Source of the DNA: Corallococcus sp. NCRR
Lineage (GTDB): Bacteria; Myxococcota; Myxococcia; Myxococcales; Myxococcaceae
Assembly (NCBI RefSeq): GCF_026965535.1
Contig: NZ_CP114039.1
Span: 4,216,001 to 4,280,000 of the forward strand
Reading direction: 5' to 3'
DNA: 64,000 bases
The notes beneath the pieces were generated by a model. It had not been told where the DNA came from. It searched no databases and was given only the letters and a program-made list of their open reading frames with translations. Both the position numbers and the translations under genes were made by a program. The number at the start of each line of letters is the position of its first letter. Position 1 is the first letter of the stretch. Positions 1-64,000 of the stretch are shown one piece after another.

Positions 1-1973
1 CGGCCTCCGCGCTCTTGGCGGCGGAGGCCTTCGTCGCCGCCGCCGACCCGAAGCGCTTCCCCGAGCAGTTGTCCGAGGTGAAGCCGTGGAAGGCGGACCG
101 CCTGCTGCAGAACGCCTCCTCGTGGTCGTTCAAGCCCGATGAGGACCTGTCCCGCTACGTGAAGCTGGAGGTGGGCGGCTACGACGCGCTGCTCGGGCGT
201 TCGTGGGGCGAGGTGGCCGCGGAGAGCCGCAGCCAGCACAAGAGCCAGGGCTTCGGCCAGGCCGCGGACCGGGGCCCCGCCGCCGAGTACTTCACGCCGC
301 TGGCGGGGACGCTCCCGAAGCGCGACGTGTTCGAGGGGCTCGACTTCACCTGGAAGCGTTGGCCGGGCTCGGAGGCGGTGTCCCGCGCGGTGGCCGCCGC
401 GACGAAGTCTTTCGACGCTCGCGCCCCCCACCGCTCCCTGCCCGCGCTCGTCCGCGTCCATGAGGCGCTGAGCGCGCTGCCGGACACCCACCCGTGGAAG
501 GCGCCCAAGCTGCGCGAGGTGGAGGCGCTCATCGCCCACTGCGCGGGGCTGTTCCTGGAGGTGCGTGCCGCCGCGCCCACGGGCATCCCGGGTCTGCCCG
601 TGCCGTTGGAGGTGGTGGCGCTGAACCGCTCGCCCGCCGCCGTCGAGTGGGTGGGGCTGTCACTGCCCGGCGAGAAGCCCGAGGCCGTGGGCAAGGCGCT
701 GCAGGCGAACGTGCCCCTGAAGCTGTCGCGCACGGTGACGCTGCCCACGACGGCGACCATCTCCACGCCCTACTGGCTCCGGGAGCCTGTCACCGGAGGG
801 CTCTACACGCTCAAGGACGAGGACCGCGCGCTCACCGGCCAGCCGGAGGGCCATCCCGCGCTGTCGGTGACGTTCGAGTACCAGGTCGCGGGCCGGCGCT
901 TCCGCGCGGTGCGTCCGGTGGTCCATGCCTGGACGGATCCGGTGCGCGGCGAGCTCTACCGCGACTTCGAGGTCGTCCCGCCCGTCACCGCCACGCTGGC
1001 GCAGGACGTGCTCATGTTCCCCAACGGCGAGTCCCGTGCCGTGCCGGTGGTGCTGGCCGCGGGGATGGACCAGGTGCCGGGCACGGTGCGGATGCGGGCG
1101 CCGGCCGGCTGGCGCGTGGCGCCCGCGTCGATCGAATTCAAGCTCGCGGCCCGCGGAGACGAGCGCACCGTCACCTTCCAGGTCACGCCGCCCCCGGGCT
1201 CGACGCAGCAGGGCGCCCTCTCCGTGGAGGTCGACGTGGGGGGCCGCGCCTGGTCGTGGAGTGCCGGGTCCATCTCCCATCCCCACATCCCGCCGTTGAC
1301 GGTGCGCCAGCCTTCCACGGCCATGGGGGTGCCGTTCTCCCTGGCCATCAAGGGCAAGCGCATCGGCTACATCCCCGGTCCGGGCGACCGCGTCGCGGAG
1401 AGCCTGGCCGCGGTGGGCTACGAGGTGACGCTGCTCCCCGAGGAGCGGCTGGCCCGCGAGCCGCTGGAGCGCTTCGACGCCATCCTCGTGGGCGTGCGCG
1501 CCTTCAACGCCAACGCGCACCTGGCCGTGCACCGGGAGCGACTGCTCCAGTACGTGGAGGGCGGCGGGCGGCTGGTGGTGCAGTACAACACCAACAGCCG
1601 CGTGGGGCCGCTCACGTCCTTCGTCGGGCCCTATCCGCTGGAGATTGGCCGCGACCGGGTGACGGACGAGACGGCGGAGATGACGCCCGTGCGCGCCAAT
1701 GAACCGCTGCTGCGCGCGCCCAACGCGCTGACGGCCGCGGACTTCGAGGGCTGGGTGCAGGAGCGTGGCCTCTACTTCGCGTCGTCGTGGGACGCCCACT
1801 ATCAGCCCGTGTTCGCCATGCACGACGCCGGCGAGGCGCCGCTCCAGGGCGCGCTGCTGGTCGCCCGTCATGGCAAGGGCACCTTCATCTACACGGGCCT
1901 CGCCTTCTTCCGTCAGCTCCCCGCCGGGGTTCCCGGCGCCTACCGCCTGTTGGCCAACATCCTTTCGCCATGA
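1..1973 (+). CDS. PIG-L family deacetylase, C-terminal part (5' end outside window)
   Basis: The frame is open to the left edge, so the N-terminal part, where the zinc-dependent LmbE/PIG-L catalytic core sits, is largely missing. What is visible begins with the tail of that core (S-Q-H-K-S-Q-G-F-G around base 240, typical of large myxobacterial and Bacteroidetes PIG-L proteins). A central beta-sandwich, NEW3-like region (about bases 590-1300) follows, then a glutamine-amidotransferase/ThuA-like alpha/beta domain (about 1340-1970, starting G-K-R-I-G-Y-I-P-G and including V-G-V-R-A-F-N). Enzymes of this family remove N-acetyl groups from sugars or related small molecules. The stop overlaps the start of the next gene (ATGA), so it is in an operon with a 59-aa membrane peptide and a sodium symporter. 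That arrangement suggests uptake and deacetylation of an N-acetylated solute. The substrate is not visible. Family is likely; function is inference. Confidence 0.8.
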   Translation, partial: ASALLAAEAFVAAADPKRFPEQLSEVKPWKADRLLQNASSWSFKPDEDLSRYVKLEVGGYDALLGRSWGEVAAESRSQHKSQGFGQAADRGPAAEYFTPLAGTLPKRDVFEGLDFTWKRWPGSEAVSRAVAAATKSFDARAPHRSLPALVRVHEALSALPDTHPWKAPKLREVEALIAHCAGLFLEVRAAAPTGIPGLPVPLEVVALNRSPAAVEWVGLSLPGEKPEAVGKALQANVPLKLSRTVTLPTTATISTPYWLREPVTGGLYTLKDEDRALTGQPEGHPALSVTFEYQVAGRRFRAVRPVVHAWTDPVRGELYRDFEVVPPVTATLAQDVLMFPNGESRAVPVVLAAGMDQVPGTVRMRAPAGWRVAPASIEFKLAARGDERTVTFQVTPPPGSTQQGALSVEVDVGGRAWSWSAGSISHPHIPPLTVRQPSTAMGVPFSLAIKGKRIGYIPGPGDRVAESLAAVGYEVTLLPEERLAREPLERFDAILVGVRAFNANAHLAVHRERLLQYVEGGGRLVVQYNTNSRVGPLTSFVGPYPLEIGRDRVTDETAEMTPVRANEPLLRAPNALTAADFEGWVQERGLYFASSWDAHYQPVFAMHDAGEAPLQGALLVARHGKGTFIYTGLAFFRQLPAGVPGAYRLLANILSP

Positions 1974-2149
1974 GCACCGCTCCCAACCTGACCCCTCCCG
2001 AGCCCGCCGAAGCCGCCCCCGCGCACCGGCCCGAGCTCGATGACGCGCCGCCGCTCTTGGGCTCCTGGCGCAACATCTACCTCCTGGTGCTGGGCACCTT
2101 CGTGCTGTTCGTCGTCGTGTTCTGGGGCCTCACCGAGGCGTACGCGTGA
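1970..2149 (+). CDS. 59-aa single-pass membrane peptide
   Basis: A small gene whose ATG overlaps the deacetylase stop (ATGA) and whose TGA overlaps the GTG start of the symporter (GTGA). The N-terminal half is rich in Pro, Ala and Glu. One hydrophobic segment follows (about residues 36-54, Y-L-L-V-L-G-T-F-V-L-F-V-V-V-F-W), and the C-terminus is short. Both overlaps imply translational coupling, which is the best evidence that it is real. By analogy with small partner subunits of other secondary transporters it may assist the symporter, but no family is recognised and that is inference. Confidence 0.75.
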   Translation: MSTAPNLTPPEPAEAAPAHRPELDDAPPLLGSWRNIYLLVLGTFVLFVVVFWGLTEAYA

Positions 2150-3864
2150 CGGGGCTCGACTGGCTGGTCCTGGGCGGGACGATTGCGTTCATCGTGGTGT
2201 GGGGCCTCTGGAAGTCCCGGGGGACGGCCACCAGCGACGAGTACCTGCGTGGAGGCCGTGAGCTGAAGTGGCCCACCATCGGCCTGGGCGTCATGGCCAC
2301 GCAGGCGAGCGCCGTCACCTTCCTCTCCGTCCCCGGGCAGGCCTACGAGGACGGGATGCGCTTCGTGCAGTTCTACTTCGGCCTGCCGATCGCGATGGTC
2401 ATCATCAGCGCGGTCTTCGTGCCCATCTACTACCGGCTCAACGTCATCACCGCGTACGAATACCTGGAGTCGCGCTTCGACCTGAAGACGCGGCTTTTGG
2501 GCGCCTTCCTCTTCCTCATCCAGCGTGGGCTGGCCGCGGGCATCACCATCTACGCGCCGGCCATCATCCTCTCCACCATCCTCGGCTGGCCGCTGGAGCC
2601 CACGGTCATCGTCATGGGCGCGCTCGTCATCCTCTACACGGTGACGGGAGGCTCCAAGGCGGTGAGCCAGACGCAGAAGCAGCAGATGGTGGTGATGATG
2701 GGCGGCATGGTGGTGGCCGCCGCGGTCATCCTCTGGCGCCTGCCGGAGCACGTGTCGTTCGGCAAGGCGGTGGACGTCGCTGGCGCGTTCGGCCGGATGA
2801 ACGTGGTGAGCTTCGACTTCGACATGCAGGACCGCTACAACTTCTGGTCCGGCATTACGGGAGGGCTGTTCCTGTCGCTGTCGTACTTCGGCACGGACCA
2901 GTCCCAGGTGGGCCGCTACCTGACGGGCCGCTCCATCTCGGAGAGCCGGCTGGGGCTGCTCTTCAACGGCGTGCTGAAGATCCCGATGCAGTTCTTCATC
3001 CTCTTCGTCGGGATCCTCGTCTTCGTCTTCTACCAGTTCAGCACGCCGCCGCTGCTCTTCAACGATGCGCTGCGCACCCGCGTGCAGGGCACGGAGCAGT
3101 CGGCCGAGTACGCCGAGCTGGAAGCGAAGTGGGAGCAGGTCCAGTCCAGCAAGCGCGCGGAGGTGGAGCGCTACCTGTCGGCCGTCGAGTCGGGCGACGT
3201 GGCGGCCGGCGAGGCGTCACGGGCGCTGCTCCAGGGCGCGCAGCGGCAGGCGGGCGAGGTGCGCAAGGAGGCCAAGGCCATGGTCGCGCGCGCGCTCCCG
3301 GGCGCGGAGACGAAGGACTCGGACTACATCTTCATCGCCTTCGTGAAGCGCTGGTTGCCCAGCGGGCTGTTCGGTTTGCTCATCGCCGTCATCCTGTCCG
3401 CGGCCATGAGCTCCATCTCCAGCGAGCTGGCGGCGCTGGGGACCACCACGACGGTGGACTTCTACCGGCGGGTGTTCCGGCCCGACGCCTCGGACCGGCA
3501 GGTGCTGGTGGCGTCCAAGCTGTTCACCGTGTTCTGGGGGCTGGTCGCGGTGGCCTTCGCGACCTTCGCTTCGCTGCTGGACAACCTCATCCAGGCCATC
3601 AACATCCTGGGCTCCATCTTCTACGGCACGGTGCTGGGCATCTTCCTGGTGGCCTTCTTCGTGAAGCGCGTGCGCGGCCATGCCGTGTTCGGGGCGGCGG
3701 TCATCTCCCAGGCGACGGTGATTGCCCTCTTCTTCCTCTCCGACGTGGGCTACCTCTGGTTCAACGTCATCGGCTGTGCGCTGGTGGTGGCGCTGAGCCT
3801 GGTGATGCAGGGCGTCCTGCCGCGCGGGGAGACGCCGGCCCCGGCCCCGGTGACGGGGGTCTGA
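2146..3864 (+). CDS. Sodium:solute symporter (SSS family)
   Basis: A 572-aa inner-membrane protein with the multi-helix pattern of the sodium:solute symporter family: W-L-V-L-G-G-T near the N-terminus, G-G-R-E-L-K-W-P-T then A-S-A-V-T-F-L-S-V-P-G-Q-A-Y in the first core helices, and S-A-A-M-S-S-I-S-S-E-L-A in the later core. These proteins import sugars, sialic acids, amino acids or vitamins using the sodium gradient. A hydrophilic, Ala/Glu/Arg-rich insertion (about residues 305-385) interrupts the helices and is probably a coiled soluble loop. It starts at a GTG overlapping the 59-aa peptide and is third in the operon after the PIG-L deacetylase. The family is secure; the transported compound is unknown, perhaps an N-acetylated sugar given the context. 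Confidence 0.93.
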   Translation: MTGLDWLVLGGTIAFIVVWGLWKSRGTATSDEYLRGGRELKWPTIGLGVMATQASAVTFLSVPGQAYEDGMRFVQFYFGLPIAMVIISAVFVPIYYRLNVITAYEYLESRFDLKTRLLGAFLFLIQRGLAAGITIYAPAIILSTILGWPLEPTVIVMGALVILYTVTGGSKAVSQTQKQQMVVMMGGMVVAAAVILWRLPEHVSFGKAVDVAGAFGRMNVVSFDFDMQDRYNFWSGITGGLFLSLSYFGTDQSQVGRYLTGRSISESRLGLLFNGVLKIPMQFFILFVGILVFVFYQFSTPPLLFNDALRTRVQGTEQSAEYAELEAKWEQVQSSKRAEVERYLSAVESGDVAAGEASRALLQGAQRQAGEVRKEAKAMVARALPGAETKDSDYIFIAFVKRWLPSGLFGLLIAVILSAAMSSISSELAALGTTTTVDFYRRVFRPDASDRQVLVASKLFTVFWGLVAVAFATFASLLDNLIQAINILGSIFYGTVLGIFLVAFFVKRVRGHAVFGAAVISQATVIALFFLSDVGYLWFNVIGCALVVALSLVMQGVLPRGETPAPAPVTGV

Positions 3865-3889
3865 GGGCTCGGGCCGCTCGCGCTCACGG

Positions 3890-4726
3890 TCAGAGCAGCC
3901 CCTGGGCCTTCAAGGCGTCGATGGCGGCGGCCAACGCGGGGTGGGGTGACGGCAACGGACCCGGGGAGGAGCGCACCGTGCTGACAAAGACATACGCGCC
4001 CTCCTTCGTGGCTACATGCCCCACGAGCCAGGTCAGGTTCTCCGCTGGGAGCGTGAGCGCGCCGGTCTTCGCGCTGAGCACCGCGCCCTCCTTCCAGGGG
4101 CCACCCATGTCGATGCCGTCCCGGACGTGCGCCACGGTCTGGGGGCCCTGCACCAGGGTGCGCTTCACGGTCTCCTGGGTGGCCGCGCTCACGGGGAGCT
4201 GTCCCCGGTAGAGCCGTGCCAGGAATTGGAGCTGCTCCTCGGGAGAGATGCGAAGCGGCCCGCCCAGCCAGAACAGGGTGATGTCTCCCGAAGCGTCCGC
4301 GTTTCCATACTGGAGGCGCCTCATCCAGGCTTCCTCGCGCTCACGGCCGAGCCGGGTCGCGAGCTCCTGGAAGACCCACAAGGCCGAGCGGCGCATGGCC
4401 GTGTCCAGCGTCTGGTCCTGGTTCCAGGCCTCGATGGAGCGGTGGGGGCCGTCCCAGCGGAACACCTCGTCTGGCTTCAAGACGCCTTCCTCCAGCGCGA
4501 TGAGCGCATGCGGAATCTTGAAGGTGGAGGCAGGTGCCAGGCGCTCTTGGCAGAGGCTGCTGCCGTTGAAGGTCACCTGGCCCGTTTCCAGGTTCATCAG
4601 GCCGAAGCAGCCGGGATGCTGGGAGACGACGCGGAGCGGGACAGGGCGATGACCCACGCACGCGACGGACGTGAGCAGCACGAGCCATCCGGCGAGGCGG
4701 AACCTGGGAGAGGGGAGTCGGGACAT
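3890..4726 (-). CDS. Class D (OXA-type) beta-lactamase, exported
   Basis: About 278 aa, the usual class D size. Active-site blocks, numbered from the ATG at 4726, are S-T-F-K at 67-70 (the Ser nucleophile and the Lys that is carboxylated in this family), S-A-L at 114-116 where most OXA enzymes have S-x-V, Y-G-N at 140-142, the F-W-L segment with the conserved Trp at 153, and K-T-G at 220-222. A hydrophobic leader ending at a Cys (residue 23) suggests export, possibly as a lipoprotein with a non-ideal lipobox. An ATG 11 codons upstream (4759) is an alternative start. It faces the symporter convergently. Expected activity is hydrolysis of beta-lactams in the periplasm; substrate range cannot be read from sequence, and a BlaR-type sensor domain is absent. 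Confidence 0.9.
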   Translation of the reverse strand: MSRLPSPRFRLAGWLVLLTSVACVGHRPVPLRVVSQHPGCFGLMNLETGQVTFNGSSLCQERLAPASTFKIPHALIALEEGVLKPDEVFRWDGPHRSIEAWNQDQTLDTAMRRSALWVFQELATRLGREREEAWMRRLQYGNADASGDITLFWLGGPLRISPEEQLQFLARLYRGQLPVSAATQETVKRTLVQGPQTVAHVRDGIDMGGPWKEGAVLSAKTGALTLPAENLTWLVGHVATKEGAYVFVSTVRSSPGPLPSPHPALAAAIDALKAQGLL

Positions 4727-4853
4727 GGGCGCGGGGGACAGCAAACCTCGCGCCAGCATCCATCGCTTCAGGATCGCGGTCGTAGGGCCGCAGGTGTGCT
4801 CGGAGAGACACGGTTCGAAGGGCTCGGCTCCGGGCCCATGCCTTCGAGGACTC

Positions 4854-6302
4854 TCAGAAGATGCCTTGTCCCGGTGTGAGGACGCGGTCCGGGTCGTAGC
4901 GCCGCTTCGCGTGCTCGAACCGCTCCCAGGCGGGGTGGAAGTGGCGGCGCCAGTCTGCGGGGCTCAGGGGCACGGCATCCACGGGATAGATCTTCCCTCC
5001 GATGGCCGTGAGCCGGTCGAAGATGGCGCGGTTCTTCCGCAGGAGGGATGCGACGTTCTCCGGCGTCGGTGGAATGGCGGTGCGCAGCAGCGAGAAGAGG
5101 AAGACGTGTCTGTCGTTGGGCGTGCGCAGGAAGGGCGTGGTCAGCTCCGAGGCGCGGAAGGGGTAGAGGAGGATGGGCCCCTGCCCCATGTCGGCCTCGG
5201 TGGTCTGTGAGAGGACCTCCTGGACGAAGGATTCGGCGGACCGGGCGGGGACGAACATGTCCAGCCACGGATGGGGGAAGCCCCAGACGCCGAGCTGCTT
5301 GAGCAGTTCGACCAGCGGCGCGAGCCGGTTGACGAAGTCGAAGTAGCTGCCGTCGCTCACCTGGAGCGTTCCCGGCTGGAAGCCCAGGCCCGCGAGCAGT
5401 CGTGCATCGTTCGGCTCCGAGCCTGGCGTGAAGTACTTCACCACCTCGAGCTGATACGCCCGGCCCCCGTTGGAGGCGACGACGGAGCCCTCGACGTAGT
5501 CGAAGCGACCGTCCTCGATGAGCCGCCGCTGGTCCTCCATGAAGCGGTGGAGGTCGTTGTACAGCGCGAGGTATGTCCGAGCGCGAGGCGGCACTTCGAC
5601 GAGCCGCACCCTCGCTCGCACGATGATGCCGAACTGGCCCAGGCCCGAGCGCACCGCGTCGAACAGAGGCCGCTCACGCCAGCGCGAGCACCGTACGAGC
5701 TCGCCCCGGCCCGTGACGACATCCATCTCCAGGACATTGTCCACCTGGAGGCCCCAGCGGAACGCCTGCCCGCCGATACCCCCCGCGGACAGCGTCCCAC
5801 CGACGCTCAACTCGATGTAGTCGGTCAGCACCGGAGGGCTCTTGCCGTGGGGGAGCGCGGCCTGGAGCAGCTCGTGCCACCGGACGCCCGCATCCACCCA
5901 GGCGCTGTCCTCGCCAAGCTCGTGGACGGTCGACAGCGTGGACATGTCGATGACGATGCCCGCCGCCACCTGGGACTGGCCGAAGGTGCTGTGGCTCTCC
6001 CCGAGGCCCCGAGCGGCGGCGATCTTCAGGTCCTGGCGTCGCGCGAAGCGGACCATGGCCACGATGTCCTGCACCGAGCCGGGAACGAGCACCGCCCACG
6101 GCGTGCGGTGGACGATGTGACCGAAGTCCTCCGTGGCCGCGGTCCGCGACGCTGAGTCCATCAGCAACTCGCCATCGAGTGGCGGCAGGGGGACCGCGCC
6201 AGCCTCCAGCGTGGAGGCCCAGCTCCGGTTCATGGGATTGAATGCCACTGCGACCAACGCACCTTGGAGCAACGCCCTCCGGGAGACGGTTCGACTCGAC
6301 AT
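4854..6302 (-). CDS. FAD-linked oxidase resembling cytokinin dehydrogenase
   Basis: 482 aa with a twin-arginine-like leader (S-R-R-A-L-L-Q-G), so probably exported folded. An FAD-binding PCMH half comes first: V-P-G-S-V-Q-D-I-V, then A-R-G-L-G-E-S-H-S-T-F-G-Q-S-Q, the place where plant and bacterial CKX enzymes carry the G-H-S that links FAD to His. L-S-V-G-G-T-L-S-A-G-G-I-G-G and V-D-N-V-L-E-M-D-V-V-T-G follow. The C-terminal half has the CKX-like F-P-H-P-W-L-D-M-F-V-P, G-P-I-L-L-Y-P and the terminal P-G-Q-G-I-F. CKX enzymes cleave the side chain of N6-isopentenyl adenines. The flavin-linkage motif here reads G-E-S-H-S with an extra residue pair, so covalent attachment should be checked. Another FAD-dependent oxidase activity is possible. 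It is a single gene, separated by about 130 bp from the beta-lactamase start. Confidence 0.82.
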   Translation of the reverse strand: MSSRTVSRRALLQGALVAVAFNPMNRSWASTLEAGAVPLPPLDGELLMDSASRTAATEDFGHIVHRTPWAVLVPGSVQDIVAMVRFARRQDLKIAAARGLGESHSTFGQSQVAAGIVIDMSTLSTVHELGEDSAWVDAGVRWHELLQAALPHGKSPPVLTDYIELSVGGTLSAGGIGGQAFRWGLQVDNVLEMDVVTGRGELVRCSRWRERPLFDAVRSGLGQFGIIVRARVRLVEVPPRARTYLALYNDLHRFMEDQRRLIEDGRFDYVEGSVVASNGGRAYQLEVVKYFTPGSEPNDARLLAGLGFQPGTLQVSDGSYFDFVNRLAPLVELLKQLGVWGFPHPWLDMFVPARSAESFVQEVLSQTTEADMGQGPILLYPFRASELTTPFLRTPNDRHVFLFSLLRTAIPPTPENVASLLRKNRAIFDRLTAIGGKIYPVDAVPLSPADWRRHFHPAWERFEHAKRRYDPDRVLTPGQGIF

Positions 6303-6462
6303 TCACTCCTCCTGTTATGTCGGAGATTTCTATCCCGAGGTCGCCTGCTCCAACAATTGCCCTCGGCTCCTGGGTTCTCCGCGGATGGGGCTGCCATCCA
6401 CTCCGTGGCGGCACGGTGTTCTGCTATGAAGTCCGAGCAGTCGATTGGAGGGGGTTGGATTC

Positions 6463-7359
6463 TTGAGACGGGTTGCGAGCTATGTGTGGGTGTTTTTCGT
6501 TGCAGCTGGGTGCATGCATACGCCTCCGGGGTACCAGGCGAACGGAGTGACCCTGACAACGAGGGAGGAGGCCGTGGCTTCCGGCTTCAAGCCGTGGAAG
6601 CTGTCGGTGGCCTTCGGTGACAAGCAGGATGGTACCCAGTTGCTGCTCGACTTCATGAAGCGCGCGGAAGCCGCAGGCGGGCGTTACGTCAGCGACGTGC
6701 ACATCGTGCTGGCGAGTGACCAGGATGGGGAGCCGGTGGAGTGCCGGACAGAGATCGTGCCGGAGTCTTCAGTGGAGACGGGCCGAACGCTTCAAAGTAC
6801 GCCGGGGCGTACCGAGATGCGGCATCACATGGTTCCGGTCACAAAGACTGTCTTTGAGAGCCAGTATCAATGCCGGTCCGTCTCGGAGCCGCGCACTGTC
6901 TCGGAGACCTACTACGAGAGTCACTATGACGCGTCCTCGAAGACGACCCGCTCCGTGCCGCGCACGCGAATGGTGACGCGCTTCGAGCACCGTCAGAAAT
7001 GCAGTCACGTGCCCATGACGCGCACCGTGACGCGCTTTGAGTATCAGTTCCGCAGCGAGTTCATCCCGCCACGCCTGGAATGGGTGTCGCGGTATTCCAC
7101 CCGGTGGAACCTGAAGGAGACGCCGCCTACGTGCGCGCCCCAGTCGCCACGGACGGGTGAGTCGCCTTCAATGCCACACCGGGTCGAAGGTGAGGTGTAC
7201 GGGTGCTCGCTCGATCAATCCAATGAGGGTGGGGATTCGGAGAGTCGGGCCTTGAAGCTCCGCAGGCAGTATCGCCAGAGTGCGATGGCGAAGGGCCTGA
7301 TGCCCGCGAGCTGCCAGGAACTGGCGCTCCAGGTGCCGCCGGACACCGAAGCGCCCTGA
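6463..7359 (+). CDS. Lipoprotein of unknown function with Arg/Thr/Glu-rich repeats
   Basis: The start is taken as TTG at 6463 because GGAGGGGG lies about 9 bases upstream. It then gives a compact lipoprotein signal ending V-A-A-G-C. The mature protein (about 280 aa) has a middle section of repeated phrases such as T-K-T-V-F-E-S-Q-Y-Q-C, T-R-M-V-T-R-F-E-H-R-Q-K-C and T-R-T-V-T-R-F-E-Y-Q-F, a low-complexity beta-strand-like repeat with several Cys. Predicted location is an envelope membrane. I do not recognise the family; it resembles lineage-specific myxobacterial lipoproteins. Confidence 0.75.
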   Translation: MRRVASYVWVFFVAAGCMHTPPGYQANGVTLTTREEAVASGFKPWKLSVAFGDKQDGTQLLLDFMKRAEAAGGRYVSDVHIVLASDQDGEPVECRTEIVPESSVETGRTLQSTPGRTEMRHHMVPVTKTVFESQYQCRSVSEPRTVSETYYESHYDASSKTTRSVPRTRMVTRFEHRQKCSHVPMTRTVTRFEYQFRSEFIPPRLEWVSRYSTRWNLKETPPTCAPQSPRTGESPSMPHRVEGEVYGCSLDQSNEGGDSESRALKLRRQYRQSAMAKGLMPASCQELALQVPPDTEAP

Positions 7360-7451
7360 GTCCAGGATTCGCAGGCGGCGACATGCACGACATGGTCCGC
7401 GATGCGGCCCGAGCGGGTGTCGGCGCCGCACGCCTCCCGATTTCACTCGTC

Positions 7452-8363
7452 TCACCCGAAAGAGACGCGCGTGAGCTGTTCCGACTCGCGCCACAGGCGC
7501 TGGGCAGTCGCCTCGTCTTGGGCGCGCGGCGGCACCTTCGAGGGCGCCGGGGAGCCACGCATCTCGCTCAGCTTGTCTGGCCCATAGTAGCCGCCCCCCT
7601 TCGCGTCGGGAGAAGTCGCGGCATAGAGCGTCGGCAGTGCGCCCTGAGAAGCGGGCTGGAACACAAACCATAAGAGCGAGCGGGCGATGCCCACGGCACT
7701 CCAGCGGCCCGGGGCATTGTGCAGGAGGTCGGTGCGCGAAATGCCCGGATGGGCGGCGACGCTGGTGATTCCCCACTGATTCGCTTCGGCCCGGCGCTGC
7801 AGCTCGAAGGCGAACAGCAGGCACGCAAGCTTCGATTGTCCATAGGCCTTCATCGGAGCGTAGCCGCGCTGCGACTGCAGGTCGTCGAAGTCCATTGTCG
7901 CGGCTCTCGCGGCGACGCTCGACAAGGTGACGACGCGCGCATCCACCCCCTTGCGCAGCAGCGGCAGCAGGTGTGCCGTCAGCGCGAAGTGGCCGAGGTA
8001 GTTGGTGCCGAGCTGCAGCTCGAAGCCATCGGCCGTCTGTTCGCGCCCTGGCGGCGTCATCACCGCGGCATTGTTGATGAGCAGGTCGAGCTTGTCCGTC
8101 TGGCTCCGCAGCCGCGCGGCGAAGTCCGCCACCGAAGCAAGGCTCGCGAGATCGACCTGCTCGAACCTCACGCTCGCGGTCGGTACCTCGGTGAGCACCT
8201 TCGTGACGGCGTCGGCGCCTTTGCGCGGGTTTCGTCCGGCGATGATGACCTCGCCCCCTGCTCGCGCCAGCGCGAGCGCGTCTTCGAGCCCGAGTCCTCC
8301 GGTGCCGGTGATGACGGCGAGACGGCCGTGCTGCGAAGGAATGTCGGTTGTCTTCCAGTTCAT
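7452..8363 (-). CDS. Short-chain dehydrogenase/reductase (retinol dehydrogenase-like)
   Basis: 303 aa from ATG 8363. Classical SDR signatures: the cofactor loop T-G-T-G-G-L-G-L (TGxxxGxG with one changed spacing), an acidic/Arg switch at A-G-R-N-P-R-K that suggests NADP(H), D-L-A-S-L, the N-N-A-A motif, catalytic Ser in V-V-T-L-S-S-V, and Y-G-Q-S-K for the Tyr/Lys pair. The extended C-terminus with Y-Y-G-P is typical of WW-oxidoreductase/retinol-dehydrogenase-like members. It is transcribed divergently from a LysR regulator across 75 bp that holds a perfect palindrome, so it is probably that regulator's target. Substrate unknown. Confidence 0.92.
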   Translation of the reverse strand: MNWKTTDIPSQHGRLAVITGTGGLGLEDALALARAGGEVIIAGRNPRKGADAVTKVLTEVPTASVRFEQVDLASLASVADFAARLRSQTDKLDLLINNAAVMTPPGREQTADGFELQLGTNYLGHFALTAHLLPLLRKGVDARVVTLSSVAARAATMDFDDLQSQRGYAPMKAYGQSKLACLLFAFELQRRAEANQWGITSVAAHPGISRTDLLHNAPGRWSAVGIARSLLWFVFQPASQGALPTLYAATSPDAKGGGYYGPDKLSEMRGSPAPSKVPPRAQDEATAQRLWRESEQLTRVSFG

Positions 8364-8408
8364 GGCTGGAAGGTAGCGGCCATCCCGTGGGCGAAAAACG
8401 GGCATGCA

Positions 8409-8427
8409 TCCAGACACACTGTCTGGA
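8409..8427. promoter_or_regulatory. Palindromic operator between SDR and LysR genes
   Basis: The sequence TCCAGACACACTGTCTGGA has 8-base arms around a 3-base centre with no mismatch. It sits in the divergent promoter region, 12 bp upstream of the LysR ATG. LysR-type proteins usually bind a partially palindromic box here; assignment to the adjacent regulator is inference. Confidence 0.6.
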
Positions 8428-8438
8428 AGATTGTGACA

Positions 8439-9338
8439 ATGGGCATCGACCTGGACTCACTGAAGATCTTCACCCGTGTCGCGGAGCTGCGGAGCTTCAC
8501 CGAGGCCGCGCGTCAGCTGGGCATTCCCAAGGCGCGTGCGTCGGCGAGGGTCTTGGGCCTGGAGGCCGAATTGGGAACGCAGCTCCTCCATCGCTCGACC
8601 CGTGTCGTTCGGCTCACGCCCGAGGGCGAGCTGCTGCTCAAGCGCGTCCCTGCGTTTCTCGCGGAGGCAGACGAAATCGGGTCGCTCTTTCAAGCCGGTC
8701 GCGTGCTGCGCGGGCGGGTGCGCATGGAACTGCCGGTCGTCGTCGCGCTCAAGTTCGTCATCCCCCGGCTTCCGGAGCTCCTGGCCAGGCACCCGCAGCT
8801 CCAGGTGGAGATCTGCGCGAGCGACCGGATCGCCGCGGCGCTGCGTGAAGGCTTCGACCTCGTGCTGCGCATCGGCGCTGTCGCCGAACCGGGCCTGGTG
8901 GGCCGGCGCATCGGTGAATCCACGATGATGAACTGCGCGAGCCCTTCGTACCTGCGCCAGTACGGAACGCCGCGCGCTCTGGAGGAGCTGCGCTCCCACC
9001 TGGTGGTCCATTACGCGGCGGATCCCGTCCCCAACTTCGAATACCGCGATGGCGAGACGTATCGGCAGCTGCCGATGCGGAGCGTGATCACGGTCGACAA
9101 CTTCGAAGCGTATGAGGCGGCCTGCGTCGCGGGGCTCGGCCTCGCGCAGCTTCCCCGTCATGGCCTGGAGCGACATGACGGCAAGCTCGTCGAGATTCTT
9201 CCGGAGCTCGTCGCGCGGTCCGTCCCCATCGCGCTCCTGCACACGCACGGACGCTCGGTGCCGCGCCGCGTGCGGGTGGTGATGAACTGGCTGATGGGCG
9301 TGCTCGCCCCCATCAGCGGTGAGCTCGTGCCGCGGTGA
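8439..9338 (+). CDS. LysR family transcriptional regulator
   Basis: 299 aa from ATG 8439. The N-terminal winged helix-turn-helix reads L-K-I-F-T-R-V-A-E-L-R-S-F-T-E-A-A-R-Q-L. It is followed by S-T-R-V-V-R-L-T-P-E-G and a substrate-binding domain with the usual P-E-L-L-A-R-H-P-Q-L-Q-V-E and L-V-L-R-I-G blocks. The division is that of the CrgA/PA-type LysR proteins. It is divergent from the SDR gene, with a perfect palindrome in the gap, so it most likely controls that gene and itself. The inducer is unknown. Confidence 0.93.
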   Translation: MGIDLDSLKIFTRVAELRSFTEAARQLGIPKARASARVLGLEAELGTQLLHRSTRVVRLTPEGELLLKRVPAFLAEADEIGSLFQAGRVLRGRVRMELPVVVALKFVIPRLPELLARHPQLQVEICASDRIAAALREGFDLVLRIGAVAEPGLVGRRIGESTMMNCASPSYLRQYGTPRALEELRSHLVVHYAADPVPNFEYRDGETYRQLPMRSVITVDNFEAYEAACVAGLGLAQLPRHGLERHDGKLVEILPELVARSVPIALLHTHGRSVPRRVRVVMNWLMGVLAPISGELVPR

Positions 9339-9416
9339 ACGAAGGTCCGGACGTGCACGGCGGCCGAACCCTCATCCCAGGTTCGGCCTTCAATGCGTCG
9401 AACCCGTGTTTGCCTT

Positions 9417-9475
9417 GCCATCTCCTGGGTGGCCGCGCTCAACGGGAGATGACCCGCGCACGCGACAGCGTGTGC
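9417..9475. repeat. Short duplicated scraps of the class D beta-lactamase gene
   Basis: Bases 9419-9447 match the beta-lactamase gene near base 4170 almost exactly (TCTCCTGGGTGGCCGCGCTC, then ACGGGGAG versus AACGGGAG). The following GATGACCCxCGCACGCGAC matches the same gene near base 4650. The two pieces are about 480 bp apart in the gene but adjacent here, so this is a rearranged remnant. Confidence 0.55.
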
Positions 9476-9490
9476 CAGACCCGAGAGGGC

Positions 9491-9628
9491 TCACGCCAGC
9501 AACTCCCTCACCTTCACGGCGTAGCGGCGGCTCAGGGTGAGGCCCCGCACGTGGAGACGCCAGGTGTCGTTCGCCTCTCTCGCCAGGCGCTCCACGTGCT
9601 CGAAGTCGACGACGGTGGAGCGGTGCAC
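9491..9628 (-). pseudogene. C-terminal fragment of a LytTR-type DNA-binding domain
   Basis: The minus strand encodes 45 residues that begin V-H-R-S-T-V-V-D-F-E-H-V and end T-L-S-R-R-Y-A-V-K-V-R-E-L-L-A before a TGA. This is the conserved end of LytTR response regulators (I-H-R-S-T-I-V-N and S-R-R-Y). There is no upstream receiver domain and no start. It is joined out of frame to an NTF2-like fragment, so it is a relic. Confidence 0.65.
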
Positions 9629-9633
9629 TCGCC

Positions 9634-9774
9634 GGGATGGAACGCGCGGTGGAGGCGTGCTTCGTCGCCCGACTTCACCCCCTCCGTGTAATCAGCGACG
9701 ACCGCGCGGATGGCCGCCACGTCGTCGTTGGGGGTGGCCTGCGAGCGGTGGTTCGCGCCACTCTCGTCCTCCAT
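9634..9774 (-). pseudogene. N-terminal fragment of a SnoaL/NTF2-like protein
   Basis: ATG at 9774 opens about 47 residues with D-D-V-A-A-I-R-A-V-V-A-D-Y-T-E-G-V-K-S-G-D. That is the first helix pair of NTF2-like (SnoaL/DUF4440) proteins, which normally run to 120-150 aa. The similarity stops at about base 9634, where a LytTR fragment begins in another frame. It may derive from a relative of the complete NTF2-like gene at 10870. Confidence 0.6.
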
Positions 9775-9886
9775 CGGCGTGCTTGGCGTACTCTTCAGCG
9801 AGTGGCGGCGAGGCTCGGTGAGCGGTGGCGCGGCGCCGCCTCCCGCATGAGGGTTCGACAACACCCTCCAAACCTGATGGCTCGCC

Positions 9887-10789
9887 TTATTGGCGAGCTG
9901 TCGCGACTTCGCGGGCGAGTGCGACGAACGCAGTGTGAGCGGCCGAGGCGTTGCGCCGGCCTGGGTAGTAGAGGCAGAGCCGAGCGAGCTCCGGTGTCCA
10001 GTCCTCGAGCACGCGAACGAGGCGTCCCGCTTCGATGTCATCTCGCACGTCCGGCTCCATGAAGAAGCCGAGTCCGATGCCCTCCAGGACGGCCATCCGC
10101 GAGAGGCTGGCCTCGTCCAGCGTGATGGGACCCGTCACATCGATCAGGGCCGTCTGCCCCCGCTTCCGGAGCTCCCACCGGAAGATGCTGCCGTTCGGCA
10201 AGCGGACCCGAACACACCGATGACGGAAAAGGTCCGGCGGGACGCGCGGCCGACCGTGCTTCTTCAGGTACGCCGGCGAAGCGACGATGGCATGGCGTTG
10301 GGGCTCTCCAAGCGGAATGGCGATCATGTCGGTGGGCACGAGGTTCGCCATCCGCACGCCAAAGTCGAACCCCTCGGCGACGACGTCGACCAGCCGGCCT
10401 TCGGTCACGACGTCGACATGCACGTCCGGATAGCGGCGGAGGTACTCCAGCACCAGTGGCGCGAGGAACTCGCGCGCCGCCGTCGCGAAGGTGTTGATGC
10501 GCAGCATGCCGGACGGCTTTGCCTGCTGGGAGCGAGCAGCGTCCATCGCGTTGCGGATGTCCTCGAGTCCCGGAGCGACCTGTTCAACGAACGCTCTGCC
10601 GGCGTCGGTCAGCGAGACGCTGCGCGTCGTGCGGTTGAAGAGGCGGACGCCAAGATGTGCTTCAAGCTTCGCGATCGCGCTGCTCAGCGCCGTCGTCGAC
10701 ATCCCGAGCTCAAGGGCTGCGCCGCGAAACGAGCTCCTGCGCGCGACGGCGAGGACGGCATCGAGATCATTCAGTCCGGGTCGATACAT
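9887..10789 (-). CDS. LysR family transcriptional regulator
   Basis: 300 aa. The N-terminal winged helix ([20 protein letters not shown]) is followed by [13 protein letters not shown] and a periplasmic-binding-like effector domain with D-F-G-V-R-M-A-N. It is a full-length member of the large LysR family (CrgA-like subgroup). It is divergent from an NTF2-like gene and an SDR gene, the usual position for a regulator controlling its neighbour. A 5-3-5 palindrome lies in the shared 80-bp gap. Confidence 0.93.
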
Positions 10790-10807
10790 CGATAGTCCTG
10801 AGAATCG

Positions 10808-10820
10808 GGATGTCGCATCC
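10808..10820. promoter_or_regulatory. Candidate operator in LysR/NTF2 divergent promoter
   Basis: GGATG-TCG-CATCC is a perfect 5-base dyad about 20 bp upstream of the LysR start and 50 bp from the NTF2 start. It is short, so chance is possible; position is the main support. Confidence 0.4.
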
Positions 10821-10869
10821 TACTTTGTCCCTGTTGAGCGGGCAATCGTGCGGGCTTACATCTTGACCC

Positions 10870-11181
10870 ATGAAACTGCACCCATCGATTCAAGCCTATT
10901 TCAACGCGGACAGCGTCACGCCGCTCGACGCCTTCGCGCCCGATGCCATTGTCGAGGATGAGGGACATCGGCATGTCGGGCACGCGGCCATCGACGAATG
11001 GTGGCGTGATTCCCAGGCGAAGTATCAGGCCGTCGCGCAGCCACTCGAGGTGACTGTGAAGGACGGGGCCTGCGCGGTTCGCGCGAAAGTGAGCGGCTCG
11101 TTTCCCGGCAGTCCCATCACGCTCACCTTTGCGTTCCGGATGAAGGACGAGCGGATCGCGGCGTTGAGCATCGGCGCGTGA
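10870..11181 (+). CDS. Nuclear transport factor 2 (SnoaL-like) family protein
   Basis: 103 aa with the compact cone-shaped NTF2 pattern: I-Q-A-Y-F-N-A-D at the start, [21 protein letters not shown], and a strand-rich C-terminal half. Proteins of this fold include isomerases, hydrolases and binding proteins. It lies 41 bp before the SDR gene in the same direction, so the two are probably co-transcribed under the divergent LysR regulator. Activity unknown. Confidence 0.85.
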
Positions 11182-11222
11182 GCCGTGATGCCCATTTCAA
11201 ACCTGTGGAAGGAGATGACGTA

Positions 11223-11969
11223 ATGAGAGAGCTAGAGGGTAGACGCGCGCTCGTGACGGGCGGAACGAAGGGCATCGGCAAGGCGGTGGTCGCATGGCTG
11301 CGCGCGGCCGGCGCGACGGTGCTGACGACCGCGCGGGAGGGAACGGGCGAGGGCTTCATCGCCGCCGATGTCGCCACGGCCGAGGGCTGCGCGCGCGTCG
11401 CGAAGGCCGCTGGCGCAGTGGACATCCTGGTCCACGTCGTGGGCGGAACGTCGGCGCCGGCGGGGGGCTTCTCCGTCCTCGACGACGACGCGTGGCAGAA
11501 GACGCTCGACCTGAACCTGCTGGCGGCGGTGCGGCTCGACCGGGCACTGGTCCCCGGAATGCGCGAGCGCCGGACCGGCGCGGTCGTGCACGTGACGTCG
11601 ATCCAGCGACAGCTCCCGCTGCACGAGGCGACGACCGCGTACGCCTCGGCCAAAGCCGCACTCTCGAACTACAGCAAGGCCCTCTCGAAGGAGGTCGCGC
11701 CGCATGGCGTCCGCGTGAATCGCGTGTCGCCGGGTTGGGTCGAGACCGAGGCTTCCGTCGGGTTCATGAGCGAGATCGCGGCGAAGAACGGCACCGACGA
11801 GGCGGGCGCGAAGGAGATCGTGATGCGCTCGCTCGGCGGGATTCCGCTCGGGCGCCCCGCGCGTCCGGCCGAGGTCGCCGAGCTGATCGGGTTTCTCGTC
11901 TCGGACCGCGCGAGCGCGATCACCGGGGCGGAGTACGTGATCGACGGCGGGACGGTGCCCGTCAGCTAG
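11223..11969 (+). CDS. SDR family oxidoreductase
   Basis: 248 aa. ATG 11223 is chosen because GGAAGGAG lies about 10 bases upstream; an earlier in-frame start at 11178 would overlap the NTF2 gene. Motifs: T-G-G-T-K-G-I-G for the cofactor, H-V-V-G-G-T where NNAG-like sequence is expected, V-T-S-I-Q-R with the Ser, Y-A-S-A-K with the catalytic Tyr/Lys, [10 protein letters not shown], and the C-terminal [12 protein letters not shown]. This is a classical FabG-like SDR, probably acting with the NTF2-like partner. Substrate unknown. Confidence 0.93.
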
Positions 11970-11985
11970 GCCCTCTCTGATGGAT

Positions 11986-12023
11986 GCAGGTGGCGGAGGT
12001 AGGAGAAGACAAGCGCCACCTGC
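11986..12023. terminator. Stem-loop downstream of the SDR gene
   Basis: GCAGGTGGCG and CGCCACCTGC form a perfect 10-bp stem with an 18-base loop, 17 bp after the SDR stop. There is no T-run, so it would be a weak terminator or an RNA-stabilising hairpin. Confidence 0.4.
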
Positions 12024-12049
12024 ACCGGGGCTTCGAGCCTGTTTCTCAT

Positions 12050-12345
12050 ACCCCAGGTCGAGCGAGCCATCGCCAATCACGCTTCGCCAGGCCGTCGTAG
12101 GCCATCAGCCCCTGGCGCCAGAACTCGCGGAAGGCGCCCGCGGCCCACCCCTGCCGGAAGCGTTGGCAGGCGGAGGCCCAATGGCACAGGCCCGTCGCCG
12201 TCAACGCGCCCCGCTGCATCCCCGTGCGCAGCACCCGGAGGATCCCAGCGGGTGCTCCGGCCGGGCCGGCAGCAGCGGTTCGATGCGTCGCCACAACTCT
12301 TCCGGCACCCGCCAGCCGTCGTCCTTGGGAAGCTGGTGATGCAGG
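12050..12345 (-). pseudogene. Decayed IS5-family transposase, N-terminal remnant
   Basis: Reading the minus strand across two frames gives D-D-G-W-R-V-P-E-E-L-W-R-R-I-E-P-L-L-P, then V-L-R-T-G-M-Q, T-G-L-C, R-F-R-Q-G-W-A-A-G-A-F-R-E-F-W-R-Q-G-L and D-W-R-W-L-A. This is the well-known N-terminal region of IS5-group transposases. About 25 residues are missing near base 12240, the frame changes there, and the catalytic DDE part is absent. No terminal repeats were found. Confidence 0.75.
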
Positions 12346-12359
12346 GCGTTTGACAGAAC

Positions 12360-12740
12360 CTACTTCGCGGCACGCTGACGATGCTTCTCGCGCGCCGCGA
12401 GCACCTTGGGCGTGTTCGTCGCGATCCACCGGCCGAGCGCGTCGAGGTGCTCCGCGAGCCCGCTGCCCAATGGCGTCAGTGAGTAATCCACGCGCGGAGG
12501 CACCTCCCCGTAGTCACGCCGCGCGACGAAGCCGTCCTCCTCCAGTGTGCGGAGCGTCAGGGCGAGCATGCGCTCGCTGACGCCGCCCACGCGGCGCCGC
12601 AGCTCGGCGTAGCGGTAGGTGCGCTCGGCGAGCGCGAGCATGATGAGCATGCCCCACTTGGACACGACATGGTCGAGCACGTCCCGCCCGGGGCAGTCGG
12701 GCGCGTAGGACTCTCTGAGAAGATCGCCGAGCTTCGCCAT
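12360..12740 (-). CDS. HxlR family (MarR-like) winged-helix regulator
   Basis: 126 aa with the HxlR layout: a C-P (here Y-A-P-D-C-P-G-R) near the N-terminus, the W-G-M-L-I-M-L-A-L recognition region, L-R-R-R-V-G-G-V-S-E-R-M-L-A-L-T-L-R-T-L, and the wing V-P-P-R-V-D-Y-S-L-T-P-L-G. A single N-terminal Cys is common in redox-sensing members. It is divergent from an NAD(P)-binding protein across 65 bp, the typical arrangement for an HxlR regulator and its target. Confidence 0.92.
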   Translation of the reverse strand: MAKLGDLLRESYAPDCPGRDVLDHVVSKWGMLIMLALAERTYRYAELRRRVGGVSERMLALTLRTLEEDGFVARRDYGEVPPRVDYSLTPLGSGLAEHLDALGRWIATNTPKVLAAREKHRQRAAK

Positions 12741-12805
12741 CCCTGAGGCACTAACATAGATGTGCGTACTTCCAAAAAGAGAGTGCGCGGTGTTACGGGT
12801 CGGGC

Positions 12806-13477
12806 ATGGCGAAGCTCCTCATCATCGGTGGCAGCGGTCGGACGGGCCTGCACCTCCTCGAACAGGCCGCGCAGCGCGGACACACGGTCCGTGCGCTCGT
12901 GCGCAAGCCCGACGCCGTGAAGGCCCCACCCGGCGTCGAGATGGTGAAGGGCACGCCGGAGAAGCTCGAGGACCTGCGCGAAGCGATGAAGGGGACCGAG
13001 GCGGTCATCGTCGCCCACAACAACTCGCGCGCGTCCGACAACCCCTGGGCGAAGCAGATCAACTCGCCGAGTTTCATGACGGACACGGCGCGAAACATCC
13101 TCGCCGTGATGGACGAGCAGCACGTGAAGCGCGTCGTCTTCCTCTCTGCGATCGGCGTCGGTGACTCGTGGCCGACCGTCTCGTGGTTGTTCCGGGCGTT
13201 CATCAAGCTGAGCAACATCAAGATCGGCTATGCCGACCACGATGGCGTCGACGCGCTCGTGCGCAAGAGCGACACCGACTGGACGCTGGTGCGCGCCGTC
13301 GGCCTGAACGACAAACCCGCAGGCGCGCTCGGCCCGCTGCACACCACCGAGGTCGGGGGTTCGAAGCCCGGAACGCTGAACGTGACGCGCGCGGAAGTGG
13401 CGACCTTCTGCCTCGACTGCGTCGACAAGAACGAGTGGGTCCACCGCGCGCCCATCATCTGGAACGGCAAGAAGTGA
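12806..13477 (+). CDS. NAD(P)-binding atypical SDR / NmrA-like protein
   Basis: 223 aa starting M-A-K-L-L-I-I-G-G-S-G-R-T-G. This is the GGxGxxG-type dinucleotide fold of atypical SDR proteins, with L-V-R-K-P in the NADP position. The later sequence (V-V-F-L-S-A-I-G-V-G-D, D-W-T-L-V-R-A-V-G-L) matches NAD(P)H-binding/NmrA-like proteins that act as reductases or redox sensors. It is the first gene of a plus-strand group with the 50-aa peptide and FrnE-like protein, opposite an HxlR regulator. Confidence 0.9.
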   Translation: MAKLLIIGGSGRTGLHLLEQAAQRGHTVRALVRKPDAVKAPPGVEMVKGTPEKLEDLREAMKGTEAVIVAHNNSRASDNPWAKQINSPSFMTDTARNILAVMDEQHVKRVVFLSAIGVGDSWPTVSWLFRAFIKLSNIKIGYADHDGVDALVRKSDTDWTLVRAVGLNDKPAGALGPLHTTEVGGSKPGTLNVTRAEVATFCLDCVDKNEWVHRAPIIWNGKK

Positions 13478-13555
13478 GCGCGGCGTTCGTCCATGGCCGG
13501 CTGTTCGCCGTGCTGCTCGTGGGCCATGAGCGCGCGCAGCGTGAAGGAGACCGCG

Positions 13556-13708
13556 ATGGAAGCTGAGACCGAGACCCAGGAAGCCCCGAAGCCGGAGGCG
13601 TCCTCCGAGCTGAAGCCCGTCGGGCCCGTGGCCAGGCCGCGGTTCGTCGTACTCACCACCGACGACGCCGCCGTGGGCGTCTGCAACCTCGACGGAGAAT
13701 GCTCATGA
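13556..13708 (+). CDS. 50-aa cysteine-containing peptide coupled to FrnE/DsbA gene
   Basis: ATG 13556 follows AAGGAG at a good distance. The TGA overlaps the ATG of the FrnE-like gene (ATGA at 13705-13708), which points to translational coupling and so to a real gene. The product has a charged, Glu/Pro/Ala-rich N-terminal part and ends R-F-V-V-L-T-T-D-D-A-A-V-G-V-C-N-L-D-G-E-C-S. Its only two cysteines are five residues apart at the extreme C-terminus. That leader-plus-Cys-tail shape resembles a ribosomal peptide precursor or a substrate/partner of the neighbouring thiol-disulfide protein. No known family is recognised. Confidence 0.65.
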   Translation: MEAETETQEAPKPEASSELKPVGPVARPRFVVLTTDDAAVGVCNLDGECS

Positions 13709-14358
13709 CCAGGCCGCTCACCATCGACGTGTGGAGCGATGTGATGTGCCCGTTCTGCTACATGGGCGACGCACTCCTCGCGAAGGCGCTGGACACGTTC
13801 CCGCACAAGGAGCAGGTCGAGGTCCGCTACCGCAGCTACCAACTCATGCCGGGACTGCCGACGGACAGCGATATGAACGCGACCGAGATCCTCGTGAGGG
13901 CGAAGGGCATCCCGCGCGCGCAGGCCATCGCGATGAACAAGCAGGTCGAGGCGCGCGCCGCCGAGGTGGGGCTCGAGTACCACCTCGACCAGGCGCTCGT
14001 CGTGAACACGCGCTCGGCGCAGCGGCTCTCGCAGTTCGCGCTGGCCGAGGGCAAGCAGCACGCCTTCATGCAGCGGCTCTTCCGCGCCTACTTCACGGAG
14101 GGCAAGAACGTCGGCAAGTACGACGTGCTCGCCGACCTCGCCGCCGAGGTCGGACTCGACAGGATGCGCGCGCTCGAAGTGTTGGAGAGCGGCGGCTTCG
14201 ACTCCGAGGTCGCCGCCGACCAGAGCCAGGCGAACGCGATCGGCATCCAGGGCGTCCCGTTCTTCGTCCTCGACGGGAAGTACGCGGTCGCTGGCGCGCA
14301 GCCCGTCGAGGCGTTCCGCAAGGCGCTCGACACGGCGTGGGGCGCGGACCGCGGATAG
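13705..14358 (+). CDS. DsbA family oxidoreductase, FrnE-like
   Basis: 217 aa from ATG 13705 (GGAG 7 bases upstream; ATG 13699 is in frame too). Thioredoxin fold with the active-site C-P-F-C at about residues 15-18 (W-S-D-V-M-C-P-F-C-Y). The helical insertion is typical of FrnE/DsbA-like cytosolic proteins, and the cis-Pro loop is G-I-Q-G-V-P-F-F-V-L. There is no signal peptide. FrnE-type proteins act as disulfide isomerases or in oxidative-stress and polyketide contexts. It is coupled to the 50-aa Cys peptide and lies just upstream of an IS701 insertion that did not cut it. Confidence 0.92.
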   Translation: MTRPLTIDVWSDVMCPFCYMGDALLAKALDTFPHKEQVEVRYRSYQLMPGLPTDSDMNATEILVRAKGIPRAQAIAMNKQVEARAAEVGLEYHLDQALVVNTRSAQRLSQFALAEGKQHAFMQRLFRAYFTEGKNVGKYDVLADLAAEVGLDRMRALEVLESGGFDSEVAADQSQANAIGIQGVPFFVLDGKYAVAGAQPVEAFRKALDTAWGADRG

Positions 14359-14364
14359 CCGCTC

Positions 14365-15788
14365 TTAGTACTACTTGATCAGATGCGTGACGGTCCTCGA
14401 GGAGGAGCGCGAGCGCCGAGTCTGCGGAGGCACAGCGGACAATGGCCGAGGCGGCGCAGCAGCAGATGCTGAAGCCGCCGACGCACCTGGGGAAGGGTCC
14501 AGGGAATCCTCCTCCGGGGGAAAAAGCGCTCGACGGAGCGCGAGGAAGCCATGGGCCACCATGCAGAGGGTGGCGTGGTGGTGAAAGCCTCTCCAGGTGC
14601 GGCCCTCGAAATGGTCCAGGCCGACTTCGCCCTTCATCTCCTGGTAGTCGCGCTCGACGCGCCAGCGCAGCTTCGCCAGGGTGACGAGGCGTTTGAGGGG
14701 CGTGTCTTCCGGCAGAGACGAGAGGTAGTACTTCGTTGGCGCGGCCTCGCCCGGCGGCCACTCACACAGGAGCCACTCGGGAGCGCCGGGCGCCTTGCGC
14801 ACGACATGGCCTTCAGCGACCTGGATTCGCACTGCGGCGAAAGTGGAGGACTGCGTGCCGCGGCTGCCCTCGCGCCAGCTGATGCGGCGGTACTCCTCCT
14901 CGGGTAACTGGCGCGCCAACTCTTCAATCGTCCAGGGCTGCACGCCGCTGTCGTCGACGAAGCGAGTCCGGGGGCGTCCGTACGCGCCAGCCTTCTTCAC
15001 GGGCAGGTGCGGCGTCGCCCCCGGAGGCCACACCTTGTGCTGCCCCGGCACGGCGACGAGGTAGGGCAGCCCGCGTGCCGTGAGTCCTTCGCGAAACTCC
15101 CGGCAATTGCCATACCCCGCATCCGCCAGGACGACGTGCTTGCGCACGCCCCACTCCAACGCGTCATCCAACTGCGACAGCGCCAATTCCCATTTGCGCG
15201 AGGCGCCTACCGCCTCGGGGACTCCGGCCGCCTTGCGTCGGTCCTTCTCCGTCACCCACTCCTCGGGCAGGTACAGCTGCATGCCGATACACCCGCTGCC
15301 ACGAGCCCCAGCCAAATGCAGGCTGACGGCCACCTGGCAGTTGTCCGTGCGCCCCAGCGTCCCCGAGTACTGACGGGCGACTCCCACCGAGTGCTTCCCC
15401 TTCTTCGGGAAGCCCGTGTCGTCCACCACAAGGGCTTCCACCTCCGGCAGCCGCTCTTCCAGCTTCCGCGCCAGTCGCTCCCTCAGCGCCTCGTCGCTCC
15501 ACGTCCCTTGCGAGACGCACTGCTGCAGTCGCTGGCGCATTGCCTCGACATCCCTGGCGTCCTCTACCAGCCGGGCCGCCATCGGCTCGATGCTCTTGCG
15601 CTCCCCATCCAGCAGTAGGCCCGTGACATAGGCCTCCATGGCGCGCCGCCTCTCCAGTCGCCCCATGCCGGCGACCATCTCTTCGAGATAGGCGCTCAGC
15701 GACTCATCCAACTTCTTGAGCTGCGCGGGTGTCATCCCGGCCGTAGATCACACGGGCCCCCTGGATTCAAGTGACCGGGTAGTATTAG
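14365..15788 (-). mobile_element. IS701-family insertion sequence with TTAG target duplication
   Basis: The element (14369-15784) starts TACTACTTGATCA and ends with the complement of TACTACCCGGTCA, an imperfect inverted repeat. TTAG is present directly outside both ends (14365-14368 and 15785-15788), matching the 4-bp YTAR duplications known for IS701. One intact transposase fills the element; the left repeat contains its stop codon. It sits between the FrnE gene and a serine hydrolase without disrupting either. Confidence 0.85.
14371..15735 (-). CDS. IS701 family transposase
   Basis: 454 aa, intact. DDE-type transposase of the IS701/IS4-like group: V-V-D-D-T-G-F-P-K-K-G-K-H-S-V-G-V-A-R-Q-Y holds the first Asp, V-L-A-D-A-G-Y-G the second, and R-W-R-V-E-R-D-Y-Q-E-M-K the Glu in the Y-x6-E region. 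The C-terminus is Ser/Ala/Pro-rich. The complete reading frame, ends and target duplication suggest a recently active copy. Confidence 0.95.
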   Translation of the reverse strand: MTPAQLKKLDESLSAYLEEMVAGMGRLERRRAMEAYVTGLLLDGERKSIEPMAARLVEDARDVEAMRQRLQQCVSQGTWSDEALRERLARKLEERLPEVEALVVDDTGFPKKGKHSVGVARQYSGTLGRTDNCQVAVSLHLAGARGSGCIGMQLYLPEEWVTEKDRRKAAGVPEAVGASRKWELALSQLDDALEWGVRKHVVLADAGYGNCREFREGLTARGLPYLVAVPGQHKVWPPGATPHLPVKKAGAYGRPRTRFVDDSGVQPWTIEELARQLPEEEYRRISWREGSRGTQSSTFAAVRIQVAEGHVVRKAPGAPEWLLCEWPPGEAAPTKYYLSSLPEDTPLKRLVTLAKLRWRVERDYQEMKGEVGLDHFEGRTWRGFHHHATLCMVAHGFLALRRALFPPEEDSLDPSPGASAASASAAAPPRPLSAVPPQTRRSRSSSRTVTHLIK

Positions 15789-16069
15789 AACCTGTTTCGG
15801 TAGGGGAGAAGGACGACGTCAACCGGTTCCAATCGCTCCTACCGAAGTGGGTTCTTGCGCACGAAGGCCCGCGACATTCATCGCGACGCCCGCTTCACAA
15901 GATGACCTGCCGGAGAGTCGGCACGGACAGGGTGAGAGCGTTGGTGCGGTTGCACCGAATGGGGACGGGGCGCTCGAAGTGGCCCTGCTGTCGGGCATGG
16001 AGGCTCGCGTGTCTGGCTCCGACCTGGGGGGCGTGCGACAGTGCCCATCCTCTTTGGACGATGGGCCTG

Positions 16070-17206
16070 ATGAACAAACTCTCCGTAGCCATTGCTGGAA
16101 CGATGCTGGTGCTGGCCGCTTGCAAGACGACGAGTCCTGCACCCGCCCGCGATATCCCCACGGCAATGAACCAGGCCGCGACGACCCTGCTGCAGTCACG
16201 ACTGCTGCACGCAACGTCGATCGCAGTGGTCTATCGGGGCGAGGAGTTCATCCTGCATCGGGGTGAGCTGGAGACCGGCAAGTCCAATCCGCCCGATGAT
16301 TCGACCCTCTATGAGATAGGGTCGGTCAGCAAGACCTTCGTCGGCCTGCTGTTGGCAAACGCTGTCCTCGAAGGCAAGGCGACCCTGGACGACCCGATAC
16401 AAAAGTATCTGCCGTCCGCGTATCCGAACCTTCAGTCAGGCGGCGAGCCGATCCGTCTGCGCCATCTGATCACACACACCAGCGGCATGCCGGGGATGTT
16501 GCCACTGCAAGTGAATGAGGTGTTGAGCGACTTCACTGCGCATGCCACCCCGGCAAAGCTCAATGCCGCCTATGCGGACTACGGGCAGCCGAGGTTCTGG
16601 CAGGACCTGCACACCGTCAGCATCAAGGGCCCGCTCGGCAAGGACTATGCTTACTCGAGCGCCGGCACCGAGTTGGTCGCGCACACCCTCGAGAAGATCC
16701 ACGGGGCTCCCTACGAGTCGTTGCTCGCGGAGTTCCTGGCGCGGGAAGCCGGTATGCACGACACGTGGCTGCGCCTGCGTGCCCAGGACGCCCACCGCCT
16801 GGCTCCTGGCTACCACAGCGACAACCCGGTCGGCACCACGCCGATGCCACTCCTGCCCTGGGGCGCGGCGGGAGCCTTGAAGGCGACGATGCCGGAGATG
16901 GTGAAGTACTTGCGCTTGCAGTTGAGCAACCATCCCGCGGTGACAGAGTCACACAAGCCGCTGGTGCGCTTCGCGGAGGACTTCCGCATTGGCTATTTCT
17001 GGAACATCGGCCAGAGCAGCCAGTTGGGCACCCACTACGTGCATCACGGCGGCGTGCCTCGCGCGCAATGCTATCTCTACCTCGTGCCGAAGTATCAGTT
17101 GGGGGTGTTCATCATCACCAACCAGAGCGGCGATGCGACCGCCGACGCCATGGAACGCGCGCTGGCGCCCCTCTTCGACAGGGTCGAATCGATGCAGGGT
17201 CGCTAG
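16070..17206 (+). CDS. Serine hydrolase, class C beta-lactamase-like lipoprotein
   Basis: 378 aa from ATG 16070 (ATG 16061 is an alternative). A lipoprotein signal ends L-V-L-A-A-C. The PBP/beta-lactamase fold shows S-V-S-K with the catalytic Ser (E-I-G-S-V-S-K-T-F), Y-S-S-A-G where Y-x-N is expected, and H-H-G-G as the third motif. Family members include AmpC, D-aminopeptidases, esterases and EstB. It is probably exported to an envelope membrane. The 270 bp before it contain no gene but hold an approximately 40-bp sequence similar to one near 41830. Confidence 0.88.
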   Translation: MNKLSVAIAGTMLVLAACKTTSPAPARDIPTAMNQAATTLLQSRLLHATSIAVVYRGEEFILHRGELETGKSNPPDDSTLYEIGSVSKTFVGLLLANAVLEGKATLDDPIQKYLPSAYPNLQSGGEPIRLRHLITHTSGMPGMLPLQVNEVLSDFTAHATPAKLNAAYADYGQPRFWQDLHTVSIKGPLGKDYAYSSAGTELVAHTLEKIHGAPYESLLAEFLAREAGMHDTWLRLRAQDAHRLAPGYHSDNPVGTTPMPLLPWGAAGALKATMPEMVKYLRLQLSNHPAVTESHKPLVRFAEDFRIGYFWNIGQSSQLGTHYVHHGGVPRAQCYLYLVPKYQLGVFIITNQSGDATADAMERALAPLFDRVESMQGR

Positions 17207-17288
17207 CACGGCGAACAACAGGATGAAGTCGCGCCATCGTCCACGAACCAGAGTAGGTTCCGCCTCCCTGTTCGTTGGAGTTCCGTCG

Positions 17289-19193
17289 ATGCCCCAAGCC
17301 ACACCGCGCTCGTCACTTCTGGACGTGCGTCCCAGCGTCTTCCTGCTCGCCGGAGCGTTCGTCACCGGCATGTTCCTCTTTGTCCAGGGCGGCTGCGGGC
17401 GTGACGAGTGCCAGGACGCCACCGACTGCCGTGAATACAAGGGACCGCCGGCGTCGAATACGGAGTGGGTCTGCGAGGACAAGCGCTGTGAGCCGCATTC
17501 CGTCCAGGTGCCGCCCCCGGATTCTGGCACGGACGCGGGGACGCCCGACGCGGGGAGACCCGACGCGGGGACTCCCGACTCGGGTCCCACCACGGTGAGC
17601 GTGCAGGTGCTCGCGTTCAATGACTTCCACGGGCAGCTCGAGGAGCCCGCGGGCCAGATCCTGACGGGCGTGGCCCCCGACGGTGGAGCGGTGCGGGTGA
17701 AGGCGGGCGGCGTGACGTACTTCGCCCGGCACATCGCGGCCCTGCGGGCCGCCAATCCGAACACGGTGGTGGTCGCGGCGGGAGACCTCATTGGCGCCTC
17801 CCCGCTGCTGTCGGGGCTGTTCCACGACGAGCCCACCATCGAGGCGATGAACCTGATTGGCCTGGACCTGGTCGCGGTGGGCAACCACGAGTTCGACGAG
17901 GGCAGCACGGAGCTGTTGCGCATGCAGTGGGGCGGCTGCCACCCGGTGGATGGCTGCCTGGACGGGGATGGCTTCCCGGGCGCGAAGTTCAAGTTCCTGG
18001 CGGCCAACGTGGCCACGGGCGTGGACCGCACGCTGTTCCCCCGCTACGACGTGCGCGAGTTCGAGGGCGTGAAGGTGGCCTTCATCGGCATGACGTTGGA
18101 GAACACGCCGGAAAGCGTCATCCCCACGGGCGTGGCGGGGCTCACCTTCAAGGACGAAGTGCAGACGGTGAACGCGCTGGTGCCGGAGCTGCGGCGGCAG
18201 GGCATCGAAGCCATCATCGTGGTGGTGCACCAGGGCGGAATTCCGGCCTCGGGCTCGCTGGTGAACGACTGCAAGGGCGCGGGTGCGGACGGCCTCATCT
18301 CAGGTGCCATCGTGGGCGTGGCCAAGGGCCTCAACGACGCGGTGGATGTCATCGTCAGCGGCCACACGCATCAGGCCTACAACTGCGTCATCGATGGCAA
18401 GATCGTCACGAGCGCCTCGTCGATGGGGCAGCTCGTCACGGACATCGACCTGACGTTGAGCAAGGCGACGGGCGACGTCGTGGAGGCGCGAGCGAACAAC
18501 GTCATCGTCACTCGCGACGTGCAGGAGGTCGGCGCGGTGAAGGAGTTGGTGACGAAGTATCAGGAGCTCGTCACGCCGAGGGCCAACCGGGTCATCGGCT
18601 GGGTGTCGCAGACGCTCAGGACACAGTCGGACTCCGTGGGCCAGTCCACCCTGGGCTTCGTCATCGCGGACTCGCATCTGGAGGCGACGAAGCCCGCGAA
18701 CCTGGGTGGGGCGCAGGTGGCCTTCATGAACCCGGGCGGCATGCGCGCGGACATCTCCCAGGGCGAGGTCACCTACGGCGAGGCCTTCACCACGCAGCCG
18801 TTCGGCAACAGCCTGGTCACCCTGACGCTGACGGGCGCGCAAATCGAGCAACTGCTGGAGTGGCAGTGGCGGCCGTCGGGAGCCACCCTCATGCTGCTTC
18901 CGTCGGCGGGCTTCACCTATGCGTTCAGCGCGTCGGCGCCCGTCGGAAGCCGCGTCGACCCGGCGTCCATCCGGATCAACGGCGTGACGGTGGACCCGGC
19001 GGCGAACTACCGCGTCACCGCGAACAACTACCTCGCGAGTGGGAGTGATGGCTTCCAGGTGTTCGCCGAGGGGACGAACCGGCTGGGTGGCGCCGTGGAC
19101 AACGACGCGCTGGAGGCATACCTGAAGGCACACAGCAGCCAGGCGAGCCCCTTGCCCGCCCCCGCGCTCAATCGCATCACCCGACTGCCCTGA
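17289..19193 (+). CDS. Secreted bifunctional metallophosphatase/5'-nucleotidase
   Basis: 634 aa from ATG 17289 (GGAG 9-12 bases upstream). A hydrophobic leader is followed by a Cys-containing segment and a Pro/Asp/Gly linker with repeats of D-A-G-x-P. The calcineurin-like phosphatase domain then shows N-D-F-H-G-Q-L (metal Asp/His), A-G-D-L-I-G-A-S-P, G-N-H-E-F-D-E-G and S-G-H-T-H-Q-A-Y. The C-terminal 5'-nucleotidase domain includes N-P-G-G-M-R-A-D-I and N-N-Y-L-A-S-G-S-D-G-F. This is the UshA/NT5E architecture, which hydrolyses extracellular or periplasmic nucleotides. The D-A-G-x-P linker is common in secreted myxobacterial proteins. Confidence 0.95.
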   Translation: MPQATPRSSLLDVRPSVFLLAGAFVTGMFLFVQGGCGRDECQDATDCREYKGPPASNTEWVCEDKRCEPHSVQVPPPDSGTDAGTPDAGRPDAGTPDSGPTTVSVQVLAFNDFHGQLEEPAGQILTGVAPDGGAVRVKAGGVTYFARHIAALRAANPNTVVVAAGDLIGASPLLSGLFHDEPTIEAMNLIGLDLVAVGNHEFDEGSTELLRMQWGGCHPVDGCLDGDGFPGAKFKFLAANVATGVDRTLFPRYDVREFEGVKVAFIGMTLENTPESVIPTGVAGLTFKDEVQTVNALVPELRRQGIEAIIVVVHQGGIPASGSLVNDCKGAGADGLISGAIVGVAKGLNDAVDVIVSGHTHQAYNCVIDGKIVTSASSMGQLVTDIDLTLSKATGDVVEARANNVIVTRDVQEVGAVKELVTKYQELVTPRANRVIGWVSQTLRTQSDSVGQSTLGFVIADSHLEATKPANLGGAQVAFMNPGGMRADISQGEVTYGEAFTTQPFGNSLVTLTLTGAQIEQLLEWQWRPSGATLMLLPSAGFTYAFSASAPVGSRVDPASIRINGVTVDPAANYRVTANNYLASGSDGFQVFAEGTNRLGGAVDNDALEAYLKAHSSQASPLPAPALNRITRLP

Positions 19194-19211
19194 AGTTGCC
19201 CCGGTTCAGCA

Positions 19212-19461
19212 GAGCGTTCCGCGCTTTCGCCCTCAAGCGGCAGCGCGGTGCTTCTTGTCGTAACCGGCGGGTGACTCGTAGTCGAGTGCGGAGCGTCGCC
19301 GCAGCGGCTTGTACCAGCCATCGGGGCCCTGTACCGCTTCACAGCTCCGGCCTTGAACTCCGGGCGGAAACTACGCCGCTGCTGCCTCTACTTCTTCTCG
19401 CTCTCCGACATCGAACACCCTTCCATCACATCGTGGGTGTCCACGGAAGCGCGGAACGCTC
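19212..19461 (-). mobile_element. Internally deleted IS3-family element (MITE-like)
   Basis: A 15-bp perfect inverted repeat (GAGCGTTCCGCGCTT at 19212, AAGCGCGGAACGCTC at 19447) encloses about 220 bp. On the minus strand this encodes the start of an IS3 orfA (M-S-E-S-E-K-K, a TAG, then R-R-S-F-R-P-E-F-K-A-G-A-V-K). It is fused to the last 27 residues of orfB (W-Y-K-P-L-R-R-R-S-A-L-D-Y-E-S-P-A-G-Y). Everything between is gone, so it is a non-autonomous relic. It carries one of the two copies of a 46-bp repeat. Confidence 0.75.
19394..19439. repeat. 46-bp identical repeat, copy 1 (IS3 5' end)
   Basis: Identical over 46 bp to 28242-28287. It contains the upstream region and first codons (M-S-E-S-E-K on the minus strand) of an IS3-type orfA. 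Confidence 0.85.
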
Positions 19462-19648
19462 ACTCGCGGTTGCGCTCGAGGAGTGGGGGCTCATCAAAGA
19501 GTACCGCATCGTCATTCATCCCATCATCAGTGGCTGTGGACCGACGTTGTTTCAGGGTCTGTCGAGTGTGCGGCATCTCGAGTTCCTAGCGACGCAGCGG
19601 TTCAAGTCCGGCGTGCAGGCGCTCCACTTCCGTCGCAAAGCGGGATGA
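19458..19648 (+). pseudogene. C-terminal fragment of a RibD/dihydrofolate reductase-like protein
   Basis: About 60 residues starting L-A-V-A-L-E-E-W-G-L-I-K-E-Y-R-I-V-I-H-P and continuing G-P-T-L-F-Q-G-L. This is the end of RibD C-terminal/DHFR-like proteins, which are normally about 180 aa. It begins exactly at the end of the deleted IS3 element, so the front of the gene was lost at that insertion. Confidence 0.72.
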
Positions 19649-19726
19649 GCATGGGAGGACCCGAGCGCTTCATTCCCGCGCGGCGGCGTGAAAACCAGGG
19701 ACGGAGCGCCTCCGCGCTCGGCGCGA

Positions 19727-19776
19727 TTGACACGGCCGTACCGATGGGTACATTCCACGCGTACTGAACGGTACGC
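19727..19776 (+). promoter_or_regulatory. Sigma-70-like promoter overlapped by TetR-type operators
   Basis: TTGACA at 19727 and TACATT at 19749 are 16 bp apart. GTACCGATGGGTAC (19738-19751, one mismatch from a full dyad) covers the -10 region, and GCGTACTGAACGGTACGC (19759-19776, 6-base arms) follows. Both resemble the GTACCG-type operators of TetR proteins. They lie just upstream of the TetR gene, which suggests autorepression. Confidence 0.6.
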
Positions 19777-19819
19777 AGCTCCCCATTGCCCTGAACTCAT
19801 TCGAAGCGCCAGAACGCGT

Positions 19820-20479
19820 GTGACTGACCGTAACCGCGTCGGCGTACGAAGGACGCCCGTGAAGCGCAACCTGAGCCCCGCAGGCGACCGCGTCTGGAAC
19901 GCCGCACGCGATCTCTTCTCCCAACAAGGCATCCGCTCGGTCGGCGTGGCCGAGATCGCCGAGCGCTCGGGCGTCGCCAAGCCGAACATCTACCGCAACT
20001 TCCAGTCCAAGGATGGGCTCGTCCTCGCCTACCTCCGAGCCCACGCGGACGGAGAGCGCGCCTTGTTCGACGCCGCCGCGGCGGCCGCGCCTGACGATCC
20101 TCGTGCGCAGCTCCGGTTCGTGGCGAACGCGGTGGCGAGGCTAATCGGCTTGCCGGACTACCAGGGTTGCCCGCTCGTCAACGCGGCGATCGAGTTCCGG
20201 GGCACGGATCACCCGATTAACGTCGCCGTGCGGCGGCACAAAGGCCGCTTCCTCGCGCAGCTCGAGGCCTTGGCGACGAGGGCGCAAGCGCGCGCGCCTG
20301 AAGATCTAGCGCTTGCGCTGCTGATGCTGTTTGACGGCGCGAGCACCATCGCATGCGTGGTGGACCGGGGCCGCGCGTCCCAGATGGTGCACGACGGCGT
20401 GGACGCACTCCTCGAGCGCTACGCGCCTGCCGTCCCGAGGATTGCGCGCGGTCGCGGGGCCAGCTCCAGAACACGCTGA
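19820..20479 (+). CDS. TetR/AcrR family transcriptional regulator
   Basis: About 219 aa from GTG 19820; another GTG at 19859 (V-K-R-N-L-S-P-A-G) is possible. The N-terminal helix-turn-helix reads A-A-R-D-L-F-S-Q-Q-G-I-R-S-V-G-V-A-E-I-A and S-G-V-A-K-P-N-I-Y-R-N-F-Q-S-K. The C-terminal ligand domain (G-C-P-L-V-N-A-A-I-E-F) matches regulators of short operons for oxidoreductases. Two GTAC-containing dyads overlap its promoter. The following quinone-reductase-like gene starts 30 bp later and is the likely co-regulated target. Confidence 0.92.
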   Translation: MTDRNRVGVRRTPVKRNLSPAGDRVWNAARDLFSQQGIRSVGVAEIAERSGVAKPNIYRNFQSKDGLVLAYLRAHADGERALFDAAAAAAPDDPRAQLRFVANAVARLIGLPDYQGCPLVNAAIEFRGTDHPINVAVRRHKGRFLAQLEALATRAQARAPEDLALALLMLFDGASTIACVVDRGRASQMVHDGVDALLERYAPAVPRIARGRGASSRTR

Positions 20480-20509
20480 TACGACTGTTTGGCAAACCAA
20501 GAACGCGAG

Positions 20510-21448
20510 ATGACAACGATGAAGACCGTCCAGTACAGGAGCCTCGGTGGCTACGAGGTCATCGAGATCGCCGACCGTGAGGTGCGCGCGCCCGGCCCCG
20601 GAGAAGTCCGTATTACGGTCAAGGCCGCCGCCGTCAATCCAACCGACATCCTGATGCGCGAGCGCGCCTACAACACGCTTCCACTGCCGTGGATCCCCGG
20701 CATGGACGCCGCAGGGGTTGTCGAGTCTGTAGGCGCCGGCGTCACGCGCGTGCGTGTCGGCGACCAGGTCATGGCGGTTGTCATGCCGGGTCGCCCCGAC
20801 GGAGGCGCGCAGTCGGCGCAAATCGTCGTCCCGGAGGCGTCCGTCCTGGCCATTCCCGAGGGCGTGTCGGTCGCGGAAGCGTCAACGCTGCCGATGAACG
20901 GCCTCACCGCGACGCTGGGTCTCGAAATCTCGGGACTCACGAAGGGACAGACCCTCGCCGTCAGCGGAGGCGCGGGGCTGCTCGCGCACTACACAATTGC
21001 CGTCGCCAAACACCTGGGCCTCAAGGTCATCGCAGACGCGAAGCCGTCGGAGTTCGATCTCGTGCGCAGCTACGGCGCCGATTTCGTGGTCGAGCGCGGC
21101 CCCGGCTTCTGCGCGGCCATCCGTAAGCAATTCCCGTCCGGTGTCGACGGCCTCTTCGACACGGCCCTGCTCCTCAGGGCATCCTTTCCGGCCATCCGCG
21201 ACGGGGGCGTCTACATTCCGGTCCGAGGCTGGGACGACACGCCGACGGAGCGAGGGATCCGCATCCTTCCGGTGATTGTCGGCCAGGCGATCGAGCGAAC
21301 GGACATGCTGAGGGTCCTGCGCGGTCTCGTCGAGAGCGGCAAGATCAAGTTGCGCGTCACGCGGGAATACGCGCCCGAAGAAGTCGCCGAGGCCCAGCGC
21401 GCCCTGATGGCCGGCGGCCTACGAGGCCGACCTGTCATCGTGTTCTGA
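20510..21448 (+). CDS. Zinc-type alcohol dehydrogenase / NADPH:quinone reductase family
   Basis: 312 aa from ATG 20510. MDR superfamily: P-G-P-G-E-V-R-I, A-A-A-V-N-P-T-D, P-W-I-P-G-M-D-A-A-G-V-V-E, and a cofactor motif S-G-G-A-G-L-L-A-H in place of the usual GxGxxG. It lacks the Cys ligands of the structural zinc, as in quinone reductases. It probably reduces quinones or enones with NADPH. It is co-directional with and 30 bp after the TetR gene. Confidence 0.92.
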   Translation: MTTMKTVQYRSLGGYEVIEIADREVRAPGPGEVRITVKAAAVNPTDILMRERAYNTLPLPWIPGMDAAGVVESVGAGVTRVRVGDQVMAVVMPGRPDGGAQSAQIVVPEASVLAIPEGVSVAEASTLPMNGLTATLGLEISGLTKGQTLAVSGGAGLLAHYTIAVAKHLGLKVIADAKPSEFDLVRSYGADFVVERGPGFCAAIRKQFPSGVDGLFDTALLLRASFPAIRDGGVYIPVRGWDDTPTERGIRILPVIVGQAIERTDMLRVLRGLVESGKIKLRVTREYAPEEVAEAQRALMAGGLRGRPVIVF

Positions 21449-21524
21449 GTCTGCCACGGAGGCGTTGCGTCAGCGCCGTGAAGACTCGCGAACACTGCTG
21501 GAGACCAACAGCAACTGCCCTCTC

Positions 21525-22943
21525 TGCCAACGTGAGCGAGACAGTCCGTACCCATCAGTTTAGTGTGCAGGGCGCCCCAGGCAGGGACGATGAATCCGGT
21601 GGCGGAAGAAGCTCGGGTCCGGGAGACCGAGGTGGTGAAGAAGGCCAGGCGACGAGGCTTCACGTCGGAGTACAAGCTGCGGGTGGTGGCGGAGGCAGAG
21701 CGCTGCACGGAGCCCGGCGAAGTCGGGGCGCTCTTGCGCCGCGAAGGGCTGTACTCCTCGCTGTTGAGCGCGTGGCGGCGCCAGCGCGATGCAGGGGGAG
21801 CTGTCGGCTGGCAGCCCGAAGAAGCGCGGCCCGCCGGCGAAGGTGCCCGACGCGAGCTCCCGGCGCGTCGCCGAGTTGGAGAAGCAATTGGCCCAGACCC
21901 AGGTGCGCCTCAAGCGCGCCGAGGCCCTGCAGGCCGTCGATGCATTGGGCGTTTCCGCGGTGTGCCAGGCCCTGGGCCTATCGCGCGCCACCTTCTACCG
22001 GCAGGCTCGGCCGAGGCATGGGCCGGTGCTCAAGCCCCGCCCACCGCGAGCCCTCCCGCCCGAGCAGCGGGCCGAGGTCCTCGCGCTGCTGCATGCGCCG
22101 AGGTTCCAGGATGCGGCGCCCGCTGAAGTCTACGCGCAGCTACTCGACGAGGGGCGCTACCACTGCTCCGAGCGCACCCTGTACCGGGTGCTCGCCGAGA
22201 ACCACGAGGTTCGCGAGCGCCACAACCAGCTGCGCCACCCCAACCACCCGGTGCCCCAACTGCACGCAACCCGACCCAATGAACTCTGGAGTTGGGACAT
22301 CACGAAGCTGCACGGCCCGGCGAAGTGGACGTACTTCTACCTCTACGCAGTGCTGGACGTCTTCAGCCGCTACGTCGTCGGCTGGATGGTGGCGCATCGT
22401 GAGTCGGCCGCCCTGGCCCAGAAGCTGCTGGCGACCACCTGCGAGCGCCAGGGCGTGGCGCGCGGCCAGTTGACGATTCACGCCGACCGAGGCTCCTCGA
22501 TGACGTCCAAGCCGGTGGCCCTGCTGATGGCGGACCTGGGCGTGACGAAGACGCACTCCAGGCCCCAGGTCTCCAACGACAACTCCTTCAGCGAGGCCCA
22601 CTTCAAGACGCTGAAGTACCGGCCGGACTTCCCTCCGCGTTTCGGCTGTCGTGAGGACGCCCGCGGCTTCTGCGGCGACTTCTTCGGCTGGTACAACCAG
22701 GAGCACCACCACGCGGGACTCGGCCTGCTCACGCCCCACGCCGTGCACCACGGCCTGGCCGCCAGGCGCATCGCGGCTCGAGCCGCCGTGCTCTCCGCCG
22801 CTCACCCCGAGCGCTTCCCTCGCGGCCCACCCAAGCCGCAGACGCTTCCGAACGCCGTCTGGATCAACGAACCCGCCCGGTTGGCCAGCTCACAGGAGGC
22901 TGCGCGGCAATCTCGCGAACTCGCTGTCTCACTCACTTTGACA
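21525..22943 (+). mobile_element. IS3-family insertion sequence
   Basis: Ends TGCCAACGTGAGCGAGACAG (left, 21525) and the complement of TGTCAAAGTGAGTGAGACAG (right, ending 22943) match at 16 of 20 positions, and both begin with the TG typical of IS3. Flanking 3-bp sequences differ (CTC, GGT), so no target duplication is left. The right end abuts distinctly AT-richer DNA. Confidence 0.75.
21590..22943 (+). pseudogene. IS3 family transposase split by a frameshift
   Basis: The first frame (ATG 21590) gives the HTH_Tnp_1 part: R-R-G-F-T-S-E-Y-K-L-R-V-V-A-E-A-E-R-C and L-L-R-R-E-G-L-Y-S-S-L-L-S-A-W-R-R-Q-R-D-A-G. At a run of five G (21794-21798) the homologous sequence continues in another frame as G-E-L-S-A-G-S-P-K-K-R-G. 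It runs through the rve integrase domain with N-E-L-W-S-W-D-I-T-K-L, I-H-A-D-R-G-S-S-M and a final E in N-S-F-S-E-A-H-F-K-T-L-K. A four-G run would restore one continuous protein. An internal ATG at 21789 could allow separate translation of the catalytic part. That second frame runs past the element to a stop at 23270, antisense to the next gene. Confidence 0.8.
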
Positions 22944-22961
22944 GGTTCCGGTGTTCGGCCA

Positions 22962-23459
22962 CTATCTCAGGAAAGGCAATTGTCCGATGTAGTCCATCTT
23001 CCCGATCCGAACACCTTTGTGGCGAAGGATCGCGTATGCCGTTACCATATGAAAGTAAAAATTCGGGACCCCGTGCTGGTAGAAATAATCTTTTCCGAGA
23101 AAAGCTCCAGCCCACCCCGAGGGAGCGACTATTCTGTCTTCCCAGCCGGAGAAATCGCTTTCTTTCATCGATGTGACGTATTCGATTGTCTTTTCGATGA
23201 GAACTTTGAGTTCCGGGATCGTTTCCTCAGTATTTGCAAAGACCGGGGCCTGTTTGCCGGTCAAGACTGAGGTGGCGAGCTTCGCCGTATCACACGCCAT
23301 CTGAACCTGGCTCGTTAGTGGCAACATATCTGGTGAAAGGCGGGCGTTCAGAAGAACTTCTGGCTCAAATCCATTCGCCTCAGCATGCTTTTGCGCTTTA
23401 TCCAAAAGTCTGGAAAGGGTGTGGAGCATTTTGGTGAATTGCGTGATCTGTGCGTACAT
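22962..23459 (-). CDS. DUF1993 family protein
   Basis: 165 aa, apparently complete. Starts M-Y-A-Q-I-T-Q-F-T-K-M-L and includes F-A-N-T-E-E-T-I-P-E-L, F-L-G-K-D-Y-F-Y-Q-H-G-V-P-N-F-Y-F-H-M-V-T-A-Y-A-I-L-R-H-K-G-V and the closing I-G-K-M-D-Y-I-G. These are conserved blocks of DUF1993, a four-helix-bundle (DinB-like) family of unknown function. The DNA is much less GC-rich than its surroundings, so it was probably acquired from outside the myxobacteria. Confidence 0.88.
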   Translation of the reverse strand: MYAQITQFTKMLHTLSRLLDKAQKHAEANGFEPEVLLNARLSPDMLPLTSQVQMACDTAKLATSVLTGKQAPVFANTEETIPELKVLIEKTIEYVTSMKESDFSGWEDRIVAPSGWAGAFLGKDYFYQHGVPNFYFHMVTAYAILRHKGVRIGKMDYIGQLPFLR

Positions 23460-23500
23460 TGTAAAGGTCCTTTGCTATTTAGATTGGCCCAAACAGCTCA

Positions 23501-24116
23501 TTAGACGTGAAGGGTGACGCTCTCGTCGATGGGGACTTTCTCGATCCGGTAATCGCTGCCGACGGCCGTTTTGTCCACGTAGCCGAACGATACGCCGAAC
23601 AGCATTTTGTGTGAGGCATCAATCTTTAGCGCCTCACGCGCCGTATCGGCGTAAAAGCCGAGCATCGTCTGGGGAATGCTGCCAAGGCCATGGGCGGTCA
23701 GCGAGAGCAGGAAGGTTTGCGCCCACATTCCAACGTCTGCCGCCGTACGCACGCAGTCGCCGACTTCTGGCATGAAAAGCAAGGCCGCATGAGGCGCGCC
23801 GAAGAAATCGAGGTTGCGCAAGGTGGCGATCCGGCGCTGGTCGCGATCCTCCCGCGCAATGCCGAGCGCCTGATAATTCGTCACGCTTCGCGCCGGAGAC
23901 GATGTGGACCAGCCAAGGTTGCGTATTGCAGTTCGACGGCGATCGTTGCGCTTCCTCGAGCACGGATCGCAGGACAGCGGTGTCTACCGGTTCGGGGCGA
24001 AAGCTGCGAACGGCGTGGCGATCGCGGACAACGTCGGTGAACAGGTTTGGTTCGGGCATCTCATGTTCCATCGATGGCGACAGCGTGATCGCGTCTGTTT
24101 GCGAGTCCGGCATTAT
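23501..24116 (-). pseudogene. Nitroreductase, internally deleted and frameshifted
   Basis: The N-terminal frame (ATG 24116) has D-R-H-A-V-R-S-F-R-P-E-P-V and A-Q-R-S-P-S-N-C-N-T-Q-P-W, the FMN-binding start of nitroreductases. At about base 23885 it shifts frame and continues Y-Q-A-L-G-I-A-R-E-D-R-D-Q-R, then A-D-V-G-M-W-A-Q-T-F-L-L-S-L-T-A-H-G-L-G-S and the usual C-terminus to 23501. About 30-40 residues are missing at the junction, so the gene is inactive. It is divergent from the HxlR regulator that presumably controlled it. Confidence 0.82.
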
Positions 24117-24140
24117 GGGATACCCTTCCAATATTACAAG

Positions 24141-24160
24141 TACACACCAAAAAGTGTGTA
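24141..24160. promoter_or_regulatory. HxlR-type operator palindrome
   Basis: TACACAC-CAAAAA-GTGTGTA has perfect 7-base arms. It lies between the divergent nitroreductase remnant (start 24116) and the HxlR gene (start 24178), 17 bp before the latter's ATG. Confidence 0.6.
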
Positions 24161-24177
24161 ACGCACAAAAGGTAAGC

Positions 24178-24552
24178 ATGGGACAGCAGGCTGCGGGCGT
24201 CGGGGATCGAGAGCATCAGTTGCGGGCGGCTAGCGCGTGCGAGGCGTTGCGTGTGCTGGAGGGAAAAAGGAAGATCGTCATCATCGTCCAGCTATTCGCC
24301 GCGAGGACGCCGTTGCGCTTTTCCGAGCTTGAGCGGCGGGTGGAGGGCGTCAATCAGAAGATGCTGGTTCAACAGCTCAAGGAACTCGAGAAAGACGGGA
24401 TCGTCGTTCGAACCGTCTACCCGCAGGTGCCGCCGAAGGTTGAGTATAGCCTGAGCGAGGTCGGGCGCGCGCTGGGGCCTGCCATTGAAGCACTGGTCGA
24501 CTGGACGATGCTGAAATGCAAGATGATGAGCCAGTCGGTCGAACGCGGCTGA
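24178..24552 (+). CDS. HxlR family winged-helix regulator
   Basis: 124 aa from ATG 24178. HxlR layout: C-E-A-L-R-V-L-E-G-K-R-K-I-V-I-I-V-Q-L-F, R-F-S-E-L-E-R-R-V-E-G-V-N-Q-K-M-L-V-Q-Q-L-K-E-L and the wing V-P-P-K-V-E-Y-S-L-S-E-V-G. Only one N-terminal Cys is seen. It is less GC-rich than the core genes and belongs with the divergent nitroreductase remnant and DUF1993 gene as one imported piece. It may now regulate only itself. The 300 bp after it show no gene. Confidence 0.9.
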   Translation: MGQQAAGVGDREHQLRAASACEALRVLEGKRKIVIIVQLFAARTPLRFSELERRVEGVNQKMLVQQLKELEKDGIVVRTVYPQVPPKVEYSLSEVGRALGPAIEALVDWTMLKCKMMSQSVERG

Positions 24553-24861
24553 ACGGCATTCGCCGAAGGATGGCGTAAACTTCGCGGTCGTCCGTTTGCT
24601 CCAGACCCGCAGGTGACCTTCAAAAAGACGCATACGCCCGCAACCGCAGCGTGAGCCGTCCGAAGACGTGTCCTCCGTACGTTCCCGTTCGTGCGAGGCC
24701 TACCGGTGAGCGTCAAGATAGTTGTCGCGTGAGAGGATTCAGCCGAGGCGACAACTTCCCTGACACAGGGGGCATGAGGCAGCGACCGGTTTTTGGGTAG
24801 CACACCGGCCATGGGGACGTGCCCCACGACCGGCCTTGCTCCTCGGCGTGTCGACGCGGTC

Positions 24862-27777
24862 CTACCGCAGGGGCACGCGCTTGAGCCTGAAGGGCGAGGG
24901 GCTCTCGCTCATCGTGAAGTAGCTCGCGCCGTTGGCCTCGTACTCGATCGCCTCCCCCTGGCCCTCGGAGGTGTCAGTCAGCGCGACGGGCGTCGCGAAG
25001 ACGGCCGACTCGAAGCCAAGCCCCGGCGTCGCACGGAACTCGTAGACAGTGCGGTAGGTGCGAAGGAGGAAGCGATCCGCGCATGGGTGGATCGCCGCCG
25101 CGGTCGCGGCCGAGAAGTTGGCGTCTCCGTTCAGCGGCAGTTGGATCGTGTGGACGTGGATCAGCGTGGCCTGCGCGCCCGGCGTCAGCGGCTGGGGGAA
25201 CTTGTACACGCCGCTCTGCCCCGTGCCCCCGTTCTTGGTGACGACGTAGATGTCCCCGGTGGTGGGGTGCACCATCAGCGACTCCGCGTCCTTCGCGCCG
25301 TCCGGATAGACGAACGGCAAGGCCTCGGCGACGAGCCCCCCCGAGGTCTGGCCGTTGGCGAGATCCGGCTCGGGCACGCGGTAGATCGTGAACGACGTGG
25401 GGCTGCCACCCGGAGGGAAGTTGGCGCTCGACTTCCCGATGTCACCGATGAAGATGCACGAGCCGCTCGGGCAGGGCCCGGTTGCGAGGTCCTCCCAGTC
25501 GGCCGGCGTCACGTTGGTGACGTTGAACGTGCCGATCGTGCTCGCGTTGAGGGTGTTGATCGCGACGATCGCGGTGGTGTCCTCGTTGTGCACGTAGAGC
25601 GCGTTGCCGACCACGCGGCTCGCGGCCAGGCCCGAGGGCTCCACGATTTCCGGCGCGGTCACGGTGCCCTGGAGCGTGAAGGTGCTCGCGTACGTGTTTC
25701 CGACCATGCAACTGGGGGCGTTGGCGGCGCGCAGGACGATCACGTGCGCGGTGTTGGTCTGCACGAACGCGGAGCTGCCGGAGAGGCCCGTCTGGAGGCC
25801 CGGCGCGGTGAGCGACCGGTAGGCCGCATTGAAGAGCAGTCCATTGGTGTGACCCAGGCACGCGTCGAAGGCCTCGGTGAAGCCGAGCGGCGGCTCGATG
25901 CCAGTGGCAGGGCAGGTGGCGTCCGGCCAGACCTGTGAGCCGTACCAGACGGCGAGGCCACCCGCGCTGCCAGTCACTACGTCGGGCACGGTGAACGACG
26001 CGGAGTCGCCGTTCTTCTGGCCTGCGTGCACGTCGATTGGCTGGATCGGATCGACGCCGCTGAAGGCCTCCACGCTCCCCGCCATGTGGGTGGTCGCGTC
26101 CAGTCCGAACGCGTAGCTCGCGGGCTCGGAGGCGCCCGCGACGCGGTAGAAGATCCAGGTGCGGATGGCCCAGGCGCTCTGCTCCGAGCGCAGGAACGTC
26201 CAGCCGGCGGGCGGCGTGACGGTCGCGGAGATGTTGTTGCGCACGGTCACCCGCGCGATGAGCGCGTCGTTGGCCGCGGTCCCCGACGGCTTGGGGATCG
26301 ACAGCGAAGCGATCGACAGGCCGCTGTGGCGCGAGCTCCCACGCAACGCGACCCCCGAGGACGGTGCGACCTCGGCGCGGCGAAGGGCGACGACCTGCGC
26401 GACGTTGGTCTCGGCGAACGTCGAGCTCCCGTTGAACGGTCCCTGGAGGCCGGCACCGGAGAGGGGCATGAAGGCGGCGTTGAAGACGAGGCCCTGGGAC
26501 GAGGACACCAGGCAGGTGTCGTAGGTCTCGGCGAAGCCCACGGGGGGCTCGATCGCCGGGGTCGGACACGCGGCGCCGGTCCACGCCTGCGCGCCGAACC
26601 AGACGGCAGCCCCGCCCGCGGTCGAGGTGCTCAGCTGTGGCGTCGTGAAGGCCGTCGAGCCGCTGTTGCTCTTGCCAGCGTGCGTGTCGATCGGGTTGGA
26701 CGGATTGACGCCGGCATACGCCACGAGGTTGCCGACGAGGTAGCTCGCGATGGAACTCTGGAACGTGTGGCTCGCGGGCTCGCTGGCGGTGGCGACGCGG
26801 ACGAAGACCCAGCCGCGGATGCTCCAGGTGCTCATGTCGGTGCGCACCAGCGTCCAACCCGCGGGAGGGGTGAGCTCGGCGCCGATCTGGTTCCGGTTCG
26901 CAAGGTGCGCCAGCAGCACGTTACCGGCGGCGACGCCCGTAGGGGTCGAGAGGGTCAGGCTGGTGACCGTCTTGCCGCTCGCGTGCGTGGTGCCGACGAG
27001 GGTGATCTCCCCGGTGGCCGGCGGCTGGAGGGGACGCAGCACCACCGCGTGCGTGATGTTGGTGTTGGGGAGCGTGGAGCTGCCGGTGAAGGCGGGCTGG
27101 GCACCCGCGGCCCCGAGCTCCGAGGTGGCGGCGCTGTGCAGCACGCCGAGCGACGACGAGACGAGGCAGGTGTCGAGCTGCTCGGTGAAGCCCGTCGGAG
27201 GGGTGTGGGCCGCGGGGCACGCGGCGCCTCCCCAGACCTGGGCCGAGAACCACACTGCGAGGCCGTTCGCGGACGACGTGGTGGCGACGGGCAGCGCGAG
27301 GCTCGCGCTGTTGCCATTCTTCTGGCCCACGTGCACGTCGATTGGCTGGAGCGGATCCGCGCCAGACACCGCGACCAGGGTGGCCGCCATGGAGCTGGCG
27401 AGGTCGAGGGTGAAGGTGTGACTGCTCGGCTCGGCCGCGCTGGCCACGCGGAGGAAGAGCCAGGACTTGATGGCCGAGGCGCTCTGCTCGGAGCGCAGTA
27501 GCGTCCAGCCAGCGGGTGGGGTGGCGATGGCGGTGACGGCCTCGCGATTGCTCAGCTGCATCACCAGCACATCTCCGGCGGCCGTACCGACGGGGGTGGG
27601 GATGGAGAGGGTGGTGGTGGCCAGGCCGCTCGCGCTGGTGGTTCCTCGCACGGAGAGCGTGGAGAGGCCCTGGGCCGTCGTCGCATCCTGTACGTCGTCG
27701 GGTTGCGCGAATTCAGTCGTTCCACAGGCGGCCATCAGTAGGGCGGCCGCGAGCCACAGACTTCGGAATGGGGTCAT
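24862..27777 (-). CDS. Large lipoprotein: three ~230-aa repeats plus C-terminal propeller-like domain
   Basis: 971 aa from ATG 27777 (reading upstream from there is not signal-like). A lipoprotein signal ends L-L-M-A-A-C-G. Three tandem copies of a beta-rich module follow (about residues 40-270, 270-500 and 500-720). Each has T-P-P-A-G-W-T-x-x-R, a S-E-P-x-S-x-x-F phrase, P-I-D-x-H-x-G-x-x-N and a C-P-x-x-x-x-x-P-P-x-G-F-x-E-x-x-D-x-C-L pair of Cys. The last 250 residues (V-E-P-S-G-L-A-A-S-R, D-W-E-D-L-A-T-G-P, F-I-G-D-I-G, D-A-E-S-L-M-V-H-P) look like a beta-propeller. It is probably surface-exposed. Function unknown. Confidence 0.85.
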   Translation of the reverse strand: MTPFRSLWLAAALLMAACGTTEFAQPDDVQDATTAQGLSTLSVRGTTSASGLATTTLSIPTPVGTAAGDVLVMQLSNREAVTAIATPPAGWTLLRSEQSASAIKSWLFLRVASAAEPSSHTFTLDLASSMAATLVAVSGADPLQPIDVHVGQKNGNSASLALPVATTSSANGLAVWFSAQVWGGAACPAAHTPPTGFTEQLDTCLVSSSLGVLHSAATSELGAAGAQPAFTGSSTLPNTNITHAVVLRPLQPPATGEITLVGTTHASGKTVTSLTLSTPTGVAAGNVLLAHLANRNQIGAELTPPAGWTLVRTDMSTWSIRGWVFVRVATASEPASHTFQSSIASYLVGNLVAYAGVNPSNPIDTHAGKSNSGSTAFTTPQLSTSTAGGAAVWFGAQAWTGAACPTPAIEPPVGFAETYDTCLVSSSQGLVFNAAFMPLSGAGLQGPFNGSSTFAETNVAQVVALRRAEVAPSSGVALRGSSRHSGLSIASLSIPKPSGTAANDALIARVTVRNNISATVTPPAGWTFLRSEQSAWAIRTWIFYRVAGASEPASYAFGLDATTHMAGSVEAFSGVDPIQPIDVHAGQKNGDSASFTVPDVVTGSAGGLAVWYGSQVWPDATCPATGIEPPLGFTEAFDACLGHTNGLLFNAAYRSLTAPGLQTGLSGSSAFVQTNTAHVIVLRAANAPSCMVGNTYASTFTLQGTVTAPEIVEPSGLAASRVVGNALYVHNEDTTAIVAINTLNASTIGTFNVTNVTPADWEDLATGPCPSGSCIFIGDIGKSSANFPPGGSPTSFTIYRVPEPDLANGQTSGGLVAEALPFVYPDGAKDAESLMVHPTTGDIYVVTKNGGTGQSGVYKFPQPLTPGAQATLIHVHTIQLPLNGDANFSAATAAAIHPCADRFLLRTYRTVYEFRATPGLGFESAVFATPVALTDTSEGQGEAIEYEANGASYFTMSESPSPFRLKRVPLR

Positions 27778-28241
27778 GGGGTTTCGATCGGGTGTCGACT
27801 CACCGGACTGGAGGTCCGGGAATCGGCCATGTGAAGGACCCCGAAGTGCGAAGCGCAATCGACTGTCATGACACGGGAAAGCTGCCGTGAAATGGTTGGG
27901 AACGTCGGGTGTCATCGAAAGAAGGTGGCAGCCCTGTCCATGCGGTCACGCGGAGTCCTTGGAGAACGCGAAGCCCAAAGATGTTCGCGCACGGTGCAAG
28001 GGCCGAAGGGCGGTCGGCACCCCGAGGGGTGGGTCTCCAGGCAAGCCTTGTGACCGTGGCTGTGACCGGCTCGTGACGTCAGCGGAACGGTGCTGACATC
28101 CTGTGATCTGGAGCGTGCCTGGAACTGTGGGCTTCGTCGAACTCGTGGGGCACGAGGCCCTTTGGAGGCCCTGCTCTTCGGGCGTCCGACCCAGGGGGAG
28201 TCGATTGGGGTGTGCTGTGTTCGTGGCCGCTGCTGCTTCTG

Positions 28242-28287
28242 CTTCTCGCTCTCCGACATCGAACACCCTTCCATCACATCGTGGGTG
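28242..28287. repeat. 46-bp identical repeat, copy 2 (IS3 5' end)
   Basis: Identical to 19394-19439. Here only the upstream region and first codons of the IS3 orfA (minus strand M-S-E-S-E-K) remain before unrelated sequence, so it is a short IS3 scar between the large lipoprotein and the toxin cassette. The surrounding 27778-28398 shows no convincing gene. Confidence 0.85.
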
Positions 28288-28398
28288 CCCACGAAAGCGG
28301 GGGACTCTCACAATGCCCCACCCGGTCTCCGCCTTGTCGGACTGAACAGGGAACCTCTGTGCTGAGCGCCCCTGCTGGGGCCTGCCGCGGAGGCGTCG

Positions 28399-29844
28399 AT
28401 GGGCATGCGTTGGAGTTGGGCCGTCGTCGTGCTGCTGCTGTTGCCCGGGGCCGGAGGGGCGCAGGAGGCCATCACTCCAGAAGACTTCGACGCCACCGTG
28501 CGAAGGCTGGAGGAGGCCATCTCCGACAAGTCTCCCGGCGAGGAGGAAGAGGGAGAGGCTCAGCCCGAGCAGGAGGCCTCTGCGTCCGCGACGGCCGACT
28601 CAACACCGCCGTGGACAAACCTGCTGCGCATGGACGCGTCAACTTTGACGTTGCTGCCTCGGAGGGGCGAGGGCACCGCGGAAGGCTTCGTACAGGTGGA
28701 GCCCATGGTGGCTTTGGGGAAGGGGGAGTCGGTGCGCCTCATTCTTGGTGCGCCGGTGCGGCTGCGGCTGCGGGGCGGAGGAGAGGGCGCGGGCCTCGTG
28801 AGGAAGGAGGACTGGGACACGCTGTCCGACTGGGGGCAGGTGGTGCGCCTCTTCATGGTGGGAGGGGACACGCCCAACTCGGTTTGGTTGGGGATGATGG
28901 AGGGCTACTCTCTCCTGTCCGGGCACCTGGTGCGGCGCTACGGCAACCGCGTCAACCCCGACTACCACCCGGCCGGCGTCATCGCGACGGGGACGCTGGG
29001 GCCGGTGTACGCGGAGGCCTTCGCTTCGGACGTGTTGAGCGCTCGCCTGGCGGGGGCGGAGGTTGCCCTGGACGTGCAGCACGTTCTCTTCGGCCGGCCT
29101 CCTGTCCCGGGGCGGTACACGCTGGCGCTGTCGGCGGTGCATGATTGGGGGCGGGGGGGCGGCACCGCGAGGCCCATGACGCTGGCGCACCTGGACGCCA
29201 CCGCCGTGGTGCTGCGGCGCGGGCGCAAGGGCCAGAGGGTGGAGGCGCACCTGCTAGGCGGGTGGGGTGGACGCCCGGGCGAGGGCGGGGCCTGGGGCGC
29301 GGTGGCAGGCGTGGGCGTAGATGCGCTGACGCCGACGGTGGACATGCGGGCCCGCCTGGAGGGGCGCCTGCAGCGAGGAGGCTTCCGGCAGGGCGCCTTC
29401 GGCCCGGACCACGAGCTGGCGCGCTTCCAGGTGGCAGGCCCGGCCTCGGTACCGCTGGCGGAGTCGTCCTTCCCGGAAGGGGCTTCCGCCTACGGGGAAG
29501 TGATTCTCAGTTGGGACGCGGTGCGGCTGAGTGGCATGCGCCAGCGACACCTCTTCCTCTCCCTGGGAGTAGAGGCCTTTTCTTGGGGCCGGGTGGACGT
29601 GGACGGGCGGGTGGAGGCGCAGCTCTTCCACCGCAACCTCACGGTAGGCGTCGGCGGACTGGCGACGGCCATGGGACAGCCGGGAGCGCGCTACCTCGTC
29701 TCGGGGGAGGCTCGGTGGCGCTTCCTGGGAGGCAACCTCTACGCACTGGGGCAGGGCGGCACGCTGCTGTTTCCCACGCCGGAGGGGACGCTGCGGCCGG
29801 GAGCCTTCGCGGCCGTGGGGCTGGGGGTGGACAATGCGCGCTGA
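28399..29844 (+). CDS. Exported beta-strand-rich protein, SitB-like helper of a toxin cassette
   Basis: 481 aa; GGAGG lies 5 bases before the ATG. A Sec signal (V-V-V-L-L-L-L-P-G-A-G-G-A-Q) is followed by an acidic Glu-rich linker (residues 32-60) and a long region of alternating hydrophobic/Gly residues typical of an outer-membrane beta-barrel (for example L-R-L-R-G-G-G-E-G, Y-A-L-G-Q-G-G-T-L-L-F). The stop overlaps the lipoprotein start by 11 bp. In the myxobacterial sitBAI operons the first gene encodes an envelope helper that raises toxin levels. Gene order and export signal fit that role, but the assignment rests on context, not on a recognised domain. Confidence 0.7.
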   Translation: MGMRWSWAVVVLLLLPGAGGAQEAITPEDFDATVRRLEEAISDKSPGEEEEGEAQPEQEASASATADSTPPWTNLLRMDASTLTLLPRRGEGTAEGFVQVEPMVALGKGESVRLILGAPVRLRLRGGGEGAGLVRKEDWDTLSDWGQVVRLFMVGGDTPNSVWLGMMEGYSLLSGHLVRRYGNRVNPDYHPAGVIATGTLGPVYAEAFASDVLSARLAGAEVALDVQHVLFGRPPVPGRYTLALSAVHDWGRGGGTARPMTLAHLDATAVVLRRGRKGQRVEAHLLGGWGGRPGEGGAWGAVAGVGVDALTPTVDMRARLEGRLQRGGFRQGAFGPDHELARFQVAGPASVPLAESSFPEGASAYGEVILSWDAVRLSGMRQRHLFLSLGVEAFSWGRVDVDGRVEAQLFHRNLTVGVGGLATAMGQPGARYLVSGEARWRFLGGNLYALGQGGTLLFPTPEGTLRPGAFAAVGLGVDNAR

Positions 29845-32029
29845 GCGACTGCCGTGCGGCGTGGTGGGCCTGGTGCTGGCCCTGGCCCTCCTGACGTCGG
29901 GGTGTGCCTCGCTGCCCTCACGGGCGGGCCCTGGAGGCACCCTGGCTGCCGTCTCGGGCGCGACACCCCTGGCGGCCTTGGGGCGCGGTGCTGTCGCGAG
30001 TCTCCCCGAGGACGAGGCGCTCGAAGACTTCGACGCGGAGTCCGCGGACGGACCGCTTCTGCACCGCCGCCGGGCCACGCCGTCTCCACCGAATCCCGGT
30101 CGAGGAGAAACGGCGCCCCTGCGTGTGGTGGGGGCCCTGGCAGGTGTGTGCGGGGACGTCCCCGCGGGCTGGCCGCACCTGGACTCGGAGGACGAGGTGC
30201 TGGCGCCCTTCCTGGCGTGCACCACGCCCGCGGCCTTCCTGGCCTTGCAGCGCCAGGTGGACATGCCCCGGCTGGTGGAGGCCCTCTCGGACTGGAACGC
30301 CGTCCGGCTGGGCGCCTTGGGCCCCCTGGAGGCCGAGGCTGCCCGCGTCCTCCTCAAGAAACGCGCGACCTTCCTCGCTACCGCCGTCGAGAAGCACGGC
30401 CTGGCCAAGGCGGAAGTCCTCGCCCTCTTCGTCCTGCACACCTCGCACGACGACGAGGTGCGGCAGCTCTTGCGCCTGCTGGCCGAGGACAAGCTGCTGA
30501 AGCGCGCCTTGGGGGCCATGGAGGTGGTGCGCGAGGAGCTGAAGCAGCGAAGCATGGCCCTCACTGACTTCCCGGAGCGGAGCTTCCGGGGCGGCGACAT
30601 CGCGCGCGGGCTGGGGCGGGCCGCAGACGACGTCGCGGCCTCCATTCCCCTCGTCGGCGGAAGCCGGAGCGTGGATGCGTCCGCGCTGCCCCTGCAGCTC
30701 CCACCACCCTACCAGGCTGCGTACGAGGAGGTGGAGAACGCCCAATTCCTGGGGGCCTTCTCGCCGGGCAACGTGGCCCTGGCGTCCTTCGACCACCTCA
30801 CCTTCGGTGTGCCGCTGGGCTTCTACCACCTGGCGGCGGGGACGGCGCAGGGTGGGGCCTCCCTCGCCAAGGGGGAGTTCGAGGAGGCCACGCGGCAGTT
30901 GGCGCCCGCGGCCCTCATGGTGGGGCTGTATGCGGGAGGGGAGGGAGCGCGCGCGCTTCGTGAAGCTGGCGTCTCCCGCCTGGAGCGCGCTCGCCTCCAA
31001 GCGGTGGTGTCCCGCGTGGAGTCGCTGAAGGCGGTGCTGGAGAGGTTGGAGGCGCGAGTCGGGGAGAGCGTCGTGGGGGAGTTGGCGCGCTATCTCCAGC
31101 AGGACCGGGATGCAGCCATTCTGGTGGCGGAGTGGGGCGAGGCGGGCGCGCTGGCGTTGTACGAGGCGCGAGGCAACGTCGCGCAGGCACAGGCCACATT
31201 GGCCGTACGGTACCGAGAGTCCCCGAGTGCTGTGTCCGCCGGCGGGGGCTCCGGGAGAAGGGGCGGTACTCTGCCCTCCGTGCCTCCCGAGGCGGCCGGG
31301 CTTCCTGCGGAAGTGGCGGAGGCGAAGTTCAAGCAGTTGGAGGCGGAGTTTCCCGGGGAGCGTCTGTCGATGAACGCGGTGGAGCTGACGAGGCACCGCC
31401 AGGACCTGCAGAAGGCGGCTCCCGCCGAGGTCAAGGTGGAGCCACTATGGGACGACTACGTGGCGTACCTGGAGACGAGGGCCGCGGAAATCAAGCAGGG
31501 GATTGCGGAGAAGGGCCCCCTGAAGTGGGCGGGCTACCGGCTCGTACGCGACAGGTACGCCCGGGGCCTGGCCTTCGAGAGGATGATGGTCGCTCTCCTG
31601 GAGGCGGACGCGGTCCTGCCCCGGGCGCAGCGGCGGTGGCTCAAGGACTTCGACCAGCCGCGCATCGAGACGCACGTGGGGGTGGCGAAGGCGGACCTCC
31701 GCTTCGCGGATGTGCTCGTCATCGAAGAGGGGCGAGCGGCTGGCTCGACGCCTCGTGTGGAGACGTTCAGCTTCAAGAGCCGGGATCTCAAGCTGCTGGA
31801 TAACGATGCGCTCGTTGCACAAATGACTACGGATGCGAGGAATGCGCTGAGGTATTACGGGGGGAAGCTGGAGGTGCTGCGGAAAGGGATACGACAGAGC
31901 GCCCAGGTCCAAAGGGTCCGGCTCGTATATGAGGGCGGAGGACTCAAGCCTAAGAAGGCAGAGACGTTGGAGGCAGCTATGGGCGAAGCACAGGACAGGG
32001 TCAGCGGGGTGGAGGTGGTGGTCCAATGA
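29834..32029 (+). CDS. Large lipoprotein with C-terminal nuclease-like domain, SitA-like toxin candidate
   Basis: 731 aa. A lipoprotein signal ends L-L-T-S-G-C-A-S. The long middle is helical and Ala/Leu/Glu-rich, with a hydrophobic stretch near L-G-F-Y-H-L-A-A-G-T-A. A Gly/Ser linker near residues 466-480 precedes the C-terminal domain. That domain has K-A-D-L-R-F-A-D-V-L-V-I-E (D621, D626) and V-E-T-F-S-F-K-S-R (E643, K648), reminiscent of a PD-(D/E)xK nuclease fold, then Y-Y-G-G-K-L-E-V-L. SitA proteins are lipoproteins with variable C-terminal toxins moved between kin by TraA/B outer-membrane exchange. Lipoprotein plus nuclease-like tail plus a coupled downstream immunity-like gene (ATGA) fits. 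Toxicity and catalytic residues are inferred. Confidence 0.72.
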   Translation: MRAERLPCGVVGLVLALALLTSGCASLPSRAGPGGTLAAVSGATPLAALGRGAVASLPEDEALEDFDAESADGPLLHRRRATPSPPNPGRGETAPLRVVGALAGVCGDVPAGWPHLDSEDEVLAPFLACTTPAAFLALQRQVDMPRLVEALSDWNAVRLGALGPLEAEAARVLLKKRATFLATAVEKHGLAKAEVLALFVLHTSHDDEVRQLLRLLAEDKLLKRALGAMEVVREELKQRSMALTDFPERSFRGGDIARGLGRAADDVAASIPLVGGSRSVDASALPLQLPPPYQAAYEEVENAQFLGAFSPGNVALASFDHLTFGVPLGFYHLAAGTAQGGASLAKGEFEEATRQLAPAALMVGLYAGGEGARALREAGVSRLERARLQAVVSRVESLKAVLERLEARVGESVVGELARYLQQDRDAAILVAEWGEAGALALYEARGNVAQAQATLAVRYRESPSAVSAGGGSGRRGGTLPSVPPEAAGLPAEVAEAKFKQLEAEFPGERLSMNAVELTRHRQDLQKAAPAEVKVEPLWDDYVAYLETRAAEIKQGIAEKGPLKWAGYRLVRDRYARGLAFERMMVALLEADAVLPRAQRRWLKDFDQPRIETHVGVAKADLRFADVLVIEEGRAAGSTPRVETFSFKSRDLKLLDNDALVAQMTTDARNALRYYGGKLEVLRKGIRQSAQVQRVRLVYEGGGLKPKKAETLEAAMGEAQDRVSGVEVVVQ

Positions 32030-33360
32030 AAGTGCTGGATGCTCACGACCCAAGTGTCGACGACAACTTCCTGTTTTCGTTCGAAGGCGCCTTCGACCAG
32101 ATGGCGGAGGTCGAGCGTGAGGTTGCTCCCTTTCTTCAGGCTCTCGTTGCCTTCGCTGGCAAGTGGATGCCGGACGCTGTTCGAGGAAAGCGCAGGCGCA
32201 AATTCTCCCGAGAAAATGTTTGGGAATCTCTGAAGGAGCGCCGCGACGAGAACAGCACGTCCATTGGGCTCTTTCGTGCGCGCTCGCCTGAGTTGGATAT
32301 GTCGCTCAGTCTTCGGTTTCCGCCGCTCGATCCGAAGCTACGAATTTGGATCGATGTGAAGCCTCTCTCGCTCTTTTCTGAGGCAGAGGAGTGCAGGCGG
32401 TTCATCGAAATGGTCCGGGCATGGGCTATCCGCTACCCGACGCCGTATGCTTCGGCCCACAGCATGGCTGACCGTGAGCTGGCGGGCTTCCCCCATTTCG
32501 GCCGCGAAGCTGAGGTTTCTCGGAGGGATGGATTCGACAAGGTCTACGAGGTGTGTTGGCTGAACGTTTTCGGCCCGAAGCTGGTGAAGACGGTAGGTCG
32601 CGAGCGGATGCTCTCGACTCCTGCGTACTTCGTGGAGGAACTCTCCAACGGCTCCGTCCTCCTGGTGCTAAGTCCGACTGCTGCGGACTTCGCGAGCGAC
32701 GAGGCGCGTGTGGCCCAGGCCCGCGCGCACGTCCACCTGCGGCCGGACCTCGACTTCGACACGGTGCTGCGCAAGCTGCGGGAGCGCCGCGCCGCGCTCT
32801 TGCCCGTCGAGCCGCGCTTCCACCCTGACGTGGCGCCCTTCCTCTCGCGGTTGCCGGACGAGTTCGCAATCAGCGAGCGGCAACGGAAGATTGCCGAGCT
32901 CAACGCCTTCCGGCCTCCTGCGCCTGAAGAGTGGCTGCCGGTCGCCCTTCCATCGGACGTGACGAATCCGGAGCGCGTCCTCGAGTCCTACGGCGACTTG
33001 TCTGAAGGACTCGTGGCGGCACTGCATACCAAGGTGCCCTCCATCATGGACGAGACGGCCGAGTCTCTCACGGACCTCGACTTCTTCTTCTGGAGGGAGA
33101 ACTTCCCGGAGCGGTACACGCGCGAACTCATCGACAGCCACACATCTCCAGCGCTGGGGGCCTACCTGGGGGACGTGCTGGTGCGGCGGTTGGGCGGAAC
33201 GTGGGTGCTGCGGGCGAAAATGGAGGAGTCCCAGGTGCGCGTTGGGAAGCGCGTCTGGCTGCCCTTCCTCCGCGCGCGTCGGTACATGCAGTCGCGCGAG
33301 TCGCTGCTGGACTACTCGCTCACGCAGTTCTTCAAGGAGGCTGAGCGGTACCGGCCCTGA
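32026..33360 (+). CDS. Immunity-like protein (Imm52-like N-terminus), SitI candidate
   Basis: 444 aa, no signal peptide. The ATG overlaps the toxin-candidate stop (ATGA). The N-terminal half (L-S-L-R-F-P-P-L-D-P-K-L-R-I-W-I-D-V, then M-V-R-A-W-A-I-R-Y-P) resembles the Imm52 immunity family as I recall it. The second half (E-R-Q-R-K-I-A-E-L-N-A-F-R-P-P, R-V-W-L-P-F-x-R-A, S-R-E-S-L-L-D-Y-S-L-T-Q) is a conserved myxobacterial module often seen beside toxin genes. A cytoplasmic antitoxin role is inferred from position and family. The 330 bp that follow contain no evident gene. Confidence 0.7.
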   Translation: MKVLDAHDPSVDDNFLFSFEGAFDQMAEVEREVAPFLQALVAFAGKWMPDAVRGKRRRKFSRENVWESLKERRDENSTSIGLFRARSPELDMSLSLRFPPLDPKLRIWIDVKPLSLFSEAEECRRFIEMVRAWAIRYPTPYASAHSMADRELAGFPHFGREAEVSRRDGFDKVYEVCWLNVFGPKLVKTVGRERMLSTPAYFVEELSNGSVLLVLSPTAADFASDEARVAQARAHVHLRPDLDFDTVLRKLRERRAALLPVEPRFHPDVAPFLSRLPDEFAISERQRKIAELNAFRPPAPEEWLPVALPSDVTNPERVLESYGDLSEGLVAALHTKVPSIMDETAESLTDLDFFFWRENFPERYTRELIDSHTSPALGAYLGDVLVRRLGGTWVLRAKMEESQVRVGKRVWLPFLRARRYMQSRESLLDYSLTQFFKEAERYRP

Positions 33361-33690
33361 ACCGACTCCGGCACGGAGGTCCAGAAGTTGTGAGCGCCGC
33401 AGGAGGAGCCCGATTCGGTAGGGCTCGCTCCCAGCGGCATGTTCCACTTTCGCAGGCAGCGACATCGTTGACGATGGCGTCCACCGCCTGTCGCAGTGCA
33501 ATGGAGTTACTGCGGTCAGCACTCAATCTGGGCAACCGCGTCCCCTTGTGTCAGAGAGGAAGTCGCCTCCAGGTAGCCCGAGCTGCTATGATGCAACGTT
33601 GGCGTTTGCTGGGCTGTGGGGCTGGTTGGGAACTGGTCGCTTTTTCACTGCGCAGGCCCGGAGCGTTCGGGACCTGCGATGGGGTGCGCA

Positions 33691-33939
33691 ATGACGTTGA
33701 GCGATTATCTTGCATTGCCGGACCTGCACTCTCTCTCTGTCGACGAGGTTGAAGCGCTAAACAAGGAACTCTCCAAGGCGGAACTGAAAGACATTCCGCC
33801 AGAGAAGCGCTCGCAAGTAATTGACTACCTTGATGCCGCGCTCTTGTGTAGCGCCGAGGGGCTGAACATCCGAGCCGTGGCCCTGGACATCCAAAGCGAT
33901 TTGAGCAGGCTCTTTGAGGAATTGAAGGCAGCGTCATGA
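33691..33939 (+). CDS. Small acidic helical protein, unknown function
   Basis: 82 aa from ATG 33691: M-T-L-S-D-Y-L-A-L-P-D-L-H-S-L-S-V-D-E-V-E-A-L-N and D-I-P-P-E-K-R-S-Q-V-I-D-Y-L-D-A-A-L. It is strongly helical and acidic, like many orphan immunity or antitoxin proteins. There is no partner of the usual kind next to it and no recognised domain. Location just after the toxin cassette is suggestive only. Confidence 0.55.
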   Translation: MTLSDYLALPDLHSLSVDEVEALNKELSKAELKDIPPEKRSQVIDYLDAALLCSAEGLNIRAVALDIQSDLSRLFEELKAAS

Positions 33940-33968
33940 CGCACGCGCCTTCGGATCTAAGCTAGAGC

Positions 33969-34334
33969 TTAGGGCTCGGGCAGTTCCGAGCTGGGCTGTA
34001 GCTCGAGCATGAAGCTTACGGCCTCATGCTCATCCGCAAATCTGTTCGGAAACATTCCCGCCAACCAGCCAGCAGAGGGATAGAGGGCGGCTCGCGAGTG
34101 CTCCCCTCCAGCGGTCGCATTTCGGTCCACAAAAATCTGTCCAGCCTCATCTGGACCGATGGGCTTGAGCGTTTCGATGTTGTTCATCAAGACGGGGTCC
34201 CCCTGCTTGAACAGCAATACGCCTCCGTTGGGGATAACCCCGGTCAACTCGCCAATCTCGGTAGTGCCATCGACACGGCGAAACAAGACCACTTTCCCCA
34301 CGGCTTGCTGTACGTTGGCCAAGATTATCGCCAC
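33969..34334 (-). CDS. Hypothetical protein (possible accessory gene)
   Basis: About 121 aa from a GTG at 34334, with GGGAGG 4 bases upstream (a TTG at 34346 is in frame). It has beta-rich phrases (V-G-K-V-V-L-F-R-R-V-D-G-T-T-E-I-G-E-L-T-G-V-I-P-N-G-G-V-L-L-F) reminiscent of a small barrel, then an acidic C-terminus. No family recognised. It converges on the 82-aa gene with a 29-bp gap. Confidence 0.5.
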   Translation of the reverse strand: MAIILANVQQAVGKVVLFRRVDGTTEIGELTGVIPNGGVLLFKQGDPVLMNNIETLKPIGPDEAGQIFVDRNATAGGEHSRAALYPSAGWLAGMFPNRFADEHEAVSFMLELQPSSELPEP

Positions 34335-34528
34335 ATAACCTCCCAAGAGCTGGTGCTGGCAAAGAGTGCTGGTGGTTCCTCACGCGAGGAACATGCTGCA
34401 AAGACTACTCGGTTGCTTCTCTCGGCGCCCAGCCATTCTCCGAGGGGAGTTTCCCGCGGAGAGCAAACAAGGCGACCGAGTCGTATTAGGCCCGCGAGGA
34501 AGGCGGCGTCAGTGACATCACCGCCCAA
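34325..34528 (-). CDS. Short open frame overlapping the hypothetical gene
   Basis: 67 codons (start M-G-G-D-V-T-D-A-A-F) ending 10 bases inside the next gene, an arrangement that could be translational coupling. Composition is not distinctive and no family is seen. It could be a gene remnant or chance. Confidence 0.25.
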   Translation of the reverse strand: MGGDVTDAAFLAGLIRLGRLVCSPRETPLGEWLGAERSNRVVFAACSSREEPPALFASTSSWEVMWR

Positions 34529-35284
34529 GCGCCCAGGTCCATAGCGGGCGCCAGTTAATGCCAGGAGCGGCCTTGGCCGCGTTGTGCCACGGCTGCTTCG
34601 AGGGCCGTCCCTGGAGAGTCATGGAGAGGCGCAGTGGACCGCAGCGAGAAGCGTAGCGGGGTTGGTCAAGCGGATCTCGACCGAGGCTGAAGGGGCGGAA
34701 TTCCGGTCGCCCAGGGAGGGGCAGGAAGAAAGGCGCCCCGCTAGCAGGGGTGATTTCTTACCCGGCGGGTCTTTGCGAGCATCCTTGTGCGTCCGCTATC
34801 ACCACCATACGAGCGATGGATCTTCAGAACGCGGTCTTGGCGTTTGAAGTCGCCGACGACTTCGAGCGATGGCCAAGCGCACTCTCTGGGGTGGCCCTCG
34901 CCGGCACGTGGTTTGAGCGCGGGCGGCGTGGGTGAAGCCGGTGACGCAGTGTGCTGCTCGGCGGACGACTCCGACCTCGTTTGGTGATTCGCCCGCTGCT
35001 CTAAGACTCGTTCCATCGCTGGTCTGCTCCATCCGCTTGCCCCAATCTGCTCGTATGTGCAGAATCGGAGTTCGCAGGGGGACTGTCTGATGGTGACTTC
35101 CAAATCTTGGGGCCCGGTCGAAGATTTGGTCCCTCACCTTGGAGTCGCGCGAGACTCCACTGGAAGTTCAAGGTTTCTTACGCTGGCGCTTGGAAGTGCG
35201 CGGCTGGCGCACTTGATGATGAGTTCACGGCACTGCATCGATTGAACTCGATTGCGATGAGTCGGTTGATCAGGAGGAGCTGAC
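34529..35284. other. Intergenic stretch without recognised gene
   Basis: About 750 bp with no convincing coding region, RNA or repeat on either strand. Its last 100 bp are less GC-rich and include GGAGG-like sequence (AGGAGGAGCTGAC) just before the ABC-3C operon, so the operon promoter should lie here. Confidence 0.6.
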
Positions 35285-36529
35285 ATGGCGAGCAACACGT
35301 TCTCTGCTGCCGATTCAGCGCTCGGGTATCTCTACCAAGTTCGTGTCGCGCTCCTCTGGTCGTTGTCACGGATCAAGAAAGATGTCGAATTCGTTGTGTC
35401 GCTCGAGACGCTCGACGACGTCACCTTCGACTCGAAGGGAGGCCGTCCCGAGGAGCTTCTGCAGACGAAGCATCACCGCACTCGCGAGGCGTCGCTCTCG
35501 GACATGAGCGGCGACTTGTGGAAGTCGCTTCGCGTCTGGTTTGAGGGACATGCGAAGGGGCAGATCCCGACGGGAACCAGCCTCTATCTGCTCACGACCG
35601 CTAGCGCTCCATCAGGCAGCGCAGCCTCGTTCCTTCGCCGCGAAGGCCGTGATGTTGTGCGGGCACAAGGTCTCCTCGAATCTGTGCCTTCTAGCTCGGT
35701 CAGCCAGGCAAACGCACCTGCGTACTCGGCATTCCTTGCCGTGTCGTCCGCTTCGCGCCGCGCGATCCTTGAGAGGGTTGTTGTGCTCGACCGAGCGCCA
35801 AGCGTCCTCACAATCGACGACGACCTCAAAGCCGAGGTCTTCTGGACGACTGAGCCAAAGCACCACGACGCGTTCTTGCAGCGCCTAGAAGGGTGGTGGC
35901 TTCGCCGTGTCATCAAGCAGCTCTCCGCAAGTCCACAGCCTGCCGGAATCCTTAGTGCGGAAATCGAAGCGGAGATGTCGGAACTCCGCGAGCAATTCAA
36001 GCAAGACAATCTCCCAATCGATGATGATCTTCTTGAGTTTGCCCTCGACGACGCGACGTACGACGCACACGCCGACTATCAGTTCGTCCATCAGCTCAAA
36101 CTCATCACTGTCAGCAAGAATCGTGTCGGAGCCGCCATCCGTGATTTCTACCGAGCGTACAGACAGCGCTCTCGTTGGCTTCGTGAGGAACTGCTGCTCG
36201 TTGGCGATCTGTCCCGGTATGAGCGAAAGCTTGTCGAGGAGTGGGAACTCGCATTCGAAGCGGCCAAGGACGAAACCGAAGCGACCGCAGCCGAGGCAGC
36301 GAAGTGCAAGGCGGCGAAGTCTGTCCTCAAGTGGGCCGAGCAGGCTACAATCCCAATTCGCCCGGGAGTCACAGAGCCATTCGTGGTCCGAGGGTCGTTC
36401 CACATGCTTGCGGACGAGAATCCGCCACGTGTCGGGTGGCATCCCGACTTCCATGATCGGCTCGCCGAACTCCTGAACCCGGCCAGCAGTGTCCTCTCGA
36501 AGGGCGTGACCGGAGGCGGCACTGAATGA
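35285..36529 (+). CDS. ABC-3C system effector: nuclease-like N-terminus with ABC-3C C-terminal domain
   Basis: 414 aa; AGGAGGAG precedes the ATG. The N-terminal 70 residues have A-L-G-Y-L-Y-Q-V-R-V-A-L-L-W-S-L, the acidic patch L-E-T-L-D-D-V (E41, D44, D45) and E-E-L-L-Q-T-K-H-H (E56, E57, Q60, K62). This is the pattern of Mrr/DUF4297-type PD-(D/E)xK endonucleases. The C-terminal third (F-V-H-Q-L-K-L-I-T-V, I-R-D-F-Y-R-A-Y-R-Q-R-S-R-W-L-R-E-E-L-L, Y-E-R-K-L-V-E-E-W) matches the C-terminal domain shared by effectors of ABC-three-component conflict systems. It is coupled to the middle component (ATGA). Inferred role: DNA cleavage when the ATPase senses invading nucleic acid. Confidence 0.85.
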   Translation: MASNTFSAADSALGYLYQVRVALLWSLSRIKKDVEFVVSLETLDDVTFDSKGGRPEELLQTKHHRTREASLSDMSGDLWKSLRVWFEGHAKGQIPTGTSLYLLTTASAPSGSAASFLRREGRDVVRAQGLLESVPSSSVSQANAPAYSAFLAVSSASRRAILERVVVLDRAPSVLTIDDDLKAEVFWTTEPKHHDAFLQRLEGWWLRRVIKQLSASPQPAGILSAEIEAEMSELREQFKQDNLPIDDDLLEFALDDATYDAHADYQFVHQLKLITVSKNRVGAAIRDFYRAYRQRSRWLREELLLVGDLSRYERKLVEEWELAFEAAKDETEATAAEAAKCKAAKSVLKWAEQATIPIRPGVTEPFVVRGSFHMLADENPPRVGWHPDFHDRLAELLNPASSVLSKGVTGGGTE

Positions 36530-37023
36530 TCTCCTGGCGCGAACGCTCGATTGAGGAACGGAACCTGCTCAATCCCGGGTTTTGCGCCACGTTGCTGTGG
36601 CACGCCGCAAGGGGGTATGCATCGGACCGGAGCATGCCGATGGCGATTGAGTTGTCGTTCCTCGTGCTGCCGTTCGTGCTTCATCGTGAGACACGAGAAA
36701 GCCTGCCCGCCAACATCAGGACGTCGCTTCCAATCTGGCTTTCGGAGCATCCGATCATCCGAACGCGCCTGGGAGAAAGGGCCGCGACGCTGCGCTCCTT
36801 CACGAAGGAGGCGCTGGTTTTCGGCGGCTCGCACGGCCTACTTTCACTGGCGCAGAACGGTGTTCGCGCGAACGTGGAAATGAAGAGGCGCGTGACCGCT
36901 GCGCTCAAGTCGACTAGCGATGAAGTTCGCGAATGCGCCAATCGCGCTGAGTTCCTTGGGAGATGGCTTGAGAAGGCTGGCGGCACCGAAACAGTGCTGG
37001 TGCTACTGGGGGTTCGTCCATGA
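36526..37023 (+). CDS. ABC-3C system middle component
   Basis: 165 aa. The ATG overlaps the effector stop and its own stop overlaps the ATPase start (ATGA both times). All-helical: R-N-L-L-N-P-G-F-C-A-T-L-L-W-H-A-A, then I-E-L-S-F-L-V-L-P-F-V-L-H and R-A-N-V-E-M-K-R-R, F-L-G-R-W-L-E-K-A-G. This is the conserved shape of the small middle component that bridges ATPase and effector in ABC-3C systems. Known from comparative genomics as an adaptor; no enzymatic motif is visible. Confidence 0.82.
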   Translation: MISWRERSIEERNLLNPGFCATLLWHAARGYASDRSMPMAIELSFLVLPFVLHRETRESLPANIRTSLPIWLSEHPIIRTRLGERAATLRSFTKEALVFGGSHGLLSLAQNGVRANVEMKRRVTAALKSTSDEVRECANRAEFLGRWLEKAGGTETVLVLLGVRP

Positions 37024-38975
37024 GCGTGCAGATCCTCGACATTGTCCTCTACAGCCACGACGGCAAGCGCCGCGTACTCCCCTTGAAGGTCGGAAAGGTC
37101 AACATCATCACTGGGGCGTCGCAGACAGGAAAGTCCGCGCTCAGCGACATTATCGACTACTGCTTTGGTAGCGGCGATTGCCATGTAGCGCACGGCCCCT
37201 TACGTCTGTGCGTGGCATGGTACGGGCTCCGACTCCAGCTTGCGTCTGGGCAGGCCTTCGTCGCACGTCGCTGCCCTCCACTAAGAGCCCAAACCAGCGA
37301 TGAGTTCTTCATCGCGACGGGCCGCACCGTAGAACTGCCGGACGCCAATGACCTACGGCAGACGACCAACCTGAAAGGCGCTACGACAACCCTGACCTCG
37401 TGGGTTGGTATCCGCGACAACGCCCACGAGCCGCCTCCGGGGCAGAAGCGCTCGGCTCTATCGGCGACCGTTCGGCACGCGTTGGCGCTGTGTCTCCAGC
37501 AGCAGGACGAGATCACGAGCAAGAAGTATCTCTTCCACGGGGCGAACGACCACTGGGTCGCGCAGGCGTTGAAGGACTCGCTCCCGTACTTCCTCGGTGC
37601 GGTCGATGACGACCACGTACGGAGGCAAGGCGAACTTCGCCGGCTTCGTGAACAGCTTCGTGCAGTCGAGCGGCGGCTCGCGGAGATTGCGTCCTTGCGA
37701 GGTGATGGCGCGACGAAGGCAGACGCGCTGCTCGCACAAGCTCGCGACGCTGGACTCTCCCAGGAGGTGACATCGACGAGGGAGGCCGCGGTGAACGCGC
37801 TGCGCGCCGTGCTCAAGACGCCGCTCGCGAGTGTCGACGTCAAGCTTGCCGATGGTTCGGAGTTCTCGCGGCTCTCGACCGAGCGCGCGGAACTGCTGCA
37901 GACCCAGCGTCACATCCGCTCTGACATTGATGCCGCACGCGCCTTCTCCAAGGACGAAAAGGGATTTTCCCACGAAGCGGAGGAGCAGAAGGCGCGACTC
38001 GCAACCATTGGCATTTTCGAGGGCATCGAGCCGGGGCAAACGTGCCCGCTCTGCGCGCAGGATCTTCCGAAGGAACGCGCCCCTCCGCAGATAGCTGCGT
38101 TGCGGGGGGCACTGACCGACGTGGCGAGACGGACGGAGTCGGTCGCGCGCATCGAGCCTCACATCGAGAATGCCATAAGCGAGCTTGAAGGGCGCCTTCA
38201 GCAAGTGCAGCAGTCCCTCACGAGGAACCGCACGCAAATGGAGGCGGTCCGCACGGCCAACGCCGCTCTGTCCGAAGCGCATGCGGACTCGGCCCGGAAA
38301 GCTCACGTCCTTGGGAGGATCAGTCTGTATCTTGAGAGCATGCCCGATGTGCCCGATACGAAGGACCTCGAAGGGCAGGCCGAATCGCTCCGCGCCCAAT
38401 ACAAGCGGCTGGAGGAGGAGTTGAGCGACGAGCGTGTTCAGGAGCAGCTTGTTTCGATTACGTCACGGCTTTCGGAGAAACTGACGGAGTGGGCGCGGAC
38501 TCTTGGCTTGGAGCACTCGGCATCACCGATGCGCCTTGACCTGAAGAAGCTTACGCTGGTCGCCGACACGCTCGACGGTGCGGTACCGATGAGCCACATC
38601 GGCAGCGCCGAGAACGGCGTCGGCTTTCACCTCATCGCGCACTTGGCCCTGCATCAGTGGTTCGTACAGCGGTCGCGTCCGGTTCCTAACTTCATCTTCT
38701 TCGACCAGCCATCGCAGGTTTACTTCCCGGCCGACAAGGACGTCGACGGTTCGATGGGCCTCGTGCCCGACGACGATCGGCACCGCGTGCTGCAGATGTT
38801 CCGACTGATCTTCGACGCGGTCGAAGCCGTTGCGCCGGGCCTGCAAGTGATTCTCATTGAGCACGCTGACCTGAACGAGGACTGGTACCGCGACTCCATC
38901 GTGGAGCGGTGGCGCGGCGGGAAGAAGCTTGTGCCCGAAGACTGGACGCGCGCGGCCGAGGGGGGCGCTGATTAG
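37020..38975 (+). CDS. ABC-3C system ATPase (DUF3732-type, SMC/Rad50-like)
   Basis: 651 aa. Walker A is I-I-T-G-A-S-Q-T-G-K-S-A-L (K38, S39). A central coiled-coil is interrupted by a zinc-hook-like C-P-L-C at residues 342-345. The signature-like S-A-E-N-G-V-G-F-H-L comes near residue 545, Walker B is F-I-F-F-D-Q-P-S-Q-V (D562), and a late His in L-I-E-H-A-D follows. F-D-Q-P-S-Q-V-Y-F-P is characteristic of DUF3732. Such ATPases resemble Rad50/RecF and probably sense DNA ends or structures. The third, coupled gene of the operon. Confidence 0.9.
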   Translation: MSVQILDIVLYSHDGKRRVLPLKVGKVNIITGASQTGKSALSDIIDYCFGSGDCHVAHGPLRLCVAWYGLRLQLASGQAFVARRCPPLRAQTSDEFFIATGRTVELPDANDLRQTTNLKGATTTLTSWVGIRDNAHEPPPGQKRSALSATVRHALALCLQQQDEITSKKYLFHGANDHWVAQALKDSLPYFLGAVDDDHVRRQGELRRLREQLRAVERRLAEIASLRGDGATKADALLAQARDAGLSQEVTSTREAAVNALRAVLKTPLASVDVKLADGSEFSRLSTERAELLQTQRHIRSDIDAARAFSKDEKGFSHEAEEQKARLATIGIFEGIEPGQTCPLCAQDLPKERAPPQIAALRGALTDVARRTESVARIEPHIENAISELEGRLQQVQQSLTRNRTQMEAVRTANAALSEAHADSARKAHVLGRISLYLESMPDVPDTKDLEGQAESLRAQYKRLEEELSDERVQEQLVSITSRLSEKLTEWARTLGLEHSASPMRLDLKKLTLVADTLDGAVPMSHIGSAENGVGFHLIAHLALHQWFVQRSRPVPNFIFFDQPSQVYFPADKDVDGSMGLVPDDDRHRVLQMFRLIFDAVEAVAPGLQVILIEHADLNEDWYRDSIVERWRGGKKLVPEDWTRAAEGGAD

Positions 38976-39377
38976 ATTGACGGCCTGATGGACGACCGCT
39001 TCGCAGGGCGTGTGAGCATCGATGAAGAGGAAAGGCGCTGCGCGGATCAACGGCCCGCAGCGACCGGTCTCACCAAGAGTATGGGCTGAGGCGTCCCATG
39101 CCGGCCTTGCATCGGCCTCTCTGGGACCAGCAAAGCAGGTAAAAGACGAAACCAGAAAGGAGGGATAGAGATGTCTTCCCAGAAACCCAAGAGCAGAAAG
39201 AGCGGGTCTCCAGGGGAGTGTTGTTAACCACTGCCCCAAAAGTTAACAGCACTTGTTAACCGCTCTTGGCCTCTCTCTCCCCAGAACGGGTGAAACCGCG
39301 GTCCAGAGAGCCCAATCAGCGGCGGAGGAGAGGGGGCATTTCGCTCTGCGGGGTAGGGAGCCGAGATCGCTCTCTTC
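38976..39377. other. Non-coding gap with three GTTAAC sites
   Basis: No gene seen. GTTAAC occurs at 39233, 39242 and 39255, within 28 bp, in otherwise ordinary sequence. The gap ends at the IS66 target duplication. Confidence 0.5.
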
Positions 39378-39460
39378 GTAACCGTCCGGCCAATGACGTG
39401 TCGGGACGCTTGAAGACGGGCCTCGGCCGTGCTCGGTGGGCGCCGCAAGGAGCGAGTTGC

Positions 39461-40983
39461 TCAGGGGCTGAGCTGGAGAGGTGCCTCGGGCGGGTCCGCA
39501 GCGTGTCGCCGCATCCACTCGTGAGGTAGCAGCTCACTGATGCGTGAGTGGGGATGCGTCTGGACGCGCAGCAGCACGTCGGCGAGGTAGGCCTCGGGAT
39601 TGACGCCGTTGGCCTCGCAGGTGGCGACAAGGGCGTAGAGGCCGGCGAGGTTGGCCCCCGCAGCCTCGTGGCCGACGAAGAGGAAATTCTTCCGGCCCAG
39701 GGCGGCCTTGCGCAGCGCGGCCTCGGAGCGGTTGTTGTCCAAGGGCAGACGTGCGTCTGAGACGAAGCGGGAGAGCGCATCCCACTGCTTCAGGGCGTAG
39801 GAGAGGGCCTGGCCCATGGGGCCCTTGGGCAGATGGCGCGGGGCCTGGGATTCCATCCACGCCCGCAGCGCAGTGAGGACGGGAAGACTCTGCTGCTGAC
39901 GCAGCTCGTGGTGGGCGTCGGTGCGGACGATGCCCGCGTCGCCGGCCAGCGCCTCCACCCGGTAGAGGGCGAGGATGAAGTCCAGGGCCTCGCGAGCCTC
40001 GGGCGCGGTGGGCAGCGCCTCGAAGAAGCGGCGACGCACGTGGGCCCAACAGCCGACACGGATTCGCCCCTCGGGCAGCGTCACCGCGTTGTAGCCGGTA
40101 TAGGCATCCACCACGAGGGCGCCCCGGGTGCCGCCCAGGACTTGATTGGGCGTCGTGCTGGAGCGGCCCAGGCTGAAGCGGTAGCCGAGGAGCCACTGCC
40201 CTTCGGGCGTCTGGGTGAGGAAGGTCCAGAGGTAGCCCTGGCGCGTCTTCTTCACGTCCAGCACGCGAAGCGGCGTCTCGTCAGCCCACACCACCTCGGC
40301 GGCGGCAATGACTTGCAAGAGGTGGGTGGAGAGCGGCAGCAGCACCGAGGCGGCCTAGTGGAAGAGGTCCGTCAGCGTGCTGCGGCTCATGGGCACGCCG
40401 CCCCCTTCCACTCGCTGAGCGAGCCGGTGCAGGGGCATGGCGTCCGCGCACTTGGAAACCACCACGTGCGCCAGGAAGCCCGGGCCGTACTCGCCCCTAT
40501 CCACCACCCGCGCGGAGGCGGCGCCGTCACCTCGCCCTGGCCGCACGCGCACGCGAGGACTTCCTGCACGTGCACCTGACGCTCGAAGCAGGCCGGCACG
40601 TACTCGTACAGCACCGTGCGGCGCCCCTCGCCCAGCGGCTTCAAGTCCTCGCCGCCGCACGCCGGGCAGTGGCGTGCCTCAGGGGGCACCGCGTGCCGCA
40701 CCTCTCGCGTGGGCGCCTCCTCGGCCTTCCGGGCCGCGCGCGCCTGGCGCCTGGCCAGGGCATCCGCCGCCCGCGCCGCTTCGGCCTCGAGGCTGGGGGC
40801 CTCGCCCCTGAGCTGCGCGGCGACAGGAGGCAGTTTCTCCGTCTTCTTGCCGAAGACACGCCGCTCCAGCGCGGCCATCTTCGACTCCAACGACGTCATC
40901 CGCTCGCGCAGCTCCTCGGCTTCCTCGCGCCAGGGGCAGAAATGGTCCTGGGGCAGCTCGCGGGGCACTTGGGGCAACACCAC
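39461..40983 (-). pseudogene. tnpC: IS66 tnpC transposase with frameshift and in-frame stop
   Basis: From about GTG 40983 the frame gives a coiled segment (L-R-E-R-M-T-S-L-E-S-K-M-A-A-L-E-R-R-V-F-G-K-K), a zinc-finger-like C-P-A-C-G and C-A-C-G, then shifts frame near 40515. The second frame (R-V-V-D-R-G-E-Y-G-P-G-F-L-A-H-V-V-V-S-K) ends at a TAG at 40355-40357 in S-T-L-T-D-L-F-H. The same frame then carries on with the DDE domain (V-W-A-D-E-T-P-L-R-V, V-D-A-Y-T-G-Y, N-N-R-S-E-A-A-L-R). Two lesions make the transposase inactive unless the sequence is wrong. Confidence 0.88.
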
Positions 40984-41011
40984 GCCAGCAGACCGTGCCC
41001 GCGTCAGGCGC

Positions 41012-41377
41012 TCACGAGGCTGCGCGCTCGGGAGGCGACCAGGCCGGCGGGCGTCGCACGTCCGCCACGTCGATGCCGTCCAGGAGCATCGCCATCTGCG
41101 TGGCATCCAACTGCACCGACTGGGCGTCGGCGTCCACGCGCGGCAGCCGGAAGCGGCCCGTCTCCAGTCGCTTGTAGAGGAGCACGAAGCCGCCCCGGCT
41201 CCACGACAGCACCTTGATGCGGTCGCCCCGCCTGGAGACGAAGGCGAAGAGGTGGCCCGAGTAGACGTCCTCGCCCCACGCCGTGCGCACCAGGGCCATG
41301 AGGCCATCAATCGACTTGCGCATGTCCACCGGCTCCGTCGCCAGCACCACGCGCACCGACGCAGGCAGGGTAAACAT
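41012..41377 (-). CDS. tnpB: IS66 family accessory protein TnpB
   Basis: 121 aa, intact. The typical IS66 Orf2 sequence is V-R-V-V-L-A-T-E-P-V-D-M-R-K-S-I-D-G-L, then F-V-S-R-R-G-D-R-I-K-V-L-S-W-S-R-G-G-F and Y-K-R-L-E-T-G-R-F. It is required with TnpA and TnpC for transposition of IS66 elements. Lies 7 bp after tnpA. Confidence 0.95.
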   Translation of the reverse strand: MFTLPASVRVVLATEPVDMRKSIDGLMALVRTAWGEDVYSGHLFAFVSRRGDRIKVLSWSRGGFVLLYKRLETGRFRLPRVDADAQSVQLDATQMAMLLDGIDVADVRRPPAWSPPERAAS

Positions 41378-41384
41378 CGCCGCC

Positions 41385-41699
41385 TCACCGCCCCAGCGCG
41401 GCGACGAGCCGGGCCACGTACGCCACGTCGGTGCCCGCGGCGAAGCGCACCCGCGCTCCGCTGGCCACCCTCACCTCCAGCACGGCCTCGGACGCCCCGG
41501 GGGCCGTCGTCACCTGCACCGGCAAGAGTCTCACGGCTTCCGCTCGCGACGGCGCGGTCCGCCGCAACCGGTACACCCACGACTGCAACGTGCTCAGTTT
41601 CACGCCCCACGCCAACGCGAACTCCCGCTGCGTCTGCCCGCTGGCCTCGAACGCTTCCGCGACGCGTGCCCACTCCGGCTTCTCCACCTGCTTCGCCAT
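41385..41699 (-). CDS. tnpA: IS66 family protein TnpA
   Basis: 104 aa, intact. The N-terminal helix-turn-helix (F-E-A-S-G-Q-T-Q-R-E-F-A-L-A-W-G-V) is typical of IS66 Orf1, followed by L-S-T-L-Q-S-W-V-Y-R-L and a variable C-terminus. First gene of the element, 70 bp from the right end. Confidence 0.92.
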   Translation of the reverse strand: MAKQVEKPEWARVAEAFEASGQTQREFALAWGVKLSTLQSWVYRLRRTAPSRAEAVRLLPVQVTTAPGASEAVLEVRVASGARVRFAAGTDVAYVARLVAALGR

Positions 41700-41863
41700 G
41701 CCCGGAAGCGTCCGCCGCGCGCCGCTACGCCGGCAATCCCTTACGGCACGTCGTTGGCCGGACGGTTACCTCTCTTCAGCACCGCGAGCCAGAATCCCTT
41801 GGGATTCAGGGGCTTAAGCACAAAGACCCTGCGATATTCATCGCGAGGCCCATGTAAAACAAT

Positions 41864-41889
41864 AGGGCCCTACCTGTTGGTAGGGCCCT
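41864..41889. terminator. Strong GC hairpin terminator
   Basis: AGGGCCCTACC-TGTT-GGTAGGGCCCT is a perfect 11-bp stem with a 4-base loop. On the minus strand it is followed by ATTGTTTTAC, so it best fits termination in that direction. No complete gene ends there now, suggesting that its gene was lost when the island changed. The flanking 41770-42221 shows no coding region. Confidence 0.7.
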
Positions 41890-42221
41890 TCGTTCAGCTC
41901 CCCGAACGAAGCCCTGCGCGAACTCGTTCTCGGCTTTTCTCTGAGAGGACTCAAACTCTCTGAGGGCCGAAAACCGAGTGATATCCAGCGGTTTCAAGGA
42001 AGGGGCTGCTGGCACTCTTCAATCGGGGACCGATTGAATCTCCGCGAACTTCACTTCTCGTGTGCCCGGATATCATGACAGAGGGCCGCTGGCAGCTTCC
42101 CCCTTACAGGCGTGGAGGTGGGTGAGGGTCGCATTGTCTCGGGGCGCGCGCACAGCGCGAGGGGCGAAGCGCTAGCCGAGAGTACCGCGGCCCTGGTCGC
42201 CGGGGCACGCAGTCGTCTTCG

Positions 42222-42602
42222 ATGCGCTTCTGGGGAAGCCCCTGGCAGCCGGCATACAACGACTGGGCCTTCAACCTGCCTCGGGGCACCGCCCTCGCCA
42301 GTAAGTGGGCGGCTATCCCCGAGGGCCTCGATGTGCTCATCACCCACGGGCCTCCGGCGGGCTTCGGGGACCGCTCCTCCGTGGAGGGGCGCGGCGGCTG
42401 CGCGGACCTGCGCGAGCGCGTGCTCACTGTGCGCCCTCGGCTACACCTGTTCGGCCACATCCACGACGATGGCGGGCTGTGGCGCGAAGGGGACACGTGC
42501 TTCGCCAACGTCACCACGTGGGAGTGCGAGCGCGCGCCGACCGTCCTCCAGTTCGACGCCCGGGGCGTGACAGAGGTGAGCATCCCTCCCGCCCGGCGCT
42601 GA
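42222..42602 (+). pseudogene. Truncated metallophosphatase (C-terminal part)
   Basis: About 126 codons starting M-R-F-W-G-S-P-W-Q-P-A-Y-N-D-W-A-F-N-L-P-R-G. They contain D-V-L-I-T-H-G-P-P-A-G-F-G-D and L-H-L-F-G-H-I-H-D-D-G-G, the last two metal-binding blocks of calcineurin-like phosphatases of the MPPED type. The N-terminal D-x-H and G-N-H-D motifs of a normal 200-aa member are absent, so it is a fragment marking the right edge of the accessory region. Confidence 0.78.
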
Positions 42603-42816
42603 CTCGCGCTCCTTCACTCAAGCGGGAGAGAGGACCCGCCGGCTCGTCATGCGCATCACTCACCGTCATAACGCGCTCTTGACGCACTCATGACGCGGCG
42701 GCCGAATTTTGGGTAGGCACAGCGGTTCGACCAGGCTGAGCGCTCGGCATGGAAGCGCTCAAGGCGTTCAAGGATGCTCTTCACTCGCTGCTCCTGGCCG
42801 CCTCCCTGATGACGCC

Positions 42817-43479
42817 GTGATAACCTGGCTGTCGGCTTGGAGACAGGGGCGTCCGTTGCAGAGTTCATCGAGCCAGGGGCGCGCCACGGTGTTCGTCGTG
42901 GATGACGATGCCTCGGTGCTGCGTAGCCTGGCGCGCATGTTCCAGTTGGAGGGGTACGCGGTGGAGAGTTTCAACCACCCGCGGCGGTTGTTGGAGCGTG
43001 GGCCGGGACCGCGTCCAGGGTGTGCGGTGATGGACCTGCGCATGCCGGACCTCAACGGCCTGGAGCTTCAGGAGGAACTGCGGCGCGCAGGGTGGATGCA
43101 CCCCATCGTTTTCATCAGTGGGCACGGAGATGTACCCGCCGCGGTGACGGCGATGAAGGCCGGCGCGGTGGACTTCCTGCCCAAACCTCTCAGCACGGCG
43201 GCGCTGCTGGACGCAGTGGAGCGGGCACTGGCGAAGGACCGGGCGGCGCTCTCCTCCGAGCAGGAGCATCAGGCGCTCAAGGCTCGCTTCTCCGCATTGT
43301 CGCCCCGTGAGTGGGAGGTCTGCCGAAAGGTGGCGCAAGGATTGATCAACAAGCAGATCGCCGCCGAACTGGGCACCGCCGAGCAGACCGTTCGGCAGCA
43401 GCGCAGCCGGGTCATGGAGAAGCTGAAAGTGGACTCCGTGCCAGAGCTGGTTCGCCTGCTGGAGCAGCTTGGCTCGTAA
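42817..43479 (+). CDS. FixJ/NarL-type response regulator
   Basis: About 220 aa. The start is uncertain: GTG 42817 is used, TTG 42856 would also work, and the receiver domain begins just after the latter. Receiver: V-F-V-V-D-D-D-A-S-V-L-R-S-L, the phosphorylated Asp in A-V-M-D-L-R-M-P-D-L, and the Lys in V-D-F-L-P-K-P-L. The C-terminal LuxR-type HTH reads L-S-P-R-E-W-E-V-C-R-K-V-A-Q-G-L-I-N-K-Q-I-A and Q-Q-R-S-R-V-M-E-K. It converges with a histidine kinase 18 bp away, which is its likely partner. Confidence 0.93.
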   Translation: MITWLSAWRQGRPLQSSSSQGRATVFVVDDDASVLRSLARMFQLEGYAVESFNHPRRLLERGPGPRPGCAVMDLRMPDLNGLELQEELRRAGWMHPIVFISGHGDVPAAVTAMKAGAVDFLPKPLSTAALLDAVERALAKDRAALSSEQEHQALKARFSALSPREWEVCRKVAQGLINKQIAAELGTAEQTVRQQRSRVMEKLKVDSVPELVRLLEQLGS

Positions 43480-43497
43480 TGCAGGAACCCGGCCCGC

Positions 43498-44826
43498 TCA
43501 TGCGGGTGGAAGTGAACACCGGAAAAGCGTGCCGCGCCCCAGCCGAGGTTCCGCCTGGAGCCGGCCCTTGTGCACCTCGAGGATGGAGCGGCTGATGGAC
43601 AGGCCCATGCCCAGTCCCGCGGGCTTGGTGGTGAAGAAAGGCTCGAAGAGGCGCTTTTGCGCCTCGGGGCCCAGGCCTACACCCGTGTCCTCCACCACCA
43701 GCTCCACACGTCCTTCCCCCCGCTGGGTGCGGACCCACACCTGCCGCTCCTCGGGCGGGCACAGGCTCACCGCATCCAGGGCATTCATGAGCAGATTGAG
43801 CACCACCTGCTGGAGCTGAACGCCATCTCCCCTCACGGGCAGCGGGTCACTGGCGAGTTGCAGCGTGAGGGTGGCGCCGCGAAGCTGCGCGTCGTTGCCC
43901 ACCAGATGGGTCACCTGTCGCACCAGCTCGTTGAAGTCCTGCAATGCGAAGGGCGCCTCGTCCTTCTTCAGCAGCGTCCGCGTATGGCGGATGATTTCTC
44001 CGGCGCGCAGGTCGTCGGCGATGATGTCCTGGAGCAGCTCTCGCGCCAGGATGACATCCGCTGGCGTGCGCTGGAGCAGCCGCTGCGCCATTTCGGCGTT
44101 GGTGAGAATGGCCGAGAGAGGCTGGTTCAGCTCATGGGCAATCGAGGCCCCCAACTCGCCCACCGCCGCCACCCGCTCCATGTGGGCTCGCTCGTCCCGG
44201 GCCCGGCGGGCCTCCAACTCGGCGCGCCTGCGAGGAGTCGCATCCACCAGGGTGACCACGGCGCCGCCGCCCGGCAGCTCCAGCCGCCGGGCGCGCAGCT
44301 CGAACCAGGTGTCCGCTGAGGGGCCGCGGAACTCCACCATTCCCTCTTCCACACGGGCCGTGAGCACGTCCTGGAGCAGCGTGGCCACTCCCGCCGCGTC
44401 CAGTTCCCCCGCGTTCGCCAGTCGTTGCAGTCCCTGCAGGTAGGAGCTGCCCGTGACCAGGAGCCGCTGGGTGGACAGCGCGCCCAGCCCCGCGCGCTGG
44501 GCCGAGGGCGGACTGGCTCGCAGCACGGCGCCCCTCCTGTCAAGGATGGCCACCGCCCCCGGGAGCGAGTCGAGCACGGCCCGGTTCAGCCGCTGGGCTC
44601 GCATGCGTCGTCGCCTCTCCAGCAACAGCACGACGATGAGCGCCGCCTGGAACAGGCTTGCCAGCACCACCACGCTCACTCCCCAGCGGGGCAGGAGCGT
44701 CTCCCCCAGCTCGGAGGCCGCGAGCGGGGCGGCCATCAGCCACAGCATCATGACGCCTTGGGCGTGCATCCCGATTCTCAGGGCAGGCCGTACGCACGCC
44801 TCCTGCGCCTCCTGCCACTGCTCCAT
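43498..44826 (-). CDS. Membrane sensor histidine kinase (FixL/DctB-type)
   Basis: 442 aa from ATG 44826. Two hydrophobic segments (G-V-M-M-L-W-L-M-A-A-P-L and V-S-V-V-V-L-A-S-L-F-Q-A-A-L-I-V-V-L-L-L) are followed by a PAS-like domain, the H-box A-S-I-A-H-E-L-N-Q-P-L-S-A-I-L-T-N-A-E and an HATPase with N-L-L-M-N-A-L-D-A, E-D-T-G-V-G-L and G-L-G-M-G-L-S-I. The phospho-acceptor context H-E-L-N-Q-P-L is that of the HPK4 group (FixL, DctB). No heme PAS signature is evident, so oxygen sensing is not implied. Confidence 0.93.
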   Translation of the reverse strand: MEQWQEAQEACVRPALRIGMHAQGVMMLWLMAAPLAASELGETLLPRWGVSVVVLASLFQAALIVVLLLERRRRMRAQRLNRAVLDSLPGAVAILDRRGAVLRASPPSAQRAGLGALSTQRLLVTGSSYLQGLQRLANAGELDAAGVATLLQDVLTARVEEGMVEFRGPSADTWFELRARRLELPGGGAVVTLVDATPRRRAELEARRARDERAHMERVAAVGELGASIAHELNQPLSAILTNAEMAQRLLQRTPADVILARELLQDIIADDLRAGEIIRHTRTLLKKDEAPFALQDFNELVRQVTHLVGNDAQLRGATLTLQLASDPLPVRGDGVQLQQVVLNLLMNALDAVSLCPPEERQVWVRTQRGEGRVELVVEDTGVGLGPEAQKRLFEPFFTTKPAGLGMGLSISRSILEVHKGRLQAEPRLGRGTLFRCSLPPA

Positions 44827-44954
44827 CGTCCACTGTAGCGGGCTCGTCCGGGCCTGTCCCTCTGTGCCGGGGCAAGCCCGGCTTGCTGATTGGGCAGGCA
44901 AGCCGGGGTTGGCAGGACCGCGCTACATTCGCGACCGAGTGAGGAACCGCGCAG

Positions 44955-47900
44955 ATGAGTGAGTCCAAGCAGCACGAGCCTACGGCTGCCCTCGAGGAAT
45001 CCCGCACGGTCATGAGCCCGCGGCCGGGCCCGGAACCTGCGACAGGCCAGACCCCGGCTGGCGGTGCTCCGGTCGTGCCCGGACGCGGCCTGGTGAACCG
45101 CTACACGGTGTTGGACCTCCTGGGCGAGGGCGGCATGGGGCGGGTGTACTCCGCTTATGACGCGCGGTTGGATCGGCGTGTGGCCCTCAAGCTGGTGCAT
45201 TCGCGCGAGGTCCACCCTGGCCGCGATGGGTTGGCGGGGGTCCGCATGGTGCGTGAGGCGCAGAGCATGGCGCGCCTCAATCACCCCCACGTGGTCGCGG
45301 TCTATGACGCGGGGACCCTCGAGGATGGCTCGGTCTTCATCGCCATGGAGTACATCCAGGGACAGACGTTGCGGCAGTGGTGCCAGCACACGCCGTCCCG
45401 GCCCTGGCGCGCGGTGGTCCAGGCCTATCTGGCCGCGGGGCGTGGGCTGGCCGCGGCGCACGCGGCGGGACTCGTCCACCGCGACTTCAAACCCGACAAT
45501 GTCCTGGTGGGCGAGGACGGCCGGGTGCGCGTCACGGATTTTGGCCTGGCACGGGCCGGGGCCGCTCCGGGTCCCGAGGCTCCTCCCGTCACCGCCATCC
45601 CCTTGTCGGCGCTGGCCACCTCGCTCACCCTGCCGGGCTCTGTCCTGGGGACGCCCGCGTACATGGCTCCGGAGCTGCTCCAGGGCCAGCCCGCGAACCT
45701 GCGCAGTGACGTGTATGCCTTTTGCGCTTCGCTCCACGAGGCGCTCTATGGACGGGTCCCCTTCGCCCTCGACTCATTGAGCTCGCTCCTCGACCCGGCG
45801 CAAGAGCGCAAGCGCCCGTCTCCCCCTCCGGATTCGCAGGTCCCCACCTGGGTCTTTCGTGCGCTGGTTCAGGGCCTGCATCCCGAGCCGTCGCAGCGGC
45901 CCGATTCCCTGGAACAGGTGCTGCGGCGGCTGGAGGAGGACCCCCAGGCGTGGCGCCGGGCGGGGCTGCGCATGGGCGCACTGGCGGCGACGGTGGCGCT
46001 GCTCGCGGGGGGCGCGGTCGCGTTGTGGGCGCGCTTCCAGGGCCCCGGCTGTGACAACCTGGCGCATCGCCTGGATGGAGTGTGGGACGCGCAGGTGAGG
46101 GGCCGCGTCACCCAGGCGCTCCAGGGCACGGGCCTGACGTACGCGGAGGACACCGCGAAACGCGTGGAGCGGCTGCTGGATGGATACGCCCAGGCCTGGG
46201 TGAAGCAGCGAGTCGAGGTGTGCGAGGCCGCGGGCGGGCCCGAGGCGGCGCTGCGGCAGCCTCGGAGCCTGGCGCTGCTGCGGGAGGCCTGCCTGGACCG
46301 GCGCCGCAATCAGTTGCACGCGTTGACCCAGCTGCTGGGGCGCGGGCCGGATCCGGAACTGGGGGCCCAGGCGGTGCAGGTGGCGCAGGCGCTGCCTCCG
46401 CTGGAGTACTGCGCGGATGCCCAGGCGCTGCTGGCGGCGGTGCCTCCCCCCGAGGATCCCCAGACACGAGCGCGGGTGGAGGCCTTGCAGGCGCGAGTGG
46501 ACCCGCTGGCGGTGCTGCACTCGGCGGGCAAGTACCAGGAAGGGTTGGCGCTGAGCGAGCAGTTGCTTCCCCAGGTGGAACCCCTGGGCTACGCGCCGCT
46601 CCAGGCGCGCACCCTGCTGCTCCGGGCCCGCTTGCAGGAGGGCGCCGGTGACTACAAGGCCAGCGAGGCCACGGCGCGGCAGGCCATCTCCGTGGCCGCC
46701 CGTGGCGCGGATGCCGTGCTGGCCGCCCAGGCCTGGAGCCTGGTGCTGCTGCTCGTGGGACCTCGGGAAGCGCGTCTCCAGGACGCGGTGCTGCTGGAGC
46801 CCCTGGTGGAGACGGTCGTGGAGCTGTCCCACGACGACGACACCCGCGCCGAATTCCTCAAGACACGGGGCATGCTCCTGGACACCGCAGGCAAGTACGC
46901 GGAGGCGAAGGAGAACTATGACCGCGCCCTGGCCGTCCAGGAAAAGCTCTTTGGAGCAAATCACCTCAAGGTGGCCGATACCCTCACGGAGGTAGGCAAT
47001 GTGCTCAGGCACATGGGCCGGTATACGGAGGCGAAGGCGCGGATCGAGCGCGCCCTGACCATCCAGCAGGAGGTCGTCGGTCCCACGCACCTGAACGTTG
47101 CCCGCGCATTGGCCCTCCTGGGCAACGTCTACCAGGAGATGGGCGAGTATCAGGAAGCCCAACGCCGGGACGAACAAGCCCTGGGCATGATGGAACAGAT
47201 CCTGGGCCCCGAGCATCTCCAGACGGGAATCCTGCTTCAGTACCTGGGCAATGTCCTCCTCGACCTGGGAGAGTACGCAGAGGCCCGGCGCCGGCATGAG
47301 CGCAGCCTGACGCTCCTGAAGAAGGCGCTGGGCCCCGAGCACCCCTACGTCTCCATGTCTCTTGCCAGCCTGGGCCTCGCGTTGGCGGGCCTGGGTCGGA
47401 ATGAAGAAGCGAGGGTCATCTTGGAGCGCGCGCTGACGCGCCAGGAGAAGGGCTTCGGTCCCGAGCACCCGTATACAGCGATGCTGTTCGCCAACCTGGG
47501 GAAGGTCCTCGCGGACCTGGGCAGGGATGAAGCGGCCAGGGCTCTCCAGGAGCGCGCCGTGGCGGCGCTCAAGAAGGCACTGGGGCCCACACATCCCATC
47601 GCTTTCAACGCGGTGAGCCTGCTGGGCCGGACCCTCACGAAGCTCGGAAGGTATGAAGAGGCACAGCGCCAGCTGGAGCACGCCCTGGTGCTGCAAGAAG
47701 AGTCTCAGACACAAATCGGGCGGGCGGAACCGCTGACGGGACTGGGATTGCTCCACCTGGCGCGCGGCAGGCCGGCTGACGCCGTGCCGGTCCTCGAACA
47801 GGCCCTGGGGGGCCCGACCGCTCAAGCGGACCCGGAGATTCGGTTCGCGCTGGCCCGGGCGCTCTGGGACTCGAAGCAGGACCGCCCCCGTGCCCTGGAA

Positions 47901-47990
47901 CTGGCCACCCACGCTCGTGAGAGATGGCGCCTCCAGGGCCACACTCCCCATGTAACTGAAGTGTCACAGTGGCTGGATGCACGGCGTTGA
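44955..47990 (+). CDS. Ser/Thr protein kinase with C-terminal TPR repeats
   Basis: 1011 aa. The kinase domain (about residues 50-310) has G-E-G-G-M-G-R-V-Y, the Lys in R-V-A-L-K-L-V, the catalytic loop V-H-R-D-F-K-P-D-N-V, D-F-G-L-A-R and M-A-P-E-L. One membrane span lies near residues 340-358 (A-L-A-A-T-V-A-L-L-A-G-G-A-V-A-L-W). The external part is about 650 aa, the second half made of TPR/Kinesin-light-chain-like repeats with Y-x-E-A-x-x-x-x-E-R-A-L and G-P-E-H-P-Y. A typical myxobacterial Pkn-type receptor kinase. Substrate unknown. Confidence 0.96.
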   Translation: MSESKQHEPTAALEESRTVMSPRPGPEPATGQTPAGGAPVVPGRGLVNRYTVLDLLGEGGMGRVYSAYDARLDRRVALKLVHSREVHPGRDGLAGVRMVREAQSMARLNHPHVVAVYDAGTLEDGSVFIAMEYIQGQTLRQWCQHTPSRPWRAVVQAYLAAGRGLAAAHAAGLVHRDFKPDNVLVGEDGRVRVTDFGLARAGAAPGPEAPPVTAIPLSALATSLTLPGSVLGTPAYMAPELLQGQPANLRSDVYAFCASLHEALYGRVPFALDSLSSLLDPAQERKRPSPPPDSQVPTWVFRALVQGLHPEPSQRPDSLEQVLRRLEEDPQAWRRAGLRMGALAATVALLAGGAVALWARFQGPGCDNLAHRLDGVWDAQVRGRVTQALQGTGLTYAEDTAKRVERLLDGYAQAWVKQRVEVCEAAGGPEAALRQPRSLALLREACLDRRRNQLHALTQLLGRGPDPELGAQAVQVAQALPPLEYCADAQALLAAVPPPEDPQTRARVEALQARVDPLAVLHSAGKYQEGLALSEQLLPQVEPLGYAPLQARTLLLRARLQEGAGDYKASEATARQAISVAARGADAVLAAQAWSLVLLLVGPREARLQDAVLLEPLVETVVELSHDDDTRAEFLKTRGMLLDTAGKYAEAKENYDRALAVQEKLFGANHLKVADTLTEVGNVLRHMGRYTEAKARIERALTIQQEVVGPTHLNVARALALLGNVYQEMGEYQEAQRRDEQALGMMEQILGPEHLQTGILLQYLGNVLLDLGEYAEARRRHERSLTLLKKALGPEHPYVSMSLASLGLALAGLGRNEEARVILERALTRQEKGFGPEHPYTAMLFANLGKVLADLGRDEAARALQERAVAALKKALGPTHPIAFNAVSLLGRTLTKLGRYEEAQRQLEHALVLQEESQTQIGRAEPLTGLGLLHLARGRPADAVPVLEQALGGPTAQADPEIRFALARALWDSKQDRPRALELATHARERWRLQGHTPHVTEVSQWLDARR

Positions 47991-48075
47991 CGAAGAGAAC
48001 GCTACGAACTCGCGCTCCCTTCCCCCGCCGGCTCCAGCATGTGCGTGACTCCCGAGCTTGGTGTCGAACTCAGAA

Positions 48076-48435
48076 TCAGAGCGCGAACAGCCTGGGGACG
48101 TACTGACCGGCAGCTATCTTCTGCGTTTCGTTGCCCAGTGCGGCAATGTTCCCGCTGAAGAAGAACTCCATCCATTTGGCCGAAGTCGGCTCCGCCAGGA
48201 ACCTCTCAAAGGTTCCTGAGTCCATGTTGAACGTAACGGACTCCATGCCGAGGTTGCCAGGCTTGACGACGGGGCCATCGAAGTTGCGCGATGCATTGAC
48301 GAGCCACGCACCGCCCCCGGCGCCGGAGACGTTGAACTGCATGCTCACGCCAATGCTCGCGACTTCTTCTCGCTTGGTCGCGAAGGCAGCGGGGAGTTTC
48401 ACATCAAAGAATTGCTGAGTCTTGCTGTTGGCCAT
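48076..48435 (-). CDS. SCP2-like sterol-carrier domain protein
   Basis: 119 aa from ATG 48435, with no signal. The central pattern (I-G-V-S-M-Q-F-N-V-S-G-A-G-G-G-A-W-L-V-N, V-T-F-N-M-D-S-G-T-F-E-R-F-L, E-F-F-F-S-G-N-I-A-A-L-G) resembles the SCP2 lipid-binding fold, which binds hydrophobic ligands. Similarity is recalled, not computed. It is a single gene next to the fascin-like protein. Confidence 0.6.
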   Translation of the reverse strand: MANSKTQQFFDVKLPAAFATKREEVASIGVSMQFNVSGAGGGAWLVNASRNFDGPVVKPGNLGMESVTFNMDSGTFERFLAEPTSAKWMEFFFSGNIAALGNETQKIAAGQYVPRLFAL

Positions 48436-48586
48436 TTGGTTTTCCTGAACGGGTTGTTCGAGAATGAATGAGGGGAAGCGGGTCCCAGAGAAAGAGCAGT
48501 CCAGCAGCGCGACTTCTCTGGTTTCCATAGGCGCGTGCCGCAGGTCGCGCTCCCATGCTCCCCTGCGTGCGGCGGCTCCTATGCCA

Positions 48587-49594
48587 TCAGGGCACGTAAG
48601 CGACATCCCACTGGGCGTTGGCCTGGGTGTTCGGAGTCGTGGCCGTCACCGTGACGGTGATGTTCACGGATGCATTCGGAGAGCAGTTCGTGCAACTGTC
48701 CGCGTACTTGCCGCTGTCGGCTTGGATGCCCCACATGCCATTGTTCAATAGCAGGAATTTGAACTGGGAGTACGCCCCGCTCGCATTGGGGACATGTACT
48801 GCCAGCATGTCCCTGGGGGACCCCACGACACACCCGCCCCCGCATCGAGCTACGAAGCTTCCGTTGTCCGCCTTGAAGGCATACTTCCCGTTGCCCGTGT
48901 CCACCACTTCGAAATCGGTGAATGGGCTGGCAAGGGCTCCATTGTGGGCTGTGACGGTGCTGTAGATGCTGCTGTTCGTCATGTTCTGGCATCCGCCGCA
49001 GCGCGAGATGTATTTGCCGCCACTGGACTTGAAGGAGAGCTTGGTGCCCGGCGGGAAGATCGGCTTGATGGTCCACTGGGCAAAAGGCTCGCTGTTGGGA
49101 TTCGTGGCGTGCGCAGTGACAGTGTTGGCCGTGGCGGCGCCCGGCGAGCAGTTGTTGCAACGCGCAACGTACTTCCCGTTGTCGGCCTTGAGCGCGTACT
49201 TACCGTTGGACAACGTCTCAATCGAGAACTGGGCGTAGGCCGGCGGGGTGGCGTCGGTGACGTGCACCGTCACGGAATCAGGTGTACTGCCCCCTTCGAT
49301 GCAGTTGTTACAGCGGCCCACGAACTTGCCATTGTCGGCCTTGAGCGCGACCTTGCCGTTGCCGACGAGCACCAGCTGGAACTGGCTGTAGGGCTCAGCC
49401 GCCGTCGTGACATGGGTGGTGACGGTGTCAGGGAGCGCGCCGTTCGCGTCTTTCTGACAGTTATTGCACCGCGAGAAGTAGGTCCCCTGGTCAGATTGCA
49501 GCGAGATCTTCAGCGGTGACGCCTCGTTCGTTCCCGGCACCAGCACGCACAGTGCCATCAAGAACAGCACCCACTGCTTCAGCGATGAATCCAT
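48587..49594 (-). CDS. Secreted protein with six fascin-like repeats and paired cysteines
   Basis: 335 aa from ATG 49594. A Sec signal (V-L-F-L-M-A-L-C-V-L-V-P-G-T-N-E-A) is followed by six repeats of about 50-55 aa of the type Y-A-L-K-A-D-N-G-K-Y-V-A-R-C-N-N-C. Each ends in a V-T-x-H-x-T strand, as in the fascin/actin-crosslinking beta-trefoil family. Six repeats equal two trefoils. Five of the six repeats carry a C-x-x-C pair (R-C-N-N-C and variants); the fifth reads C-G-G-G-C. The pairs could form disulfides or bind metal. Trefoils usually bind carbohydrate or protein, so an extracellular adhesin is plausible. Confidence 0.8.
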   Translation of the reverse strand: MDSSLKQWVLFLMALCVLVPGTNEASPLKISLQSDQGTYFSRCNNCQKDANGALPDTVTTHVTTAAEPYSQFQLVLVGNGKVALKADNGKFVGRCNNCIEGGSTPDSVTVHVTDATPPAYAQFSIETLSNGKYALKADNGKYVARCNNCSPGAATANTVTAHATNPNSEPFAQWTIKPIFPPGTKLSFKSSGGKYISRCGGCQNMTNSSIYSTVTAHNGALASPFTDFEVVDTGNGKYAFKADNGSFVARCGGGCVVGSPRDMLAVHVPNASGAYSQFKFLLLNNGMWGIQADSGKYADSCTNCSPNASVNITVTVTATTPNTQANAQWDVAYVP

Positions 49595-49865
49595 GTGTGT
49601 TTCCCCGATTGAATCGTCCACGCCTCGTCCGAGGTGCGTGTGCCCATGGAAATAGCGTGGCGCTCATCGCGGGGTGAATCAGCGATTTAAAGGCTTGACA
49701 GGATAAGGAGCCTGTCTGTGCTTCCAAAGGTCGTTCTCCAAGGCCTCTGGCAGAGGGCGGAGGCCACGGTGGTTTGGAGTGCTGTCGGATGACAGCGCCC
49801 CCGATGGGGGCGTGGGATGGGCAACGCAGGTGCCGGCACGAAGGCTCTGCGACGTCCCTGGAAAG

Positions 49866-49905
49866 CAAAAAGGCCCTGCCGGGTTAGGGCAGGGCCTTCT
49901 TTTTT
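49866..49905 (-). terminator. Terminator of the tRNA-Asn gene
   Basis: AAGGCCCTGCC and GGCAGGGCCTT form an 11-bp stem, followed on the minus strand by TTTTTGC. It lies directly after the tRNA. The plus strand also ends in a T-run, so it may work both ways. Confidence 0.85.
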
Positions 49906-49906
49906 G

Positions 49907-49979
49907 CTCCCCGACGTGGACTCGAACCACGGACATGGTGATTAACAGTCACCCGCTCTACCAGCTGAGCTATCGGGGA
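49907..49979 (-). tRNA. tRNA-Asn (anticodon GTT)
   Basis: 73-nt cloverleaf on the minus strand: acceptor TCCCCGA pairs with TCGGGGA, D-loop A-G-C-T-C-A-G-C-T-G-G-T, anticodon loop C-T-G-T-T-A-A (GTT), T-arm with G-T-T-C-G-A-G-T-C, and discriminator G as in Asn tRNAs. CCA is not encoded. Confidence 0.97.
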
Positions 49980-50120
49980 ATATGTCCCGTCGCGGCGGTG
50001 CGTTGCCGTGACGGATGCGACTTCTAGAGAACCGAGCCTGCCCTGTCAACTGTCCTGTTCGATCCGATCTCCCGGCTTACTTCGCAGCCCTGGTCCGCAC
50101 TGGAGGGACTGAGCCCTGTC

Positions 50121-51314
50121 GTGTCCGAGGCGCTTGCCCGCGTCCTCTCGGGCGACCCCGCCGAGCGCGTCCTCGACAGGACCCTGCGCTCTCACCGTGA
50201 CCTGTCCCGCGAGGGACGCCAGGCGCTGAAGGAGGCCGTCTTCAACGTGGGCCTCTGGCGCCGCCACCTGGCGTTCCTCCTGGACTCGCCGGATCTGTCG
50301 CCCTCCCAGCTCCTCTTCGCGCTGCTGCATGGGCTCGTAGGCGTTCCCGCCTCGGAGGCCGCGTCTTGGGCGGGGCTGGAAGCTCCGGTGCCCTTGCGGA
50401 CCGGGACGCCCCCGTCGCTGGCGCTCCGGGCCTCGTTGCCGGACTGGCTCGCGGACCACTTCGCCCGTGAGCTGGGGGCGGAGGCGGAGGACTTCTGCGC
50501 CCACCTCAACGTCCCGGGCCCCATCACGCTGCGGGTGAATCCGGCCCGCATCTCCCGTGAAGCCCTGGCCTCGCGCTTGGCCTCCGAGGGCGTCTCGACC
50601 CGCCCTGGCTCCTGGAGCCCGCTGGCCCTTCAGGTCGACGGGCCCCGACCGAACCTCTACGCCCTGCCTTCCCTTCGTGAGGGTCTGTTCGAGATTCAGG
50701 ACGAAGGCAGCCAACTCCTGGGGCTGCTCGTGGAGGCTAGGCCCGGGGAGACCGTGCTGGACCTGTGCGCCGGGGCAGGGGGCAAGACGCTCCAACTGGG
50801 CGCGGCCATGAAGGACTCCGGCCGGCTGCTTGCCTATGACCCGGATGCGGAGCGGCTGGACCGGCTCCAGCAACGCGCCTCCCGGGCCGGGCTCACCCGC
50901 GTCCAGGTGCTACGGACGCCTCCGTCACCGGGGCTCAACGCCGACCGTGTCCTCGCGGATGCTCCTTGTTCCGAGCTGGGCTCGCTCCGCCGGGGGCCGG
51001 ATCTCCGCTTTCGGCTCACCCCGGACTCGCTCTCCCGGTACACCGCCGTCCAGCGCGACATCCTGGCCCGCGCTGGTGACGTCGTGCGCCCTGGTGGCCG
51101 GGTCGTCTACGCGACCTGCACCGTCAACCGCGCGGAGAACCAGGACGTGGTCGCGGACTTCCTCCGCTCCCGTCCTGACTTCCGGGCCGTTACCCCTGGC
51201 GCCGGGTGGCTTCCAGACGCTTGCGTCCAGGACGGGTTCCTCCTCGTCACCCCGCACCGTCACGGGACGGACGGGTTCTTCGCGGCGGTGCTCGAACGCG
51301 GCACGGCGGGGTAG
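50121..51314 (+). CDS. RNA m5C methyltransferase (RsmB/Sun family)
   Basis: 397 aa from GTG 50121. An NusB-like helical N-terminus (residues 1-120) precedes a PUA-like linker and the SAM-dependent methyltransferase domain: V-L-D-L-C-A-G-A-G-G-K-T-L-Q, D-A-P-C-S-E-L-G-S-L-R-R and V-Y-A-T-C-T-V-N-R-A-E-N. The two Cys (in D-A-P-C-S and A-T-C-T) are the release and nucleophile residues of NOL1/NOP2/Sun enzymes. These make 5-methylcytosine in 16S rRNA (position 967 for RsmB). The exact target is inferred from the NusB-type front end. Confidence 0.9.
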   Translation: MSEALARVLSGDPAERVLDRTLRSHRDLSREGRQALKEAVFNVGLWRRHLAFLLDSPDLSPSQLLFALLHGLVGVPASEAASWAGLEAPVPLRTGTPPSLALRASLPDWLADHFARELGAEAEDFCAHLNVPGPITLRVNPARISREALASRLASEGVSTRPGSWSPLALQVDGPRPNLYALPSLREGLFEIQDEGSQLLGLLVEARPGETVLDLCAGAGGKTLQLGAAMKDSGRLLAYDPDAERLDRLQQRASRAGLTRVQVLRTPPSPGLNADRVLADAPCSELGSLRRGPDLRFRLTPDSLSRYTAVQRDILARAGDVVRPGGRVVYATCTVNRAENQDVVADFLRSRPDFRAVTPGAGWLPDACVQDGFLLVTPHRHGTDGFFAAVLERGTAG

Positions 51315-51333
51315 GGCGCGTCGGCGCCAAAGC

Positions 51334-51417
51334 TGTCCGACAGTCGGACAGGTTTCCGCAGCTCGACGGGGGAGGGCGGGCCGGCTCAAAGCCGGTCCGA
51401 CAGTCGGACAGGTTTCC
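51334..51417. repeat. Two copies of a perfect palindrome plus tail
   Basis: TGTCCGACAGTCGGACA (51334-51350) and GTCCGACAGTCGGACA (51395-51410), each followed by GGTTTCC, are repeated 61 bp apart in the gap after the methyltransferase. The arms need no loop, so they look like protein-binding sites or a dispersed repeat rather than a terminator. Confidence 0.8.
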
Positions 51418-51532
51418 TGATGCCGGCCGGGCGGACGAGCGCTCCATGGAGCCTCGTTCCTCCGTCCTGCGGTACTCAACGCTTCGGGCCCCAGCCTCCC
51501 TGAAACACCGTGGCGCCCCGGCACCGGGTGCT

Positions 51533-52447
51533 ATGAAGCGCTGCGTGCGTTGGCTCAAGCCCCTTCCGCTCCGTCCCCGCGACACGGTGCAGGTCGTCGC
51601 CCCCGCGGGTCCCTTCGAACAGGCCCCCTTCGAGGCAGGCCTGCGCATCCTCTCCGAGCGCTACTCCCCGGTGGTCCGGCCCGATATCGGCGCCTCTCAC
51701 CGCTACCTCGCCGGGGATGACTCCCGCCGACAGGAGGAGCTGTCTCACGCGTTCCTCGACCGCGCCTCCCGCGCCATCTTCTGCGCCCGCGGTGGCTATG
51801 GCAGCTCCCGCCTGTTGCCGGAGCTGCCCATCGACAAGGCCGGCCCGGTCGCCTTCACCGGCTTCTCCGACCTGACGTCCATCCACTGCGCGCTCCAGGC
51901 CCTGCACCGCGTCTCCATCCACGCGCCCGTGCTCACGCAGCTGGGCCGCCAGTCGACCCAGGTCCACGACTATCTCTTCCGCCTCCTCGAATCCTCGGAG
52001 GCCCCGCCGCCCCTCACCGGCAACGCCACCTATGTCCCCGGCACCGCCGAGGGCGTCCTCGTGGGCGGCAACCTGTCCGTGTTCTCCCGGCTCCTGGGCA
52101 CGCCGTACATGCCGCCGCTCGATGGCGCCGTGCTCCTCCTGGAGGACGTCACCGAGCGCCCCTACCGCATCGATCGCATGTGGACCCATCTGCGGCTCGC
52201 CGGGGTCTTCTCCCGCGTGCGTGGCATCGTCCTGGGTGACTTCACCGCCTGTGAGGAGAAGGACGCGAACTACTCCAGCGCGGACGTGCTCCGGGAGCTG
52301 GCGCGCGACGCGAAGGTGCCCTGCGCCGCGGGCTTCCCCATCGGCCATGGCGCCATCAACTACCCCGTGGCCTTGGGCACCCACGTGCGCCTGGACGCGG
52401 ACGCCGCGCGCCTCACGTTCCTCGAAGGCGCGGTGAGCCCGGGATGA
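51533..52447 (+). CDS. LD-carboxypeptidase (peptidase S66)
   Basis: 304 aa from ATG 51533. S66 family: V-V-A-P-A-G-P near the start, R-G-G-Y-G-S-S-R, the nucleophile Ser in F-T-G-F-S-D-L-T, Glu in D-V-T-E-R-P-Y-R-I-D-R-M and His in P-I-G-H-G-A-I-N-Y. These cytoplasmic enzymes remove D-Ala from muropeptides (LdcA) during cell-wall recycling. The stop overlaps the next start (ATGA); Mpl lies two genes on, consistent with a recycling cluster. Confidence 0.93.
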   Translation: MKRCVRWLKPLPLRPRDTVQVVAPAGPFEQAPFEAGLRILSERYSPVVRPDIGASHRYLAGDDSRRQEELSHAFLDRASRAIFCARGGYGSSRLLPELPIDKAGPVAFTGFSDLTSIHCALQALHRVSIHAPVLTQLGRQSTQVHDYLFRLLESSEAPPPLTGNATYVPGTAEGVLVGGNLSVFSRLLGTPYMPPLDGAVLLLEDVTERPYRIDRMWTHLRLAGVFSRVRGIVLGDFTACEEKDANYSSADVLRELARDAKVPCAAGFPIGHGAINYPVALGTHVRLDADAARLTFLEGAVSPG

Positions 52448-53607
52448 GCCAGCACCCCATCGCCAACCTCCAGGCCGTGCTCGATGACGGCGTGGAGCTG
52501 GGCATCTTCCCCTCCGCCCAGGCCGTGGTGCTCCACAAGGGCATGCAGGTCTTCGGCGGCGTCGCCGGCAAGGTGACGGGCGACACGCGCTTCGACCTCG
52601 CGTCCCTCACCAAGGCCATGTCCACCACGGCGCTCTTCCTGCGCCTGTGGACCGAGGGCAAGGTGGGCCCGGACACGCTCGTGTCCCGCTACTTCCCCGG
52701 CTCGCCCGCGGGCGACGCGGGCGTCACCGTCGCGGACCTGCTCTACCACCGCTCCGGTCTGCCGGCCTTCGTCCCGTTCTTCGCGGACGCGCTCAAGGCC
52801 CATCCGGAGCTGCTCGACGCCGGCTGCCCTGCCTCCGTCCGCGCGCAGGTCCACGCGGACGTCCTGCATGCCGCCGCGGCCACGCCGCTCGATGCCCCCG
52901 TGCGGACGAAGTCCGTGTACAGCGACGTGGGCTTCATCCTCCTGGGGGACATCCTCGCCCGCGCCGGTGGCGCACCGCTGGACGTGCTCTTCCACCGCCA
53001 CGTCGCGGAGCCGCTGGACCTGAAGGCCCGCTTCCACCGCCTCACCGACTTCCCCGCAGACGGCGCCACCGCGCCCACCGGCGCCATGCGTCCGCGCGAG
53101 CCCGCTCCTGGCCAGGAGTCGCTGTGGAAGGACGTGCCTTCCCATCCGTCCCGCCCCGCGGAGGTGGATGACGACAACGCCTGGGTGCTGGACGGCGTCG
53201 CGGGACACGCGGGCCTCTTCGGCACCGCCGTGGACGTGGCCCGCTTTGGCCAGGCCGTGCTGGAGGGCGCCGCGGGCACGCATGCCGCGATTGCTCCGGG
53301 GCCTTTGTGGCACCGCGCGCTCGCCACGGATCCGCTCGTCGCGGGCAGCACCCGCTCCATGGGCTTCGACTCTCCTTCGAAGGGCCACTCCAGCGCGGGC
53401 CGCTTCATTGGCGACACGCCTCCGGGCGCGGTGGGCCACCTGGGCTTCACCGGCACCAGCCTCTGGGTGGACCTGAGGCGGTCGCTCGTCGTCGCGCTCA
53501 TCACCAACCGCGTGGCCCAGGGCCGTCAGGACCTGCGCATCCGCGACTTCCGCCCCGCCTTCCACGAGCTCGTCGTGGAGGCGCTCGACCTCCACGTCCT
53601 CCCCTGA
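52444..53607 (+). CDS. Serine hydrolase, beta-lactamase/PBP fold
   Basis: 387 aa, no signal peptide. Catalytic Ser in L-A-S-L-T-K-A-M, Y-x-x equivalent in S-V-Y-S-D-V-G-F, and H-L-G-F-T-G-T-S as the C-terminal motif. The family includes cytosolic-looking esterases and D-Ala-D-Ala-type enzymes. It is translationally coupled to the LD-carboxypeptidase, so a cell-wall fragment is a reasonable substrate guess. Confidence 0.88.
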   Translation: MSQHPIANLQAVLDDGVELGIFPSAQAVVLHKGMQVFGGVAGKVTGDTRFDLASLTKAMSTTALFLRLWTEGKVGPDTLVSRYFPGSPAGDAGVTVADLLYHRSGLPAFVPFFADALKAHPELLDAGCPASVRAQVHADVLHAAAATPLDAPVRTKSVYSDVGFILLGDILARAGGAPLDVLFHRHVAEPLDLKARFHRLTDFPADGATAPTGAMRPREPAPGQESLWKDVPSHPSRPAEVDDDNAWVLDGVAGHAGLFGTAVDVARFGQAVLEGAAGTHAAIAPGPLWHRALATDPLVAGSTRSMGFDSPSKGHSSAGRFIGDTPPGAVGHLGFTGTSLWVDLRRSLVVALITNRVAQGRQDLRIRDFRPAFHELVVEALDLHVLP

Positions 53608-53619
53608 GGAAACCGCAGC

Positions 53620-55089
53620 ATGGCTGACGACAACGGCAACGTCCTCGACTCACTCGACCCGAAGTCCGTGCGCCGCATCCACCTGGTGGGCGTGGCCGGC
53701 ACCGGCATGGGCTCCTTCGCCGGCATGCTCAAGGCCGCCGGCTACGACGTCACCGGCAGCGACGAGAACGTCTACCCGCCCATGAGCGACATGCTCCGCA
53801 CGTGGGGCATCCCCGTCAGCACGCCGTACGCGCCCGCCAACCTGGACTCGGCCAGGCCGGACCTGGTCATCATCGGCAACGTCATCCGCCGCGTGAACCC
53901 GGAGGCCACCGCCGTGCGCGAACGGGGCCTCAAGCAGATGAGCTTCCCCGCAGCGCTGGGCACGCTCTTCCTGGACCGCTCGCACTCCGTCGTCGTGGCC
54001 GGCACGCACGGCAAGACGACGACGTCCTCGCTCATGGCCCACGTGCTGGTGGCCGCGGGCAAGGACCCGAGCTTCCTCGTGGGCGGCGTCACCCAGAACT
54101 ACGCGGGCAACTACCGCGTGGGGAAGGGCCCGCACTTCGTCGTGGAAGGTGACGAGTACGACACCGCCTACTGGGACAAGGGCTCCAAGTTCCTCCACTA
54201 CCGCCCGCGCACCGCCATCGTCACCAGCGTGGAGTTCGACCACGCGGACATCTTCCGCGACCTGCCCCACTACGAGGCCACGTTCGAGAAGTTCGTGCGC
54301 CTGGTGCCCAAGGACGGTCAGTTGGTCGTCTGCGCCGCGTACCCGAACGCCGTGCGCATCGCGCGCGGAGGCACCGCGCCCGTCAGCACCTACGTGGCCA
54401 AGGAGGACGCGGACGCGGACTACACGCCCAAGAACCTCTCCTTCGGTCCCGAGGGCGCCCGCTTCAACGTCGTGGAGAAGGGCCAGGACCTGGGCACCGT
54501 GACGCTGCCCCTGTCCGGCGCGCACAACGTGGAGAACGCGCTCGCGGTCATCGCCGCCGCGCGCGGCCTGGGGCTCACGTTCGCTGAAATCCAGCAGGGC
54601 CTGTCCACCTTCCAGGGCGTGAAGCGCCGCCAGGAGGTGCGCGCGGAGATTGAGGGCGTGCTCGTGGTGGACGACTTCGCGCACCACCCCACCGCCGTGC
54701 GCGAGACCATCGCCGCCATCCGCCACCGCTACCCGGACCGGCGCCTGTGGGCCATCTTCGAGCCGCGCTCCAACACCAGCCGCCGCAACATCCACCAGGA
54801 GGACTACGCGCACGCCTTCCCCGGCGCCTCGCGCGCCAGCCTCAAGGTGCCCGAGCGCCACGACAAGGTGCCCGAGGGCGAAGAGCTCAACGTCCCCAAG
54901 CTCATCGAAGCGCTGAAGGGCCAGGGCATCGCCGCGGACGGCGCCACCGACGTGCAGACGCTGGTGGACCGCGTCGCTGCCGAGGCGAAGTCCGGTGACG
55001 TGCTGCTCGTCATGAGCAACGGCGCCTTCGGGGGCTTCATCGAGAAGCTGCTCACCGCCCTGAAGGCCCGGGCGGGGAAGGGGACCTGA
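53620..55089 (+). CDS. mpl: UDP-N-acetylmuramate:tripeptide ligase Mpl
   Basis: 489 aa. Mur-ligase architecture: I-H-L-V-G-V-A-G-T-G-M-G-S near the N-terminus, the ATP loop A-G-T-H-G-K-T-T-T-S-S-L, E-G-D-E-Y-D-T-A-Y-W-D-K and V-D-D-F-A-H-H-P-T-A-V-R. The last two are typical of Mpl, which re-attaches recycled L-Ala-gamma-D-Glu-meso-DAP to UDP-MurNAc, rather than MurC. It sits 12 bp after the hydrolase, in a putative wall-recycling run of genes. Confidence 0.93.
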   Translation: MADDNGNVLDSLDPKSVRRIHLVGVAGTGMGSFAGMLKAAGYDVTGSDENVYPPMSDMLRTWGIPVSTPYAPANLDSARPDLVIIGNVIRRVNPEATAVRERGLKQMSFPAALGTLFLDRSHSVVVAGTHGKTTTSSLMAHVLVAAGKDPSFLVGGVTQNYAGNYRVGKGPHFVVEGDEYDTAYWDKGSKFLHYRPRTAIVTSVEFDHADIFRDLPHYEATFEKFVRLVPKDGQLVVCAAYPNAVRIARGGTAPVSTYVAKEDADADYTPKNLSFGPEGARFNVVEKGQDLGTVTLPLSGAHNVENALAVIAAARGLGLTFAEIQQGLSTFQGVKRRQEVRAEIEGVLVVDDFAHHPTAVRETIAAIRHRYPDRRLWAIFEPRSNTSRRNIHQEDYAHAFPGASRASLKVPERHDKVPEGEELNVPKLIEALKGQGIAADGATDVQTLVDRVAAEAKSGDVLLVMSNGAFGGFIEKLLTALKARAGKGT

Positions 55090-55092
55090 GCC

Positions 55093-55677
55093 ATGCGCCG
55101 TCCATTCCTCCTCTCGCTGGGAGCCCTGGCGTTCGCCATGGGCTGTGCCTCGTCGTCGGCCTCGTCACTGCCGCCGCTCACGGACCGCACCGGTGACGGG
55201 GCGCGCTCCAGCAGCTCCGCACTGGAGTCGTCGAACAAGGGCCCGGGCCAGCCGCTCGTGTTCCAGGTGAAGCGCTACCCGGACAACAGCCCGTACGACT
55301 TGAAGAGCGACCGCGGGCAGGTCGTCCTGCTGGACGTGTGGGCCACGTGGTGCGAGCCCTGCAAGGACGCGCTGCCCATGTACGCGCAGCTGCAGAAGGA
55401 GTACGGCTCGCGCGGCTTCAAGGCCTACGCCCTCAACGTGGACGAGGACGTGCGCGCCATTCCTCCCTTCCTTGAGGAGGCGAAGGTGGAGGTGCCCATC
55501 CTCCTGGACGCCAACGCGCTGGTGTCCGAGCGCCTGCTGAAGGTGCGGCTGATGCCCACCACCTTCCTCATTGATCGCAAGGGCGTCATCCGGCACGTGC
55601 ACGAGGGCTTCGCCGAGGAGTTCCTCCAGCAATTCCAGACGGAAATCGAGCAGCTGCTCGCCGAGCCCGCCTCCTAG
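55093..55677 (+). CDS. TlpA/ResA-like thioredoxin lipoprotein
   Basis: 194 aa. A lipoprotein signal ends F-A-M-G-C-A-S, with a Ser-rich linker behind it. The thioredoxin fold has W-A-T-W-C-E-P-C-K (C-x-x-C), A-L-N-V-D-E-D and the cis-Pro in R-L-M-P-T-T-F-L-I. Members reduce or exchange disulfides in the periplasm, for example for cytochrome c maturation. It starts 3 bp after mpl. Confidence 0.93.
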   Translation: MRRPFLLSLGALAFAMGCASSSASSLPPLTDRTGDGARSSSSALESSNKGPGQPLVFQVKRYPDNSPYDLKSDRGQVVLLDVWATWCEPCKDALPMYAQLQKEYGSRGFKAYALNVDEDVRAIPPFLEEAKVEVPILLDANALVSERLLKVRLMPTTFLIDRKGVIRHVHEGFAEEFLQQFQTEIEQLLAEPAS

Positions 55678-55702
55678 CGCGCACCCGAGGGACAACGCAT
55701 CC

Positions 55703-56527
55703 ATGGCCCACGAAACGGAAACGCCCGCCGCGCTGCGCCGCACCGCGGAGGAGGGCGCCCGCATGGCCGGCCGCATCCTCCGGGAGCGCTTCCCCCAGCA
55801 CCGCACCATCGAGTTCAAGGGCGGCATCGACCTGGTCACGGACGCGGACCGCGCCTCCGAGGATGCGCTGCTGGACTTCCTGCGCCAGCGCCACCCGCAC
55901 CACGCCATCCTCGCGGAGGAGAGCGGTGCCACGCAGGGCACGGACACGTTCCGGTGGATCGTGGATCCGCTGGACGGCACGACCAACTATTCGCACCAGG
56001 TGCCGCACTTCTGCGTCAGCGTGGCGGTGGAGGGCCCGGAGGGCACTGTCGCGGGCGCCGTCTACGACCCCATGCGCGACGAGCTCTTCTCCTCCGCGAA
56101 GGGTGAGGGCGCCACGCTCAACGACGTGCCCCTGAAGGCCAGCCACACGGCCACGCTGGAGCGGGCGCTGCTGTGCACGGGCTTCCCCTACGACGTGCGC
56201 GAGCGCCCGGACCTGCCCGTGGGCCTCTTCTCCCAGCTCATCCTCCTGGCGCAGGGCATGCGCCGCACCGGCAGCGCCGCGCTGGACCTGGCGTACGTCG
56301 CGGCCGGCCGCTTCGACGGCTACTTCGAGTTCGGCCTCAAGCCCTGGGACATCGCCGCGGGCGGCCTGCTGGTGGCGGAGGCCGGCGGCGTCATCGTGCA
56401 CATCGACGGGCGGCCCTTCGACGTGCTCAAGGGCGACGTGCTGGCGAGCGGCGCGAACCTGGCGCCCCAGCTCATGACCCAGGCGAAGCGATTCCTGGAT
56501 GAAATCGGCTGGACGTCGCGCGACTAG
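55703..56527 (+). CDS. Inositol monophosphatase family protein
   Basis: 274 aa from ATG 55703. Metal and substrate motifs: [12 protein letters not shown], the hallmark [12 protein letters not shown] and the C-terminal L-K-P-W-D-I-A-A-G. Enzymes of this family (SuhB-like) hydrolyse inositol phosphates or related sugar phosphates with Mg2+. Its stop overlaps the convergent OPX gene stop by 4 bp. Confidence 0.94.
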
Positions 56528-57138
56528 AAGAAGCTCTCCGGCACGAAGACGATGTCGCCGGCCTGGAGCAGGAAGTTGCGCTCGCGGCCCACGCCAATGT
56601 CCTCCACGGGCACGCGAATCTTGCGCTCCTGCCCGTCCACCACGCGCGTGACGAGCGTGTTGTTCTTCGCCGCCAGCTTGGTGAAGCCACCGGCCAGCGT
56701 AATGGCCTGGATGATGGAGACCTCGCCGGTGACGGGGAAGGTGCCGGGCTTCTGCACTTCACCGAAGACGAAGATCTTCTGCGAGTTGTACTCCCGCACC
56801 AGCACGGACACCTGCGGGCGGCGCAGGTAGCGCGCCAGACAGTCGCGCAGCGCGTCCGCCGCGGCGCTGGCGGTGAGGCCGGACAGCGCCACCTTGCCGC
56901 ACAGCGGATAGTCGATGGTGCCTTCCGGCGACACGCGCCAGGTGCCGGAGTGCTCGGGCTCCTGGAAGACGCGCACCTCCACCACGTCCCCGGCGCCCAG
57001 GCTGTCCCCGGACTTCGCGGCGGTCTGCATCGACGCGGCGGGCGTGGGCGGAGGCGGCGGCGGGCGCGTGTCCGCGTGACACGCCGCCAACACCGCGAGG
57101 AGGACCGGCAGGACGAAGCGGAGCCGCGAGGGACGCAT
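56524..57138 (-). CDS. Short OPX (Wza-like) polysaccharide export lipoprotein
   Basis: 204 aa from ATG 57138. A lipoprotein signal ends L-A-V-L-A-A-C. A Pro-rich linker precedes a Poly_export domain ([24 protein letters not shown]) and one SLBB domain ([15 protein letters not shown]). It lacks the C-terminal helix by which E. coli Wza crosses the outer membrane. Short OPX proteins of this kind pair with an outer-membrane beta-barrel, and such a gene lies immediately upstream on the same strand. Confidence 0.9.
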
Positions 57139-57152
57139 GGGCGCGGAGGGCC

Positions 57153-58412
57153 TCAGTAGGAGACGGACACCCGCGCGTAGCCTTCGTGGCGGGTGTAGTT
57201 GAGGCCGGCGGCGCCGAGCGACGACGAGCGGGTGCCCAGCATGTATCCCACCGCGCCCACCAGCCACGGGCGGATCTGATACTCGGGCCCCAGGTCCAGC
57301 GTCACCAGCGTGTCGCTGCGGCCGCCCGCGAAGGAGAGGAAGTCCAGCGCGCCCGCAGCGTGCAGCGCGAGCCGGCTGCCCATGACGGAGCGCCCTTCCG
57401 CGTAGACGCGGTCGTCGCGGAAGGTGCCGTAGGCGGCCACCGGCTGGAAGGCGCGCAGGTAGCCGCCTTTCACCGTGAGCGACGGGCCCAGCAGGTACGT
57501 GCCCTCAAGTTGGCCCACCACGGTGCCGCCGCCGCTCGAGCCCAGGTTCTGGCTCCAGCCGGCCTTCGCCGTCAGGGTGATGCGCGGGGACACCAGGCCG
57601 GAGACGCCCGCCATGCCATGCAGGATGGCCGCGCCAGGCGTGGTGGTGTCGTTGAAGTAGCCCCGGTACTGCAGGCCCGTGTCCACCACCACCGCCGTCT
57701 TGGGCAGGAAGCGCCAGCGGCCCTCGGCGCCCAGGCGCAGGTTGCCGTAGTTGAACTGGCTGGCGGCGAGCGGATCACACGCGGCGTCGGTGCAGCCGAT
57801 GGGCGTCATGCCGCCCAGGGGCTCGAAGAACTCCATCGCGTACGCCAGCACCGGCGTCACTTCCAGCGCGCCGCCGCCGGGCTTCCACTGCGCCTTCACG
57901 CGCGCCTCGTTGAAGAGGCTGAGGATGCCCGCTCCCAGCGCCGCCGTGCGGGTGCGGTCCGAGCGCATCAGCTCGTCGCCCACCTCGATGGACAGCTCGC
58001 TCTCCTGGTTGAAGCGCAGCGCCAGGTCCGCCGCGCCCTCCAGGTGCGACGCCGCGCCCGAACCCGAGGTAATCAGGCCCGTGTAGGCCACGTAGTCCAG
58101 GTTGCCGCGCAGCGCGATGGCCAGCTTGGGGGACGGCACGTCCAGCATCAGGCCGGGGCGCACGTGCAGCGCCAGTTCCCCGGACAGGTCCGGGGACAGG
58201 GGGCCGGTGCCCGCTTCGCGGAAGTAGCCCACGCCGCTGTCCAGCCGCGTCTCCAGCTCCAGCGTCGGGTGCAGCCGCCCGTTGCCCACCTTGAGGCCGT
58301 TGCCGCCCGGAGGCCGGCCGCCCGTGAACGCCTGCGCCGACGCCGTCAGCGGCAGGAGCGCCGCGAGCGCCAGGGCCCCGAGGGCCAGACGGAATGTCCC
58401 AGGCTGCTTCAT
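57153..58412 (-). CDS. Outer-membrane beta-barrel protein of composite OPX translocon (Wzp-like)
   Basis: 419 aa from ATG 58412. A Sec signal ends T-A-S-A-Q-A. The body consists of alternating strands ([37 protein letters not shown]) and a final [10 protein letters not shown] ending in an aromatic residue, typical of outer-membrane barrels. It is 14 bp upstream of the OPX gene. In Myxococcus xanthus similar barrels (WzpX/WzpS/WzpB) form the outer-membrane channel with short Wza proteins for exopolysaccharide, spore-coat polysaccharide or biosurfactant. Which of these is meant cannot be read here. Confidence 0.82.
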
Positions 58413-58521
58413 GGGGTCAGAGGCGCTCCACGCGGTGAGACGGCGGGCATAGCACGCGGGTTCCCGCACCGGAACAAACGGTCCGGGGCCGGGACCGCGC
58501 GAGGTGGAAGGACGCAGCCAC

Positions 58522-59094
58522 TCAGTCCACGGGGCTCGCGGGAGGAGGCCGGACCACCAGGTCCGGCGGCGGCGGGGGACGCGTGGGATCACCCCCGGGC
58601 AGGTTGTCGGGCTCCTCCACCTCCACGAAGAGGTTCTCGTCGGTGCGGAAGGCGAGCTGGCCGATGCACTCCTCGGCCTCCGAGCGCAGCTGGCCCACCT
58701 TCTGCTGGGCGATCATCACCTTGGTGAACTCGTGCTCGCCGGGCGCCGCCTCGCTCTTGCTGACGGCCTCCTGGAGGGCCACGTCGGCCTGCTCGGAGAT
58801 GCGCAGGAGGCCCTTGATCTGCGTCAGCTTCTCGTTGGCGCAGTTGAGCTTCACCACGTCCTTGGTGCGCCGCGCCTCCTCCACCTTCTCGAACACCTGG
58901 CGGAGCGATTCGCGCATGCCGCCCAGCGCCTGCGTGCTGCGCTCCAGCTTCTGGCTGTCCGGCACGTCACCGGCCTTGTCCAGCGCGGGCGGAGCGGGGC
59001 GCGGGGGCGACGCGGGTGACTGCGCGAGCGCCATCCCGGAGGTGACGAGTCCTCCCACGATGGCGAGCATTCCCAGGGTGCGCATGCGCCTCAC
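58522..59094 (-). CDS. Periplasmic coiled-coil protein of unknown function
   Basis: 190 aa. A signal peptide (L-A-I-V-G-G-L-V-T-S-G-M-A-L-A-Q) and Pro-rich linker precede a helical region (S-T-Q-A-L-G-G-M-R-E-S-L-R-Q-V-F-E-K-V-E-E-A). There are two Cys (C-A-N-E-K, E-E-C-I-G-Q-L) and a Pro-rich tail. Conserved-hypothetical type in myxobacteria. It lies between the export pair and the CNB/GltG genes on the same strand. Confidence 0.8.
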   Translation of the reverse strand: MRRMRTLGMLAIVGGLVTSGMALAQSPASPPRPAPPALDKAGDVPDSQKLERSTQALGGMRESLRQVFEKVEEARRTKDVVKLNCANEKLTQIKGLLRISEQADVALQEAVSKSEAAPGEHEFTKVMIAQQKVGQLRSEAEECIGQLAFRTDENLFVEVEEPDNLPGGDPTRPPPPPDLVVRPPPASPVD

Positions 59095-59203
59095 GAGTCC
59101 TTCCGGCCCTTCCCAAGCTTCGAGAGTCGAGCCTAGGAGTGAGGGGGAGGGGTGTCAACGCAATGCCCCATCGCCCCGGAGTCCGGCTTTTGGGCGCCGG
59201 ACG

Positions 59204-59650
59204 TCAGTCCTGGGGGGCCAGGCGGGCGTTGGCCTCGCGCAGGCGGGCGGACAGGCTGCGCGCGATGTTCACGACGATGAAGGTGAAGCCGTCCGCGTGC
59301 GCCAGCCGGAAGGTCCGCAAATCCTGCGCGGTGAGCTGGAGCAGCTCCACCTCGCCCAGGGCGCGCACGGTGGCGGAGCGGTGGTCCTTGTCGATGAGGC
59401 CCATCTCCCCGAAGAACTCCGGCGGGCCCAGGACGGTGAGGGGCGTCACCCCGTTGCCCGCACCCCGGCGCACCACCTCCACCTGGCCGCGCACGATGAC
59501 GAAGAGGCTGTCACCCAGGTCGCCCTCCTCGAACACCACCTCGCCATTGGCGTAGCGGTACAGCCGTGCCAGCTCCGCCAGGCGTGCGAGCTCGGCGGGG
59601 GCCAGCATTTCGAAGAGGGGGGATGTGGCGATGACAGCCAGCTTCTCCAT
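59204..59650 (-). CDS. Cyclic nucleotide-binding domain protein
   Basis: 148 aa consisting almost only of a CRP-like cyclic-nucleotide-binding fold: A-P-L-F-E-M-L-A-P-A-E-L-A-R-L, G-E-V-V-F-E-E-G-D-L-G-D-S-L-F-V-I-V-R-G and the phosphate-binding cassette G-P-P-E-F-F-G-E-M-G-L-I-D-K-D-H-R-S-A-T-V-R. There is no DNA-binding domain, so it is a stand-alone sensor, likely acting through protein contacts. It sits 47 bp after the GltG-like gene and may be co-transcribed. Confidence 0.92.
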   Translation of the reverse strand: MEKLAVIATSPLFEMLAPAELARLAELARLYRYANGEVVFEEGDLGDSLFVIVRGQVEVVRRGAGNGVTPLTVLGPPEFFGEMGLIDKDHRSATVRALGEVELLQLTAQDLRTFRLAHADGFTFIVVNIARSLSARLREANARLAPQD

Positions 59651-59697
59651 GTGCTCCCCGCGGGTCCGGTGCCTCCGGAAGGTCCGGACGGTCGAGC

Positions 59698-61047
59698 CTA
59701 TTCCCCTGGCGAGAAGATGAACGGGTAGCTGACGGGGACGTCGTCACTCGGTTTGAAAGGGAACGTCCAGGCGCGCATGGTCGTCTTGATGCAGTTGATG
59801 ACCTCGTCCGAGCGCAGGGTGGACTCCTCCACCTCCACGTCGCTGGCGCGGCCCTGCGGGGTGAGGTTGAAGCGGACCATGACCCTGCCCTTGAGGGAGG
59901 GGTCGCGCTTGAGGCCGTTCTCGTAGCAGCGCTGGATGGAGGCCTTCCGGCTCTGGATGTAGCGGGCCAGGTCCTTGGGCTTGACCTCCGCGCTGTCCAC
60001 TTCCGGCACCGAGTCCGCGACCTGGGGCACCTTGACGACCTGCTTGCGGCCCGTGTCCACGGTGCCCGCGCCGGAGGTCTGCGTGGCGCCGATGCCCGCC
60101 ATCTTGCCGCCGGTGTCCCCCTGCGGGTTGGCGATGCCGTTGCCGCCTCCGGAGCCCGCCGTGAGCGCGCCGCCCGACGTCGCGCCCGCGAGCGCATCCG
60201 CCACGTTGGCGCCGCTGCCGGAGCTCCCGAGCACGTCCGCGATGGCATCCCCACCGCCGGGGCCCTTGCCGCCCAACAGCTTGAGGAGGCCGGTGCCCGA
60301 GACCTTCGCTTCGACCTGCTGCCGGCGCTCCGCGCTGTTGGCGGGGGCGGGCGCCGGGTCCTTGGCGTTGGTCTTCTTCGGGTCGGGCTTCGGCTCGTCC
60401 GCCTTCTTCTCCGGCGTGTTGCCCGGGTCCTTGGGCTCCTCCACCTTCGCGGGCTGGGGCGGGATGATGGCGCGCACGAAGCGGTCTTCCAACTGGTCCA
60501 GCTCCACCTCCGCCTCCACCGGCGCGGGCTGGGCGACGATGAGCGCGACGCTCAGCACGTAGAGCACCAGCATCGACAGGAGGATGCCGAAGAAGACGCG
60601 GTCCACCGTGCGCCACGGGCTGGCCTTCAGCTCCGGGGGCAGGGTGGGCTTGGAGCCCTCCGCGGGCGCGGGGATGAAGTGGAAGAAGAGCGTGGCGTCC
60701 GGCAGGTCCACCTTGCCGCGGGCGCTCTCCTGCAGGGGCAGGTCGAAGGTGTCGTCCGCGCGGCGCGTGGCGAGCCCCTGGGAGCGCAGCGCGTCGAAGT
60801 CCACGTCCGACGAGCCCAGGTTGACGCGGCCCTGCATGTGCTCGTCGATGATGAGGTGGAACTGCTGGCCGCGGTTCTCCAGCACCTTGAAGCGCGGCGG
60901 GCGCGCCTCGGACGGAGGCATGACGATGGTGTTGCGGGCGTCCTCGCCAATGGTGACGGAGTCGTGGAGCAGGTGGTGCTCTTCGACGATGCGCCCGTCC
61001 TGGATGACGCCGACGCGCAGCAACTTGGGGCGGGTTTGAAGGGCCAT
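59698..61047 (-). CDS. GltG/PglI-like protein (FHA-like, TM, TonB-like AgmX/PglI C-terminal domain)
   Basis: 449 aa. An FHA-like N-terminal domain (V-T-I-G-E-D-A-R-N-T-I-V-M, residues 28-40) and one membrane span (about 157-177) lead to a Pro/Lys/Glu-rich and Gly-rich linker through the periplasm. The C-terminal AgmX/PglI TonB-like domain has S-I-Q-R-C-Y-E-N-G-L-K-R-D-P-S-L-K-G-R. In M. xanthus GltG spans the inner membrane and periplasm of the gliding (or, as NfsG, sporulation) machinery. It is directly after GltF-, GltE- and GltD-like genes, the same order as in that species. Confidence 0.88.
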   Translation of the reverse strand: MALQTRPKLLRVGVIQDGRIVEEHHLLHDSVTIGEDARNTIVMPPSEARPPRFKVLENRGQQFHLIIDEHMQGRVNLGSSDVDFDALRSQGLATRRADDTFDLPLQESARGKVDLPDATLFFHFIPAPAEGSKPTLPPELKASPWRTVDRVFFGILLSMLVLYVLSVALIVAQPAPVEAEVELDQLEDRFVRAIIPPQPAKVEEPKDPGNTPEKKADEPKPDPKKTNAKDPAPAPANSAERRQQVEAKVSGTGLLKLLGGKGPGGGDAIADVLGSSGSGANVADALAGATSGGALTAGSGGGNGIANPQGDTGGKMAGIGATQTSGAGTVDTGRKQVVKVPQVADSVPEVDSAEVKPKDLARYIQSRKASIQRCYENGLKRDPSLKGRVMVRFNLTPQGRASDVEVEESTLRSDEVINCIKTTMRAWTFPFKPSDDVPVSYPFIFSPGE

Positions 61048-61051
61048 GTGA

Positions 61052-61324
61052 CTAGAACGGGTCCTGCTGCACGCTCTGGACCACCTTGGGCACGAAGCTC
61101 TCCGTGCGGTTCAGGTCGTCGAAGCTCGGCTTGGAGCGGTCGAGGAAATAGAAGGCTTCCGGCTTCTGGATGCGCCCCTCGACCTTGATGGCCTCCAGGC
61201 GGATGGCCTTGGCCGGCTTCTTCGCGGGCGTCGCGCTGGCCGCCGCCTTCTTCGTGGACGCGGAGTCCTCCGCCCAGGACGGACGGGCGACGGCGAGCAG
61301 CAGCAGGAAGAGGGCGGGGCGCAT
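61052..61324 (-). CDS. GltF-like small periplasmic protein
   Basis: 90 aa from ATG 61324. A signal peptide ends R-P-S-W-A-E. An Ala/Lys linker is followed by a conserved end: I-R-L-E-A-I-K-V-E-G-R-I-Q-K-P-E-A-F-Y-F and S-F-D-D-L-N-R-T-E-S-F. Fits the small GltF/NfsF subunit by size, signal and position between E and G, with 4-bp and 16-bp gaps to its neighbours. Confidence 0.78.
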   Translation of the reverse strand: MRPALFLLLLAVARPSWAEDSASTKKAAASATPAKKPAKAIRLEAIKVEGRIQKPEAFYFLDRSKPSFDDLNRTESFVPKVVQSVQQDPF

Positions 61325-61340
61325 GGGCAGAAAGTCGTGA

Positions 61341-62699
61341 CTACCGGACGTCTTTGGACACCTTACCCGAGGCGCCCGGCCGCGCGGCAGGGGGCCCGGG
61401 GGGCGAGGCGGGGGTCGGGTTTGCCTCGGGGGCCTTGGCGGCTTCGGCGGCCTTCTTGAGGCCCTCCTTGCGCTCGCGTTCACGGCGGCGGGTCTCCCGG
61501 TCGATGCCCTTCTGTGCGTCCTTGAGGTACTGCGCGGTGCGCTCGTCGGTGCCGCCCCTGGACTTGTACTGCTCCAGGAAGGACGCGGCCTTCTGGAGGC
61601 GCTCCAGGGCGTCCATGCCGGCGGGTTCCAGGTCCAGGTGCAGCAGGCCCAGGTTGAAGTACACGTCCTTCGCGTCGGGCTGGAGCTGGAGCACGCGCTC
61701 GTACTCGGCCAGCGCGCGGGGGAAGTCCCCTTCGCCGCGCCAGGCGTTGCCCAGGTTGAGGTGGGCGGCGGCGAAGTCCGGCGCGGCCTTCACGGCGGCC
61801 TCCAGCTCCACGCGGGCGCGGGCGTAGTCCTCGCCCTCGTTGAGCAGGGTGCCCAGGTTGTTGCGCGCCTCGGCGAAGTCCGGCCGGAGCGCGATGGCCT
61901 GGCGGAAGCGCTCCAGCGCCTGGGGGCGCTCCTTGAGGCCCAGGTGCACCAGGCCCAGGGCGTTGAGGGTGGCCGCGTCCTGTGCGTCGATGGCGAGCGC
62001 GTTGCCCAGCACCATGGACGCCAGCTCGTACTTGCCCTCGCGGGCGTACACCTGCGCGAGCACCTGCATGGCGGGCACGTGCTGCTCGCTGACCTGGAGC
62101 GCGCGGCGGGCCTCCGCGACGGCGGCGGGGTGCTTCTTCTGCAAGAGGAGGTTCAGCGCCAGCGCCGTGCGCCGGGCCACCGAGTCCTGCTTCGTCAGCG
62201 CCTCGCGCAGCTCCGCCTCCAGCGACGCCGCGCGGCCCGTGCGCGCGGACAACCGCACTAGGCAGTCCCACGCGGCCTCCTGGTCTGGCTCCAACGCCAG
62301 GGCCTGACGGTAGGAGCGCTCCGCGTCCGGGAAGCGGCCCTGCCGCTCCTGCACGATGCCCAGGTTCGTCCACGCCGGGCCCAGCTTCGGGGACTTCTCC
62401 AGCAGGGCCTTGAGCGCGGTCTCCGCGATGGTCAGCTCGCCGCGCCGGGCAATCTCCACCGCGCGGGTGAAGTCCTTCTCCGGTCCCGCGAGCGACTTCG
62501 CGACCGGTGCCGGTTCCTTCGCCTGGGGCTTCGCGTCGCCAGACTTCGCTTCGCCCGGTTTCGGAGACGTGCTCACGGCGGTGGCGGGGCCGGCTTCCGG
62601 CCCGGTGAGCTTCGAGTCCTTGCGCGTCTGTGGCCCGGAGGCGCAGGCGGACAGCCAGAGCACGAGCCCGGTGAGCGCGAACTTGCGGCCCGCGTTCAT
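61341..62699 (-). CDS. GltE/AglT-like TPR lipoprotein
   Basis: 452 aa from ATG 62699, overlapping the upstream stop (ATGA). A lipoprotein signal ends V-L-W-L-S-A-C-A-S. A Pro/Lys linker, nine or more TPR repeats (N-L-G-I-V-Q-E-R-Q-G-R-F-P-D-A, A-R-N-N-L-G-T-L-L-N-E-G-E-D-Y) and a charged Glu/Arg/Ala-rich tail follow. In M. xanthus GltE (AglT) is the outer-membrane lipoprotein of the Glt complex, and NfsE its sporulation relative. Function inferred from architecture and gene order. Confidence 0.88.
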   Translation of the reverse strand: MNAGRKFALTGLVLWLSACASGPQTRKDSKLTGPEAGPATAVSTSPKPGEAKSGDAKPQAKEPAPVAKSLAGPEKDFTRAVEIARRGELTIAETALKALLEKSPKLGPAWTNLGIVQERQGRFPDAERSYRQALALEPDQEAAWDCLVRLSARTGRAASLEAELREALTKQDSVARRTALALNLLLQKKHPAAVAEARRALQVSEQHVPAMQVLAQVYAREGKYELASMVLGNALAIDAQDAATLNALGLVHLGLKERPQALERFRQAIALRPDFAEARNNLGTLLNEGEDYARARVELEAAVKAAPDFAAAHLNLGNAWRGEGDFPRALAEYERVLQLQPDAKDVYFNLGLLHLDLEPAGMDALERLQKAASFLEQYKSRGGTDERTAQYLKDAQKGIDRETRRRERERKEGLKKAAEAAKAPEANPTPASPPGPPAARPGASGKVSKDVR

Positions 62700-64000
62700 G
62701 GCGTGCCCCCTTCGGTGAGACGGGTCGCCTTGTCCGGGTCGGCGCGCGCGGGCGCGGGCGGCGCGGCGAGGGTGCCCAGCAGGCCGTCCGGATACACGGT
62801 CTCCGACGCGAGCGCGCCCCGGGCCTCCTTGAGGACGGGGTACTCCTTGGGGCGGAAGCGGTTGAGGGACTCCAGCGTGCGGCGCGTCCACTCGCTGGAG
62901 ATGCGGTAGTTGCGCGCCTCCTTGAGCGTGGCGGCGTACTTCTCCACCGCGGCGTCTTCCAGGGCCACGGTGCGCTGCGTGAGGATGTCCTGGTACGTCA
63001 GCACCGCCTCGTCGCCCATGCGCTTCACTTCGGGAGGCACCGGCGCGTCCAGCAGCGTGGCCGCGAAGCGCTCCCGGATGTAGCCGAGCCGATAGAACGA
63101 CGCGAGCGTCCACTCCAGCTGCTTGTACGGGATGACCTTCACGTACGCGGCGTCCACGGCCTTCAACGCTTCGGTCTTCCGGGTGAGGCTCTTCTCCAGC
63201 GCCTTGCCAGAGCCGCTGAGCTTCAGCGCGTCGAATCGCTGGATCTCCAGTTCGGCCAGCTGGAAGCGGCTGTAGGCGGCGGCCTCCGCGGCGCGCGGCT
63301 GCGTGTCGTGCTTCAGCTTGCGGCGGTCGAACTCGTCCGCGGCGGCGGTGTACGCGCGCTGGGCCTCCTTCGTGTTGCCGCGCTTCTTCCACGCGTCGCC
63401 CAGGCGGCGCTTCGCGTCCACCACCAGCTCCACCTGGTCCGGCTTGCTGGCGAACTTGCGGACGAAGGCCTCCAGCGCCTGGATTTCGCCCTTCGTGTCG
63501 CCTGACTTCTCCAGGATGCGGGCCGCGCGGTACTGGTTCTCCGGCGCGCTCTTGCCGTGGGGGTACAGCTCCACGGAGCGCTGGAAGGCCGCCGCGGCCT
63601 CCGCGTAGCGCTGCTGTCCTTCGAGCAGCGACGCCGCGTTGAAGAGCGCGGCCTCGCGCTCCTCGGCCTTCGGGTAGTCCTTCACCAGCTTCTGGTAGCT
63701 GGTGACGGCCTTGTCGAAGTCGTAGGACTTCTGGGCGTTGAGGGCCACGCGGAACAGCGCGGTGTGCGCCCACGGCGACTTCGGGTAGTCGCGGTAGATG
63801 CGCTCGTAGAGCTTCATCGCGGAGTCGAAGCGGCGCAGTTCCTCGTACGCCACCGCCGCGTTGTTGAGCGCCTTGTCCGCGAACTCGTGGCGGGGGGCCT
63901 CCTCCACCAGCTGGAGGTACTTCTTCGCCGCCTCGTCGTAGCGCTTCTGCGCGGCCAACTGGTCCGCCAGGTTGAAGCGGCCGGCGAGCTTGAACTTCAT
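62696..64000 (-). CDS. GltD/AgmU-like TPR protein, C-terminal part (runs off right edge)
   Basis: 434 codons to the window end, open upstream. TPR repeats throughout: Y-D-E-A-A-K-K-Y-L-Q-L-V-E-E-A-P, S-A-M-K-L-Y-E-R-I-Y-R-D-Y-P-K-S, A-A-F-Q-R-S-V-E-L-Y-P. The C-terminal region is helical (E-A-R-N-Y-R-I-S-S-E-W-T-R-R-T-L-E-S-L-N) with a Pro/Ala end. This matches the back half of GltD (AgmU) or NfsD, long periplasmic TPR proteins of the motility or sporulation complexes. It is the first visible gene of the D-E-F-G run. Confidence 0.85.
   Translation of the reverse strand: MKFKLAGRFNLADQLAAQKRYDEAAKKYLQLVEEAPRHEFADKALNNAAVAYEELRRFDSAMKLYERIYRDYPKSPWAHTALFRVALNAQKSYDFDKAVTSYQKLVKDYPKAEEREAALFNAASLLEGQQRYAEAAAAFQRSVELYPHGKSAPENQYRAARILEKSGDTKGEIQALEAFVRKFASKPDQVELVVDAKRRLGDAWKKRGNTKEAQRAYTAAADEFDRRKLKHDTQPRAAEAAAYSRFQLAELEIQRFDALKLSGSGKALEKSLTRKTEALKAVDAAYVKVIPYKQLEWTLASFYRLGYIRERFAATLLDAPVPPEVKRMGDEAVLTYQDILTQRTVALEDAAVEKYAATLKEARNYRISSEWTRRTLESLNRFRPKEYPVLKEARGALASETVYPDGLLGTLAAPPAPARADPDKATRLTEGGTP

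Follow-up and report, generated by a model that had tools for sequence, protein, structure and literature searches.

A 50-residue peptide encoded directly 5' of a gene for a FrnE-type thiol oxidoreductase probably represents the C-terminal redox tail of an FrnE-class enzyme, carried on a gene of its own and serving as a dedicated redox partner; from sequence comparison, we assign this reading a probability of about 0.8. Both genes are located in the window, the whole 64,000-nucleotide stretch of DNA that was analysed. The reading is favoured because the last approximately 24 residues of the peptide showed similarity to FrnE tails and to other detached tails in profile comparisons, though not with a profile of cis tails alone, because such peptides were associated with one clade of tail-less FrnEs and because the overlap between the two genes was conserved. 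No description of a separately encoded FrnE tail was found in the literature searched, which left most subscription papers out of reach, including the structure paper on FrnE of Deinococcus radiodurans (DrFrnE).

Results

The peptide gene (positions 13556–13708, forward strand) encoded MEAETETQEAPKPEASSELKPVGPVARPRFVVLTTDDAAVGVCNLDGECS, a Glu/Pro/Ala-rich part followed by a candidate redox segment. This C-terminal segment, RPRFVVLTTDDAAVGVCNLDGECS (13634–13705, forward strand), was similar to the C-terminal tails of FrnE proteins and ended in the motif CNLDGECS (C-x5-C), which contained the only two Cys residues of the peptide, Cys43 (13682–13684) and Cys49 (13700–13702, same strand). An AAGGAG ribosome-binding site (13544–13549, forward strand) was present six bases 5' of the ATG. 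The stop codon of the peptide gene (13706–13708) overlapped the ATG of frnE at 13705 (ATGA); a second in-frame ATG at 13699 would make this a 10-base overlap, and the FrnE start may be either ATG. An earlier note on this DNA had pointed out a good ribosome-binding site, the two Cys and the overlap with a CPFC oxidoreductase gene, all of which were seen in the sequence. It had also described a Glu/Pro/Ala-rich leader; the composition was confirmed, but "leader" does not suit a part that was low in complexity and variable across relatives.

When 9,456 six-frame ORFs were searched with a profile of 17 upstream peptides, from which the window copy was excluded, the window ORF was recovered (E = 1.2e-6). 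The peptide ORF is therefore more than a chance ORF, and that reading was rejected. Codon-level support for the reading frame was weak and partly against it. In the nine Promicromonospora copies, the C-terminal part had a pN/pS of 0.71 and the N-terminal part one of 1.23, while the final ten codons, which hold the motif, reached 1.22; in all 16 copies the respective values were 0.77, 0.93 and 0.78, with few synonymous sites available to vary in these GC-rich genes.

The overlapping frnE gene (13705–14358, forward strand) encoded a FrnE-type DsbA thiol oxidoreductase of 217 residues with CPFC at 13747–13758. The protein matched Pfam DSBA (8.6e-43) and, by sequence, DrFrnE (7e-47). The best PDB matches of its AF2 model (mean pLDDT 95.4) were five DrFrnE entries followed by SCO1869 (TM 0.91–0.96); compared with DrFrnE, the model had a TM of 0.93–0.96 and 40–41% identity. 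It thus had the DsbA-type thioredoxin fold with a CP(W/F)C active site that defines the FrnE subfamily. Many, though not all, members of this subfamily have a Cys-pair tail in the same chain. The window FrnE ended in ...AWGADRG with no Cys in its C-terminus, so a tail of this kind was absent.

Upstream of the peptide gene, and probably on the same transcript, was a gene for an NmrA-like NAD(P)-binding protein (12806–13477, forward strand; PF13460, 8.6e-42), preceded by a divergent gene for an HxlR-family regulator (12360–12740, reverse strand; PF01638, 5.3e-25; NCBIfam RrpB, 5.3e-18, under its cut-off). The regulator contained Cys16 in its N-terminal region, the region where redox-sensing HxlR proteins (YodB, HypR) keep their sensor Cys. 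On the other side, a DDE_5 transposase gene (14371–15735, reverse strand; PF13546, 7.7e-83) adjoined the cassette.

A FrnE match comparable to that of the window was absent in the other 192 Myxococcota genomes searched (next best 2.8e-52 versus 4.6e-143), and none of the 15 listed genomes from the same genus had a FrnE match at E ≤ 1e-30. When 58 further same-family genomes were searched with the NmrA gene, none matched at E ≤ 1e-40. The peptide profile matched two of 195 Myxococcota genomes at E ≤ 0.005, namely the window genome and one other (G049); the latter match (E = 5.4e-5) was rejected as a tail, since it reads by eye as a non-ribosomal peptide synthetase linker. The sequence of the window peptide alone gave matches at E ≤ 1 in 29 of 59 same-family genomes, the best outside the window genome at E = 0.03 (judged by E-values alone), and a single match in plasmid records (E = 4). 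Since comparable FrnE, peptide and NmrA matches were absent in the relatives searched, the peptide–frnE cassette was probably acquired. By path on the tree, the window FrnE was nearest to Glycomyces. The conservation in other Myxococcales that the earlier note had anticipated was not found in the Myxococcota genomes searched; short genes 5' of frnE occurred in actinobacteria instead.

Upstream peptides in actinobacteria

Scanning bacterial and archaeal genomes with the window FrnE protein provided 65 related loci. A short ORF ending in C-x-x-[DEN]-G-x-C-x-stop was located directly 5' of frnE in 15 of these, all actinobacterial (Glycomyces, Promicromonospora, Diaminobutyricibacter, Propionicicella and a Microbacteriaceae MAG), and two further operons of this type (L116 and L132) were found by profile search. 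The genes overlapped as TGATG in 17/17 actinobacterial loci and as ATGA in the window. Among 16 upstream peptides, invariance was limited to Met1, the Cys pair and the Gly inside that pair, the N-terminal half being variable and of low-complexity Glu/Pro/Ala composition; both Cys and the intervening Gly were also invariant in 14/14 rows of a second alignment. The invariance of the Cys is partly by construction, because peptide rows were chosen by the C-x-x-[DEN]-G-x-C motif or by profile, and downstream tails by Cys-pair pattern.

At the genome level, matches to the peptide profile occurred in 18 of 396 genomes from the order that includes Promicromonospora (E ≤ 0.05) and in four of 394 genomes of the class (E ≤ 0.005). 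In these and the other genome searches with the peptide, part of the first-look candidates was scored (16 to 34 per large genome), so that some loci may have been missed. The four matches in the class were the known locus, two chance matches and one downstream tail. Among L116, L132, L123, L121, L127, L126, L131, L122, L118 and the place of L125, the motif was seen only in L116 and L132, the known locus aside; for L121, L126, L131 and L122 the stretch viewed may have lain partly off the match.

A relative of one TetR gene was located 3' of frnE in 16/17 actinobacterial loci (13 in the same direction, three convergent), and five of these genes were confirmed as TetR by Pfam. Two CTTGAC-N6-GTCAAG-like sites (up to two mismatches) were present in all 15 loci tested, at −37 to −39 and at −7, the second spanning the start codon of the peptide gene. 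Such twin sites were carried by L034 (2762–2812) and 14 other upstream-type loci, and a −10-like TAnnnT preceded the ATG in several. Together, these elements suggest a leaderless mRNA under the TetR gene 3' of frnE. Neither the TetR gene nor the twin sites were seen in the part of the window read, which had the ribosome-binding site and the HxlR–NmrA context. HxlR relatives with 36–40% identity to that of the window were present in five of the 17 loci (L034, L037, L039, L043 and L088), on the other strand and about 0.6–1.3 kb 5' of the peptide gene. Relatives of the NmrA-like protein were found in none of the 17 loci at E ≤ 1e-3; the earlier suggestion that this protein could supply electrons thus had no support and was rejected.

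Fused, downstream and unlinked tails

Four Maribacter loci and one Fulvivirga locus had the peptide motif at the C-terminal end of the FrnE protein (a Maribacter example is LTILNTGEGNACDLDGNCD). In one Maribacter and one Fulvivirga genome, the FrnE tail was the sole match of the upstream-peptide profile at E ≤ 1 (0.061 and 0.159, respectively). In the order of Maribacter, 3/148 genomes matched the peptide profile at E ≤ 0.5; the best of these, in G725 (0.0115), outscored the Maribacter tail yet had no such motif at the place inspected.

Many tail-less FrnEs of Micrococcales were followed by a separate short gene. C-x4-C was present in 19/19 of these products aligned, the rows being chosen by Cys-pair pattern. 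The gene overlapped frnE by four bases in 15/19, and an [LF]x[ML]LG strand, LTMLG in DrFrnE, lay ahead of the Cys pair in 10/19. One downstream tail frame (L070: 3620–3829) had no standard in-frame start, owing either to an error in sequencing or to a genuine frameshift. Fusion by −1 frameshifting is conceivable for downstream splits but does not suit the gene order of the window.

Profiles of the different tail types recovered one another among the 9,456 ORFs. The downstream-peptide profile matched the cis tail of L068 (8e-5), the upstream peptides of L116 (2.7e-4) and L132 (7.8e-4), the cis tail of L048 (0.008) and the window peptide (0.04), all before any unrelated ORF. The upstream-peptide profile matched three Maribacter tails (0.010–0.028), the Fulvivirga tail (0.091) and the fourth Maribacter tail (0.48), one unrelated ORF (0.082) outranking the last two of these five Bacteroidetes tails. 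With the cis-tail profile, downstream tails of L070 (6e-4) and L064 (0.0018) and upstream peptides of L116 (0.0065) and L033 (0.038) were recovered; the window copy appeared only at E = 2.8, behind three unrelated ORFs. A profile of cis and downstream tails that included no upstream peptide had tails or detached peptides as its first 40 ORFs, the window copy ranking 38th (E = 0.053). A Cys-rich frame of the window (28066–28365, 0.082) with no nameable gene was rejected as a candidate and dropped to 0.97 in a further profile comparison. The E-values are weak because the tail is short, and most of the case for the probable homology of peptide and tail comes from linked series of matches between short profiles.

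The downstream-tail profile matched 45 of 297 genomes in the order of Promicromonospora (E ≤ 0.01). Among 30 loci fetched, 19 contained tails adjoining FrnE, seven contained cis tails, one contained a peroxidase fusion and three had no FrnE within flanks of about 1.5 kb. In the fusion, found in one genome (L167: 2145–2804, the same place as L164), a glutathione-peroxidase domain (PF00255, 8.9e-34) carried the tail at its N-terminus, and the fused gene lay immediately 3' of a FrnE without a tail. The three orphan tail genes (L148: 1504–1638, L157: 1438–1647 and L163: 1522–1668) came from genomes in which the single FrnE found (E ≤ 1e-10) was tail-less, showed no adjacent tail gene and was located 810 kb from the orphan or on another contig. 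An MFS transporter gene was near all three, two being convergent within about 50 bases and the third some 0.6 kb off.

Distribution of tail types

Altogether, 77 FrnEs were considered (the 65 scanned loci, the window, L116, L132 and nine others), and 75 were scored after L087 (cut by a contig end) and L097 (a fragment with a cis tail) were dropped. This sample leans towards the FrnE of the window, and L116 and L132 entered it through the peptide search. A cis tail was present in 20 rows, a downstream gene in 20 (including L070, despite its start) and an upstream gene in 18; 17 had none. No row had two, as judged by a scan for Cys pairs up to eight residues from a stop and, for the five remaining rows, by reading; other Cys-pair frames without the motif, upstream in eight rows and downstream in some (L099 and L132 among them), were taken as chance, and the wider downstream scan was restricted to rows without a cis tail or upstream peptide. 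In 18/18 upstream rows the enzyme was tail-less, i.e., without a C-terminal Cys pair.

In a FrnE phylogeny (IQ-TREE, 213 columns, quick search, no bootstrap), FrnEs with upstream peptides formed 18/19 rows of one clade (SH-aLRT 99), the exception being that of Ruania (L047: 2968–3657), which had neither peptide nor tail. FrnEs with downstream tails formed 20/22 rows of another clade (SH-aLRT 97). The upstream clade grouped (93) with a further clade (84), in which 8/11 rows had cis tails. The distribution of tail states on the tree required 11 changes, versus a mean of 41.9 after shuffling.

Discussion

If the peptide is a detached FrnE tail, it would be made together with the tail-less enzyme via overlapping translation. 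Protein disulfides would be reduced by the CPFC pair of FrnE, and the peptide may dock on the enzyme via the hydrophobic strand FVVL, which corresponds in position to LTML/LTIL of FrnE tails. The first active-site Cys (Cys15) would then exchange with Cys49 of the peptide, the disulfide would be handed on to Cys43–Cys49, and thioredoxin reductase or a thiol would re-reduce the peptide. The Glu/Pro/Ala part would act as a flexible spacer. In an AF2 model of a tailed Maribacter FrnE, the tail appeared as a disordered end of a long helix (pLDDT 51–55), which speaks neither for nor against docking. Counting against a detached tail are the weak E-values of the window copy, the unrelated ORFs that outranked some tails, the G725 match without the motif, the weak codon statistics, the Ruania FrnE within the upstream clade, the FrnEs without any tail (17/75), the spacing, CX5C in the window versus CX4C in DrFrnE, and the dispensability of the DrFrnE tail Cys for insulin reduction with DTT.

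The earlier note had offered two functions, a dedicated redox partner and a peptide product with a disulfide or thioether. The former is supported by the resemblance of the terminal segment to FrnE redox tails in both profile and motif. The latter would make the peptide a RiPP-type precursor, in which CNLDGECS becomes the product and FrnE aids maturation or export, as a short gene with a conserved C-terminal motif beside a thiol oxidoreductase gene might indicate. However, other species have this motif built into the C-terminus of FrnE, the peptide's N-terminal part is too variable to provide a conserved leader, and no modification enzyme was present among the six window neighbours scanned (HxlR, NmrA, DSBA, transposase, SDR and beta-lactamase-like); we therefore reject this product as very improbable. 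Nor did family searches favour it: the window peptide matched no Pfam or NCBIfam family, and the sole NCBIfam match among 16 upstream peptides was a weak one to PEP-CTERM (0.018). Slightly more doubtful still is that the gene mainly serves as a translated leader that sets frnE expression by coupling or attenuation, its product being irrelevant. The constant overlap across loci would fit this, as would the weak codon constraint, with none visible over the motif in Promicromonospora, and the actinobacterial start codon inside a palindrome, but the conserved residues turn up again in fused tails and in tail genes 3' of, or unlinked to, frnE, none of which could act as its leader.

In a closer relative of the preferred reading, FrnE would use the peptide as a dedicated adaptor or substrate, for instance as a shuttle to another protein such as a peroxidase, instead of being regenerated by it. 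The glutathione-peroxidase fusion directly 3' of FrnE in one genome and the orphan tails are in its favour. The tail was within or beside FrnE in 26/30 fetched loci, and the DrFrnE tail is reported (PMC8945050) to serve regeneration of the active site, so that we regard an adaptor as unlikely. For the regenerating detached tail, the three genomes with an unlinked tail gene and a tail-less FrnE argue for an ability to act in trans. Given its occurrence fused to FrnE, as a 5' or 3' gene, as an unlinked gene and in a glutathione-peroxidase fusion, the FrnE tail might tentatively be seen as a portable redox module that may link FrnE with other thiol enzymes by carrying electrons between them, and not only regenerate FrnE.

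The tail-like segment was found as a separate small gene for 38/55 tail-less FrnEs scored. A function can thus be proposed for short genes unnamed in Pfam and NCBIfam (window copy scanned): a tail segment seen in the crystal structure of a related enzyme appears to function here as a detached part. Such a two-part redox enzyme would make the hand-over step, which is hard to study when tethered, accessible with a synthetic peptide in trans.

The window FrnE shares its fold and CXXC core with DrFrnE (DR_0659; PDB 5cnw, 5coh, 5co3, 5xwh and 5cp1). According to the review PMC8945050, the tail of one DrFrnE molecule sits on the active site of its neighbour in crystals, where a Cys244–Cys22 disulfide forms; loss of the tail Cys lowers DTNB reduction driven by NADPH and thioredoxin reductase, whereas these Cys are dispensable for insulin reduction with DTT; and a missing tail in some FrnEs was taken to suggest a different regeneration mechanism. 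The DrFrnE tail is covalent and CX4C, whereas the proposed tail of the window is CX5C and encoded on its own 5' of frnE, and the enzyme itself has no Cys at its C-terminus. In Streptomyces coelicolor, SCO1869 (PDB 3gl5) has the FrnE core in common with the window and carries its tail, EACGPDGCAV, in cis. Among tails, the CX5C tail of Maribacter and Fulvivirga FrnE (C-D-x-D-G-x-C) comes closest in motif to the window peptide, although it is in cis. A separate short tail gene, as proposed for the window, also accompanies the downstream-split FrnEs of Micrococcales (Frigoribacterium, Leucobacter, Naasia and others), but there the gene is 3' and CX4C, whereas the window peptide gene is 5' and CX5C.
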